Virus record (IMG/VR): IMGVR_UViG_3300046000_003290
Coordinates: 1 to 34,235 of that record
DNA length: 34,235 bases
Direction: 5' to 3' (one strand)
Source of the DNA: a virus
The position numbers were made by a program, and so were the translations under genes. Below are positions 1 to 34,235 of the stretch, one piece after another; positions within the stretch are counted from its first letter, which is position 1, and the number at the start of each line of letters is the position of its first letter. Below the pieces are notes generated by a model. That model was not told the DNA's origin and did not search any database. It worked only from the letters and a program-made list of their open reading frames with translations.

Positions 1-241
1 GTATCGTTCTGGATTGGTTTGTATGAGTTCAATAATGTCCCGTCTGCGGTAGAAGGTCTTGCCTTTCGGCTCAGAACTTCCCTTTGACGACCCTGTTGAC
101 GCCTTCTTCAAAGTCTCCTTACGAGAAGCCTTCTCTGCATCTAGTACGCTTGACGATGCGCTTTTGGTTGACTTCCACTGGGAAAACAACTCATCTGCCG
201 CTTCAGCATCAAACTGACTATCTGCTCGGGAGTACAACTCT
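1..241. repeat. Terminal overlap, left copy
   Basis: These bases recur at the right end of the window, with one difference: C at 178 against T at 34172. The shared stretch lies inside one open reading frame that continues across the junction, so it is best read as assembly overlap of a circular or circularly permuted genome. The mismatch swaps CAG for CAA (both Gln) in the scaffold protein, as expected for variation between individual phages in a population. Closed length is 33,994 bp. Confidence 0.93.
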
Positions 242-717
242 TTACGCCACTTGCTTGACTGAATCCACTCTGCGAAAGCAGGGTCTCCAGCAATCTGGGC
301 AGCATCTGGATGCTTTGACATCAGCGCACTCTTTGCCTGCTCTCCCTGCATCCTGGCGTTAAGCTCTTGCGCCTGCTTAATGGCAGGGTGGGAGTTAATG
401 CGCTTATCAACAGCTTTATCAGGGTCAGAGAAGAAGTCAACTTCCTCTACGGGTTCGGTCTTTTTTTCATCTGATCGTGAGAGAATGAACTTGTCTACAA
501 CTTTGCGTAACTCGCCTACCTCTGACCCTTGCTGACCGATGCGGGACTCAGCTTCTTGGTGCATCTTTACTAGGTCTTGAATAGACTTGTTGCGGTACTT
601 GTTGGGAACTTCCGGTTCTCTCTCTGCCTCCAACGCTACTTCTTGGTCGTTAGATTCATCGAGTACGGAGAAATCATCTTCATTTTGTTCTACACTATCA
701 ATTAGTTCTGCCATCAT
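1..717 (-). CDS. Capsid scaffolding protein, N-terminal part (continues across the window junction)
   Basis: Leftward gene whose 3' end lies at 33941 after circular closure; the whole protein would be 256 aa. Two ATG codons stand in tandem (717 and 714) behind a GAGG ribosome site. The first 35 residues are acidic. Then comes a stretch (NKYRNKSIQDLVKMHQEAE, followed by IGQQGSEVGELRKVV) that I recognise from scaffold proteins of T7-like and aquatic podoviruses. The C-terminus is Lys/Ser-rich and basic, as in scaffolds that bind the coat protein. It sits directly upstream of the major capsid gene and downstream of the portal, the usual place. In the virion pathway it would guide procapsid assembly and then leave. 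The identification rests on family resemblance plus position. Confidence 0.85.
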   Translation of the reverse strand, partial: MMAELIDSVEQNEDDFSVLDESNDQEVALEAEREPEVPNKYRNKSIQDLVKMHQEAESRIGQQGSEVGELRKVVDKFILSRSDEKKTEPVEEVDFFSDPDKAVDKRINSHPAIKQAQELNARMQGEQAKSALMSKHPDAAQIAGDPAFAEWIQSSKWRKELYSRADSQFDAEAADELFSQWKSTKSASSSVLDAEKASRKETLKKASTGSSKGSSEPKGKTFYRRRDIIELIQTNPERY

Positions 718-748
718 TAAGCCTCATAAGACCAATCTAGCTACCCGG

Positions 749-770
749 TTCACTGTTTCGCTACAGTGAA
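749..770 (-). promoter_or_regulatory. Stem-loop between zinc-ribbon gene and scaffold gene
   Basis: A perfect 8 bp inverted repeat (749-756 with 763-770, arms TTCACTGT/ACAGTGAA) encloses a 6 nt loop in the only sizeable gap of this part of the leftward unit. No T-run follows on the transcribed strand, so it does not look like a standard terminator. An RNA processing or message-stabilising site ahead of the scaffold/capsid pair is an inference. Confidence 0.55.
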
Positions 771-776
771 AACGGA

Positions 777-1004
777 CTAATCTTGGTTTGCCTTAAGTTC
801 TTTTGCGATCTGTCTATCTCTTGAGTTTAACCACTTCATCGTAGCGCCTGGGAAGTGCCCAGACGTAGGGTCGAGATATACTCGTGGAGCGCAGATCATA
901 CGGCTACCAATCTCATTGCACTGAGGGCAATAATGGTCTTCGTCACCTCTGACAAAGCACTCAAATACATGAGTGTTTTTACATTGATAATCAAAGACTC
1001 TCAT
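777..1004 (-). CDS. Small zinc-ribbon protein (FmdB-like)
   Basis: 75 aa. The N-terminus reads YQCKNTHVFE and is followed by YCPQC, the Y-x-C-x-x-x-H-x-F-E ... C-x-x-C pattern of FmdB-type zinc ribbons, here with a single Cys in the first knuckle. The C-terminal half (SGHFPGATMKW...) is a block I have seen in proteins encoded near portal/scaffold genes of aquatic podoviruses. No function is established. It starts with ATG inside the end of the upstream gene (14 bp overlap), so translation is probably coupled. Its place between portal and scaffold hints at a role in head assembly, but that is inference. Confidence 0.75.
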   Translation of the reverse strand: MRVFDYQCKNTHVFECFVRGDEDHYCPQCNEIGSRMICAPRVYLDPTSGHFPGATMKWLNSRDRQIAKELKANQD

Positions 1005-1224
1005 TGCTTAACTCTTTTCTGCTATGGTCTATGGTAGATTCTAGGTTAAGGATAAAGGAGAGACTGTTTAACTGCCCTTTGCGAAAGAACAGGTCATTCA
1101 CATCCTTTGTTGCCTCAACAGAATTTATGTTGTGAGCATTCTCTCCAAGCTCACCTATCAATATCTTCCAGCCATCGGATGCAAACAGATCATCCATCGC
1201 CTTAAAGTATTCAGCGTCATTCAC
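991..1224 (-). CDS. Conserved phage protein of unknown function
   Basis: 77 aa, starting with GTG in a GTGA overlap with the stop codon of the gene before it. No known domain is evident; the protein is acidic in its first half and helical in character. The C-terminal pattern RKGQLNSLSFILNLE resembles small proteins found between portal and scaffold genes of other short-tailed phages. The position within the head-gene block supports expression with the structural genes. Function unknown. Confidence 0.7.
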   Translation of the reverse strand: MNDAEYFKAMDDLFASDGWKILIGELGENAHNINSVEATKDVNDLFFRKGQLNSLSFILNLESTIDHSRKELSNESL

Positions 1225-1358
1225 TTAACATTCCTTTTGAGAATTTCGCGCTTAGGTTCTTCTTGCGCTTTCTCTAATTCTGTGATTCTCTTTTCAAGGT
1301 TCTTTAGTATACCATTGACTTGAGCTACCACATCCTGTAAGTCTTGCTTAGTTATCAC
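1221..1358 (-). CDS. Small coiled-coil protein, GTG start
   Basis: 45 aa (MITKQDLQDVVAQVNGIL...). It begins with GTG at 1358, which forms a GTGA overlap with the portal stop codon, and has a good GGAG ribosome site six bases upstream. It ends in another GTGA overlap with the next gene. The heptad-like spacing of hydrophobic residues across VVAQVNGILKNLEKRITELE suggests a short coiled coil. The double overlap and ribosome site make it a likely real gene. Function unknown. Confidence 0.65.
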   Translation of the reverse strand: MITKQDLQDVVAQVNGILKNLEKRITELEKAQEEPKREILKRNVK

Positions 1359-3289
1359 GCTAGCTCCTTTGCAATAGCCAAGTTAACCTTCTTTTCATTC
1401 ATTACCCGGTCGGCAACCTTGAGTCGTCTTTCAAACTCCTTGTCGTCAGCCGTGCCTACCGATAGATTGCTCGTAATGGCCCTAATCTGGTCCGTCTCAA
1501 GCTCTACGGGTATTGCTTTGATCTCAGCCAGCATCTTCATTGCGCGAGCTTCTGACTCTTTGGCTTGCCCGTTAAGGGCATTCGTCTGAGACTGCTGGAA
1601 GTCTGACTGAAGTTTCAGTGCAGCTTCCTGTTGAGCCTGTTGAGCTTGTTGTTGTTCTGGAGATACCTGACCAGCAGACCTGAGCATCTTGATTAGCTCT
1701 TCACGGTTAGACAGGTTCATGCTATCAATAGCCGCCTCAATCAAAGAACTGTAAGCCGGAGAGGTCTGCGGCATGGTTTGTAGTAACTGAACCAACTGAG
1801 TAACCTCGTACTCTCGGGCGATAATCCCAAGAGAGGAGGTGATGTCAAACTTGTAGTCTGCAACAGGGTACAGTTCTGGCTCGAACTGCATGTACCGCCA
1901 AGCGATCTTTTCGATCATTGGTATCAAGAATGACTCTTGGAAGTTGATTAGGGTTCGTTTATGACGCTTTATGATTGCGCCAAGAGACATAGAGATACCA
2001 GCAGCAGTAGCTTCTCCGTTGATAGAGCCTGAGATTCCGGCTGAGTCAATAGCACCCGTAGCTGTCTGAACCATTCTCTGCAATTCACCTGCCTGGGCAA
2101 AGGTAATCTGAGAGACCTGCCCGAAGTTAAAGGGCTGGAGAATTTCGGATGGATTACCATTAGTCATGATGATCTTGCCGGGTCTTACTTCAGGCTTGGC
2201 ACCTCTTGGCATTCTTGATGCGTCCATCGCAATCATAGGATGAATCGTAAGGGCAAGGGCATCTATCCTAGCCCTTAGCTCTGCATCCAAAGCCTTCTGT
2301 GAGTTATAGCCCTTCTCACACACACCACGACCCCAGAACCTGCCTGGGACTATATCCCAAGGGAAAGCTATGACGGGTCGGTCATTCATCATGTAGGGAT
2401 TGCGTTCGGCCTTAACGATAGTACTGCCGTTAATGATAACGACAATAGCTTCAACGTAGAAAGAGTCATCCTCCTCGTCAAGGTCTTCGTATTCTTCAGA
2501 GTCTTCCAGTAGTGATCTAGGGACTAAGCCAAAGTATTTAGTCCGACGAACCTTCTGGTCTGGCTGGTCAGTAAGTTCGTGATCTACATCTAGGGCTAGG
2601 TCTGGATATGTGACGTTGAATGCTACGTCTCGGTATACACCAGACTCTTGGAGTAGTTCAATCTCGTGGGGAGAGCAATATTCGTCAATGCAGACACCAA
2701 TAGCGTCATCCACAGACGTAGCAATTGGGTCAATAAGGAAGTTCTGAGGAAGGATTGGTCGTAACTTACAGACAGTCCTGTCTGCAATGGTCACTCCAAC
2801 AGCTTGTAGTTGACCGCCCATCATGTCCTGCTTGGCAGGCTTCATTTCCTTCTCTTGGGCGATGACTATCTCAGCCATGCCCGTACCGTAGACCGCTGCG
2901 TTAATCAGGCACTCAGCTACTGCCTTGCGAGCCTTGTTTCTCTGAAGGTCTCGGTATAGCTGGTCTCTCAGATACTCAACATCGGTAGAATCTTGGTCTT
3001 GAAGGTCATCACGCATATCAAAGAAGCGCCCTCTTCCGAAGGTTGCCTCTTCAATCTCTGCCACAGATGACTCAACGGCCTGCTGAAGAGCAGGGGAGAT
3101 GATCTTCGAGCGTTCTGACTCACGAGTTTTGTCCTCGTCTGCGTAGATGCCTCTCCACAGACGGTTGTATTCATCGAATCGGTCTTCGTAATTGTTCTCA
3201 AAATGATCTCGCCATGTTCTGCACTTGTCCATAATCCACCCATCAAGGGTTTCAGTCTGGGACATGGTTTCTTCGTTTGAATCAAGCAT
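1355..3289 (-). CDS. Portal (head-tail connector) protein
   Basis: 644 aa, the size expected for portals of podoviruses. The N-terminus holds a WRDHFENNYEDRFDEYNRLWRG-type opening, then KIISPALQQAVESSVAEIEEA, a block typical of aquatic podovirus portals. The C-terminal 100 residues are Gln/Ala-rich and helical, fitting the barrel end of a portal. It follows terminase (with an inserted HNH gene) and precedes scaffold and capsid, the canonical order. The portal forms the twelve-subunit channel for DNA packaging and ejection. The start is uncertain: ATG at 3289 has a weak ribosome site, and ATG at 3265 is an alternative eight codons in. Confidence 0.88.
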   Translation of the reverse strand: MLDSNEETMSQTETLDGWIMDKCRTWRDHFENNYEDRFDEYNRLWRGIYADEDKTRESERSKIISPALQQAVESSVAEIEEATFGRGRFFDMRDDLQDQDSTDVEYLRDQLYRDLQRNKARKAVAECLINAAVYGTGMAEIVIAQEKEMKPAKQDMMGGQLQAVGVTIADRTVCKLRPILPQNFLIDPIATSVDDAIGVCIDEYCSPHEIELLQESGVYRDVAFNVTYPDLALDVDHELTDQPDQKVRRTKYFGLVPRSLLEDSEEYEDLDEEDDSFYVEAIVVIINGSTIVKAERNPYMMNDRPVIAFPWDIVPGRFWGRGVCEKGYNSQKALDAELRARIDALALTIHPMIAMDASRMPRGAKPEVRPGKIIMTNGNPSEILQPFNFGQVSQITFAQAGELQRMVQTATGAIDSAGISGSINGEATAAGISMSLGAIIKRHKRTLINFQESFLIPMIEKIAWRYMQFEPELYPVADYKFDITSSLGIIAREYEVTQLVQLLQTMPQTSPAYSSLIEAAIDSMNLSNREELIKMLRSAGQVSPEQQQAQQAQQEAALKLQSDFQQSQTNALNGQAKESEARAMKMLAEIKAIPVELETDQIRAITSNLSVGTADDKEFERRLKVADRVMNEKKVNLAIAKELA

Positions 3290-3291
3290 AT

Positions 3292-3807
3292 TTAGTATCC
3301 CGAAACAGAGTAGGCGTTCATGTTTTTGTTCATCTTTTGGAAGTTCCAGCGCGCAGGAACCACCTGGAAATTATCTGCCACATGCAACCCGCAAGCTATT
3401 TTGTGATTTAGAGGAACAATATGGTCTACGTTCCATTTGAATCCTGTTGCTATTTCTCTTAATTGGCATAGCTTCAGCGCCTCTTCAAAAACAAACGTGT
3501 CGTATTCCTTGCAAAAATAGAATTCTGTTTGTAGTCTTCTTTTGTGCGAATATTTACTAGCTGACACCTTTTTTCCAATGGCGTTTTGTTTTACTTTCTC
3601 AAAGTACTTATCTCTAGCAAGCTTGCCCGCCTTTTCTCTTACTTTGATATTCTCTATTTTGCGCGCATCTGGATTTTTCTTTCTCCAAGCGTACACGGAC
3701 AAGAGGACGCATTCTCCACATTTATTTAAGCGCCCGTCTTTCATTCCTTTGTGCTTGTGAAATCCATCAAGAGGTTTTTCCGTCTTGCACCAAGCGCAGT
3801 ACTTCAT
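3292..3807 (-). CDS. HNH homing-type endonuclease with N-terminal zinc finger
   Basis: 171 aa from ATG at 3807, which lies one base after the large-terminase stop codon. Residues 4-33 form a four-cysteine zinc finger (CAWC ... CGEC). The C-terminal part holds the HNH core, NVDHIVPLNHK followed by NFQVVPARWNFQKMNK. Basic residues between the two suggest DNA contact. Free-standing HNH enzymes of this kind cut one or both strands of related genomes and spread into them. The gene separates terminase from portal, which are normally adjacent, so it is probably an inserted selfish gene. Its last residues (SVSGY) nearly repeat those of the terminase (SISGY). Confidence 0.85.
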   Translation of the reverse strand: MKYCAWCKTEKPLDGFHKHKGMKDGRLNKCGECVLLSVYAWRKKNPDARKIENIKVREKAGKLARDKYFEKVKQNAIGKKVSASKYSHKRRLQTEFYFCKEYDTFVFEEALKLCQLREIATGFKWNVDHIVPLNHKIACGLHVADNFQVVPARWNFQKMNKNMNAYSVSGY

Positions 3808-3808
3808 G

Positions 3809-5053
3809 CTAATAGCCCGAAATACTGTCCAGCGCGGTGAAATCATCTTCCTCGTAGTCTGACGAGTAGGATACTTTTGCTAATTGGTCAATATATGCCA
3901 GTGCGTCAATCATGTCGTCGTGAGTAAGCGAATCAGGGAACTGAAACAGCTCATCCATGAATTGAGTATTCCAATCTCCACGGTTAAGAGTAACCAAGCC
4001 ATTCTCAAAGCGCCCTTGTAGCGCCCACATGACCCGATCTGTCTTCTTTTTATTCCCGTGTGTTAACTCTTCCACTCTAAAGAACCTTCCGCTCTTCTTC
4101 ATCAGGTCTGTAAGAGGAGACATTACCGCTTGCTTGGCAATACCCCTCTCAATTCCTACAGAAGTTGGCTCGTAATCACGAACAATCTGGAATATCTTGG
4201 TAGCGGTCTCGTCCAAGGTCCATCTTCCGACTATGATATCCTTAATCCACCACCCGTCAGTGCCGACTTTTACCACAGCTATTGCAGTGTTGTCAAGTCT
4301 TTTCGATTTGGTCTTCTTTCCGACCTCTTCAAAGCCTGCTAGGTCGATTGCAACGTGGTATTCGCCTTCAGGTTCTGTCTCCGAGAACTTAATCCAAGTC
4401 TCCTTGAACATCTCGGAGCCTCTAGCTTCGAAAGACGCCATGAACTCCTGTCTAAAGGCATAGGAACTCATGGACTTCTTGGCCTTATCAACCTCTTCCT
4501 TCTCTAGGATAGGGTTGTCATAGCTGGTGTAATGCCACGCCTTATAATCAGCATCTTGGCCTAGCTCTGCTAGCTTGTAGAGTTCATAGAAGTGATTCCT
4601 GCCCATCGGTGTGCCAATAAATAAGGCGCTGCCCTTGAGATCAGCTAGAGCGGGACGTAGGATAAGCTCCCAAACGTCAGGCTTCATGTCGGCGTATTCG
4701 TCCAGAACTAGATACTTGAGGCTTACGCCCCGCATCGTCTCCGGTCTGTCAGCGCCTTTCAGCGAGATCATGATCCCGTTGACCAGCTTGATCTGTAAAT
4801 TGTTAATGTGGGAACTCTCGATAAGCCCTTGGCCTACCTCAAGTAGAGTGTTCCACATAATGTCTCTTGCCTGCCCCTGCGTAGGAGCAACGTAGAATAT
4901 GTTCCCTCGGTCTGCCTGTAGAGCGTTCACCAATAAGAGATAGGCTGCTAGCCTTGACTTGCCTGTACGTCTACCAGCCGCAACAACCTTAAATCTCGTG
5001 GGGTCATTCCATACTTCTTGCTGCCAGGGCAGTAGCGATATATCCAAATCCAT
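3809..5053 (-). CDS. terL: Terminase large subunit (packaging ATPase-nuclease)
   Basis: 414 aa. ATPase domain: Walker A GRRTGKS at 27-33, Walker B YLVLDE at 114-119, coupling motif FIGTPMG at 145-151. Nuclease domain: acidic residues in AIDLAG (D237), IERG (E302) and THDDMIDAL (378-386), the RuvC/RNase H-like metal site. Length is normal for a compact TerL. Its ATG overlaps the lysozyme stop codon (TAATG), showing coupled translation. It drives DNA into the prohead through the portal and cuts the concatemer. The terminal overlap of the contig suits a headful enzyme making permuted ends, though sequence alone does not prove the mode. Confidence 0.97.
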   Translation of the reverse strand: MDLDISLLPWQQEVWNDPTRFKVVAAGRRTGKSRLAAYLLLVNALQADRGNIFYVAPTQGQARDIMWNTLLEVGQGLIESSHINNLQIKLVNGIMISLKGADRPETMRGVSLKYLVLDEYADMKPDVWELILRPALADLKGSALFIGTPMGRNHFYELYKLAELGQDADYKAWHYTSYDNPILEKEEVDKAKKSMSSYAFRQEFMASFEARGSEMFKETWIKFSETEPEGEYHVAIDLAGFEEVGKKTKSKRLDNTAIAVVKVGTDGWWIKDIIVGRWTLDETATKIFQIVRDYEPTSVGIERGIAKQAVMSPLTDLMKKSGRFFRVEELTHGNKKKTDRVMWALQGRFENGLVTLNRGDWNTQFMDELFQFPDSLTHDDMIDALAYIDQLAKVSYSSDYEEDDFTALDSISGY

Positions 5054-5475
5054 TATGGATACTCACCAGTTTCGATCATGTGAGCTACGTCCTTAGCCCT
5101 TTGACCTACCTGATCTGCCCATATGGAGTCAAGGAACTCAACAGAAGACTCACTGTAGTCGCCCAACTCTAAAGCCCTGAGAGCAAACTGGAACTTCTTT
5201 AATCGTGGGAGTCCTACATTGAAGCAGATGTTAATCAGGGCATCTCGCCTAACGGAGTCTAGCTTGCTATAGAACGGGAAGGTCTTGTCCAGCTCTTTAT
5301 CAATCCGCTTAATGTCGTTCTTGAGGAGATATGCTATCTCTTCATCTGATAGACCCATTCCTCCCCTAGAGATGTTCCGACCTACTCCGATAGTCCAGTT
5401 GCCTGTCGTATCTTTGTAGACGAAGTTCCTAGAACCTTCGTGGAGGGTTAGCTGGTCAATCAGAGTCTTGGTCAT
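5053..5475 (-). CDS. Endolysin, T4-type lysozyme (GH24)
   Basis: 140 aa. The catalytic pattern matches T4 lysozyme spacing: E13 in LHEGS, D22 in YKDTTG and T28 in WTIGVGR, equivalent to E11, D20 and T26 of T4. The enzyme would hydrolyse peptidoglycan between N-acetylmuramic acid and N-acetylglucosamine at lysis. No signal peptide or membrane anchor is seen, so release would need a holin; candidates are encoded far away at 30133-30584. It sits between small and large terminase, an unusual place, overlapping the former by 20 bp and the latter by one. Confidence 0.93.
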   Translation of the reverse strand: MTKTLIDQLTLHEGSRNFVYKDTTGNWTIGVGRNISRGGMGLSDEEIAYLLKNDIKRIDKELDKTFPFYSKLDSVRRDALINICFNVGLPRLKKFQFALRALELGDYSESSVEFLDSIWADQVGQRAKDVAHMIETGEYP

Positions 5476-5872
5476 ATACTTCGCCTATCTGTTTTATAGT
5501 TGTTTCGCCAGCGGTAGTGACGTTGATGTTAATCATCGGCCTATCACCCAGCTTGTTCTTGTCGTAATGACTCATTGGGGCCATCCTGTCCATGATTAGC
5601 TTCCATGCTGCCGCCTGGTTCTTGTTCTCGTCATCACAAGCAGCCCTAACGATAGAGTCGATTACCTTGTCTATCCTGTTAGCATCCAGAAGCCTTTCTT
5701 CCAGCTTCTTAATGGCAGTACGCATTCCCTTTGGCCGACCGGCAACCTGCTTCTTCTGATCTTCCCACTGAAGGCGGGTCATCAGGCGGTCTTCCTTTCT
5801 TGGTCTACCTCTCTGCCGTTTAGCCTCTTGGCTAATATCCGGAGTAGGTAGTTCCGCCTTTGGTAGTTCCAT
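5456..5872 (-). CDS. Putative terminase small subunit
   Basis: 138 aa, basic N-terminus with an AT-hook-like RQRGRPRKE (19-27) and a second GRPKG motif near residue 46, then a helical stretch ending AAAWKLIMDRMAPMSHYDK, and a C-terminal IxINVTTAGE segment. This arrangement resembles small terminases of podoviruses. Location two genes before the large subunit supports it. It would recognise packaging DNA and hand it to the large subunit. The ribosome site is modest (AGAGAA). No structure-level proof is visible, so it remains putative. Confidence 0.75.
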   Translation of the reverse strand: MELPKAELPTPDISQEAKRQRGRPRKEDRLMTRLQWEDQKKQVAGRPKGMRTAIKKLEERLLDANRIDKVIDSIVRAACDDENKNQAAAWKLIMDRMAPMSHYDKNKLGDRPMININVTTAGETTIKQIGEVYDQDSD

Positions 5873-5933
5873 TGGGCTTTCTCTTCTTATCTTTTGGTTT
5901 TTTACTTGGCTTGCCTTTTGTGGTCTTCAACAT
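5832..5933 (-). CDS. Possible Lys-rich microprotein overlapping the small-terminase start
   Basis: 33 codons from ATG 5933 to TAG at 5832, overlapping the first 41 bases of the small terminase in another frame. The peptide is strongly basic (KGKPSKKPKDKKRKP) and could bind nucleic acid. Its start lies just before the stop codon of the preceding 22-codon frame. The ribosome site is poor. It may be only a coupling leader; coding status is uncertain. Confidence 0.35.
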   Translation of the reverse strand: MLKTTKGKPSKKPKDKKRKPNGTTKGGTTYSGY

Positions 5934-5995
5934 ATCCTAGCACCTTTTTTAATGGTCATGACATACTCCTTCAGGGCTTTCTCTACCGGGTGCAT
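5927..5995 (-). CDS. Possible 22-residue microprotein
   Basis: ATG at 5995 follows a GGAG ribosome site at good spacing; the peptide is MHPVEKALKEYVMTIKKGAR plus two residues. It overlaps the end of the lipoprotein gene and the start of the next small frame. An internal ATG at 5960 also has a GGAG upstream. It could be a leader that passes ribosomes to the small terminase. Confidence 0.4.
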   Translation of the reverse strand: MHPVEKALKEYVMTIKKGARIC

Positions 5996-6186
5996 AGAGA
6001 CTCCAGAAGCTCTGGGGTTAACACTACTCCGTCAGGTATCTTGAGTCCTCGGCCAACCGCTCCTGATCCTGTGTAGATACCAGACAGTTCTCCGTTTATG
6101 CAGACGTAATCAGCGCCGTCCAATACCTTCATGGTGTTGGTGCAGCTCGTGAGGGCAATGATAGGTATAATAAGGAGTCTCTTCAT
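5983..6186 (-). CDS. Small phage lipoprotein
   Basis: 67 aa. The N-terminus MKRLLIIPIIALTSC is a lipoprotein signal: positive start, hydrophobic core, lipobox LTSC with Cys15. The mature part is about 52 residues with two more Cys. It would be anchored in a membrane of a Gram-negative host after lipidation. An outer-membrane spanin-like or superinfection-related role is possible, but it is not Pro-rich like Rz1 and no inner-membrane partner overlaps it. It starts in an ATGA overlap with the 19-codon gene upstream and lies close to the endolysin. Confidence 0.75.
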   Translation of the reverse strand: MKRLLIIPIIALTSCTNTMKVLDGADYVCINGELSGIYTGSGAVGRGLKIPDGVVLTPELLESLCTR

Positions 6187-6242
6187 AGGCTGTCCTTTGG
6201 TTGCTTCTTCTTTGCGTTTATGTTTGCGTAAAGACCATTCAT
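6183..6242 (-). CDS. 19-residue microprotein, short relative of a conserved phage family
   Basis: Peptide MNGLYANINAKKKQPKDSL, with a GGAG site seven to eight bases before ATG 6242 and an ATGA overlap with the lipoprotein. The opening MNGLYANI is one I recognise from longer (about 40-60 aa) small proteins of aquatic phages, also found directly after the gene type seen at 6245-6526. This copy seems cut short after the basic segment. The recognition is from memory and cannot be confirmed here. Confidence 0.55.
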   Translation of the reverse strand: MNGLYANINAKKKQPKDSL

Positions 6243-6244
6243 GC

Positions 6245-6526
6245 TTAGCTCCACTTAACCTTGTCTGCCCAAAATGCCGCAGACATCTTGCCTTTGGCTA
6301 TGTTATCGCCATGCCTTGCTTTGAATGAGGCTCGTCGAGCCATGTCAGCCCTAGACTCACCCTCTCTCTTGGGAGAGCCTGATACGCCCTGCTGCCCAAA
6401 TCTGATTGTCTTAATCTGGTCACCGACCTTAGCCACAACCACATGAGATTTCGTGGGATGGTCAGGTGTTCTTTTGGGCTTATTGAACCCTTCCACTCCA
6501 GCTCTTTCAATTCTAGGGTCTTTCAT
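6245..6526 (-). CDS. Conserved phage protein, virion/packaging-associated context
   Basis: 93 aa, very basic, with the blocks RAGVEGFNKPKRTPDHPTKSH, IRFGQQGV and SFKARHGDNIAKGKMSAAFW. I recognise this as a family common in short-tailed and other aquatic phages, generally encoded near the terminase genes. No biochemical role is known to me. Basic charge and conserved His/Trp/Lys pattern could fit nucleic-acid binding, which is inference. It starts directly at the end of the metalloprotease gene and precedes the 19-codon gene. Confidence 0.8.
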   Translation of the reverse strand: MKDPRIERAGVEGFNKPKRTPDHPTKSHVVVAKVGDQIKTIRFGQQGVSGSPKREGESRADMARRASFKARHGDNIAKGKMSAAFWADKVKWS

Positions 6527-6529
6527 ATT

Positions 6530-7288
6530 CTATTCGCCTAATATCCAGTGCTCGTTAGCGTATCTCAGCCAGCCCGAGTAAACTCCATCTGGCGATCTTA
6601 CATCATCGAAGTACGCATCCATCCCCTTTGTATGGGTCGTAGCGCAGGTCGGTCTGTCTTGGTAGCTCTCCAGCGTCCATATCTCACCCTTACGCTTAAG
6701 CAGGGCCATTAGATCAGGAACATACAAAGAGCCGTTTCTCATAAGCTCAACGTGACAGGTGTTTGACCCGTATCCCGCTAGAGTTATATCGTAAGCAGTC
6801 AGGGCATAGCGGCAATGAGTCAGGGTTGAGTGCATCACGTCAAACCTGTTCTCGGAATGCCCTTTAATGCCTATCGCATGACCTAGTTCGTGGTTGATGA
6901 TGGTCTGAGCGCAATCACTTAGCCCGCCAAGGAAGGACTCATCACGAAGCATAATCTCAGCGCCAGCGATCTTTCCATTACTGTACGTCCAAGTTCTGGT
7001 TACAGCCGCAGCGTTGTAGTTCTCTGAAATCTCGTACAGTTCCTGACGGGTTACCCATGTTACTGTGATCTTGCCGCTGGTCGAGAATCCATCGCTATTA
7101 GTCAGCCCTGCGTGTGTGATCTTCTTGCCTGTTCTTTGTGACCAAGACCAGATGCCATACTCTAGGGCTTTGCGTAGTTCTTCCGTGGTTAGAGGGCCAG
7201 GCTTATCGGTCTGCTCAACCTGCACATCTTGATACCAGTAAGACCGAGGAACCTCAAGATAGGAGTAGTAGGCAATCGTATCACTCAT
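6530..7288 (-). CDS. Metzincin-type zinc metalloprotease (matrixin-like)
   Basis: 252 aa. Residues 133-144 read HELGHAIGIKGH, the full HExxHxxGxxH zinc site of metzincins: three His ligands and catalytic Glu134. A Met follows at 152 (DVMHST), placed like the Met-turn. The strand before the site (GAEIMLRDE, 109-117) matches the edge strand of matrixins. No signal peptide or pro-domain cysteine switch is obvious, though Cys126 lies just before the zinc site and Cys159 after. The last 75 residues have no match I know. It may cleave host surface or capsid proteins, or act at entry or release; its place near terminase and lysozyme gives only context. The start overlaps the upstream small gene by eight bases. 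Confidence 0.85.
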   Translation of the reverse strand: MSDTIAYYSYLEVPRSYWYQDVQVEQTDKPGPLTTEELRKALEYGIWSWSQRTGKKITHAGLTNSDGFSTSGKITVTWVTRQELYEISENYNAAAVTRTWTYSNGKIAGAEIMLRDESFLGGLSDCAQTIINHELGHAIGIKGHSENRFDVMHSTLTHCRYALTAYDITLAGYGSNTCHVELMRNGSLYVPDLMALLKRKGEIWTLESYQDRPTCATTHTKGMDAYFDDVRSPDGVYSGWLRYANEHWILGE

Positions 7289-7421
7289 CTTGCTCCGACT
7301 CTTGGATGCCGTGTCTTTTATGCTTGTGGGTTCTATTTGACTTGCAGTATGGGCATAAGCCGCTATTACGGCATTCCCTTGACACAGACTTAGTAAAAGA
7401 CTTTCGAACAGTCCTTGCCAT
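7281..7421 (-). CDS. Small zinc-finger-like protein
   Basis: 46 aa. ATG 7421 overlaps the upstream stop codon (TAATG). The sequence has Cys17, then CPYC, then HKHKRH, a possible Cys/His zinc site within a highly basic peptide. The double overlap with both neighbours and lack of any other gene in this stretch favour it as real. Function unknown; nucleic-acid binding would fit. Confidence 0.6.
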   Translation of the reverse strand: MARTVRKSFTKSVSRECRNSGLCPYCKSNRTHKHKRHGIQESEQDE

Positions 7422-7798
7422 TACTTAAAGATACCCGTAATAGATTGGTATGCCCGAACTCCCATGTACATAGCGCCTCTTTGAGAGACCCTTACTCCTA
7501 GACACTGCATGGCCTCAAGGAATACCTGATCGGCCTGCTTCTGGGTTATTCCGAATGAGTCTTTGTATTCACAAAGCATATCGTGGATGACGGCTGCTTG
7601 GATATGTAATCCATTAACCTGCACCATTGACTGAAGGAACCAAGGGATTGAAGCGAAGTCTGTCTCAAAGCCTTCAGGGACTACAAGCTCCCTACCTAGT
7701 ATCTCTGAGTAGAAGATAAACGGCTTGCTGACATGGAACCTCTTGGCTCCAATAGGTCTCTTGGTGTAAAGGGCTTCACTAACGAATCTTGCTGCCAT
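7421..7798 (-). CDS. DUF1353 family protein
   Basis: 125 aa from ATG 7798, which has an AGAGGG ribosome site; upstream in-frame codons lack one. The core VPEGFETDFASIPWF, followed by AAVIHDMLCE and QADQVFLEAMQCLGV, is the signature of DUF1353, a family widespread in tailed phages, often near tail or lysis genes. The conserved Asp/Ser/His pattern suggests an enzyme fold, but no activity is established. This is the first gene of the leftward unit, about 150 bp downstream of its promoter. Confidence 0.85.
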   Translation of the reverse strand: MAARFVSEALYTKRPIGAKRFHVSKPFIFYSEILGRELVVPEGFETDFASIPWFLQSMVQVNGLHIQAAVIHDMLCEYKDSFGITQKQADQVFLEAMQCLGVRVSQRGAMYMGVRAYQSITGIFK

Positions 7799-7925
7799 GC
7801 TAAACCCTCTTTGATTGGTTCTCCCCCTGCCGTGGGAGTCACAGACCAGACTTACCAACCTAACTAAGTCAATCAATCATTCTGTGCTGCTTGCAGTTAC
7901 TGAGCTGGCGAAGTAATCTGCGGTG

Positions 7926-7947
7926 TTGACCTTGATGTTCAGGTCAA
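7926..7947. promoter_or_regulatory. Palindrome at the start of the leftward transcript (operator or leader hairpin)
   Basis: TTGACC at 7926-7931 pairs with GGTCAA at 7942-7947, and TGA/TCA inside extend the symmetry with a one-base offset. It begins five bases beyond the -10 element of the leftward promoter, so it covers the expected transcript start. A repressor site or a 5' hairpin are both possible. Confidence 0.45.
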
Positions 7948-7951
7948 GGGT

Positions 7952-7980
7952 ATTGTACTAAAAGCCTGAAAACCTGTCAA
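7952..7980 (-). promoter_or_regulatory. Sigma-70 type promoter for the leftward unit
   Basis: On the minus strand: TTGACA (7980-7975, perfect -35), 17 bp spacer, TACAAT (7957-7952, five of six -10 bases). Transcription would start near 7945 and enter the DUF1353 gene at 7798. No other promoter this good was found in the leftward unit, whose genes are nearly contiguous, so it may drive a transcript of about 20 kb around the circle. Confidence 0.8.
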
Positions 7981-8143
7981 GTGTTTGTTACAAATCTCTT
8001 ATGATAAATTCTTATATCAAATGGATTCTTTATCACTTTTAGTTATATAGAAACCTACTTGAAAATGATATTTCTTAATCTAAATTACCTCTTTTTTTAA
8101 ATTGCTGATTTCATTGGAGAATTTTGGATGTTTGAAAATGGTC

Positions 8144-8171
8144 TTTTGCAAAATTAGGAGGGTACTATAAT
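8144..8171 (+). promoter_or_regulatory. Candidate rightward promoter
   Basis: A perfect TATAAT at 8166-8171 stands 16 bp after a weak -35 (TTTTGC, 8144-8149). A second weaker candidate is TTGAAA (8059-8064) with TAAATT (8081-8086), spacer 16. Either would leave a long leader, containing the motif array, before the first gene at 8598. The true early promoter is not settled. Confidence 0.35.
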
Positions 8172-8200
8172 AATACTGCTATCCATTCCCCCCTCCCCCC

Positions 8201-8345
8201 TATCAATTCCCCCATATCAATAGCTTTTCTCTATCGACTATCAGCCCCACGAGATCGATAGATTATTCCTATTGGTTATCGATCTGAGGTTAACGATAGC
8301 TTTAGTCTATCGATACAGCCAGGCTATCATCACCACGATATCAAT
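8201..8345. repeat. Iteron-like TATC[A/G]AT array
   Basis: Six copies in 145 bp: plus strand at 8201, 8215, 8277, 8308 and 8339, minus strand at 8254-8260. Copies 8277, 8308 and 8339 are exactly 31 bp apart, about three helical turns. The arms AGATCGATA (8252-8260) and TATCGATCT (8277-8285) form a perfect 9 bp inverted repeat with a 16 bp spacer. ATAGATTAT repeats at 8258 and 8344. Looser relatives (TATCGAC at 8232, CGATAG at 8294) lie between. This could be a replication initiator site or a repressor operator array. Confidence 0.6.
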
Positions 8346-8597
8346 AGATTATCTGTATCGCCAGAGTTAGCCGGGATTGAGAGCTGAAGAAGGCATGGGA
8401 TATGCTCCCCATATAGCTATCTATGCTCCCTTATCATCTCCCCTATATAGGCACCATCGATGCTTATCTAATGCGATACATCTATACACCATCACACCAT
8501 GAAAATATTTTGAATATATTTGCGAATAGGTATTGTCATTCCAGACAAGTCATGAGAGTATAGCCACATTGAAGAAAACAACCAAAGGGGAGACAGC

Positions 8598-8780
8598 ATG
8601 ACAGTCAAAGAAGCTCAGGCCATGATAGACAGTCAGTATGAGTCCGGCACCATAACCAAAGAAGAAGCGCAGAGAATGGAAAGAATGATTAGAAGGACGG
8701 GAGATTACGGTAACCAGTGGAGCTGGCAGCGCCAAGCAAGAATGCGCGGCATCTACATGGGCGCTATCAAAGTAGCATAA
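8598..8780 (+). CDS. Small early protein, unknown function
   Basis: 60 aa, first gene of the rightward unit, with an AAGGGGA ribosome site. Highly charged and Met-rich, with a predicted helical stretch KEAQAMIDSQYESGTITKEE and a basic second half. No family recognised. The position suggests very early expression, where phages often encode small host-takeover proteins; that is inference. Confidence 0.65.
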   Translation: MTVKEAQAMIDSQYESGTITKEEAQRMERMIRRTGDYGNQWSWQRQARMRGIYMGAIKVA

Positions 8781-8802
8781 CAGCAACAACAAGGGGAATA
8801 CC

Positions 8803-9093
8803 ATGAAAGATAAGAACACATTCACACAAGGTTTATTTTCAATTGATTGCGGGCCAAAATTCCAAGGCATTACAGACCAAAGCCTGTGGAATGGCTGGGA
8901 ATGCCCTCGGTTCACGATTGAGACAATGAGAGAGATTCAGGCATGGGTTAATGACGGGATAAACGATCCTATCGAAATTGATGGCGACAAGGTTTATGAC
9001 GTTTACATAGATGAGCGCATAGAGTGCAGGACCGTCACAGTTGGCGGCGTTAAATACTACGCCATTGATGGCTGGTGTTGGGATCAAGAGTAG
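8803..9093 (+). CDS. Early protein, unknown function
   Basis: 96 aa behind the leader ACAACAAGGGGAATACC, which is shared with neighbouring early genes. Trp-rich and acidic; contains WNGWECPRFT, a segment typical of small proteins on phages and broad-host plasmids but without known role, and ends VKYYAIDGWCWDQE. No catalytic motif visible. Confidence 0.7.
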   Translation: MKDKNTFTQGLFSIDCGPKFQGITDQSLWNGWECPRFTIETMREIQAWVNDGINDPIEIDGDKVYDVYIDERIECRTVTVGGVKYYAIDGWCWDQE

Positions 9094-9103
9094 TGGTTTA
9101 CTC

Positions 9104-9123
9104 GATACCGTCACAGCGGTATC
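9104..9123 (+). promoter_or_regulatory. Intergenic hairpin
   Basis: GATACCG (9104-9110) and CGGTATC (9117-9123) form a perfect 7 bp stem with a 6 nt loop, in the 64 bp gap between two early genes. No T-run follows, so a processing or stabilising element or a protein site is more likely than a terminator. Confidence 0.4.
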
Positions 9124-9157
9124 CATGAAAGTCACTTAATCAACTGAGGGGAATACC

Positions 9158-9430
9158 ATGCACATAAAAGTCACAGAAAGCATATTTAGAGATGAATTCC
9201 TGTCAATCAGGCCAACCAATTTCAACTATTCAGGGCTATCGGCCCTATGGGATTACTTCGAAAATGCAGACGATTTCGAATTGGATGTAATTGAAATCTG
9301 CTGCGATTTTAGTCAATACACTGTTGAAGATGCACTAAAAGCTTACGGGCTGGAATCAATCGAAGAGCTGGAACATAACACCATCGTTATTCCTTGTGAC
9401 GATGAAACCATAATAATTGCAGACTTCTAA
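9158..9430 (+). CDS. Acidic early protein, unknown function
   Basis: 90 aa, strongly acidic (many Asp/Glu, few Lys/Arg), with the GAGGGGAATACC ribosome leader. Such acidic small proteins can mimic DNA or inhibit host enzymes, but nothing specific identifies it. It ends 10 bp before the next gene, within whose ribosome site its stop lies. Confidence 0.65.
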   Translation: MHIKVTESIFRDEFLSIRPTNFNYSGLSALWDYFENADDFELDVIEICCDFSQYTVEDALKAYGLESIEELEHNTIVIPCDDETIIIADF

Positions 9431-9440
9431 GGGGAAGAAC

Positions 9441-9680
9441 ATGAACACATTGACCATACCGGAAAGATCAACGCGATACATCAAAGGCCGTCAGATATTC
9501 CTTTCAAGCGCCTACGTTGCCTCTGTTCACTCATTCGGGCTAGTAGTACAGAGCCACCGAACAGGCACGGGGAAGATACTTCCGGCGTCTCACGCTCAGT
9601 TTACTGAGTACGCTGAGGCAATAGAGACGGCATTAGATAACACTGAAGGCAATGCCCTATGCAGGGCGCTGATAGCTTAA
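9441..9680 (+). CDS. Small early protein, unknown function
   Basis: 79 aa from ATG 9441, preceded by AAGGGGAAGAAC. An in-frame TTG at 9417 has no ribosome site and would overlap the upstream gene. Contains a beta-type segment (IFLSSAYVASVHSFGLVV) and a helical C-terminal half. No family recognised. Confidence 0.65.
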   Translation: MNTLTIPERSTRYIKGRQIFLSSAYVASVHSFGLVVQSHRTGTGKILPASHAQFTEYAEAIETALDNTEGNALCRALIA

Positions 9681-9705
9681 ACAACCAACAACAAGGGGAA
9701 TAGAT

Positions 9706-9789
9706 ATGAACGAAGACCAGAAAGAGGCAATTTGCATGCTCGGATGTCTGCTATGTTCAATAATTATTGCGGGAGCATTAGTACTATGA
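9706..9789 (+). CDS. 27-residue membrane peptide
   Basis: MNEDQKEAICMLGCLLCSII followed by IAGALVL: a charged N-terminus and one hydrophobic segment with three Cys, able to span the membrane. It has the shared leader ACAACAAGGGGAATAG and ends in an ATGA overlap with the next gene, so it is likely translated. Function unknown. Confidence 0.6.
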   Translation: MNEDQKEAICMLGCLLCSIIIAGALVL

Positions 9790-10013
9790 TAAAAATCACG
9801 TGGCATTCAATCGATTTGGGAGTCTACATAGACTCTTACAAGGACGGCACTTGGTCACTGCGTAGCATGTACACTTTAGACCCTAAAGGAGAAATCTACG
9901 AGGAATTACCCGGGAACATGCTCACGGAACGGGCCGATGCTGAAATCGCCGAGCTAATCTGGGCGGCGCTGGATAAACTACAAGACGAACAAAAGCAGGG
10001 GTTTCATGTATGA
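9786..10013 (+). CDS. Unknown early protein
   Basis: 75 aa from ATG 9786, which overlaps the stop of the membrane peptide (ATGA); an upstream in-frame ATG at 9732 lies inside that gene without a ribosome site. The sequence alternates beta-like segments (IKITWHSIDLGVYID) and an acidic helix at the C-terminus. No known family. Overlaps the next gene by ATGA. Confidence 0.6.
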   Translation: MIKITWHSIDLGVYIDSYKDGTWSLRSMYTLDPKGEIYEELPGNMLTERADAEIAELIWAALDKLQDEQKQGFHV

Positions 10014-10468
10014 CCGACTCAGAAGTTCAGGACTGGTTTGACGAACACGAATCACCGCAGAGCATGCAAAGCAACTTTATGTATATACGTTCGGAGGATG
10101 TCCGCCTATTGATTAGTAAAATCAGGGAACAATTGAGCGCCACGGCGCAGGAGGGGGAGGCTCCAGCGTTGGACATTGAAGAGTTTATTGCCGCGAAGAA
10201 ATACTACACCACGATAGCGAATCCCGAGGAAATGGATGGCACGGAAAGCGTCTCAGTTGCGGAACTGCGCGAATTTATGCACAGGCGGGTGGCAACAGCC
10301 AGCCCACAGGCGGCATATCCCATCGCAGCAGTAACCGGCTATCACAGCGGACACTGCGTAGTCGAGCCTACAGACCGGGCGCAATTGCTGCCTGTCGGCA
10401 TGGCGCTGTATAACTTAGCCAAGGCAATAGAACTTATAAGCGCCGCGACGCGGGAGAACAAATTATGA
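10010..10468 (+). CDS. Unknown accessory protein with ATAQEGE segment
   Basis: 152 aa. Residues near 45 (ATAQEGEAPALDIEEF) share an exact 20 bp DNA segment with the end of the next gene. The N-terminal third is acidic; the C-terminal end is a helix LYNLAKAIELISAATRE. No domain recognised. ATGA overlaps on both sides show it belongs to the compact early unit. Codon use is more GC-rich than in the first early genes. Confidence 0.6.
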   Translation: MTDSEVQDWFDEHESPQSMQSNFMYIRSEDVRLLISKIREQLSATAQEGEAPALDIEEFIAAKKYYTTIANPEEMDGTESVSVAELREFMHRRVATASPQAAYPIAAVTGYHSGHCVVEPTDRAQLLPVGMALYNLAKAIELISAATRENKL

Positions 10469-11046
10469 TAAAAATTAGCCTGAATGAAATACGCGAAAAA
10501 TCACCGTGCGAAAGCGGCTGGAAAAAAGTGCTTGCGTCGAAAGGTGGCAAGAGCGCCGACATGGACGCACAGTTTCCCATGACGGACATCCTCGAAAGCA
10601 ATGATCTGGATGACGCTCTGTGGTGCTTGCGCTGCCGCCCTGAATACTCAAATCTTTGGCGCAAATACGCTGTCTGGTGCGCGAGGCAGGTCCAGCACTT
10701 GATGACTGACAATCGCAGCATTGCCGCGCTAGACGTGGCGTGGCGGCACGCAGATGATCTGGCGACAGATGCGGAGTTGGCCGCTGCTTGGGGCGCTGCT
10801 GGGTACGCTGCTAGGGGCGCTGCTGGGTACGCTGCTTGGTACGCTGCGGTGTGCGCTGCTGGGGACGCTTCTAGGGGCGCTGCTGGGTACGCTGGGTACG
10901 CTGCTTGGGACGCTTCCAGGGGTGCTGGGGCCGCTGCTTGGGCCGCTTCTAGGGACGCTGCTAGGGCCGCACAGAAAGCCAAGCTAATCCAAATTTTGAC
11001 AGCCGGGCAGTGGGTAGATGCCACGGCGCAGGAGGGGGAAGGATGA
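10465..11046 (+). CDS. Alanine-rich tetrapeptide-repeat protein
   Basis: 193 aa. The N-terminal 105 residues (opening MIKISLNEIREKSPCESGW, then LESNDLDDALWCLRC) resemble a phage family of unknown function. Residues about 107-169 are a run of Ala-Ala-x-x units where x is mostly Gly, Trp, Tyr, Arg or Asp (AAGY, AARG, AAWY). Such repeats are usually variable in copy number and may form long Ala-packed helices. The C-terminus QEGEG also carries the next gene's ribosome site. Function unknown; alternative calls (immunity or membrane protein) lack support. Confidence 0.75.
   Translation: MIKISLNEIREKSPCESGWKKVLASKGGKSADMDAQFPMTDILESNDLDDALWCLRCRPEYSNLWRKYAVWCARQVQHLMTDNRSIAALDVAWRHADDLATDAELAAAWGAAGYAARGAAGYAAWYAAVCAAGDASRGAAGYAGYAAWDASRGAGAAAWAASRDAARAAQKAKLIQILTAGQWVDATAQEGEG
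10782..10971 (+). repeat. 12 bp tandem repeat tract (GCTGCT-x6)
   Basis: About 16 imperfect 12 bp units, GCT-GCT followed by two variable codons, encode the Ala-Ala-x-x repeats of the surrounding gene. Units GCTGCTGGGTAC and GCTGCTAGGGGC recur exactly. One unit is short by a codon (GCTGGGTAC), consistent with slippage in multiples of three. Confidence 0.85.
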
Positions 11047-11303
11047 GCAGGGAGAACCCAATGAGCGAGATCAAGCCGGTTGCATCCATCTGCGTTTCAC
11101 ACTGGCGCGGAATAGCAGGGATGGAAAACATTGAACTGCAAATGCGTGTGGATTTGCCAGACGGGGTGCATCCGGTTTACGTCATCCCCGACACCCACAG
11201 GATAGTGAGTGTTGATACTTTAGAGCATCTTTTCAGCTCGGTGTATTACGCAGAAGACGAGGCGCTGATACGCGCCATAATCGACAAGGAGGAGAGCACA
11301 TAA
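11043..11303 (+). CDS. Unknown early protein
   Basis: 86 aa from ATG 11043, which overlaps the previous stop and follows GGAGGGGGAAGG; an in-frame start 11 codons earlier lacks a ribosome site, and ATG 11061 is a weaker alternative. Residues EIKPVASICVSHWRGI resemble the start of short phage proteins with no known role. It ends AIIDKEEST; the next gene ends in a near-identical AIIDKDQS. Confidence 0.6.
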   Translation: MSRENPMSEIKPVASICVSHWRGIAGMENIELQMRVDLPDGVHPVYVIPDTHRIVSVDTLEHLFSSVYYAEDEALIRAIIDKEEST

Positions 11304-11485
11304 TGCCCGCCACGACAACAGACAGATGTAAAAAATGCTTTTCTCCGTACATGCCGCAGGAAAGTGCGTTTGCAAAAGTTCAATCGTGCGACTGCTTTGA
11401 CCCGCACATTGCGCGCAAGCTAAAGCTGTCTCCGGGCCTGTTTGATTTTATTTTCCGCGCCATCATCGACAAGGACCAATCATGA
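11303..11485 (+). CDS. Small Cys-rich protein
   Basis: 60 aa, starting in a TAATG overlap with a GGAGGAG site just upstream. Four Cys: CKKC near residue 9 and CDC near 29, a possible zinc knuckle. Its last residues, RAIIDKDQS, echo the end of the preceding gene (RAIIDKEEST), and the DNA there is also similar, suggesting local duplication of a gene end. Confidence 0.55.
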   Translation: MPATTTDRCKKCFSPYMPQESAFAKVQSCDCFDPHIARKLKLSPGLFDFIFRAIIDKDQS

Positions 11486-11601
11486 CAGACCTCGAAAAAC
11501 AGACCGAGCTTGCGCTGATCGTTGACTTGATAAAACAATCTCAGGCCGCGCAATACCTGCAAACGGTAGAACCTGGGCTAATAATCGATACCAAGGCATA
11601 A
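11482..11601 (+). CDS. 39-residue protein, unknown
   Basis: Peptide opening MTDLEKQTELALIVDLIKQS, in an ATGA overlap with the gene before and ending 10 bp before the dUTPase start. Mostly one amphipathic helix. Overlap pattern supports it; the ribosome site (AAGGACCAATC) is moderate. Confidence 0.5.
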   Translation: MTDLEKQTELALIVDLIKQSQAAQYLQTVEPGLIIDTKA

Positions 11602-11611
11602 GGAGCACGAC

Positions 11612-12025
11612 ATGAAATTTACAAAGCTAACAAGCACAGCAATAACCCCAAAAAGGGGAACGGAAGGAGCGGCAGGGCTTGATCTTTACTCTGATACCGA
11701 TGCGCTGGTGTCGCCCCTACAGTCTGTCCTAGTGGGCACAGGAATAGCAGTAGAAGTGCCCTTAGACCACGTTGGGCTGGTGTTTATCCGCTCCAGCCTG
11801 GGGAAAGCAGGGGTCAGTCTTACAAACTCAGTGGGCGTGATAGATAGCGACTACAGGGGCGAGGTAATGCTTTCTCTTGCATCTACGGGAGGCCATTACA
11901 TTAGACGTGGCGACAGAGTGGCGCAACTGGTGATTATGCCGGTGGTGCCCGTTGAGATGATCGAGGTGGATGCACTATCAACTACGGATAGAGGCGCTGG
12001 CGGGTTTGGGAGCACGGGCAGATGA
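11612..12025 (+). CDS. dut: dUTP diphosphatase (trimeric dUTPase)
   Basis: 137 aa, close to the usual 140-150. All five motifs are present: AAGLDLYS (20-27), RSS (60-62), SVGVIDSDYRG (73-83), GDRVAQ (100-105) and RGAGGFGSTG (127-136). It hydrolyses dUTP to dUMP and pyrophosphate, keeping uracil out of phage DNA and supplying dUMP for dTTP. It has an AAGGAG site and an ATGA overlap with the HNH gene that follows. The complete motif set predicts an active homotrimer in the cytoplasm. Confidence 0.97.
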   Translation: MKFTKLTSTAITPKRGTEGAAGLDLYSDTDALVSPLQSVLVGTGIAVEVPLDHVGLVFIRSSLGKAGVSLTNSVGVIDSDYRGEVMLSLASTGGHYIRRGDRVAQLVIMPVVPVEMIEVDALSTTDRGAGGFGSTGR

Positions 12026-12342
12026 ATATCAGCAACCAGTACCAGCTAAAGCGTCACGTCCACTACAACCCGTACACTGGGGATTTTACGCGAATCCAGC
12101 AACCTGCTAATGGGACAAGGTGTCTCGGCAAAATCACCGGCAAAATGCTGCTAGAGCAAGGCAAAATTAAAATTATGAGCGTGCCGTACAGAGCTGCGCG
12201 GCTTGCTCACCTCTACATGACCGGAAAGATGCCGGACGGTCACATAGACCACATTGACGGGGATGCCAGCAATTTCAGATGGGACAACCTTAGGCTTCGC
12301 CCCCTAGCTGATAAAGAATCAGGAGTACAGGCCGATGATTAA
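12022..12342 (+). CDS. HNH endonuclease (HNH_3 type)
   Basis: 106 aa. The core reads RLAHLYMTGKMPDG then HIDHIDGDASNFRWDNLR (about residues 75-92), the pattern of free-standing HNH nucleases common in phages. The N-terminal part (YNPYTGDFTRI) matches the usual lead-in of this family. It overlaps the dUTPase stop by ATGA, and has no separate ribosome site, so it depends on coupling. Likely a selfish DNA cutter rather than a structural partner. Confidence 0.85.
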   Translation: MNISNQYQLKRHVHYNPYTGDFTRIQQPANGTRCLGKITGKMLLEQGKIKIMSVPYRAARLAHLYMTGKMPDGHIDHIDGDASNFRWDNLRLRPLADKESGVQADD

Positions 12343-12523
12343 ATTCCTGAAAAAGTTAAGTCAAAGCAAGCGCAAAGTGCTGTTATCTGATACCCTCTCC
12401 GAGATTCAAAAAAGTTTAGACTCTGAGCATGGAATTAGACCCATAAACGAAGAACCGAGAGACAGCTACCGCAAATTGAGCGAAGTACCAGAATCGAGGT
12501 GGACAAATGATGGATCAATATAA
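12335..12523 (+). CDS. Small basic protein, unknown
   Basis: 62 aa with an AGGAG site 8 bases before ATG. Lys-rich N-terminus (MIKFLKKLSQSKRK), charged throughout. It overlaps the HNH gene by 8 bp and the next gene by 17 bp. No family recognised. Confidence 0.55.
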   Translation: MIKFLKKLSQSKRKVLLSDTLSEIQKSLDSEHGIRPINEEPRDSYRKLSEVPESRWTNDGSI

Positions 12524-12677
12524 GTGCGAAGTGTGCCAGGAAAGAAGGGGGTCAGGGCAGGATCACTCGAAGTGCTCTAAAATCCTACAGGCCCAGTACA
12601 GAGACAAGGAGAGACAGCCCAAGCCAGTCCACGAAGGCACCATTAGGATGTATATGGCGCTCTATCAGCGATTCTAG
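12507..12677 (+). CDS. Small zinc-ribbon-like protein
   Basis: 56 aa (ATG 12507 or the adjacent ATG 12510). CEVC at residues 7-10 and HSKC at 20-23 form a plausible CxxC-HxxC zinc site; the rest is basic and ends in a helix IRMYMALYQRF. It fills a stretch otherwise without a gene and overlaps the preceding gene. A GAGGTGG ribosome site lies upstream. Confidence 0.55.
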   Translation: MMDQYKCEVCQERRGSGQDHSKCSKILQAQYRDKERQPKPVHEGTIRMYMALYQRF

Positions 12678-12713
12678 CAGCGAAGCAATACTAGGGTGGC
12701 GGGTATAAAAAGA

Positions 12714-12732
12714 AGCCCCAAGGAAAGGGGCT
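12714..12732 (-). terminator. Hairpin with T-tract on the minus strand
   Basis: AGCCCC (12714-12719) and GGGGCT (12727-12732) form a 6 bp GC-rich stem with a 7 nt loop. Read on the minus strand it is followed by TTCTTTTTAT, like an intrinsic terminator; on the plus strand the tail is not T-rich. It lies in a 128 bp gap of the rightward unit, so it may stop antisense transcripts, or act on the plus message as a processing hairpin. Confidence 0.5.
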
Positions 12733-12805
12733 AAAGACGCCTAGAGAGGGGGATGCTCGGGCGGTGACAGGAACCGATTATAACACATAGAATTCAGGGG
12801 TTGAC

Positions 12806-13195
12806 ATGAAAGCAGATCAAATCATAGAGCGGCTCGAGCACTGCAAGCCGTCAGGGACTAACAGATGGATAGCTAGATGCCCAGCGCACAAGGATTCGTC
12901 GCCTAGCCTGGTAATAAGCCAGCCGGACAACGAGAGGGTCTTGATACACTGCCACGCAGGTTGCTCAACTGGTGACATCCTAGACTCAATAGGCTTGGAC
13001 TGGGGCGCACTGATGCCAGACAAGGGTATGAGCTATAGCGCAACCAGAATCACTCGTAAGGATGCTCCTCTAGTGGACGAAATGCTCATTGAGATTAGTA
13101 AAACTATGCTTTCTCGTGGGGAAAGGATGTCGGAGATGGACAAGCAGGCCGTGCTAGGCGCAAGATTGAGAGTTCTACAGGCAAACAGGGGCTAG
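12806..13195 (+). CDS. Primase-type CHC2 zinc-binding protein
   Basis: 129 aa. CPAHKD (25-30) and HCHAGC (48-53) give the Cys-His-Cys-Cys zinc site of bacterial/phage primases, with the usual DSSPSLVIS strand between. No polymerase (Toprim) domain follows, so this is the template-binding part alone, as in phages that split primase functions. It probably helps replication start together with the DUF1376 protein and helicase encoded next. The C-terminal helix is charged. Ribosome site CAGGGG. Confidence 0.85.
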   Translation: MKADQIIERLEHCKPSGTNRWIARCPAHKDSSPSLVISQPDNERVLIHCHAGCSTGDILDSIGLDWGALMPDKGMSYSATRITRKDAPLVDEMLIEISKTMLSRGERMSEMDKQAVLGARLRVLQANRG

Positions 13196-13197
13196 TC

Positions 13198-13854
13198 ATG
13201 CACTATTACAAAAGAAACATAGGGGACTATCACAAGAAAGCAGGGAGGCTTTCCATTCTAGAGCACGGAGCGTACACGCTTTTGATAGATGCGTGCTATG
13301 ACCGTGAACGCTTTCCCACGGTTGGTGAGGCTATTGACTGGGCGTGGGCGTCAACAGAGGAAGAGAAACTGGCAGTTGAGTCTGTCTTGCGTAGGTTTTT
13401 CACTCTTGATGACGGTGTTTATGTTCAGGGCAGAATCATGGAGGAGATTGCTGCCTATCACGAAAACAGCAAGATAAACAAGCGCATAGCGATTGATCGT
13501 GAGGAGAAGAAGCGATCAGTCATCAACGAAGCGTGCACGAAGCGTGAACCAACCGTGAACGAACCTCCACCTAACCATAAACCATTAACCATAAACCAAG
13601 AACCACTTAGGGAAAAGCAGGCGGTACGAAAGAGATTTAAAGCACCAACTCCTGAGGAGGTTTTAGAATACGCTGGCGGGATTGGATTCGAGATTGACCA
13701 CGAATACTTTGTGACGTACTACACGGCGCAAGGATGGAATCTAAGTAACGGGGTGGCAATGAAGGACTGGAAAGCGACAGTTCAGAACTGGAAGAGAAGA
13801 GAAGCACAGAAGCTATCCATCCCCACGAATACAAGTTTTGTTAAGGAGGTCTAA
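13198..13854 (+). CDS. DUF1376 (YdaU-like) replication protein
   Basis: 218 aa. MHYYKRNIGDY then LEHGAYTLLIDACYD (21-35) and the following ~60 residues match DUF1376, found in prophage replication genes such as ydaU. The middle is a polar linker; the C-terminal part (APTPEEVLEYAGGIGF ... GVAMKDWKATVQNWKRRE) is the block seen at the end of phage replication initiators, probably binding DNA or helicase. It stands directly before the helicase (TAATG overlap), as expected for an initiator/loader. It is a candidate binder of the motif array at 8201-8345. Confidence 0.85.
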   Translation: MHYYKRNIGDYHKKAGRLSILEHGAYTLLIDACYDRERFPTVGEAIDWAWASTEEEKLAVESVLRRFFTLDDGVYVQGRIMEEIAAYHENSKINKRIAIDREEKKRSVINEACTKREPTVNEPPPNHKPLTINQEPLREKQAVRKRFKAPTPEEVLEYAGGIGFEIDHEYFVTYYTAQGWNLSNGVAMKDWKATVQNWKRREAQKLSIPTNTSFVKEV

Positions 13855-14792
13855 TGCAGATTCCAAGTGGAGTTAACTTCTCAGACTACATCGAGATAGT
13901 CGGTTCGGGGGAAGCCCAAGAGATTCACTCAGCAGGACGCTGGGAGAAGGACTTAATCGAGCGAAGTCATGGGGAGAAAGTTACTGGAGACTGTCTACCT
14001 TGGGCTAAGACATTCCCTTTGTTTCGGTTAAGACCGGGCGAGTTGACCCTCTGGGGGGGAATGAATGGACACAGGAAGTCCATGCTCTTGGGCCAGGTGA
14101 TGCTTAACCTCCTTGAGACTCACCGGGTAGCCATTGCGTCACTAGAGATGAAGCCGACAGAGACCTTGTGGAGAATGTGCTTACAGGCAGCAGGAACTGG
14201 AAGTCCTCCTGAAGCCTTTGTAAAACGATTCTCCGACTACGCTGATAGAACCCTACTGATCTACGACCAGCTCGACACGGTTAAGTCAGACAAGATACTG
14301 GGATTCGTCCACTATTGCGCGAAGGTTATGGGGTGCGAGCACATAGTAATCGACTCTCTCACGAAGTGCGGTCTAGGCACATCCGACAGGGACAAAGAGG
14401 CCGATTTCATTGACCGCCTACAGTGGGCTGCCAAGAGTTTAAAATGCCATATACATCTGGTTTGCCACGTTCGCAAGCCCAACAACGTGGGTGAAGAGTA
14501 CCAGCCCAATAAATTCGATGTTCGTGGAGCAGGTCAACTGGTAGACCTATGCGATAACCTAGTTATTGTATGGAAGAACAAAAAACGGGAGTCCATGAAG
14601 GGCATGAATCTGGAACTGAAGAACCTAGAATACTTCCAATCAAATTCAGATCAAGTCCTGATCGTTGAGAAGCAGAGGCATGGAGCATGGGAAGGGAAGG
14701 TTAATCTTTACTTCCACGATCAAAGTCTCCAGTTTACGTCCGAAGAAAATAGAGTGAAAAATCTTGATGAAGTGATGAAAAGGAACGCTTGA
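13854..14792 (+). CDS. DnaB/T7 gp4-like replicative helicase domain
   Basis: 312 aa, one RecA-like domain. Walker A region LTLWGGMNGHRKSMLLGQ (65-82) has Arg74 where the usual GxxxxGK[S/T] has its second Gly. Walker B is HIVIDS (153-158); ASLEM (95-99) corresponds to helicase motif H1a; HLVCHVRKP (191-199) and FDVRGAGQLVDLCDNLVIVW are motifs H3/H4. No primase part is fused; the CHC2 gene two upstream may complement it. It would unwind DNA as a hexamer at the fork. The start has an AAGGAGGT site. The -35 of the next promoter overlaps its stop codon. Confidence 0.88.
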   Translation: MQIPSGVNFSDYIEIVGSGEAQEIHSAGRWEKDLIERSHGEKVTGDCLPWAKTFPLFRLRPGELTLWGGMNGHRKSMLLGQVMLNLLETHRVAIASLEMKPTETLWRMCLQAAGTGSPPEAFVKRFSDYADRTLLIYDQLDTVKSDKILGFVHYCAKVMGCEHIVIDSLTKCGLGTSDRDKEADFIDRLQWAAKSLKCHIHLVCHVRKPNNVGEEYQPNKFDVRGAGQLVDLCDNLVIVWKNKKRESMKGMNLELKNLEYFQSNSDQVLIVEKQRHGAWEGKVNLYFHDQSLQFTSEENRVKNLDEVMKRNA

Positions 14793-14817
14793 CTCCTGTT
14801 TCCACCTGAATTATATT
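14789..14817 (+). promoter_or_regulatory. Sigma-70 type promoter for the recombination cassette
   Basis: TTGACT (14789-14794, five of six), 17 bp spacer, TATATT (14812-14817, five of six). The gene at 14847 starts 30 bp later. An inverted repeat TGTAG-TC-CTACA (14817-14828) overlaps the expected start point and could be an operator for the small HTH protein encoded at 16537. Confidence 0.75.
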
Positions 14818-14846
14818 GTAGTCCTACAGCAAAAAAGGGGAAAGAA

Positions 14847-15131
14847 ATGAAAATAATAGAAGATTGGATTGATAAAAAGCTGACATCTCTGGTGTGTGCA
14901 GTGGATGGATTCATCATCCTCACCAACGACGATCTCGCAGAGCTGGCAGAATTGCTTGGGATGAAGCCACACACGGTCAACGACTTCAGAAACTTAGCTT
15001 TAAGGGATCACATCTACTATTTAGTAGATCAGCACAGAGATTACTTCCAAGCAAAGCTAGACGATTTTGCTCACGAATACACAAAACAAGAACGAGAGAC
15101 CAACAGGGTGGAGAGTGAATTATGTCAATGA
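14847..15131 (+). CDS. Unknown protein, first gene behind the internal promoter
   Basis: 94 aa, ribosome site AAAGGGGAAAGAA. Residues TNDDLAELAELLGMKPHTVNDFRNLA look like a helical, perhaps HTH-type, segment; the C-terminal third is acidic and coiled-coil-like. Overlaps the ERF gene by 10 bp. Function unknown; a regulatory or recombination-partner role would be inference from position. Confidence 0.65.
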   Translation: MKIIEDWIDKKLTSLVCAVDGFIILTNDDLAELAELLGMKPHTVNDFRNLALRDHIYYLVDQHRDYFQAKLDDFAHEYTKQERETNRVESELCQ

Positions 15132-15649
15132 AAGATATCCAGGCAGAACTAAAGGCTCCGAAGGGCCAGTTCAACTCCTTCGGGAAGTACAAGTACCGAT
15201 CATGTGAAGACATCGTAGAGGCTGCAAAGCCTGTCCTGTTCAAGCATGGATGCCACATAAACCTGAGTGACGACATGGTGCAGGTTGGGGATAGGATTTA
15301 CGTCAAGGCTGTAGCTACAGTCTTCAAGGGTGATGTGGTTATCGGAACCTCAACGGCTTTTGCAAGAGAGTCCTTCGATAAGAAGGGAATGGACGACTCC
15401 CAGATCACCGGGACAGCATCAAGTTACGCAAGAAAGTACGCACTCAACGGATTGTTTGCTATCGATGACACGAAGGATGCGGATACTGACGAGCACAAGG
15501 CAGTTTCTCCTCCTACCCCTGCTCAGGTAAAGGCAGTGGCGTCAGCGTCGAACCTTGACGATCTGCGGGCCTTATACAAGGGCATGACGAGTGACGAGAG
15601 AGCTAGCTGCGCTGGAATTATTGATGCAGCTAAGGCGGCACTAAAATGA
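15122..15649 (+). CDS. erf: ERF-family single-strand annealing protein
   Basis: 175 aa. The N-terminal blocks KYKYRSCEDIVEAAKPVL, CHINLSDDMVQ, and DSQITGTASSYARKYALNGLFAIDD match ERF recombinases of P22-like and many other phages. It pairs complementary single strands during repair and circularisation of phage DNA. It precedes the exonuclease by a 4 bp overlap, the classic two-component recombination pair. The C-terminal 45 residues form a helical region. ATG 15122 has GGAG upstream; ATG 15128 is possible. Confidence 0.93.
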   Translation: MSMKDIQAELKAPKGQFNSFGKYKYRSCEDIVEAAKPVLFKHGCHINLSDDMVQVGDRIYVKAVATVFKGDVVIGTSTAFARESFDKKGMDDSQITGTASSYARKYALNGLFAIDDTKDADTDEHKAVSPPTPAQVKAVASASNLDDLRALYKGMTSDERASCAGIIDAAKAALK

Positions 15650-16251
15650 GAATCATTGAATGCGAACAGGGCAGTCCTGAGTGGATACAGGCAAGATTAG
15701 GGGTTCCAAGTGCCAGCTCCTACGCAAAGTTAATCACAACAACAGGCAGGGCTTCTGCCCAGGCTGATGCTTACATCAACCAGTTGGTAGCTGAGAGACT
15801 TACGGGAGAGCCTACGTTCTTCCAGGTCACAGACCCGATGCAAAGGGGCATGGATTTGGAGCCTCAAGCAAGGACTGCTTATGAGATGGAGACGGGGAAC
15901 CTAGTTATACAAGTAGGGTTCCTGATGCACGATACCCTACAGGCAGGGGCTAGTCCTGATGGATTGGTGGGAGAGAACGGAGGTTTAGAGATCAAGTGTC
16001 CATCTGGACATACTCACGTTGAGTACCTTAGAGACAACGTATTGCCCACGAAGTATTTCCAACAGGTGCAAGGATGCTTGTGGATATCGGAAAGGGACTG
16101 GTGGGACTTCATGTCTTATCACCCCAAGATGGAGCCGCTAATCGTCCGAGTGTTTCGAGACGAGGAATTCATCAAGGCGCTGGAGTGTGCCGTGATCGAC
16201 GCAGTAAAAACAATTGAAATACTAACAATGAAGTTCAGGAGCAATACATGA
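15646..16251 (+). CDS. Lambda-Exo/YqaJ-type exonuclease
   Basis: 201 aa. Active-site pattern: E72 in MDLEPQA, D105 in GASPDG, and E115-x-K117 in LEIKCP, with the helper YFQQVQGCLW. This is the PD-(D/E)xK fold of lambda exonuclease, which chews one strand of linear DNA from its 5' end and feeds the annealing protein. Start overlaps the ERF stop (ATGA). Length is slightly below lambda Exo. Together with ERF it forms a complete recombination pair. Confidence 0.93.
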   Translation: MRIIECEQGSPEWIQARLGVPSASSYAKLITTTGRASAQADAYINQLVAERLTGEPTFFQVTDPMQRGMDLEPQARTAYEMETGNLVIQVGFLMHDTLQAGASPDGLVGENGGLEIKCPSGHTHVEYLRDNVLPTKYFQQVQGCLWISERDWWDFMSYHPKMEPLIVRVFRDEEFIKALECAVIDAVKTIEILTMKFRSNT

Positions 16252-16556
16252 GTAAGATAGGGGTGCAGGTCAAGATAGATGTCAGCAAGATCGATAAGGC
16301 GTTGCTGTACAAAGGGGCTAAGGGGACATACCTTGACGCAACAGTGTTCATTGATATCGATACGCCGGATCAGTACGGCAATCATGGGATGGTCACTCAG
16401 GATATTTCAAAGGAGAAGAAGGATGCTGGAGAGAAAGGCCCAATTCTTGGCAATGTTAAGATATTTTGGAAAGATAGTGGCAGTGCTCCGCAGGCACAGA
16501 AGCCAAAGCAATCAAAGCCAGCAGGAGATAACTTCGATGACGACATCCCTTTCTAG
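16248..16556 (+). CDS. SSB-like single-stranded DNA-binding protein
   Basis: 102 aa. The last residues DNFDDDIPF match the acidic, hydrophobic-ending tail of bacterial SSB (DDDIPF), which docks partner proteins. The N-terminal 75 residues are beta-rich (VQVKIDVSKI, YLDATVFIDID, ILGNVKIFWKD) as in an OB-fold, and a Gln/Lys/Pro linker follows. The core is shorter than E. coli SSB. It lies in the recombination cassette with ATGA overlap to the exonuclease. Binding of single-stranded DNA is inferred from tail and context. Confidence 0.8.
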   Translation: MSKIGVQVKIDVSKIDKALLYKGAKGTYLDATVFIDIDTPDQYGNHGMVTQDISKEKKDAGEKGPILGNVKIFWKDSGSAPQAQKPKQSKPAGDNFDDDIPF

Positions 16557-16746
16557 TCTCCCGCACTTCGGGGATTGCGTGAAGAAGCTGCACGCCCAGA
16601 AGGGGGTATCCCAGCGAGAGGTGGCGGAGAAGATAGGGATGGATGCAGGTAACTACAACCGTCTCTTGAACCGCCCCAGCATGAGCGCATCGACTCTCTG
16701 GTCTATCTGTAAAGCCTTGGATGTTAAGTTTGGGGACATTGCATGA
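16537..16746 (+). CDS. Cro/CI-type HTH regulator
   Basis: 69 aa from ATG 16537 with AGGAGA upstream; the frame is open further upstream but only inside the SSB gene. The region VSQREVAEKIGMDAGNYNRLL is a clear xenobiotic-response-element type helix-turn-helix, followed by SMSASTLWSICKALDV. Small size fits a Cro-like dimeric repressor. It overlaps the SSB gene by 20 bp. It may bind the palindrome at 14817-14828 or the array at 8201-8345; both are inference. No integrase is seen, so a lysogeny switch is not implied. Confidence 0.82.
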   Translation: MTTSLSSLPHFGDCVKKLHAQKGVSQREVAEKIGMDAGNYNRLLNRPSMSASTLWSICKALDVKFGDIA

Positions 16747-17144
16747 GCGAATCTTGGGTAACGAAGGATGACCACACAAGAAAGAAGTTCCTAGAGTTTG
16801 CCCAAGAGTACATGAAGGACAGGCTCGTGGTGTGGACATGGAAGGGGGAGACAAGAACTGGTAGACAGAATGCCTCTCTCCATGTTTACCTACGAGAAGT
16901 GTCCAAGACTTTGAATGACGCAGGGATATCGGTAGGGAAGTTCTTTAAGCCGGGTTATCAGGTTCCCTTTAACGAGATGACAGTTAAGGAGGAAATCTGG
17001 CACGCGATGCAGGTAGCAGTAACGGGCAAGGAGCACTCGTCTGAGCTAACTCCGGGCGAGATGACAGAAGTATTCGACAGACTCAACTCCGTACTTGCAG
17101 AAAAGGGGATTCACGTCCCCTGGCCTAGCAAGGACTCAAGATAA
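16743..17144 (+). CDS. ninB: NinB-like recombination protein
   Basis: 133 aa (lambda NinB/Orf is 146). Diagnostic blocks: RTGRQNASLHVYL (38-50), LNDAGISVGKFFKP, VPFNEMTVKEEIWH, ELTPGEMTEVFDRLN and the end GIHVPWPS. In lambda, NinB (Orf) binds single-stranded DNA and helps exchange by acting where host RecFOR would act. The gene overlaps the regulator stop by ATGA and sits with ERF, Exo, SSB-like and NinG, as in lambdoid recombination regions. Confidence 0.92.
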   Translation: MSESWVTKDDHTRKKFLEFAQEYMKDRLVVWTWKGETRTGRQNASLHVYLREVSKTLNDAGISVGKFFKPGYQVPFNEMTVKEEIWHAMQVAVTGKEHSSELTPGEMTEVFDRLNSVLAEKGIHVPWPSKDSR

Positions 17145-17152
17145 GGACTAGT

Positions 17153-17338
17153 ATGGAAGACATAAAGAGAGACCACACACTAAGTGAAGAAGCTGTCAAG
17201 GTGTTCAGGAAGTACAGTCCATACCTGGAGTCCTCACGAATTCCCCTCTTGCTGGCTAAGAGGCCGTACATGAAAGGCGAGGATATGATTCGGTGCGATA
17301 GAACAGTTAGAGCACTGAAGCACAAACGCTTCTTTTAA
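17153..17338 (+). CDS. Small basic protein, unknown
   Basis: 61 aa, AAGGA site upstream. Contains SPYLESSRIPLLLAKRPYMK, rich in basic residues, and ends ALKHKRFF. No family recognised. It is followed by the structured gap at 17345-17396. Confidence 0.55.
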   Translation: MEDIKRDHTLSEEAVKVFRKYSPYLESSRIPLLLAKRPYMKGEDMIRCDRTVRALKHKRFF

Positions 17339-17344
17339 CGAATC

Positions 17345-17396
17345 CCCGGCCCTGCTTTTTTCACGCTTGTAATTGGGTAAGCAGTGCAGGGTCGGG
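17345..17396 (+). ncRNA. Structured intergenic element (11 bp stem, nested hairpin)
   Basis: Bases 17345-17355 pair with 17386-17396 over 11 bp with one G-U pair; the 30 nt loop begins with six Ts and holds a second stem (17365-17368 with 17379-17382). It fills the gap between two genes; no T-run follows, so it is not a standard terminator. Lack of cloverleaf rules out a tRNA. An RNA processing site or cis-regulator of the NinG-like gene is possible. Confidence 0.45.
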
Positions 17397-17411
17397 AACT
17401 AAAGGACTGAC

Positions 17412-17834
17412 ATGAAGAAGAAGACCATAGCCAAAGTAGTAGAGGACTGTGCTGTAGCCTTGCAGAAGGTCGTGAGGATGAAGGCTGCAATAGCTGAGAA
17501 CATCGAAGGCTATGTGACTTGTGTCTCTTGTGGAGTTAAGAAGCACTGGAAGGAGCTAGACGCAGGGCATTACTTCTCTCGTGGTGATAAGTCAGTTAAA
17601 CTCTTGGAAGAGAACATCCATCCCCAATGCAAGGGCTGCAATATCAGAATGTCTCATGGGGATATCAAGGTAGTGACAGCCTATCGAAGGTACATGGTGG
17701 AGATGTACGGAGAAGACTTCCTGGATCACCTTGAAGCTCTGGCTTGGACTCCAAAGAAGTTTGACAGGGCAGAGATCGAGGAGTTTACTAAGACCCTGAA
17801 GGCTCAAATAAAAGAATATGAATCACAACTGTGA
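17412..17834 (+). CDS. ninG: NinG/Rap-like recombination nuclease
   Basis: 140 aa (lambda NinG about 204). CVSC (37-40), ELDAGHYFSRG (48-58), LEENIHPQCKGCN (65-77) match the NinG family: two Cys pairs for zinc and an HNH-type His core. Lambda NinG (Rap) cleaves branched recombination intermediates such as Holliday junctions. Here the family's N-terminal extension is shortened. Ribosome site AAAGGA. The gene completes a lambda-type set with ERF, Exo and NinB. Confidence 0.9.
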   Translation: MKKKTIAKVVEDCAVALQKVVRMKAAIAENIEGYVTCVSCGVKKHWKELDAGHYFSRGDKSVKLLEENIHPQCKGCNIRMSHGDIKVVTAYRRYMVEMYGEDFLDHLEALAWTPKKFDRAEIEEFTKTLKAQIKEYESQL

Positions 17835-17841
17835 GGTGGCT

Positions 17842-18030
17842 ATGCCTGTAATCAAAGCAGAGTGGGCAAGAAAGGTGGAGGAAGAGGAAGAGATGTGCAT
17901 CCTGGATGTAATCAAGCGGGAAAGATCGTGTGGTGTTCCTGATTGCATAATCGCTGACAGCTTTGAGATACAGGCCAAGTGCTTTAACGCAGCAATGAGA
18001 AGACTCAGGGATAAGGGGATAGACATATGA
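17842..18030 (+). CDS. Unknown small protein
   Basis: 62 aa from ATG 17842, preceded by GAGGTGGCT; an earlier ATG at 17818 lies inside the NinG-like gene without a ribosome site. An acidic run EEEEEM is followed by helical IKRERSCGVPDCIIADSF and ending RRLRDKGIDI. It may be a short helix-turn-helix-like protein, but the pattern is weak. Confidence 0.6.
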   Translation: MPVIKAEWARKVEEEEEMCILDVIKRERSCGVPDCIIADSFEIQAKCFNAAMRRLRDKGIDI

Positions 18031-18272
18031 TCGGGATGGCAGATGTACTCAGAGACATGAACCGAGTTGGATTTATATCCCTCACGAATCCAAGTAGGAT
18101 GGAGAAGGAAGACCTCAAGCACCATAGGGCAGTTGCTCCTTTCGCTGAAGTCGAAGAAGCCAGAAGACTCCACAAGAAGGGAGTTTCCCAGAAGGAGATA
18201 GCGATCAGACTGGAGAGATCAGGGAATACAATTCATAGCTGGATTTATCACCAGACGAGGAAGTCTTCATGA
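18027..18272 (+). CDS. Putative HTH DNA-binding protein
   Basis: 81 aa, ATGA overlap with the previous gene. Residues 42-75 (EEARRLHKKGVSQKEIAIRL then ERSGNTIHSWIYH) form a homeodomain-like HTH of the kind found in transposase/resolvase N-termini and sigma region 4. The N-terminal 40 residues have no known domain. Possible regulator of the right end of this unit. Overlaps the next gene by ATGA. Confidence 0.7.
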   Translation: MIGMADVLRDMNRVGFISLTNPSRMEKEDLKHHRAVAPFAEVEEARRLHKKGVSQKEIAIRLERSGNTIHSWIYHQTRKSS

Positions 18273-18418
18273 AAACAGATCACGACGGAAACCCTCTCAG
18301 CACTCAGGAGATAATCAGGATCAAAGAGCAGGACCGCGCTCGATGGCAGTTTGTAGGATGGATTGCGGCAAGCTGCCTGTTGTTGTTTGTGGCTTCGTTG
18401 TTTGGGGTGACTTTATGA
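18269..18418 (+). CDS. 49-residue single-span membrane protein
   Basis: A polar N-terminus (MKTDHDGNPLSTQEIIRIKE) followed by a hydrophobic segment WIAASCLLLFVASLFGVTL at the C-terminus, likely one membrane span. It overlaps both neighbours by ATGA (start 18269, stop 18418), which strongly supports translation. Function unknown. Confidence 0.65.
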   Translation: MKTDHDGNPLSTQEIIRIKEQDRARWQFVGWIAASCLLLFVASLFGVTL

Positions 18419-18984
18419 AAGTCTTGGTTGCCTGCGAATACTCCGGCAGAGTTAGAGATGCGTTTATCAGGGGGGGGCACGAAGCCATGTCCTGCGACCT
18501 TTTGCCTACTGACTCGCCTGGGCCGCACTATCAGGGAGACGTATTTGATCTTGATCTATCACAGTTTGACTTGATGATAGCTCATCCTCCCTGCACACAC
18601 CTTGCCGTAAGCGGAGCGAGACACTTCCCGGAGAAAAGGGCAGACGGAAGGCAGCATGCCGCTTTAGAGTTTGTAAGAAGACTCTTGGACGCTCCAGTTC
18701 CAATGATTGCATTAGAGAATCCAGTAAGCATTATCAGCACCAAGATAAGAAAGCCAGACCAGATCGTCCAGCCGTGGCAGTTTGGTCACGGGGAGACAAA
18801 GGCTACTTGCTTGTGGCTTAAAGGTCTTCCGCTTCTTACTCCGACTAACATTGTTGAAGGCCGATCAGACAGGATACACAAGATGCCGCCTAGCCCTGAC
18901 AGATGGAAGCTGCGGTCAACTACTTATCAGGGAATAGCTGACGCAATGGCGTATCAATGGGGGCAGCATGATCATCCGCAGTGA
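18415..18984 (+). CDS. Compact cytosine-C5 methyltransferase-like protein
   Basis: 189 aa from ATG 18415 (ATGA overlap); the frame is open 24 codons upstream but only through the membrane-protein gene. Motif I-like VACEYSGRVRDAF (5-17), catalytic-type HPPC (57-60) and ALENPVS (99-105) correspond to motifs I, IV (PPC) and VI (EN) of C5 methyltransferases. The protein is about half the usual length and lacks an evident target-recognition domain and motif IX/X. The family is common in phages under the name DNA methyltransferase. DNA modification against host restriction is likely but activity is unproven. Confidence 0.8.
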   Translation: MKVLVACEYSGRVRDAFIRGGHEAMSCDLLPTDSPGPHYQGDVFDLDLSQFDLMIAHPPCTHLAVSGARHFPEKRADGRQHAALEFVRRLLDAPVPMIALENPVSIISTKIRKPDQIVQPWQFGHGETKATCLWLKGLPLLTPTNIVEGRSDRIHKMPPSPDRWKLRSTTYQGIADAMAYQWGQHDHPQ

Positions 18985-20596
18985 CCTAATGGAATACTGC
19001 ACAACAGACAAACAGCGTGAGCACTATCAGGCGATGATAACCGCGCAGTCTTATAGCAAGGCTGCTAGGGCGCTGGGCATCACTAGGGGGACAATAACCG
19101 AGACATACGAGAAGCTCCTTGCAAGAGAGTCTAGGGGTGGAATTTATAGCCCTGCGACTAACGAGATCAAGCCGATTGGCTCAAAGCAGGCAGAGTTAGT
19201 TTCGAAGCATATCAGCACCAAGAGCAAGGCCCGCTACGTCATCACCTCAGCACAGAACGCAACACCAGTATTCAAGGAAGGTCTCGCTGCACTTAGGGTT
19301 TACTGTGCCGAGAACAAGGCCGAGTTGATTGTAGTACCCAACAGATACCACAATCCAACTTCAGCATGGACAAAGGCTGATGACAAACAGGATTGGTGGG
19401 CGAACGAGATTCAGAACGATCTCGTGGATAAGCGAGTTGAATTGAACTCTAACCTAGTCCTCCTGGCTGACATCCGGGTTCAGCCTACCGCCACTAGACC
19501 TACTTCAGGAATGGAGACATTCTGCGGAGGCCAATCAACAATCATAGGCCATCCGAAACTTGAGGCTGTTTCAATCCCCACTCCTCAACACCGATTAGCC
19601 AAGATTGTCCATACGACAGGGGCCATTACCCTAGACAATTACTCAGACTCTAAGGCTGGCAAGAAGGGCGAGCACCACCATACCTTTGGGGCTTTGGTCG
19701 TGGAGATTGACGGTGACCGCTTCCATATTCGGCAATTGAATCTCGACGACGATGGCAGTTTCTATGACTTGAGTTGCTTCTACACGGCGTTCGGGTTTTC
19801 CATAGGGGTTCCGGTAGCAGCTTTAGTCCTTGGTGATCTGCACGAACGATTCGTAGATCAGGGTGTAGTCAAGGCTACATTCAGCGACAAGCTGTCAATG
19901 ATGAACCTGCTCAAGCCTGAAGCGATTGTCTACCACGATGCGGTAGATTTCCATTCAAGGAACCACCACCACAGACTTCTACCCTTTACCAAGATAGCCA
20001 AGCAGAAAGCAGATAGGGGTGGAGTCGAGGACGAAATAAACGAGTGTGCTGCATTCGTGGACAAGTGGGCTAGAGAAGGCCAGAGGATTATCTTTGCCGC
20101 TTCTAACCACCCGGATGCCCTCTTAAAGTGGGTATCTGAGACTGACTGGAGAGACGACCCGGAGAACAGTCTTTTCTACCTACGAACAGCAGTTGCTTTA
20201 GCCGAGTCAGCGCATATGTCCCCTTCAGGCGCGAGTTGCCTAGACCCGTTTGTATATTGGATGCAGCAAAAGCTAAAAACAGTCCATCAGTGTGAGTTTC
20301 CAGGACGTGATGAATCTGTAATGATTAAGGGAATAGAAGTAGGGATGCACGGAGACAAAGGCCCGAACGGTTCTAGGGGAGCCATTAAAGGCTTTGGCAG
20401 GATAGGAGTGAAGTCAATCATCGGCCACAGTCATACAGCCGGGGTCATGGATGGGGTGTATCAAGTAGGAACCTCCTCAAACCTGAAGCTGGAATATAAC
20501 TCCGGCCCTAGCAGTTGGTCACAGACGCACTGTGTAATCTATGCCAATGGCAAGAGATCACTTTTGTGGATAATCGATGGAAAGTGGAGAGCTTAA
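18968..20596 (+). CDS. HTH-metallophosphoesterase (T5 A1-like)
   Basis: 542 aa, near the ~550 of T5 A1. Residues 27-50 (SYSKAARALGITRGTITETY) form a helix-turn-helix. The C-terminal half has calcineurin-type metal motifs: GDLHERF (289-295), HDAVDFHSRNHHH (323-335), SNHPDALLKW (379-388), GMHGDKGPNG (459-468) and GHSHT (486-490). T5 A1 is needed for host DNA breakdown and second-step DNA transfer; a similar nuclease role is possible here, guided by the HTH. The start overlaps the methyltransferase by 17 bp with GGGGGCAGC upstream; ATG 18989 is an alternative. Confidence 0.85.
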   Translation: MIIRSDLMEYCTTDKQREHYQAMITAQSYSKAARALGITRGTITETYEKLLARESRGGIYSPATNEIKPIGSKQAELVSKHISTKSKARYVITSAQNATPVFKEGLAALRVYCAENKAELIVVPNRYHNPTSAWTKADDKQDWWANEIQNDLVDKRVELNSNLVLLADIRVQPTATRPTSGMETFCGGQSTIIGHPKLEAVSIPTPQHRLAKIVHTTGAITLDNYSDSKAGKKGEHHHTFGALVVEIDGDRFHIRQLNLDDDGSFYDLSCFYTAFGFSIGVPVAALVLGDLHERFVDQGVVKATFSDKLSMMNLLKPEAIVYHDAVDFHSRNHHHRLLPFTKIAKQKADRGGVEDEINECAAFVDKWAREGQRIIFAASNHPDALLKWVSETDWRDDPENSLFYLRTAVALAESAHMSPSGASCLDPFVYWMQQKLKTVHQCEFPGRDESVMIKGIEVGMHGDKGPNGSRGAIKGFGRIGVKSIIGHSHTAGVMDGVYQVGTSSNLKLEYNSGPSSWSQTHCVIYANGKRSLLWIIDGKWRA

Positions 20597-20745
20597 TGAA
20601 AGAAAAAACACAGATATTGATTTTGCTTACTTGTCCTGAATGTTATAATGACTTGTTCAATGTGTTTGATAGCGGTGATATAAAGTGTTCTGCGTGTGAG
20701 TGCGAGATCATAGCAGAGCGAGACAGAGACGTTCTAATCCACTAG
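20596..20745 (+). CDS. Small zinc-ribbon protein
   Basis: 49 aa from ATG 20596, overlapping the phosphoesterase stop (TAATG). CPEC (residues 13-16) and CSAC (31-34) form a four-Cys zinc ribbon. An in-frame start further upstream lies inside the previous gene. Role unknown; might bind nucleic acid or transcription proteins. Confidence 0.65.
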   Translation: MKEKTQILILLTCPECYNDLFNVFDSGDIKCSACECEIIAERDRDVLIH

Positions 20746-20753
20746 GGGGCTAT

Positions 20754-20939
20754 ATGATTAAAAGACCAAGCATGAGGAAGGCTATTAACGATAAATGTAA
20801 GGAGTGCATTTATGATGCTGTTTCAGGGCCAGGAACGTGGAGACAACAGGTAGAGGCGTGTACGTCTAGGTCATGCTCTCTTTACGCTGTTAGACCTCTT
20901 GCATGTGGCGAGAAGGCCATTCCGCTGGAGGTCTCATGA
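20754..20939 (+). CDS. Small Cys-rich conserved phage protein
   Basis: 61 aa from ATG 20754 with AGGGGG upstream. KCKECIYD ... GTWRQQVEACTSRSCSLYAVRP is a family I recognise from many phages and prophages; five or more Cys probably bind zinc. No function established. It overlaps the next gene by ATGA. Confidence 0.75.
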   Translation: MIKRPSMRKAINDKCKECIYDAVSGPGTWRQQVEACTSRSCSLYAVRPLACGEKAIPLEVS

Positions 20940-21478
20940 CTCCTTGTGAAGAAGCTGGATACAGAGTCGGGGATAGGTTCATGCTGGCAGGTCATTCTTG
21001 GCTTCCCGGGGGAACTATCGTGAGGCTAATCGAGGATAACGGAAGTCATCAGCCATTGTTTGAGACGGTTCCTGCTCACGATGTAGTAGGAATGAAGGTG
21101 TATATATCCCTCCCCCTGGTCTCTCCGAAGACAGATTGCTCTGGGCCAGACTTCGTGGACACTGTGACTGTTACTGCCGCTGTTACTACCCCTGACGATC
21201 CTGACGCTTTCACTTGGCGAGGCTATAAGCGTTTCCCGCAAGACCCGCCAGGGAGCTATGTTGATCCGTTTGATTCAGTGGATAAGCCAGCACACTATGC
21301 TAGTGGTGACATTGAATGTATTGACGCCATGCGAGCGCAGATGTCTACGTTTGAGTTCCAAGGGCATATGAAGGGTAACGTGGTGAAGTATATGTGGAGA
21401 TGGAGAGAGAAGGGAGGAGTGGAGTCCTTGAAGAAGGCTAGGTGGTATCTCAACAAACTGATAGAGTCGGCCGAGTAA
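20936..21478 (+). CDS. DUF3310-domain protein
   Basis: 180 aa from ATG 20936 (ATGA overlap, GGAGGT upstream). The C-terminal 65 residues (DKPAHYASGDIECIDAM ... FQGHMKGNVVKYMWRWREKGG ... KKARWYLNKLIE) are DUF3310, also present in T7 gp1.7, a nucleotide kinase. The N-terminal 55 residues are a small beta-type domain, and a Pro/Thr-rich linker joins them. Nucleotide metabolism is possible by analogy with gp1.7, but not shown. Last gene of the rightward unit. Confidence 0.85.
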   Translation: MTPCEEAGYRVGDRFMLAGHSWLPGGTIVRLIEDNGSHQPLFETVPAHDVVGMKVYISLPLVSPKTDCSGPDFVDTVTVTAAVTTPDDPDAFTWRGYKRFPQDPPGSYVDPFDSVDKPAHYASGDIECIDAMRAQMSTFEFQGHMKGNVVKYMWRWREKGGVESLKKARWYLNKLIESAE

Positions 21479-21491
21479 CCACCTAGAGAAT

Positions 21492-21515
21492 AAGCCCCGT
21501 TATGGGGCTTTTCTT
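21492..21515 (+). terminator. Intrinsic terminator at the convergence of both units
   Basis: AAGCCCC (21492-21498) pairs with GGGGCTT (21504-21510) around a 5 nt loop, followed by TTTCTTT on the plus strand. It stops the rightward unit 14 bp after its last gene. On the minus strand the same stem is followed by ATTCTC, a weaker tail. The stop codon of the leftward gene (21500-21502) lies within the loop, so both units share the element. Confidence 0.85.
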
Positions 21516-23224
21516 TGCTCCTGCTCAAGACGCTCTGTTGCTCCTGAAAAGTTCAGGGATGACGCAACCGCTGGCGCAGTTCTTCCCATATACTTGTAGA
21601 ACTCCTCTACCATTATCCTATTTTGTTGCTGCGTACTTTTATTCGCCGCCCTCTTTGTGAATGACTCTATCCATGAGGGGCTTGTAATAAAGTCAGCTAT
21701 TCGCCTATCAAGCACCCCCTTCGTCATTGCCGTTGTAAAGTTAATAGCAATACCAATCATGCCGCCGACCCCCTGGCCCTTAATATCCAATCCTCTTATG
21801 CCAAGAGCTTTGTATAATGGGCTATCGTTTAGCGCCCTTAGCAACGGAGTAATGGCCTGAATATTGGCCTTTACCGCATCAGATACTGGCTTTTCAGTGA
21901 TATTGTCTATCTCTTTAAACAGCTCTGATCTTTTCGATTCGGAAGAAAGAAAGGTCTTATAGAAGTTATCTGTAGTGATGTCCTTATCTTTTGCCTCGCG
22001 CAATACCTCAATGAGCTTGTCTTTAAATATAAGTCTCTGGCTAATTCCTCGCTGGAGCGCATATTCTGGGGCATAAATATCTGCAACTCCAGTAAGAAAT
22101 CTTCTTGATTCGGCAAGTCCGGCAGGAACAACGCCGCCGCTTGTTGCCTTGGCTGTCTTAATAGTGTCGTCAAGCGCAAGCCTCATTAAGTGCAGCTCTC
22201 CTACCGTTTCAGGCTTTATGTCAATTCTCCCCCCTGACCTTCTGACAAACTCCTTCCTTGCAGTGCTGGATATCTGAGAATACATTTCTGCCAATATTGG
22301 GTCGCTATCTAACAGATCATTCATCAAAGGAAACTTAGTCTGATATGCAGTGTCAGAATATTGAGCTGCCGCCTGCCTTGCTGCCAGATCGCCCTCTGGG
22401 ACTATTCCGTTAATAACTTTATTAAGCGAGTTTCTTACCGACTCTTCTCGCTGTAATATCTTATCGTACAGACCCCTAGTGCTCTTTCCGAATAACCTTA
22501 GCCCGGATTCTCTCTGTCTAGCAATAGCGTCCTTTGTTGCCTCGGCCGGGGTAACCCATGAGTTAAATGCTTTTGCAGACTCAACGGCCTCTTTTGCCGC
22601 GCTCCTCTGCACGCCCTCTAATGATATTCTTTCGACACTAAACGGCGCTGATGCAATTCTTTCCTGTAGCTTCATTGTTACGGCAGGAAGGAGCTTATTT
22701 GCTAAAAATGTGCCGCCTACAGATGCAAGAGTAGACATTGCCACATTCTGAACCCTTTCAGGATTTAGAAGATTTAGATCGCTTTGAGTGTATGCTGGCC
22801 TAGATATACCGCCAAGAGCGCCAAGAGCCGCAGCCCCTCTTAGGGTGGCAACAGCAGGGCCAGCAACAACAAGCGCAGGAAGGGTCATTACTATGTCAGC
22901 AACAACTTGCCCAAAGGTTCCCCCTTGAGCATATGGGGTTCTTGCATACATCTCGGCCTCTTTCCTGATCTGATCGGTGTAAGCAGATGTAGAACCTTCT
23001 TCGGCAAGCCCAACGGCTTCAGCTCCCATTGTGTACAGTTGCTTTGCTGCCTGCCCTACTTCTGTCATTCTCCTTCCGGCGGATATAAGATTTGTTTCAA
23101 GAGCGCCTCTACGCAGTCCCTCGTATTGGGCGGCACCAGTCAGGTCTGATATTCTTGCCACCTCGTCAACTGCTGGAGAAGATGACGCCGCCTGTAGTGC
23201 GGCCAACGTGCTTTCTCTGCTCAT
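21500..23224 (-). CDS. Putative ejection/internal virion protein
   Basis: 574 aa, last gene of the leftward unit. Ala-rich N-terminus, hydrophobic stretch near 105-140 (VADIVMTLPALVVAGPAV), long helical middle with Arg/Gln/Glu, a further hydrophobic segment near 500 (GGMIGIAINFTTAM). No enzyme motif seen. Such large, helical, partly hydrophobic proteins after the tail-nozzle gene are typical of podovirus ejection proteins that cross the envelope with the DNA. Identification is from size, composition and gene order. Confidence 0.6.
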   Translation of the reverse strand: MSRESTLAALQAASSSPAVDEVARISDLTGAAQYEGLRRGALETNLISAGRRMTEVGQAAKQLYTMGAEAVGLAEEGSTSAYTDQIRKEAEMYARTPYAQGGTFGQVVADIVMTLPALVVAGPAVATLRGAAALGALGGISRPAYTQSDLNLLNPERVQNVAMSTLASVGGTFLANKLLPAVTMKLQERIASAPFSVERISLEGVQRSAAKEAVESAKAFNSWVTPAEATKDAIARQRESGLRLFGKSTRGLYDKILQREESVRNSLNKVINGIVPEGDLAARQAAAQYSDTAYQTKFPLMNDLLDSDPILAEMYSQISSTARKEFVRRSGGRIDIKPETVGELHLMRLALDDTIKTAKATSGGVVPAGLAESRRFLTGVADIYAPEYALQRGISQRLIFKDKLIEVLREAKDKDITTDNFYKTFLSSESKRSELFKEIDNITEKPVSDAVKANIQAITPLLRALNDSPLYKALGIRGLDIKGQGVGGMIGIAINFTTAMTKGVLDRRIADFITSPSWIESFTKRAANKSTQQQNRIMVEEFYKYMGRTAPAVASSLNFSGATERLEQEQRKAP

Positions 23225-24709
23225 TTATCGCTCCAGAACTTCTAGATCAAATTGATCGATTACTTGCTCGTTTGTAAGATTTTGTCTCTGCCTAAGAAGG
23301 TTGACAATCTCTCCGCTAAAAAGAGTCCCTGACGGAGTTTTAAATATTGTCAAGGATGTCGGAAGCTCTTTAACGTCAACATTGTTAATATTAGGCAGGA
23401 TGGCAAAAGCGCCGTTAACGGCATCATTCAGGCTGTAGTCTCCAAATATTCCCGGATTGTTGACAACCTCTTGCAAAACCCTCTCAGACGAGGCAAATGC
23501 AAGCTGATGAACGGCGGATAGGCTTTGGCCTTCTTCTGCTAAATTTCTGCTCATTACATTGATGGCATTGGGGACAATTTCTTCTATTGTCGTTTTTATC
23601 CACGTCTCTTGGCTGTCTTTCGGCCCTAGCTGCGTTTCCTTTAGAAGCACAACGTCAGGCTCTGTAACAGGGGCAATCAGCCTAACAATTGGCAGTATTC
23701 CTGCGACCTGAGACCTTTCTATTTGATTCCTAATGGCCGCAGCTTCTGGAGCAAGGTTGAATGTAAAGAGCGCCCTTCGGACATCATTAGGGCCAACAAC
23801 GGCCTCAAGATTTGGGTTAAAGGCTAGGCTAAATATTGACTGAACCTGCGCTTTGGCATTAAACGCATCTTGCGGAATAGCCTGCCCGCTGGCTGCCCGC
23901 ATTGGGCCAAACGGCTTTCCTTCATTTGCGGATAATGAAGAATCATCCACCCCCAATGCTTGCCGGTAAGCAGGGTCGTTCTTGTCGAAAAGAGTAACCT
24001 CTGGCAGCCCACTTTCTGGATTTATAACAGTCTCTGTAATCAGGTCTCTTTCTGGCGCTTGCATGGCAGCTAGCGTGGCCGATCTAGCCATAGTCGCGCC
24101 TTCTGGAGTTGCTGGAAATAGCCCCTCAAAAGTATTTGCTAGTGCGGGATTTACTCTCCTTAGCATATTAGAGGAGTTAGTAATAATGGTTTTGGCCTGA
24201 TCATAAGACTCCTGCTCTCTTTCAGCCCTTAGAGTTTCTGCGGCAATTTGCTGTTGCGAGCTTTCAATGGCAAGATTGTTCGACGTTGCCTGCTGCGCCC
24301 GAAGAGCAGTCTCTTCCGTCATTGCCTTAGACTTCTGCTGCTCCTCAAGAGCCATTGCAGCAATCTCTGCGCCCTGCGCGCCCAAGCCTATAGATTGAAG
24401 CATTTGAGTAGTCTGAGAAACGCTCTGAGGGTCTAGAGGGTTAAATCCCTTGAGTGCATCTTGGAGCTTCTCAGAGGTAGAGCGCACATCCCTACCCAAA
24501 AGACCTCCCACTCCTCTCTGAAGGGCTTCAGTGCGACGACCCTGTAGTTCAGCCATAGTCCCTACCAAAGGGGCTGCTGCTGTAGCCAAGCCCGTTAGCT
24601 GGGATACTGCGTTCTGGCTTCTTGCAAACCCTTCTGCCATCTGTCTTTGTTGCTTCTGCTCGGGAGACTCAAGTATGTCTCGGAACAGGGAGGTAATTTC
24701 AATAGCCAT
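23225..24709 (-). CDS. Putative ejection/internal virion protein, coiled-coil rich
   Basis: 494 aa from ATG 24709 (MAIEITSLFRDILE); an upstream in-frame start lies inside the previous gene. The first 200 residues are Gln/Ala/Glu-rich helices (EEQQKSKAMTEETALRAQQA) likely to form coiled coils; the second half is mixed. It abuts the next gene without a gap. Second of three such large proteins in a row, as with the internal-core proteins of T7-like phages. No sequence motif proves function. Confidence 0.6.
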   Translation of the reverse strand: MAIEITSLFRDILESPEQKQQRQMAEGFARSQNAVSQLTGLATAAAPLVGTMAELQGRRTEALQRGVGGLLGRDVRSTSEKLQDALKGFNPLDPQSVSQTTQMLQSIGLGAQGAEIAAMALEEQQKSKAMTEETALRAQQATSNNLAIESSQQQIAAETLRAEREQESYDQAKTIITNSSNMLRRVNPALANTFEGLFPATPEGATMARSATLAAMQAPERDLITETVINPESGLPEVTLFDKNDPAYRQALGVDDSSLSANEGKPFGPMRAASGQAIPQDAFNAKAQVQSIFSLAFNPNLEAVVGPNDVRRALFTFNLAPEAAAIRNQIERSQVAGILPIVRLIAPVTEPDVVLLKETQLGPKDSQETWIKTTIEEIVPNAINVMSRNLAEEGQSLSAVHQLAFASSERVLQEVVNNPGIFGDYSLNDAVNGAFAILPNINNVDVKELPTSLTIFKTPSGTLFSGEIVNLLRQRQNLTNEQVIDQFDLEVLER

Positions 24710-24710
24710 G

Positions 24711-25748
24711 TTAGTAGTTACCCAGTTGTTGTGGAGGGAAAGGCAGGCTGAATAGCTTAGTATTTGCATTGGTCTGATTGTTTATTGCATCTGTTTGCTG
24801 CCCGCCTGCAAGTAGCTGAAACAATCCCTGAAGCTGCTGCTGTCTTTGAGCGTTAATGAACGACTCAAGGTTTGTCTGTGCTGTAAGACCCTGTATTCCA
24901 AGGTTAGATACAGCTTCTGTCCCGCCCGCTTGTAGTGCTGACTGGATTCGTGAGAGGTCAACAGAAGGACTCAATGCCCCAAGCAATCCGGCCTGCGGAG
25001 TGTAAGCAGCCTTTAAGAACTCAGGGATAGACTGAGCCATCAAACCTTGCTCTTGAATCTGTGTCTGTAGAGCCTGTAGTCTTTGACCGGAGAGTTGAGA
25101 CTGTTCGTCTCTAGCCTGGCCCATTGCACTAACTGCCGTACCAGCTTGCTGCTCTGCAATCGCCTTCTCTAGAGCTAGAGCTTCAGGGGTTCCGCCGAAC
25201 ATCGATGTTTGAACTCCAAGTCTTCCTTGGTTGAACAGTCTCTGCTCCAGCCCCAGTCTTGCACGTTCTTGCTCAGGGGCTTGCATGGCGTTAAGCCTAC
25301 CATAGATGTCAGTCTCACGCGCTCTTTGGTCTTCAGGATTACCTGTCAGCAAGTCCATGAGAGTCTGCTGTCTTCCGTAACCTATTCCGCTAGCTAGTCC
25401 ACCACTAAGCCCAAGCAGTTGCTGCTGAAGAGCTTGCTCCTGGGGAGATAGGTTAAGGTTAAGCCCTCCGGTAGCGTCCGTTTGAGCGGTAGCACCAGTC
25501 CCTGCCGTGACAGTAAAGGGCTTGAACTGCATTCCCTCTTTGACAGAGTTAAGCAGACCTCCAGGAAAAGCCCCGGCTAGAGTTGAGCTTCCTGTAAGCC
25601 CTTGCATCAGGCCAGTCTGAGTGTCCCGAATATCAGAGATTCCCTTCTCTGTAGCTACGGCCCCACCGATACCAGCAAGGATATCCCCGTACTGATTAGT
25701 GAACTTTCCTACTCCGCTGAGTGCTTGTTGAAGCTCTGCTAACGTCAT
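24711..25748 (-). CDS. Putative internal virion protein
   Basis: 345 aa, Gly/Gln/Ala-rich. The segment RLGVQTSMFGGTPEALALEK and surrounding helical Gln-rich blocks are a pattern I have seen in aquatic podovirus structural proteins. N-terminal LAGIGGAVATEKG is mildly hydrophobic. It stands between the tail-nozzle-like gene and two other large virion-type genes. Role in DNA ejection is inferred. Confidence 0.6.
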   Translation of the reverse strand: MTLAELQQALSGVGKFTNQYGDILAGIGGAVATEKGISDIRDTQTGLMQGLTGSSTLAGAFPGGLLNSVKEGMQFKPFTVTAGTGATAQTDATGGLNLNLSPQEQALQQQLLGLSGGLASGIGYGRQQTLMDLLTGNPEDQRARETDIYGRLNAMQAPEQERARLGLEQRLFNQGRLGVQTSMFGGTPEALALEKAIAEQQAGTAVSAMGQARDEQSQLSGQRLQALQTQIQEQGLMAQSIPEFLKAAYTPQAGLLGALSPSVDLSRIQSALQAGGTEAVSNLGIQGLTAQTNLESFINAQRQQQLQGLFQLLAGGQQTDAINNQTNANTKLFSLPFPPQQLGNY

Positions 25749-25760
25749 GTTTATCTCCGA

Positions 25761-27287
25761 CTAGATGATTCGGCCAACTAATGCCTGAATGTTGAATTCT
25801 TGGATGGCAATCGAGCTACCATCTACGTCTGTTTCAATGCCCACTGATACTGTTGTTCCCTGTCCGCTTACGTTGATCTTCTCTCGGTTAATCAGTGAAA
25901 CTGACGAAGAATACTCATCGTCTAGATTATACTCTGCCTCCCCATATAGAGCGACATTGCTGGCCGGAAGAGTAAATACCGTGTTGCGGTAAATAGCAGT
26001 GTAGTCATACGACCAGCGAATGGAGATGGCAGCACTGTCTCCATTAAACGTGGTCAGGTTAATCTTCTTCAGAAACTTGAGAGTTGATGTACTGCCGAAA
26101 CTTAACGGATGACTCTCGTAGCTCATGACGTATGAGTTCCCGCTGTCCTGATATCCTGAATACTCTGCTATGCCAGTCGAAAGCCCCATGTAAAGCGTAT
26201 CGTCCACGAGATTCGTGAAGCATAACGGCCTCATGGATGTCCATGTAGTCACTCGGTAACTGCCATCCTGCATTGGGAACTGTGTATCAAACGCATAAGT
26301 AACATACTGAGACGGAAGATTAACCAGCACAAAGGCTTCCGTTGGTGAGTAGTGAACAGAAACATTCCCCGTCTCTGCTGCTACGAGTATCTTGAAGTCT
26401 TGGCTAACATTTCGTGAGATGTCTCCAATGGGTGCAGACTTCTCTTGGATAGTCCTAGACAGGCTTCTAAGCCCTGATTTATCAAGAAAGATAAGGTCTT
26501 TACCAGTAGAGGTGACACAGTCCCTTCCGAAGCAACCAATGCTTGATATGGTGTCGTAAAGGGTCATCGTAGAAGGGTCGCTAGCACCCTGATACATTAC
26601 GATTGACTCTTTGCCAAAGATAACAAGGAATCCGTTGTGTGCAGCAAGAGCTACGATCTCATCATACCCGTTAGGCCATACCTTGCTGATGTCGATAGAG
26701 CCTGAACTTCCTCCTGTCCACTTAGCCCCTTCAAGTAAGTCAGACCACTGAATCGTAGACTTGTCGGCTGTTGTGTCAGCAGCCCACAGTCTTCCGAATG
26801 CAGCTATTGCTTCGTTAGCGTTAGGGGCAGTTCCGTTGTAACTAGGATGGGCTGTAATAACCTGTAACGGAGTTGTGGCTGTTGAATAGACCAGCGGAAC
26901 ATAGCCTCTTTGGAAGAAGTAGATATGCTCGTTATGGTTAACCATCTTCCAGTTGTCTGCGGTTATTGTATAGGCAGCAGGGGTGACATCTGTCAGGGTT
27001 GTAGTTCCTGTGAATATCTTATTGTTGCCGGCTGAGAATACAATAGTTGCCCCTGAGTCGTCACGAAACTGCTTAATGGATTTAATCCCAGCAGATGACC
27101 CAAGAGGTGTTGCGCTAGTCGTAAGAAGCAAGGCTCCTTTTCTTGCAGCTATCCTGCCCTGCTTGTCAATCACACAGTTGTCAGCAATAGCGCAATAGCT
27201 CGGGTCTTGGGCAAGCGGAGCATCCTGGGTGTTGATGCCAGCAAACCCCGGAGCCGTGATTGTAATGTTCTGAATCTGCTGTGCCAT
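25761..27287 (-). CDS. Tail nozzle / stabilisation-type protein
   Basis: 508 aa, beta-rich with many Thr/Ser/Gly. Opening ITAPGFAGINTQDAPL, then DNCVIDKQGRIAARKG, is a signature of podovirus tail proteins that serve like T7 gp12 or P22 gp10; the middle has FGRLWAADTTADKSTIQWSD, seen in the same families. It directly follows the tail-adaptor gene in the transcript. It would form the lower tail tube through which DNA leaves. Confidence 0.72.
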   Translation of the reverse strand: MAQQIQNITITAPGFAGINTQDAPLAQDPSYCAIADNCVIDKQGRIAARKGALLLTTSATPLGSSAGIKSIKQFRDDSGATIVFSAGNNKIFTGTTTLTDVTPAAYTITADNWKMVNHNEHIYFFQRGYVPLVYSTATTPLQVITAHPSYNGTAPNANEAIAAFGRLWAADTTADKSTIQWSDLLEGAKWTGGSSGSIDISKVWPNGYDEIVALAAHNGFLVIFGKESIVMYQGASDPSTMTLYDTISSIGCFGRDCVTSTGKDLIFLDKSGLRSLSRTIQEKSAPIGDISRNVSQDFKILVAAETGNVSVHYSPTEAFVLVNLPSQYVTYAFDTQFPMQDGSYRVTTWTSMRPLCFTNLVDDTLYMGLSTGIAEYSGYQDSGNSYVMSYESHPLSFGSTSTLKFLKKINLTTFNGDSAAISIRWSYDYTAIYRNTVFTLPASNVALYGEAEYNLDDEYSSSVSLINREKINVSGQGTTVSVGIETDVDGSSIAIQEFNIQALVGRII

Positions 27288-27294
27288 AAGTTTC

Positions 27295-27942
27295 CTATAC
27301 GACTACAAAGGCTGTTTCAGTTGGGAAGTAGTTGGCATCAATCGCAATATAATCAGATAGAACTCTATCGGCGTGAATCATTTGCTCTTGCGCTGATTGA
27401 CCTCCGCTCTCTCCGCGCTCCCTAAGAGCCATTGCGTAGGCCAGTTGAAGCACTGGATTATACGGAAGCAGCAGCTCTGTTGAGTCAGCGGTTAAGTCAT
27501 CTTGGTGAACAACTGCGTCAACACGAATGTTATAGACCGCATCCGGTTGCGGATACAGCTTGATTCTCAAGTCTCCGCTGCTATCGAGACCCGCCATCGT
27601 AAAGTGTGTGGGTGAGTTACTAAGAACCTGGCCCATGTAGTAGGCGCGATTAAAGAAGTCTGCGTCCCTAAAGGTGATAAAGTTATTCCCGCTATCATTA
27701 ACAATGGCTTGGATAATGGGGTGAGTCCCGCCACCAGTAATAGAGTAAACGCTAGTTCCTGATACCGTAGAAAAGGCAATTGTGGTTCTTAGTGCTGACC
27801 AAGAGTGCGAGTTTTCAATCTGAGACTTTGCATCATTAACCAAAGCACCAACAAGTGTGGAGTATTCGTTAGCGTCAGCGGTAGTGACTTGGGTTTCTCG
27901 GAGTCTTTTCAGAACACCATTGATAAGCTGCAAATATGTCAT
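27295..27942 (-). CDS. Head-tail adaptor / tail tubular A-type protein
   Basis: 215 aa. MTYLQLINGVLKRLRETQVT followed by LVGALVNDAKSQIENSHSW is a characteristic opening of adaptor proteins (T7 gp11 / P22 gp4-like) in short-tailed phages. It would attach beneath the portal and receive the nozzle. ATG 27942 overlaps the collagen-like gene stop by ATGA, and it is followed by the nozzle gene, the standard order. Confidence 0.78.
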   Translation of the reverse strand: MTYLQLINGVLKRLRETQVTTADANEYSTLVGALVNDAKSQIENSHSWSALRTTIAFSTVSGTSVYSITGGGTHPIIQAIVNDSGNNFITFRDADFFNRAYYMGQVLSNSPTHFTMAGLDSSGDLRIKLYPQPDAVYNIRVDAVVHQDDLTADSTELLLPYNPVLQLAYAMALRERGESGGQSAQEQMIHADRVLSDYIAIDANYFPTETAFVVV

Positions 27943-29777
27943 GCTCTTGTCCTCATTACCATGTCAAAAAGACCCTTAGTCGAAGCCTCCGACTTAAATA
28001 GCTCGGGCTTGAATAGTTGTGACGCAATAGGCGTAGCATTTACAAGGCTTGTAATCAATCCAGTCCTTCCAGCAGCACCCGTAGCTCCTGTAGCCCCTGT
28101 AGCTCCTGTAGCCCCTGTGGCACCGTTGATGCCATTGATGCCGTTAAGACCATTGGTTCCGGCAGCTCCTGTAGCCCCTGTAGCACCAGCCTGCCCGTCA
28201 CGTCCGTCACGCCCGTCACGTCCAGCAGCACCTATCTGACCCATTAGTCCCTGCTCGCCTCTTTCTCCAGCTTGGCCTTGGACTCCTTGTGATCCAGTAT
28301 TGCCAGTAGCACCAGTAGCTCCAGCAGGGCCAGCAGCACCAGCAGGGCCAATAGCGCCAGTGGAGCCAGTAGCACCAGTAGCACCAGCAGCCCCGTCTTT
28401 GCCATTGATGCCAGCAGCCCCGTCCTTTCCGTTAATTCCCGCAGCCCCGTCTTTGCCATTGACGCCATCCTTCCCTGCTGGGCCTTGAAGAGTGGAATTT
28501 ACATAGTCGGATATCTGAGCTTTTACATCCACAAGACTTACGTTTGCTTCCTTTGCAACATCTTCCGCACTCTTTCCAGTCCTGTTCATTTCAGCCAGAA
28601 CGCCTTCAACTCCAGCCGCTCCAAAGATTCCGTTCCAGTCAGCACTCGGCGTAACAGAAGTATTTGTTCCATAGTTACCAAGGCTGTAGTTCTCGCCCTC
28701 GTTGTAAGTAACTCCTTCTGGGGCTGGCTTTACTTCTCCAGTAAACACGTGGGTAAACTGACCATTAGAATACTTCCAGGGGTGCTCTGCTGTTATTGGG
28801 TCAACCGAAGGGGTCGTGGTTGATGTAGAGCCTGCATCAGTTCCACCATCAGTTGGCGACCCAGTTGGCGACCCAGTTGACGGCCCAGTTGTGGAGCCGC
28901 TATCAGTAACAACATCAGTTGTGGAGCCTGAAGTAGTTGCCTGGCCTCCACTAGAGACATCAGGCATTGGCACGCTAACCATAGGAACGGTAGCCTTTGT
29001 TGGCTCTCCGTCACGGCCAATAGTCCAATAGCCTTCTGTAGCTACATCCCTTATGAATCCTTGAGAATCTTTAACATAACCTTCAGGCAAGTCTCCGGGG
29101 ACAGAGGTTATGCCAAACTCATTCTTTAGTTGAGTTCTGAGGTCTGTGGTATCTAGGCCAATCTTGTCGGCATCTGCAATCATGCCCATGAGCCTTGCGT
29201 CCTGGCCTTCTGTTCCCTGAGTAGCTAGCTGCTGATCTTGGAATATCTTGTATGCTTCTTCTACCTGCTGCTCTGGGGTTAGGTTAACTGCTTCTGGACC
29301 GCCGCCTTTGAAGAAGCCAAACTGGTCGAGGAATGCCTTAAACAATGTTCCTGCTGGGCCACCAATGACACTGATTAGAGTATTGAGTGCTGCGTTCTTT
29401 CGCTCAGATGCGCTATCTGCTGCTGCAAAGTTAATTATCCCGCTTGCTATTCCCGGAACTACTCTTTCGCCCATAGTAGCAGTGAGGACTTCTGGATTAG
29501 CAAAGCTCTGCCCAATGGTATTAACCGTTGTCGCCAACAAAGGATTACCCATAGAGCTTTCGTCAGACGTTAGGGGATTAGACAGAGGATTCTGCTCAAT
29601 GGCTGCGTTGTATCTGCTAATGCCCTCGTTAGGATCGATTCCAAGGGCTAAAGACAGCTCTAAAGGGTTGACCCCTGCCTGCTGCATTGCCATTGCCATA
29701 TCAGCGTCTGTAGCGTTAGGATTGGCCGCAGACCACTGTGCGAATGCTTGTGCTAATTGATCTTGAGGAATAGCCAT
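27939..29777 (-). CDS. Collagen-like virion protein
   Basis: 612 aa. Residues 1-180 are helical and Asn/Ala-rich (opening AIPQDQLAQAFAQWSAANPN). A Ser/Thr/Gly linker near 265-320 has short DPVGDPV-type codon repeats. Residues 432-575 are 48 uninterrupted Gly-X-Y triplets (GKD, GIN, GAT, GRD common), followed by a 37-residue C-terminal tail. Phage collagen-like domains form trimeric rods, often in tail fibres or surface proteins. Pro is scarce, so stability would rely on charge and Thr. Position between small virion genes and the tail adaptor suggests a virion component; receptor contact or particle decoration is inference. Confidence 0.8.
   Translation of the reverse strand: MAIPQDQLAQAFAQWSAANPNATDADMAMAMQQAGVNPLELSLALGIDPNEGISRYNAAIEQNPLSNPLTSDESSMGNPLLATTVNTIGQSFANPEVLTATMGERVVPGIASGIINFAAADSASERKNAALNTLISVIGGPAGTLFKAFLDQFGFFKGGGPEAVNLTPEQQVEEAYKIFQDQQLATQGTEGQDARLMGMIADADKIGLDTTDLRTQLKNEFGITSVPGDLPEGYVKDSQGFIRDVATEGYWTIGRDGEPTKATVPMVSVPMPDVSSGGQATTSGSTTDVVTDSGSTTGPSTGSPTGSPTDGGTDAGSTSTTTPSVDPITAEHPWKYSNGQFTHVFTGEVKPAPEGVTYNEGENYSLGNYGTNTSVTPSADWNGIFGAAGVEGVLAEMNRTGKSAEDVAKEANVSLVDVKAQISDYVNSTLQGPAGKDGVNGKDGAAGINGKDGAAGINGKDGAAGATGATGSTGAIGPAGAAGPAGATGATGNTGSQGVQGQAGERGEQGLMGQIGAAGRDGRDGRDGQAGATGATGAAGTNGLNGINGINGATGATGATGATGATGAAGRTGLITSLVNATPIASQLFKPELFKSEASTKGLFDMVMRTRA
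28053..28484 (-). repeat. Gly-X-Y repeat tract, 9 bp period
   Basis: 48 consecutive Gly-X-Y triplets, encoded by 9 bp units. Near-identical units occur at 28081-28118 (Gly-Ala-Thr) and 28394-28455 (Gly-Lys-Asp / Gly-Ile-Asn alternations), likely copied by slippage. The opposite strand shows a Pro-rich open frame only because of this composition. Confidence 0.9.
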
Positions 29778-29817
29778 TTGATTACCTAAGTGCTAATGCG
29801 GTTGCTTTGACTTTAGG

Positions 29818-30105
29818 TTATATCAGGCGATATGCCACGATAACTGTACCCGTAGATGCGGCATTGGGAACAAGCTGGATGCCATTATTTAGAGCAATCC
29901 CGTCATACTCAAACTTGGCCGTAACAGCAGATGATGCTGTCAGTGTTCCCACCAGAGTACCTGCTGCTCCGTCTAAGACAGTAACCACGTGTGCCGACAT
30001 CACAACACTAGGGCGTATGCTGATAAGCTCGCTGGGTACTGTGGTAACACTTACAGGAGTTTCTGTAGCTAAGTTTACTGCCTTGTACTGCACTGGATTG
30101 CTCAT
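29818..30105 (-). CDS. Small beta-rich structural-type protein
   Basis: 95 aa, rich in Val/Thr/Ser with no Cys, opening MSNPVQYKAVNLATETPVSV. It resembles small proteins encoded among tail genes of aquatic phages, possibly a decoration or tail-associated protein. No firm family assignment. It is placed between the putative holin genes and the collagen-like gene. Confidence 0.6.
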   Translation of the reverse strand: MSNPVQYKAVNLATETPVSVTTVPSELISIRPSVVMSAHVVTVLDGAAGTLVGTLTASSAVTAKFEYDGIALNNGIQLVPNAASTGTVIVAYRLI

Positions 30106-30132
30106 GTTTTGTCCTTTAAATTGCTTATGAAT

Positions 30133-30381
30133 TTACCTGAGAGCGGATGATATTGCTTCGATTATGTTATCCCACAGAAGGGTCGCTGCGGCCAATACTA
30201 CTGTCCATATAGCCACAACCACTGACATAGCCCCTGCTATATAACCTTTTTGCTTACTGAGAGATAACTTGATCTCCTCTATATCCTTTCCCTGATCCCG
30301 CAAGGCGAGAAGAACATCGTCTAGCTTCTCGGTATCGTTCATCTGTTGTATCTCTAGCGCCCTGATTCGCTCTACTGACAT
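30133..30381 (-). CDS. Coiled-coil protein with C-terminal membrane span (holin-type candidate)
   Basis: 82 aa. Residues 1-45 form a charged coiled coil (LDDVLLALRDQGKDIEEIKL), then GYIAGAMSVVVAIWTVVLAA is a membrane segment followed by a short amphipathic end. This build resembles XhlA-type hemolysin/holin partners. Location beside another small membrane protein supports a lysis function; an inner-membrane spanin is less likely because the span is C-terminal. Confidence 0.6.
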   Translation of the reverse strand: MSVERIRALEIQQMNDTEKLDDVLLALRDQGKDIEEIKLSLSKQKGYIAGAMSVVVAIWTVVLAAATLLWDNIIEAISSALR

Positions 30382-30392
30382 GAGATAAACCT

Positions 30393-30584
30393 TTACTTGC
30401 TGAGCTTCATCATCCAGTGGTAGAAGAATGTGAATTCTCCAGCCGTTAGTAGGATAAACATCTCTCTGTTAATGGGTGGGTTAATGTCGAGCGAATAACA
30501 AGTAAGCAGGATTTGTACTAACAGCATCGTAATGAGGCATGTGGAAAGCAAGGCTATGATTCCTATTCCTATTCTCCCCCACAT
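30393..30584 (-). CDS. Two-span membrane protein (holin candidate)
   Basis: 63 aa from ATG 30584, which has GAGGTGAGT upstream; an earlier in-frame ATG at 30602 has no ribosome site. Two hydrophobic segments: residues 4-28 (RIGIGIIALLSTCLITMLLV) and 42-59 (MFILLTAGEFTFFYHWMM), with a positive end. Size and topology fit a class II holin that would release the lysozyme encoded at 5053. Lysis genes split this widely are unusual but are transcribed on the same strand. Confidence 0.6.
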   Translation of the reverse strand: MWGRIGIGIIALLSTCLITMLLVQILLTCYSLDINPPINREMFILLTAGEFTFFYHWMMKLSK

Positions 30585-30622
30585 ACTCACCTCGATAAAC
30601 AAACTTAGATAAGGGACGCCTT

Positions 30623-30868
30623 TTAAACTACGGATTCTTGTGATGCCTCATACGCCTCGATCACTTCAGGAGTATGCGCTGCCGCACAGATCGCCTGTAC
30701 TCGCACATCCTCGCCAGAGTAGTCCTGACCCGGCGCTATGGTGTGCCGGTGGAATGTGGTGGCGATAACTTCGCCGTCTCTGAGCACTCTGTATGCTGTG
30801 CGAGCCTGAACGATACCGTTCTCGACTACTTCGATTTTGTCTACTACTGACTGTTCTGTTAATGCCAT
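30623..30868 (-). CDS. Conserved tail-region protein
   Basis: 81 aa from ATG 30868 with a GGAGA site; nine upstream in-frame codons lack one. The pattern VDKIEVVENGIVQARTAY ... TFHRHTIAPGQDYSGED ... AICAAAHTPEVIEAYEA is one I know from aquatic phages, usually next to tail fibre genes. Function unknown; may be a fibre-associated or chaperone-like protein. Confidence 0.72.
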   Translation of the reverse strand: MALTEQSVVDKIEVVENGIVQARTAYRVLRDGEVIATTFHRHTIAPGQDYSGEDVRVQAICAAAHTPEVIEAYEASQESVV

Positions 30869-30913
30869 GCTGTTTTCTCCTTGGTCTGGCCTCATCTCTG
30901 ATGGGCTAATGGG

Positions 30914-32851
30914 TTAAACAAAATAGGTGCCGTCAACGGTTATTGTGTTCGCTGTTGCAACGTAGCTTGCGGGATACATAACTGTGCCCTGTATTGACCC
31001 AGTGCCAAGCCCCACGCCGGTACTAGCATCCTGCGTCACGCATCCGTGCACATTTGCCGCAGTGAATGGTATCGTTGACAAATAGGAAGTCCCGGCTACC
31101 GCAGCGGTAGTCCCGCCGCTCACCGTTATTTGTGCGCGGATATACGCTAAGCTGCCTATTTTCCGATACTGACCAGTCGCTGTAACGACGCCGGACGTGG
31201 TAAAGCCAGAAAGAGAAGGCGTCCAAGTCCCCTCCTCATAATCATCCAGCAAATTCGCAGCAGCAGTGCCGCCGAGATAGACTCCGGTTGTGGGTGTGAT
31301 TGCGCCTGTTACTGCTAGGCCGGTGGAGTTCCACGACCCAACCGAAGTAAACGAAGACCCGGCAGTGAAGTTGAGGGTGTTGGCGGTGTCTACATAGATA
31401 GACCCAAGGGCAGTCGCACCATTGAAGAATCTAACTTCCCCGCCTCTATCAGTGCCCTTAATGTCAACAACGCCGTAGGTGGCAGCTTGAGAGTTGGAGA
31501 ATGTTGCCGTAGTGCCAGAGCCTGAGTAGGTCGCACTCAGCGTGCCGGTTACTGCTAGGCCGTTATTGATTGTAGTCAAACCACTGGCTGCGATAGAAAG
31601 CCTTGCTGTTTGTCCTGTGAATAACGTAAGCCCGTCATGACCATAGACGCCAATTCCGTCAGCATTACTGGAAACGTGGTCAAGAGCGGCGATACCTGAT
31701 CCGCCAACTGCTGTGGGAGCAAATCCGGGCCGAAGCGAAAAGTAGTTTGTTGTCGGCCCGTCGAAGCCGTTTACTGTGATTGCGCCGGTTACTGCTAGGC
31801 CGGTGGAGGAGAGGTTCATCCGCTCGGTGTTGCTGATGTTCCAAATCTGAGATGTTGCTCCGATGTTTTGCATCGTATTTTGTGCAGAGTCGAGCATTAC
31901 TATGGCGTTGGCGCTGCCTGCTTGGTGATAGACCACATTGTCAGACGAACGTAAGGCAATGCTCGGATTACCAGCCGCCGGTAAACCGCCGCCAGTCAAC
32001 AAAAGGTTTGCGAAAGTTCCAGAGCCTGTCGCTGCAACATTCGTCCCGTCTGTAGTAAACCCACTCCCACTCGTCAGCACCTTACTGCCATTCAGGTAAG
32101 TCACGCCGTTGGCTGTGCCTCCAGAGAGGGTGACAGTCCCACTCGCACTCAGCGTCGTAAACGCCCCCGTCCCCGGAGTAGTAGCGCCCACTGTGCCGTT
32201 GATGTTGATCGAGGCTGTGCCGGATGCGTTGGTCAGAACGATGGCTGAAGGTGTGCCAAGGGCCGGTGTAACCAGTGTCGGAGACGTAGCGAAGACAGCA
32301 GCACCTGAGCCTGTCTCATCTGTTAAAGCTGTAGATAGTTGGGCAGATGTAAAAGAGCCGAGGACTGCTGCATTACCAACGGAGGTAACATGGCCTGTCA
32401 GGTTAGCATTGGTAGTTACATTGCCTGAAGTCAAGCCTGCTGCCGTACCTGTAATGTTTGTGCCGACCAAGGCTGAAGGAGTTCCCAGGGCAGGGGTGAC
32501 AAGCGTTGGTGATGTTGCAAATACCAAAGAGCCTGAGCCTGTTTCATCTGTGATTGCTGCGGCTAGGTTCGCAGAGCTTGGAGTTCCAAGGAGTGTAGCT
32601 ACGCCTGTTGCAAGCCCAGATACTCCAGTAGAAATGGGAAGTCCAGTGGCGTTCGTGAGGACTCCGGCAGAGGGAGTTCCAAGATTAGGCGTAACAAGGA
32701 CTGGGCTAATCAGATCAGCTTTGGAGTTGACCGCCGTCTGTATTGCCGTGAATTCTGTGTCGATCTCTGAGCCTCTAACAACCTTTGATGGATTGCCGGA
32801 TGTCAGACTGTCTTTTGCTGTGAAGTTCGTTGCCTTTGTATAATTGCTCAT
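30914..32851 (-). CDS. Tail fibre / receptor-binding-type protein with internal repeats
   Basis: 645 aa, rich in Gly/Thr/Ser/Ala. N-terminal residues ATNFTAKDSLTSGNPSKVVRG then EIDTEFTAIQTAVNSKAD are typical of tail-fibre openings. Two to three copies of a FATSPTLVTPALGTPSA block follow, then three GLAVTG motifs exactly 80 residues apart in the second half. This beta-repeat build is typical for trimeric fibres. The C-terminal 100 residues (SLSGFTTSGVVTATGQYRK) probably form the distal domain contacting the host. It follows the capsid gene after a hairpin. Confidence 0.8.
   Translation of the reverse strand: MSNYTKATNFTAKDSLTSGNPSKVVRGSEIDTEFTAIQTAVNSKADLISPVLVTPNLGTPSAGVLTNATGLPISTGVSGLATGVATLLGTPSSANLAAAITDETGSGSLVFATSPTLVTPALGTPSALVGTNITGTAAGLTSGNVTTNANLTGHVTSVGNAAVLGSFTSAQLSTALTDETGSGAAVFATSPTLVTPALGTPSAIVLTNASGTASININGTVGATTPGTGAFTTLSASGTVTLSGGTANGVTYLNGSKVLTSGSGFTTDGTNVAATGSGTFANLLLTGGGLPAAGNPSIALRSSDNVVYHQAGSANAIVMLDSAQNTMQNIGATSQIWNISNTERMNLSSTGLAVTGAITVNGFDGPTTNYFSLRPGFAPTAVGGSGIAALDHVSSNADGIGVYGHDGLTLFTGQTARLSIAASGLTTINNGLAVTGTLSATYSGSGTTATFSNSQAATYGVVDIKGTDRGGEVRFFNGATALGSIYVDTANTLNFTAGSSFTSVGSWNSTGLAVTGAITPTTGVYLGGTAAANLLDDYEEGTWTPSLSGFTTSGVVTATGQYRKIGSLAYIRAQITVSGGTTAAVAGTSYLSTIPFTAANVHGCVTQDASTGVGLGTGSIQGTVMYPASYVATANTITVDGTYFV
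31308..31802 (-). repeat. Exact 15 bp repeats at 240 bp spacing in the fibre gene
   Basis: GTTACTGCTAGGCCG occurs at 31308-31322, 31548-31562 and 31788-31802, each exactly 240 bp apart, encoding GLAVT on the minus strand. Two of the three also share flanking bases on both sides. This marks an 80-residue structural repeat within the tail fibre protein. Confidence 0.9.
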
Positions 32852-32889
32852 TATTTGCCCTTCTGATGGATGTTAGGCTGGAAGGACAA

Positions 32890-32909
32890 GGGGGAGTGTT
32901 ACCTCCCCC
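32890..32909 (-). terminator. Hairpin after the capsid gene (partial terminator candidate)
   Basis: GGGGGAG (32890-32896) pairs with CTCCCCC (32903-32909), loop 6 nt, in the 68 bp gap between the capsid gene and the tail fibre gene. On the transcribed strand the stem is followed by TTGTCCTTCC, weakly T-rich. T7 has a leaky terminator at the same place behind its capsid gene; a similar role in boosting capsid over tail expression is inferred. Confidence 0.6.
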
Positions 32910-32919
32910 CGTCTTTTAC

Positions 32920-33924
32920 TTAGGCATCAAGAACGGCAAGGATAAAGCCTGCTTCTGGACGGTGAGCCTGAACACCATAAAGTGTGTCGGCAGTGTACAG
33001 GGTAGACAGGTACTCTTGCTTGTACTGAGTCTGTGAACGAACGCTCATCTGCTCGCCAAGAACCAGTGCATCCTTGTGGAAGAAGAACGCGCCACGAACG
33101 TCAACAGTACCGGCAGTGTTGGATACTGAATCCTCAATCAGTGGGCAATTGGAGGATACATAAATCTGAATGCCGTACACGCTACCGATCAATCCTGACT
33201 GTACTGAGCGAGCATCAGTGAAGTCGCTAGACACATAGCGGTCAACACCCATGATTGCAGAGCGCAATGCAGGAGGAATCACGAAGCAACGATCGGTCAT
33301 GGGGACGTCTGCGTCATCCATTTTCTTAATCAGTGCGCGGAAGCCTGCGTCAGTGAACACGTCACCAGTCACAACTTGGTCAACCGCATACGCAGTCAGA
33401 CCAGTAGATGCGTCAACGTAATAGCTATTGGTGTTGACCCACGCAGCACCAGTACAGGTTCCTGACAAGGCTACAGTCAGGTCGAGTGTACCGTTACCAA
33501 ACGCAGTACCTGCACGGAACAGATCGTTGTCAATCTGACGAGCCAGTGCGTAACCCGCATCTTCTGTGTAGAACTGACGCAGAGAAGACAGAGCCTGGAC
33601 GTTAACGATATCCTCGATCAAACGAGAATATTCGAAGTGACGGTTGATTGTCAGAGTGGTCTCAAGCTCAAGGTTCGCTTGAATTGTTACAGCAGTTGCT
33701 TCTGCCTTGGCGCTAGCAGAGCCACGAACCGGCTTGGGCAGATGGATAACATCGCCTTTCTTGCCCTTGAAGTTCATCTTCTTGACAAGAGGGGCCATCT
33801 TGAGAGACTTCTGATAGGCAGCAATCACCTCGTCAGACCAAATCTCGGGGATGAACTTATCTGCTGCTGTCTTATCTACTACTGCGTTCGCGGTAAAGAA
33901 CGCGCCTGAAGTTTCGCTAGCCAT
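32920..33924 (-). CDS. Major capsid protein
   Basis: 334 aa. The pattern FIPEIWSDEVIAAYQKSL, LVKKMNFKGKKGDVIHLPKP and LTINRHFEYSRLIEDI is characteristic of capsid proteins of aquatic podoviruses with the HK97-type fold. Beta-rich and Ala/Asp/Thr-rich, ending TADTLYGVQAHRPEAGFIL. It follows the scaffold gene at a 16 bp distance, with an AGAGGC ribosome site upstream of ATG. It builds the icosahedral shell around the scaffold and portal. No decoration protein gene is seen nearby. Confidence 0.9.
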   Translation of the reverse strand: MASETSGAFFTANAVVDKTAADKFIPEIWSDEVIAAYQKSLKMAPLVKKMNFKGKKGDVIHLPKPVRGSASAKAEATAVTIQANLELETTLTINRHFEYSRLIEDIVNVQALSSLRQFYTEDAGYALARQIDNDLFRAGTAFGNGTLDLTVALSGTCTGAAWVNTNSYYVDASTGLTAYAVDQVVTGDVFTDAGFRALIKKMDDADVPMTDRCFVIPPALRSAIMGVDRYVSSDFTDARSVQSGLIGSVYGIQIYVSSNCPLIEDSVSNTAGTVDVRGAFFFHKDALVLGEQMSVRSQTQYKQEYLSTLYTADTLYGVQAHRPEAGFILAVLDA

Positions 33925-33940
33925 GATGTAAAGCCTCTAT

Positions 33941-34235
33941 TTAGCGAACTCTACCTTCTGCGTAAGCCTGTCTTATTTCAGGCTCCATAGCATGGTATCG
34001 TTCTGGATTGGTTTGTATGAGTTCAATAATGTCCCGTCTGCGGTAGAAGGTCTTGCCTTTCGGCTCAGAACTTCCCTTTGACGACCCTGTTGACGCCTTC
34101 TTCAAAGTCTCCTTACGAGAAGCCTTCTCTGCATCTAGTACGCTTGACGATGCGCTTTTGGTTGACTTCCATTGGGAAAACAACTCATCTGCCGCTTCAG
34201 CATCAAACTGACTATCTGCTCGGGAGTACAACTCT
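33941..34235 (-). CDS. Capsid scaffolding protein, C-terminal part (5' end lies at 717)
   Basis: This is the other end of the scaffold gene, in frame with the segment at the left end of the window. It carries a Ser/Lys-rich linker and a basic tail ending in QAYAEGRVR, after an RRRDIIELI-type helix. Such a basic C-terminal helix is typical for the coat-binding end of phage scaffolds. The gene stops 16 bp before the capsid start codon at 33924, so the two are probably co-translated from one message. Confidence 0.85.
   Translation of the reverse strand, partial: ELYSRADSQFDAEAADELFSQWKSTKSASSSVLDAEKASRKETLKKASTGSSKGSSEPKGKTFYRRRDIIELIQTNPERYHAMEPEIRQAYAEGRVR
33995..34235. repeat. Terminal overlap, right copy
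   Basis: Second copy of the left-end segment, with T at 34172 where the left copy has C at 178. Reading through this copy rejoins the scaffold gene in frame, which supports circular closure of the contig. Confidence 0.93.

Follow-up and report, generated by a model that had tools for sequence, protein, structure and literature searches.

A predicted matrixin-like metalloprotease encoded in the late operon of a small phage

To our knowledge, phage metalloproteases with the fold of matrix metalloproteases (MMPs) are rarely reported, and known matrixins have their site of action outside the cytoplasm. Matrixin-like proteases have been described from bacteria, from insect viruses and from a few phages, and phage-linked metzincins are already known from Listeria (Mtz) and from Lactobacillus phage 3-521. 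Mtz, which is phage-derived, cuts a lipoprotein encoded beside it and makes cells more sensitive to phage lysins (PMC8235301). Our literature search yielded no publication on a phage-encoded matrixin besides this Listeria study. The Zn-dependent protease of phage 3-521 (QBJ03557.1) is encoded in a large herellevirus genome, far from the structural genes in the stretch shown. In this study, we analysed a matrixin-like metalloprotease (MP) encoded in a 34,235-nucleotide viral sequence (IMG/VR record IMGVR_UViG_3300046000_003290, positions 1 to 34,235), the whole of which is called the window. Like the 3-521 protease, MP is phage-encoded and matrixin-like; in contrast, the 3-521 protein has an N-terminal signal and the canonical motif HELGHVLGLGH, and lacks the C-terminal domain of MP. 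MP shares with Mtz and its TIMP-like partner lipoprotein Tim the link to a phage and a small lipoprotein encoded nearby, whereas Mtz is secreted (Sec/SPI) with an HExxHxxGxxH/D motif (PMC8235301) and MP carries no signal.

The MP ORF is intact and encodes 252 amino acids on the minus strand, from an ATG start at 7288 to 6530. The ATG is directly preceded by an SD-like GGAG, a good ribosome-binding site. An earlier note on this DNA had located the gene correctly at 6530-7288, and both of the elements that it had read from the translation are present: the putative zinc-binding and catalytic motif HELGHAIGIKGH at residues 133-144 (6857..6892, minus strand) and a Met-turn Met at residue 152 (DVMHST; 6833..6835, minus strand). 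Its description of the matrixin signature as complete was too generous, since the motif is strictly HExxHxxGxxGH, with the third His at +12 instead of the +11 of the canonical HExxHxxGxxH. A six-frame translation of the window contained a single occurrence of the motif type HExxHxxG..(G)H, compared with 0.005 per mononucleotide shuffle; because of this difference, and because full-length homologs keep the motif, it is more than a chance occurrence. Across 21 relatives the motif showed little or no variation, and the DVM at residues 150-152 was invariant in the phage homologs and present in at least 90% of the 21 relatives. The His and Glu residues, whose absence from relatives had been named as a refutation of the assignment, are retained.

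The structure prediction also points to a metzincin, as had been proposed. The AlphaFold model of MP (mean pLDDT 74, pTM 0.75) contains a matrixin catalytic domain at about residues 12-177 (annotated as residues 13-177; 6758..7252, minus strand), which matched karilysin of Tannerella forsythia in the VIA comparison with Z 15.2 and an rmsd of 2.9 A over 154 aligned residues. The best Foldseek matches were karilysin and MMPs (E 7e-7), and the viral structural matches included uncultured Caudovirales proteins, Lactobacillus phage 3-521 and insect-virus MMPs. A profile of the 21 relatives matched karilysin and MMP-1 with E of about 1e-13 and placed the third His of MP opposite their canonical His, across a one-residue insertion. 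Pfam Peptidase_M10 (PF00413) scored 21 bits on MP (E 3.3e-4), under its gathering cut-off of 24 bits. MP combines HExxHxxG and a third His with a Met-turn Met and the matching fold in the comparison of the AlphaFold model with the PDB, which are the characters of metzincin clan MA(M); the exact HExxHxxGxxH spacing of the matrixins (MEROPS M10A) is not found in it. Compared with the catalytic domains of karilysin and MMPs (M10A, PF00413), MP shares the fold, HExxHxxG, the third His and the Met-turn, and differs in the position of that His one residue later, in the absence of a prodomain and a signal, and in the extra C-terminal domain. No cysteine switch is present, as the catalytic domain starts near residue 13 and no Cys precedes residue 126. 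Unlike MMPs, MP also has no His in the region of their structural zinc (S-loop; between residues 60 and 132). Taken together, the sequence and the model make it very probable that MP has a matrixin-type fold and metal site, in which His133, His137 and His144 are the predicted metal ligands and Glu134 the predicted general base.

The later position of the third His was frequent in the bacterial relatives that we found, most of which had it. Secreted matrixin-like HE[IL]GHAIGxxGHS proteins from MAGs of Melainabacteria, Gastranaerophilales and Gemmatimonadota share with MP this +1 spacing and the catalytic domain, but show only 16-25% overall identity, lack the C-terminal domain and mostly have signal peptides. 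No hit came from 369 bacterial genomes belonging to a single class, which were searched without a positive control. Microcystis phage MaAM05 was rejected as a further phage example: a similar domain is present in a protein named ycf3 (MW495066.1, 65037-66317), but this lies beside rpoD and rny, and the record may be bacterial DNA.

Our analysis revealed full-length homologs of MP in three other IMG/VR contigs (3300008266_000199, 3300008450_000149 and 3300020045_001972). They were detected with a degenerate DNA pattern of the zinc motif, which hit 16 of 2.9 million viral contigs, three of them with the MP family. An alignment-based scan returned the identical three contigs at full length and none further, and a scan with a pattern of the C-terminal domain returned only those three again. 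No match was obtained by tblastn of the MP protein against phages and plasmids or by a PHROGs search, and a pattern scan built from the single MP sequence gave no relatives. The homologs are about 37-39% identical to MP overall (44% and 31% in the catalytic and C-terminal domains, respectively), and HExxHxxGxxGH, the Met-turn Met and four Cys are invariant among them. Between one pair of homologs, dN was 0.12 and dS 0.99 (dN/dS of about 0.12), a sign of purifying selection on these sequences.

The homologs differ from MP in their N-termini and genomic position. Those that could be read from the start have a charged stretch and a long hydrophobic stretch followed by ...MPRAEA|SE..., which on visual inspection we interpreted as a signal peptide or anchor, and MP begins at the position that matches the start of their mature part. 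The pattern of a signal in the homologs together with the conserved Cys fits an enzyme that works outside the cytoplasm. For MP itself the earlier reading of no signal peptide was borne out: no in-frame start codon was found upstream of the ATG, and no 15-residue window in the whole protein had a mean Kyte-Doolittle hydropathy above 0.7. A hidden signal peptide 5' of the ATG was considered and rejected, since that in-frame region offers no start codon and is overlapped by a 46-aa ORF with homologs of its own. The homologs' phage shares with the window phage a 93-aa protein (88% identity), a 542-aa protein (65%), an ERF-like protein (60%) and the lysozyme (40%); its head module is different. 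There the homologous gene is encoded on the opposite strand, flanked by the lysis genes and by a gene for a 909-aa putative tail fibre. In locus L167, it adjoins a cassette of lysozyme, p82 and DUF1353 and is oriented against the late genes.

The 75-aa C-terminal domain of MP recurs, conserved, in its phage homologs. It comprises residues 178-252 (6533..6757, minus strand), with invariant C178 and C215, and is predicted with low confidence (pLDDT 65) as a small all-beta domain. It had no Pfam match, and for the low-confidence model the PDB gave no fold match, either at E <= 0.001 or below E 0.1, so that its earlier description as being of unknown type stands. This domain is phage-family-specific.

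The gene context supports the view that MP is phage-encoded. The two ends of the window share 241 bases, with a single mismatch, which indicates that this small phage genome, of about 34 kb, is near-complete and either circularly permuted or assembled as a circle. The late operon is transcribed from the minus strand and is preceded by a sigma-70-like promoter (7952..7980, minus strand; 11/12, by consensus match only). Its first gene encodes a DUF1353 protein (phrog_1158; 7421..7876, minus strand), followed by the 46-aa CxxC/His-rich ORF (7281..7421, minus strand), MP, a 93-aa phrog_7595 protein (6245..6526, minus strand) and a 67-aa predicted lipoprotein with the lipobox LTSC (5983..6186, minus strand). 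Next in order come a probable small terminase, assigned by position and size without a family match, the phage lysozyme or endolysin (5053..5475, minus strand; PF00959, E 4.5e-14), the large terminase, HNH, the portal and, on crossing the window ends, the capsid protein; a holin-like TM protein is also encoded in the genome. Since the 46-aa ORF overlaps both the DUF1353 stop and the MP start, it is probably translated in one chain with MP. Homologs of this ORF are present in Podoviridae sp. ctQWt234 (MW202801) and, unannotated, in Aeromonas phage AhSzw-1. The 93-aa protein, the conserved neighbour 3' of MP, is very widespread, being 80-90% conserved among otherwise unrelated aquatic phages at varying genome positions, and weakly matches a minor head/DNA pilot family.

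L083, the closest relative that we found, has about 87% DNA identity to the window phage over the terminase, portal and capsid genes, with a major capsid protein (MCP) 96% identical and a portal 94% identical to those of the window phage, yet it has no MP gene. About 97 bp of DUF1353 remain as a remnant, followed by about 220 bp of unrelated sequence and then the 93-aa gene. This deletion or replacement scar, at 3343-3651 of L083, takes the place of DUF1353, the 46-aa ORF and MP in the window. Furthermore, no metzincin motif was found in the loci of 160 relatives, many of them partial, that were fetched via the 93-aa and capsid proteins. The absence from L083 indicates that MP is accessory and dispensable for building such a capsid. 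This contradicts the suggestion in the earlier note that MP replaces the prohead protease. The place of the gene in the late operon near the portal and MCP would suit an enzyme that processes capsid or scaffold; however, besides the nearly identical MCP and portal of a phage that lacks MP, exported homologs would be unable to process a cytoplasmic prohead, and we regard this role as extremely improbable.

Our preferred reading, to which we give an even chance, is that MP is a late-expressed accessory zinc endopeptidase that acts on host envelope proteins around lysis. MP would be active as a zinc endopeptidase, and its working place would be outside the cytoplasm, on host envelope or extracellular proteins. 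In the related phages the homolog would be exported through Sec, while in the window phage the signal-less MP would accumulate in the cytoplasm, as would the endolysin, which also lacks a signal, and gain access to the envelope once the holin has opened the membrane at lysis. Its targets there may be proteins that keep the envelope intact, or proteins that would re-adsorb progeny, and the C-terminal domain may bind the substrate or the cell surface. An envelope role is favoured by the matrixin fold, by the AEA-S-ending hydrophobic segment of the homologs and by the start of MP, with its SD, at the mature part, and a late or lysis context by the lysozyme and holin-like protein in the genome and the L167 homolog beside the lysozyme cassette; the Listeria Mtz provides a functional precedent. 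Against this reading, MP has no signal peptide and its zinc motif is one residue longer; the operon also holds packaging genes, so that position alone is no pointer to lysis, and the L167 gene and the late genes are on opposite strands.

The location beside the small and large terminases and the portal, the missing signal peptide, as expected of a virion protein, and the tail-fibre neighbour of the L167 homolog would suit a protease packaged in the head or tail that acts on the host surface or its proteins during entry. A signal peptide or anchor on the homologs is unexpected for a virion protein, however, and MP is missing from L083 despite almost identical head genes, which leaves this explanation unlikely. 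A cytoplasmic protease that cuts host or phage proteins during infection, for take-over or counter-defence, has a similarly low probability: an accessory ORF without a signal peptide, absent from a close relative, would be in keeping with it, but the four conserved Cys, the exported homologs and the established extracytoplasmic action of known matrixins argue for another place of work, and MP would be made late, after take-over. MP might instead be a decayed, inactive remnant of a secreted protease that has lost its signal and is now neutral. The loss of the signal relative to the homologs and the deletion in L083 agree with decay, whereas the intact ORF, the good ribosome-binding site and the retention of all active-site residues and Cys after divergence to 37-39% identity make it very unlikely.

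The 67-aa lipoprotein encoded in the same operon is a possible partner of MP, and the two invite the idea of a resemblance to the Mtz-Tim pair. By analogy, a signal-less MP held in the cytoplasm could be an envelope-cutting third lysis enzyme, released at lysis and controlled or aided by the lipoprotein, as a Gram-negative counterpart of Mtz-Tim; we consider this rather improbable. Unlike Tim, the window lipoprotein is two genes away from the protease, is much smaller and has no sequence relatives that we could detect; as is MP, it is missing from L083.

What the MP family adds to the known phage-linked metzincins is a phage-specific C-terminal domain, a zinc motif longer than the canonical one and, in an operon for packaging and lysis, a member that lacks a signal. 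Should MP act on the envelope, proteolysis would be a further tool, next to muralytic enzymes and spanins, for lysis or against re-adsorption. We also observed two repetitive proteins elsewhere in the window: a 612-aa late protein with a long collagen-like repeat (GxxGxxG; 27939-29777, minus strand) and a 193-aa ORF with a long repetitive Ala/Gly/Tyr-rich stretch (AAGYAARGAAGYAAWYAA...; 10465-11046, plus strand).
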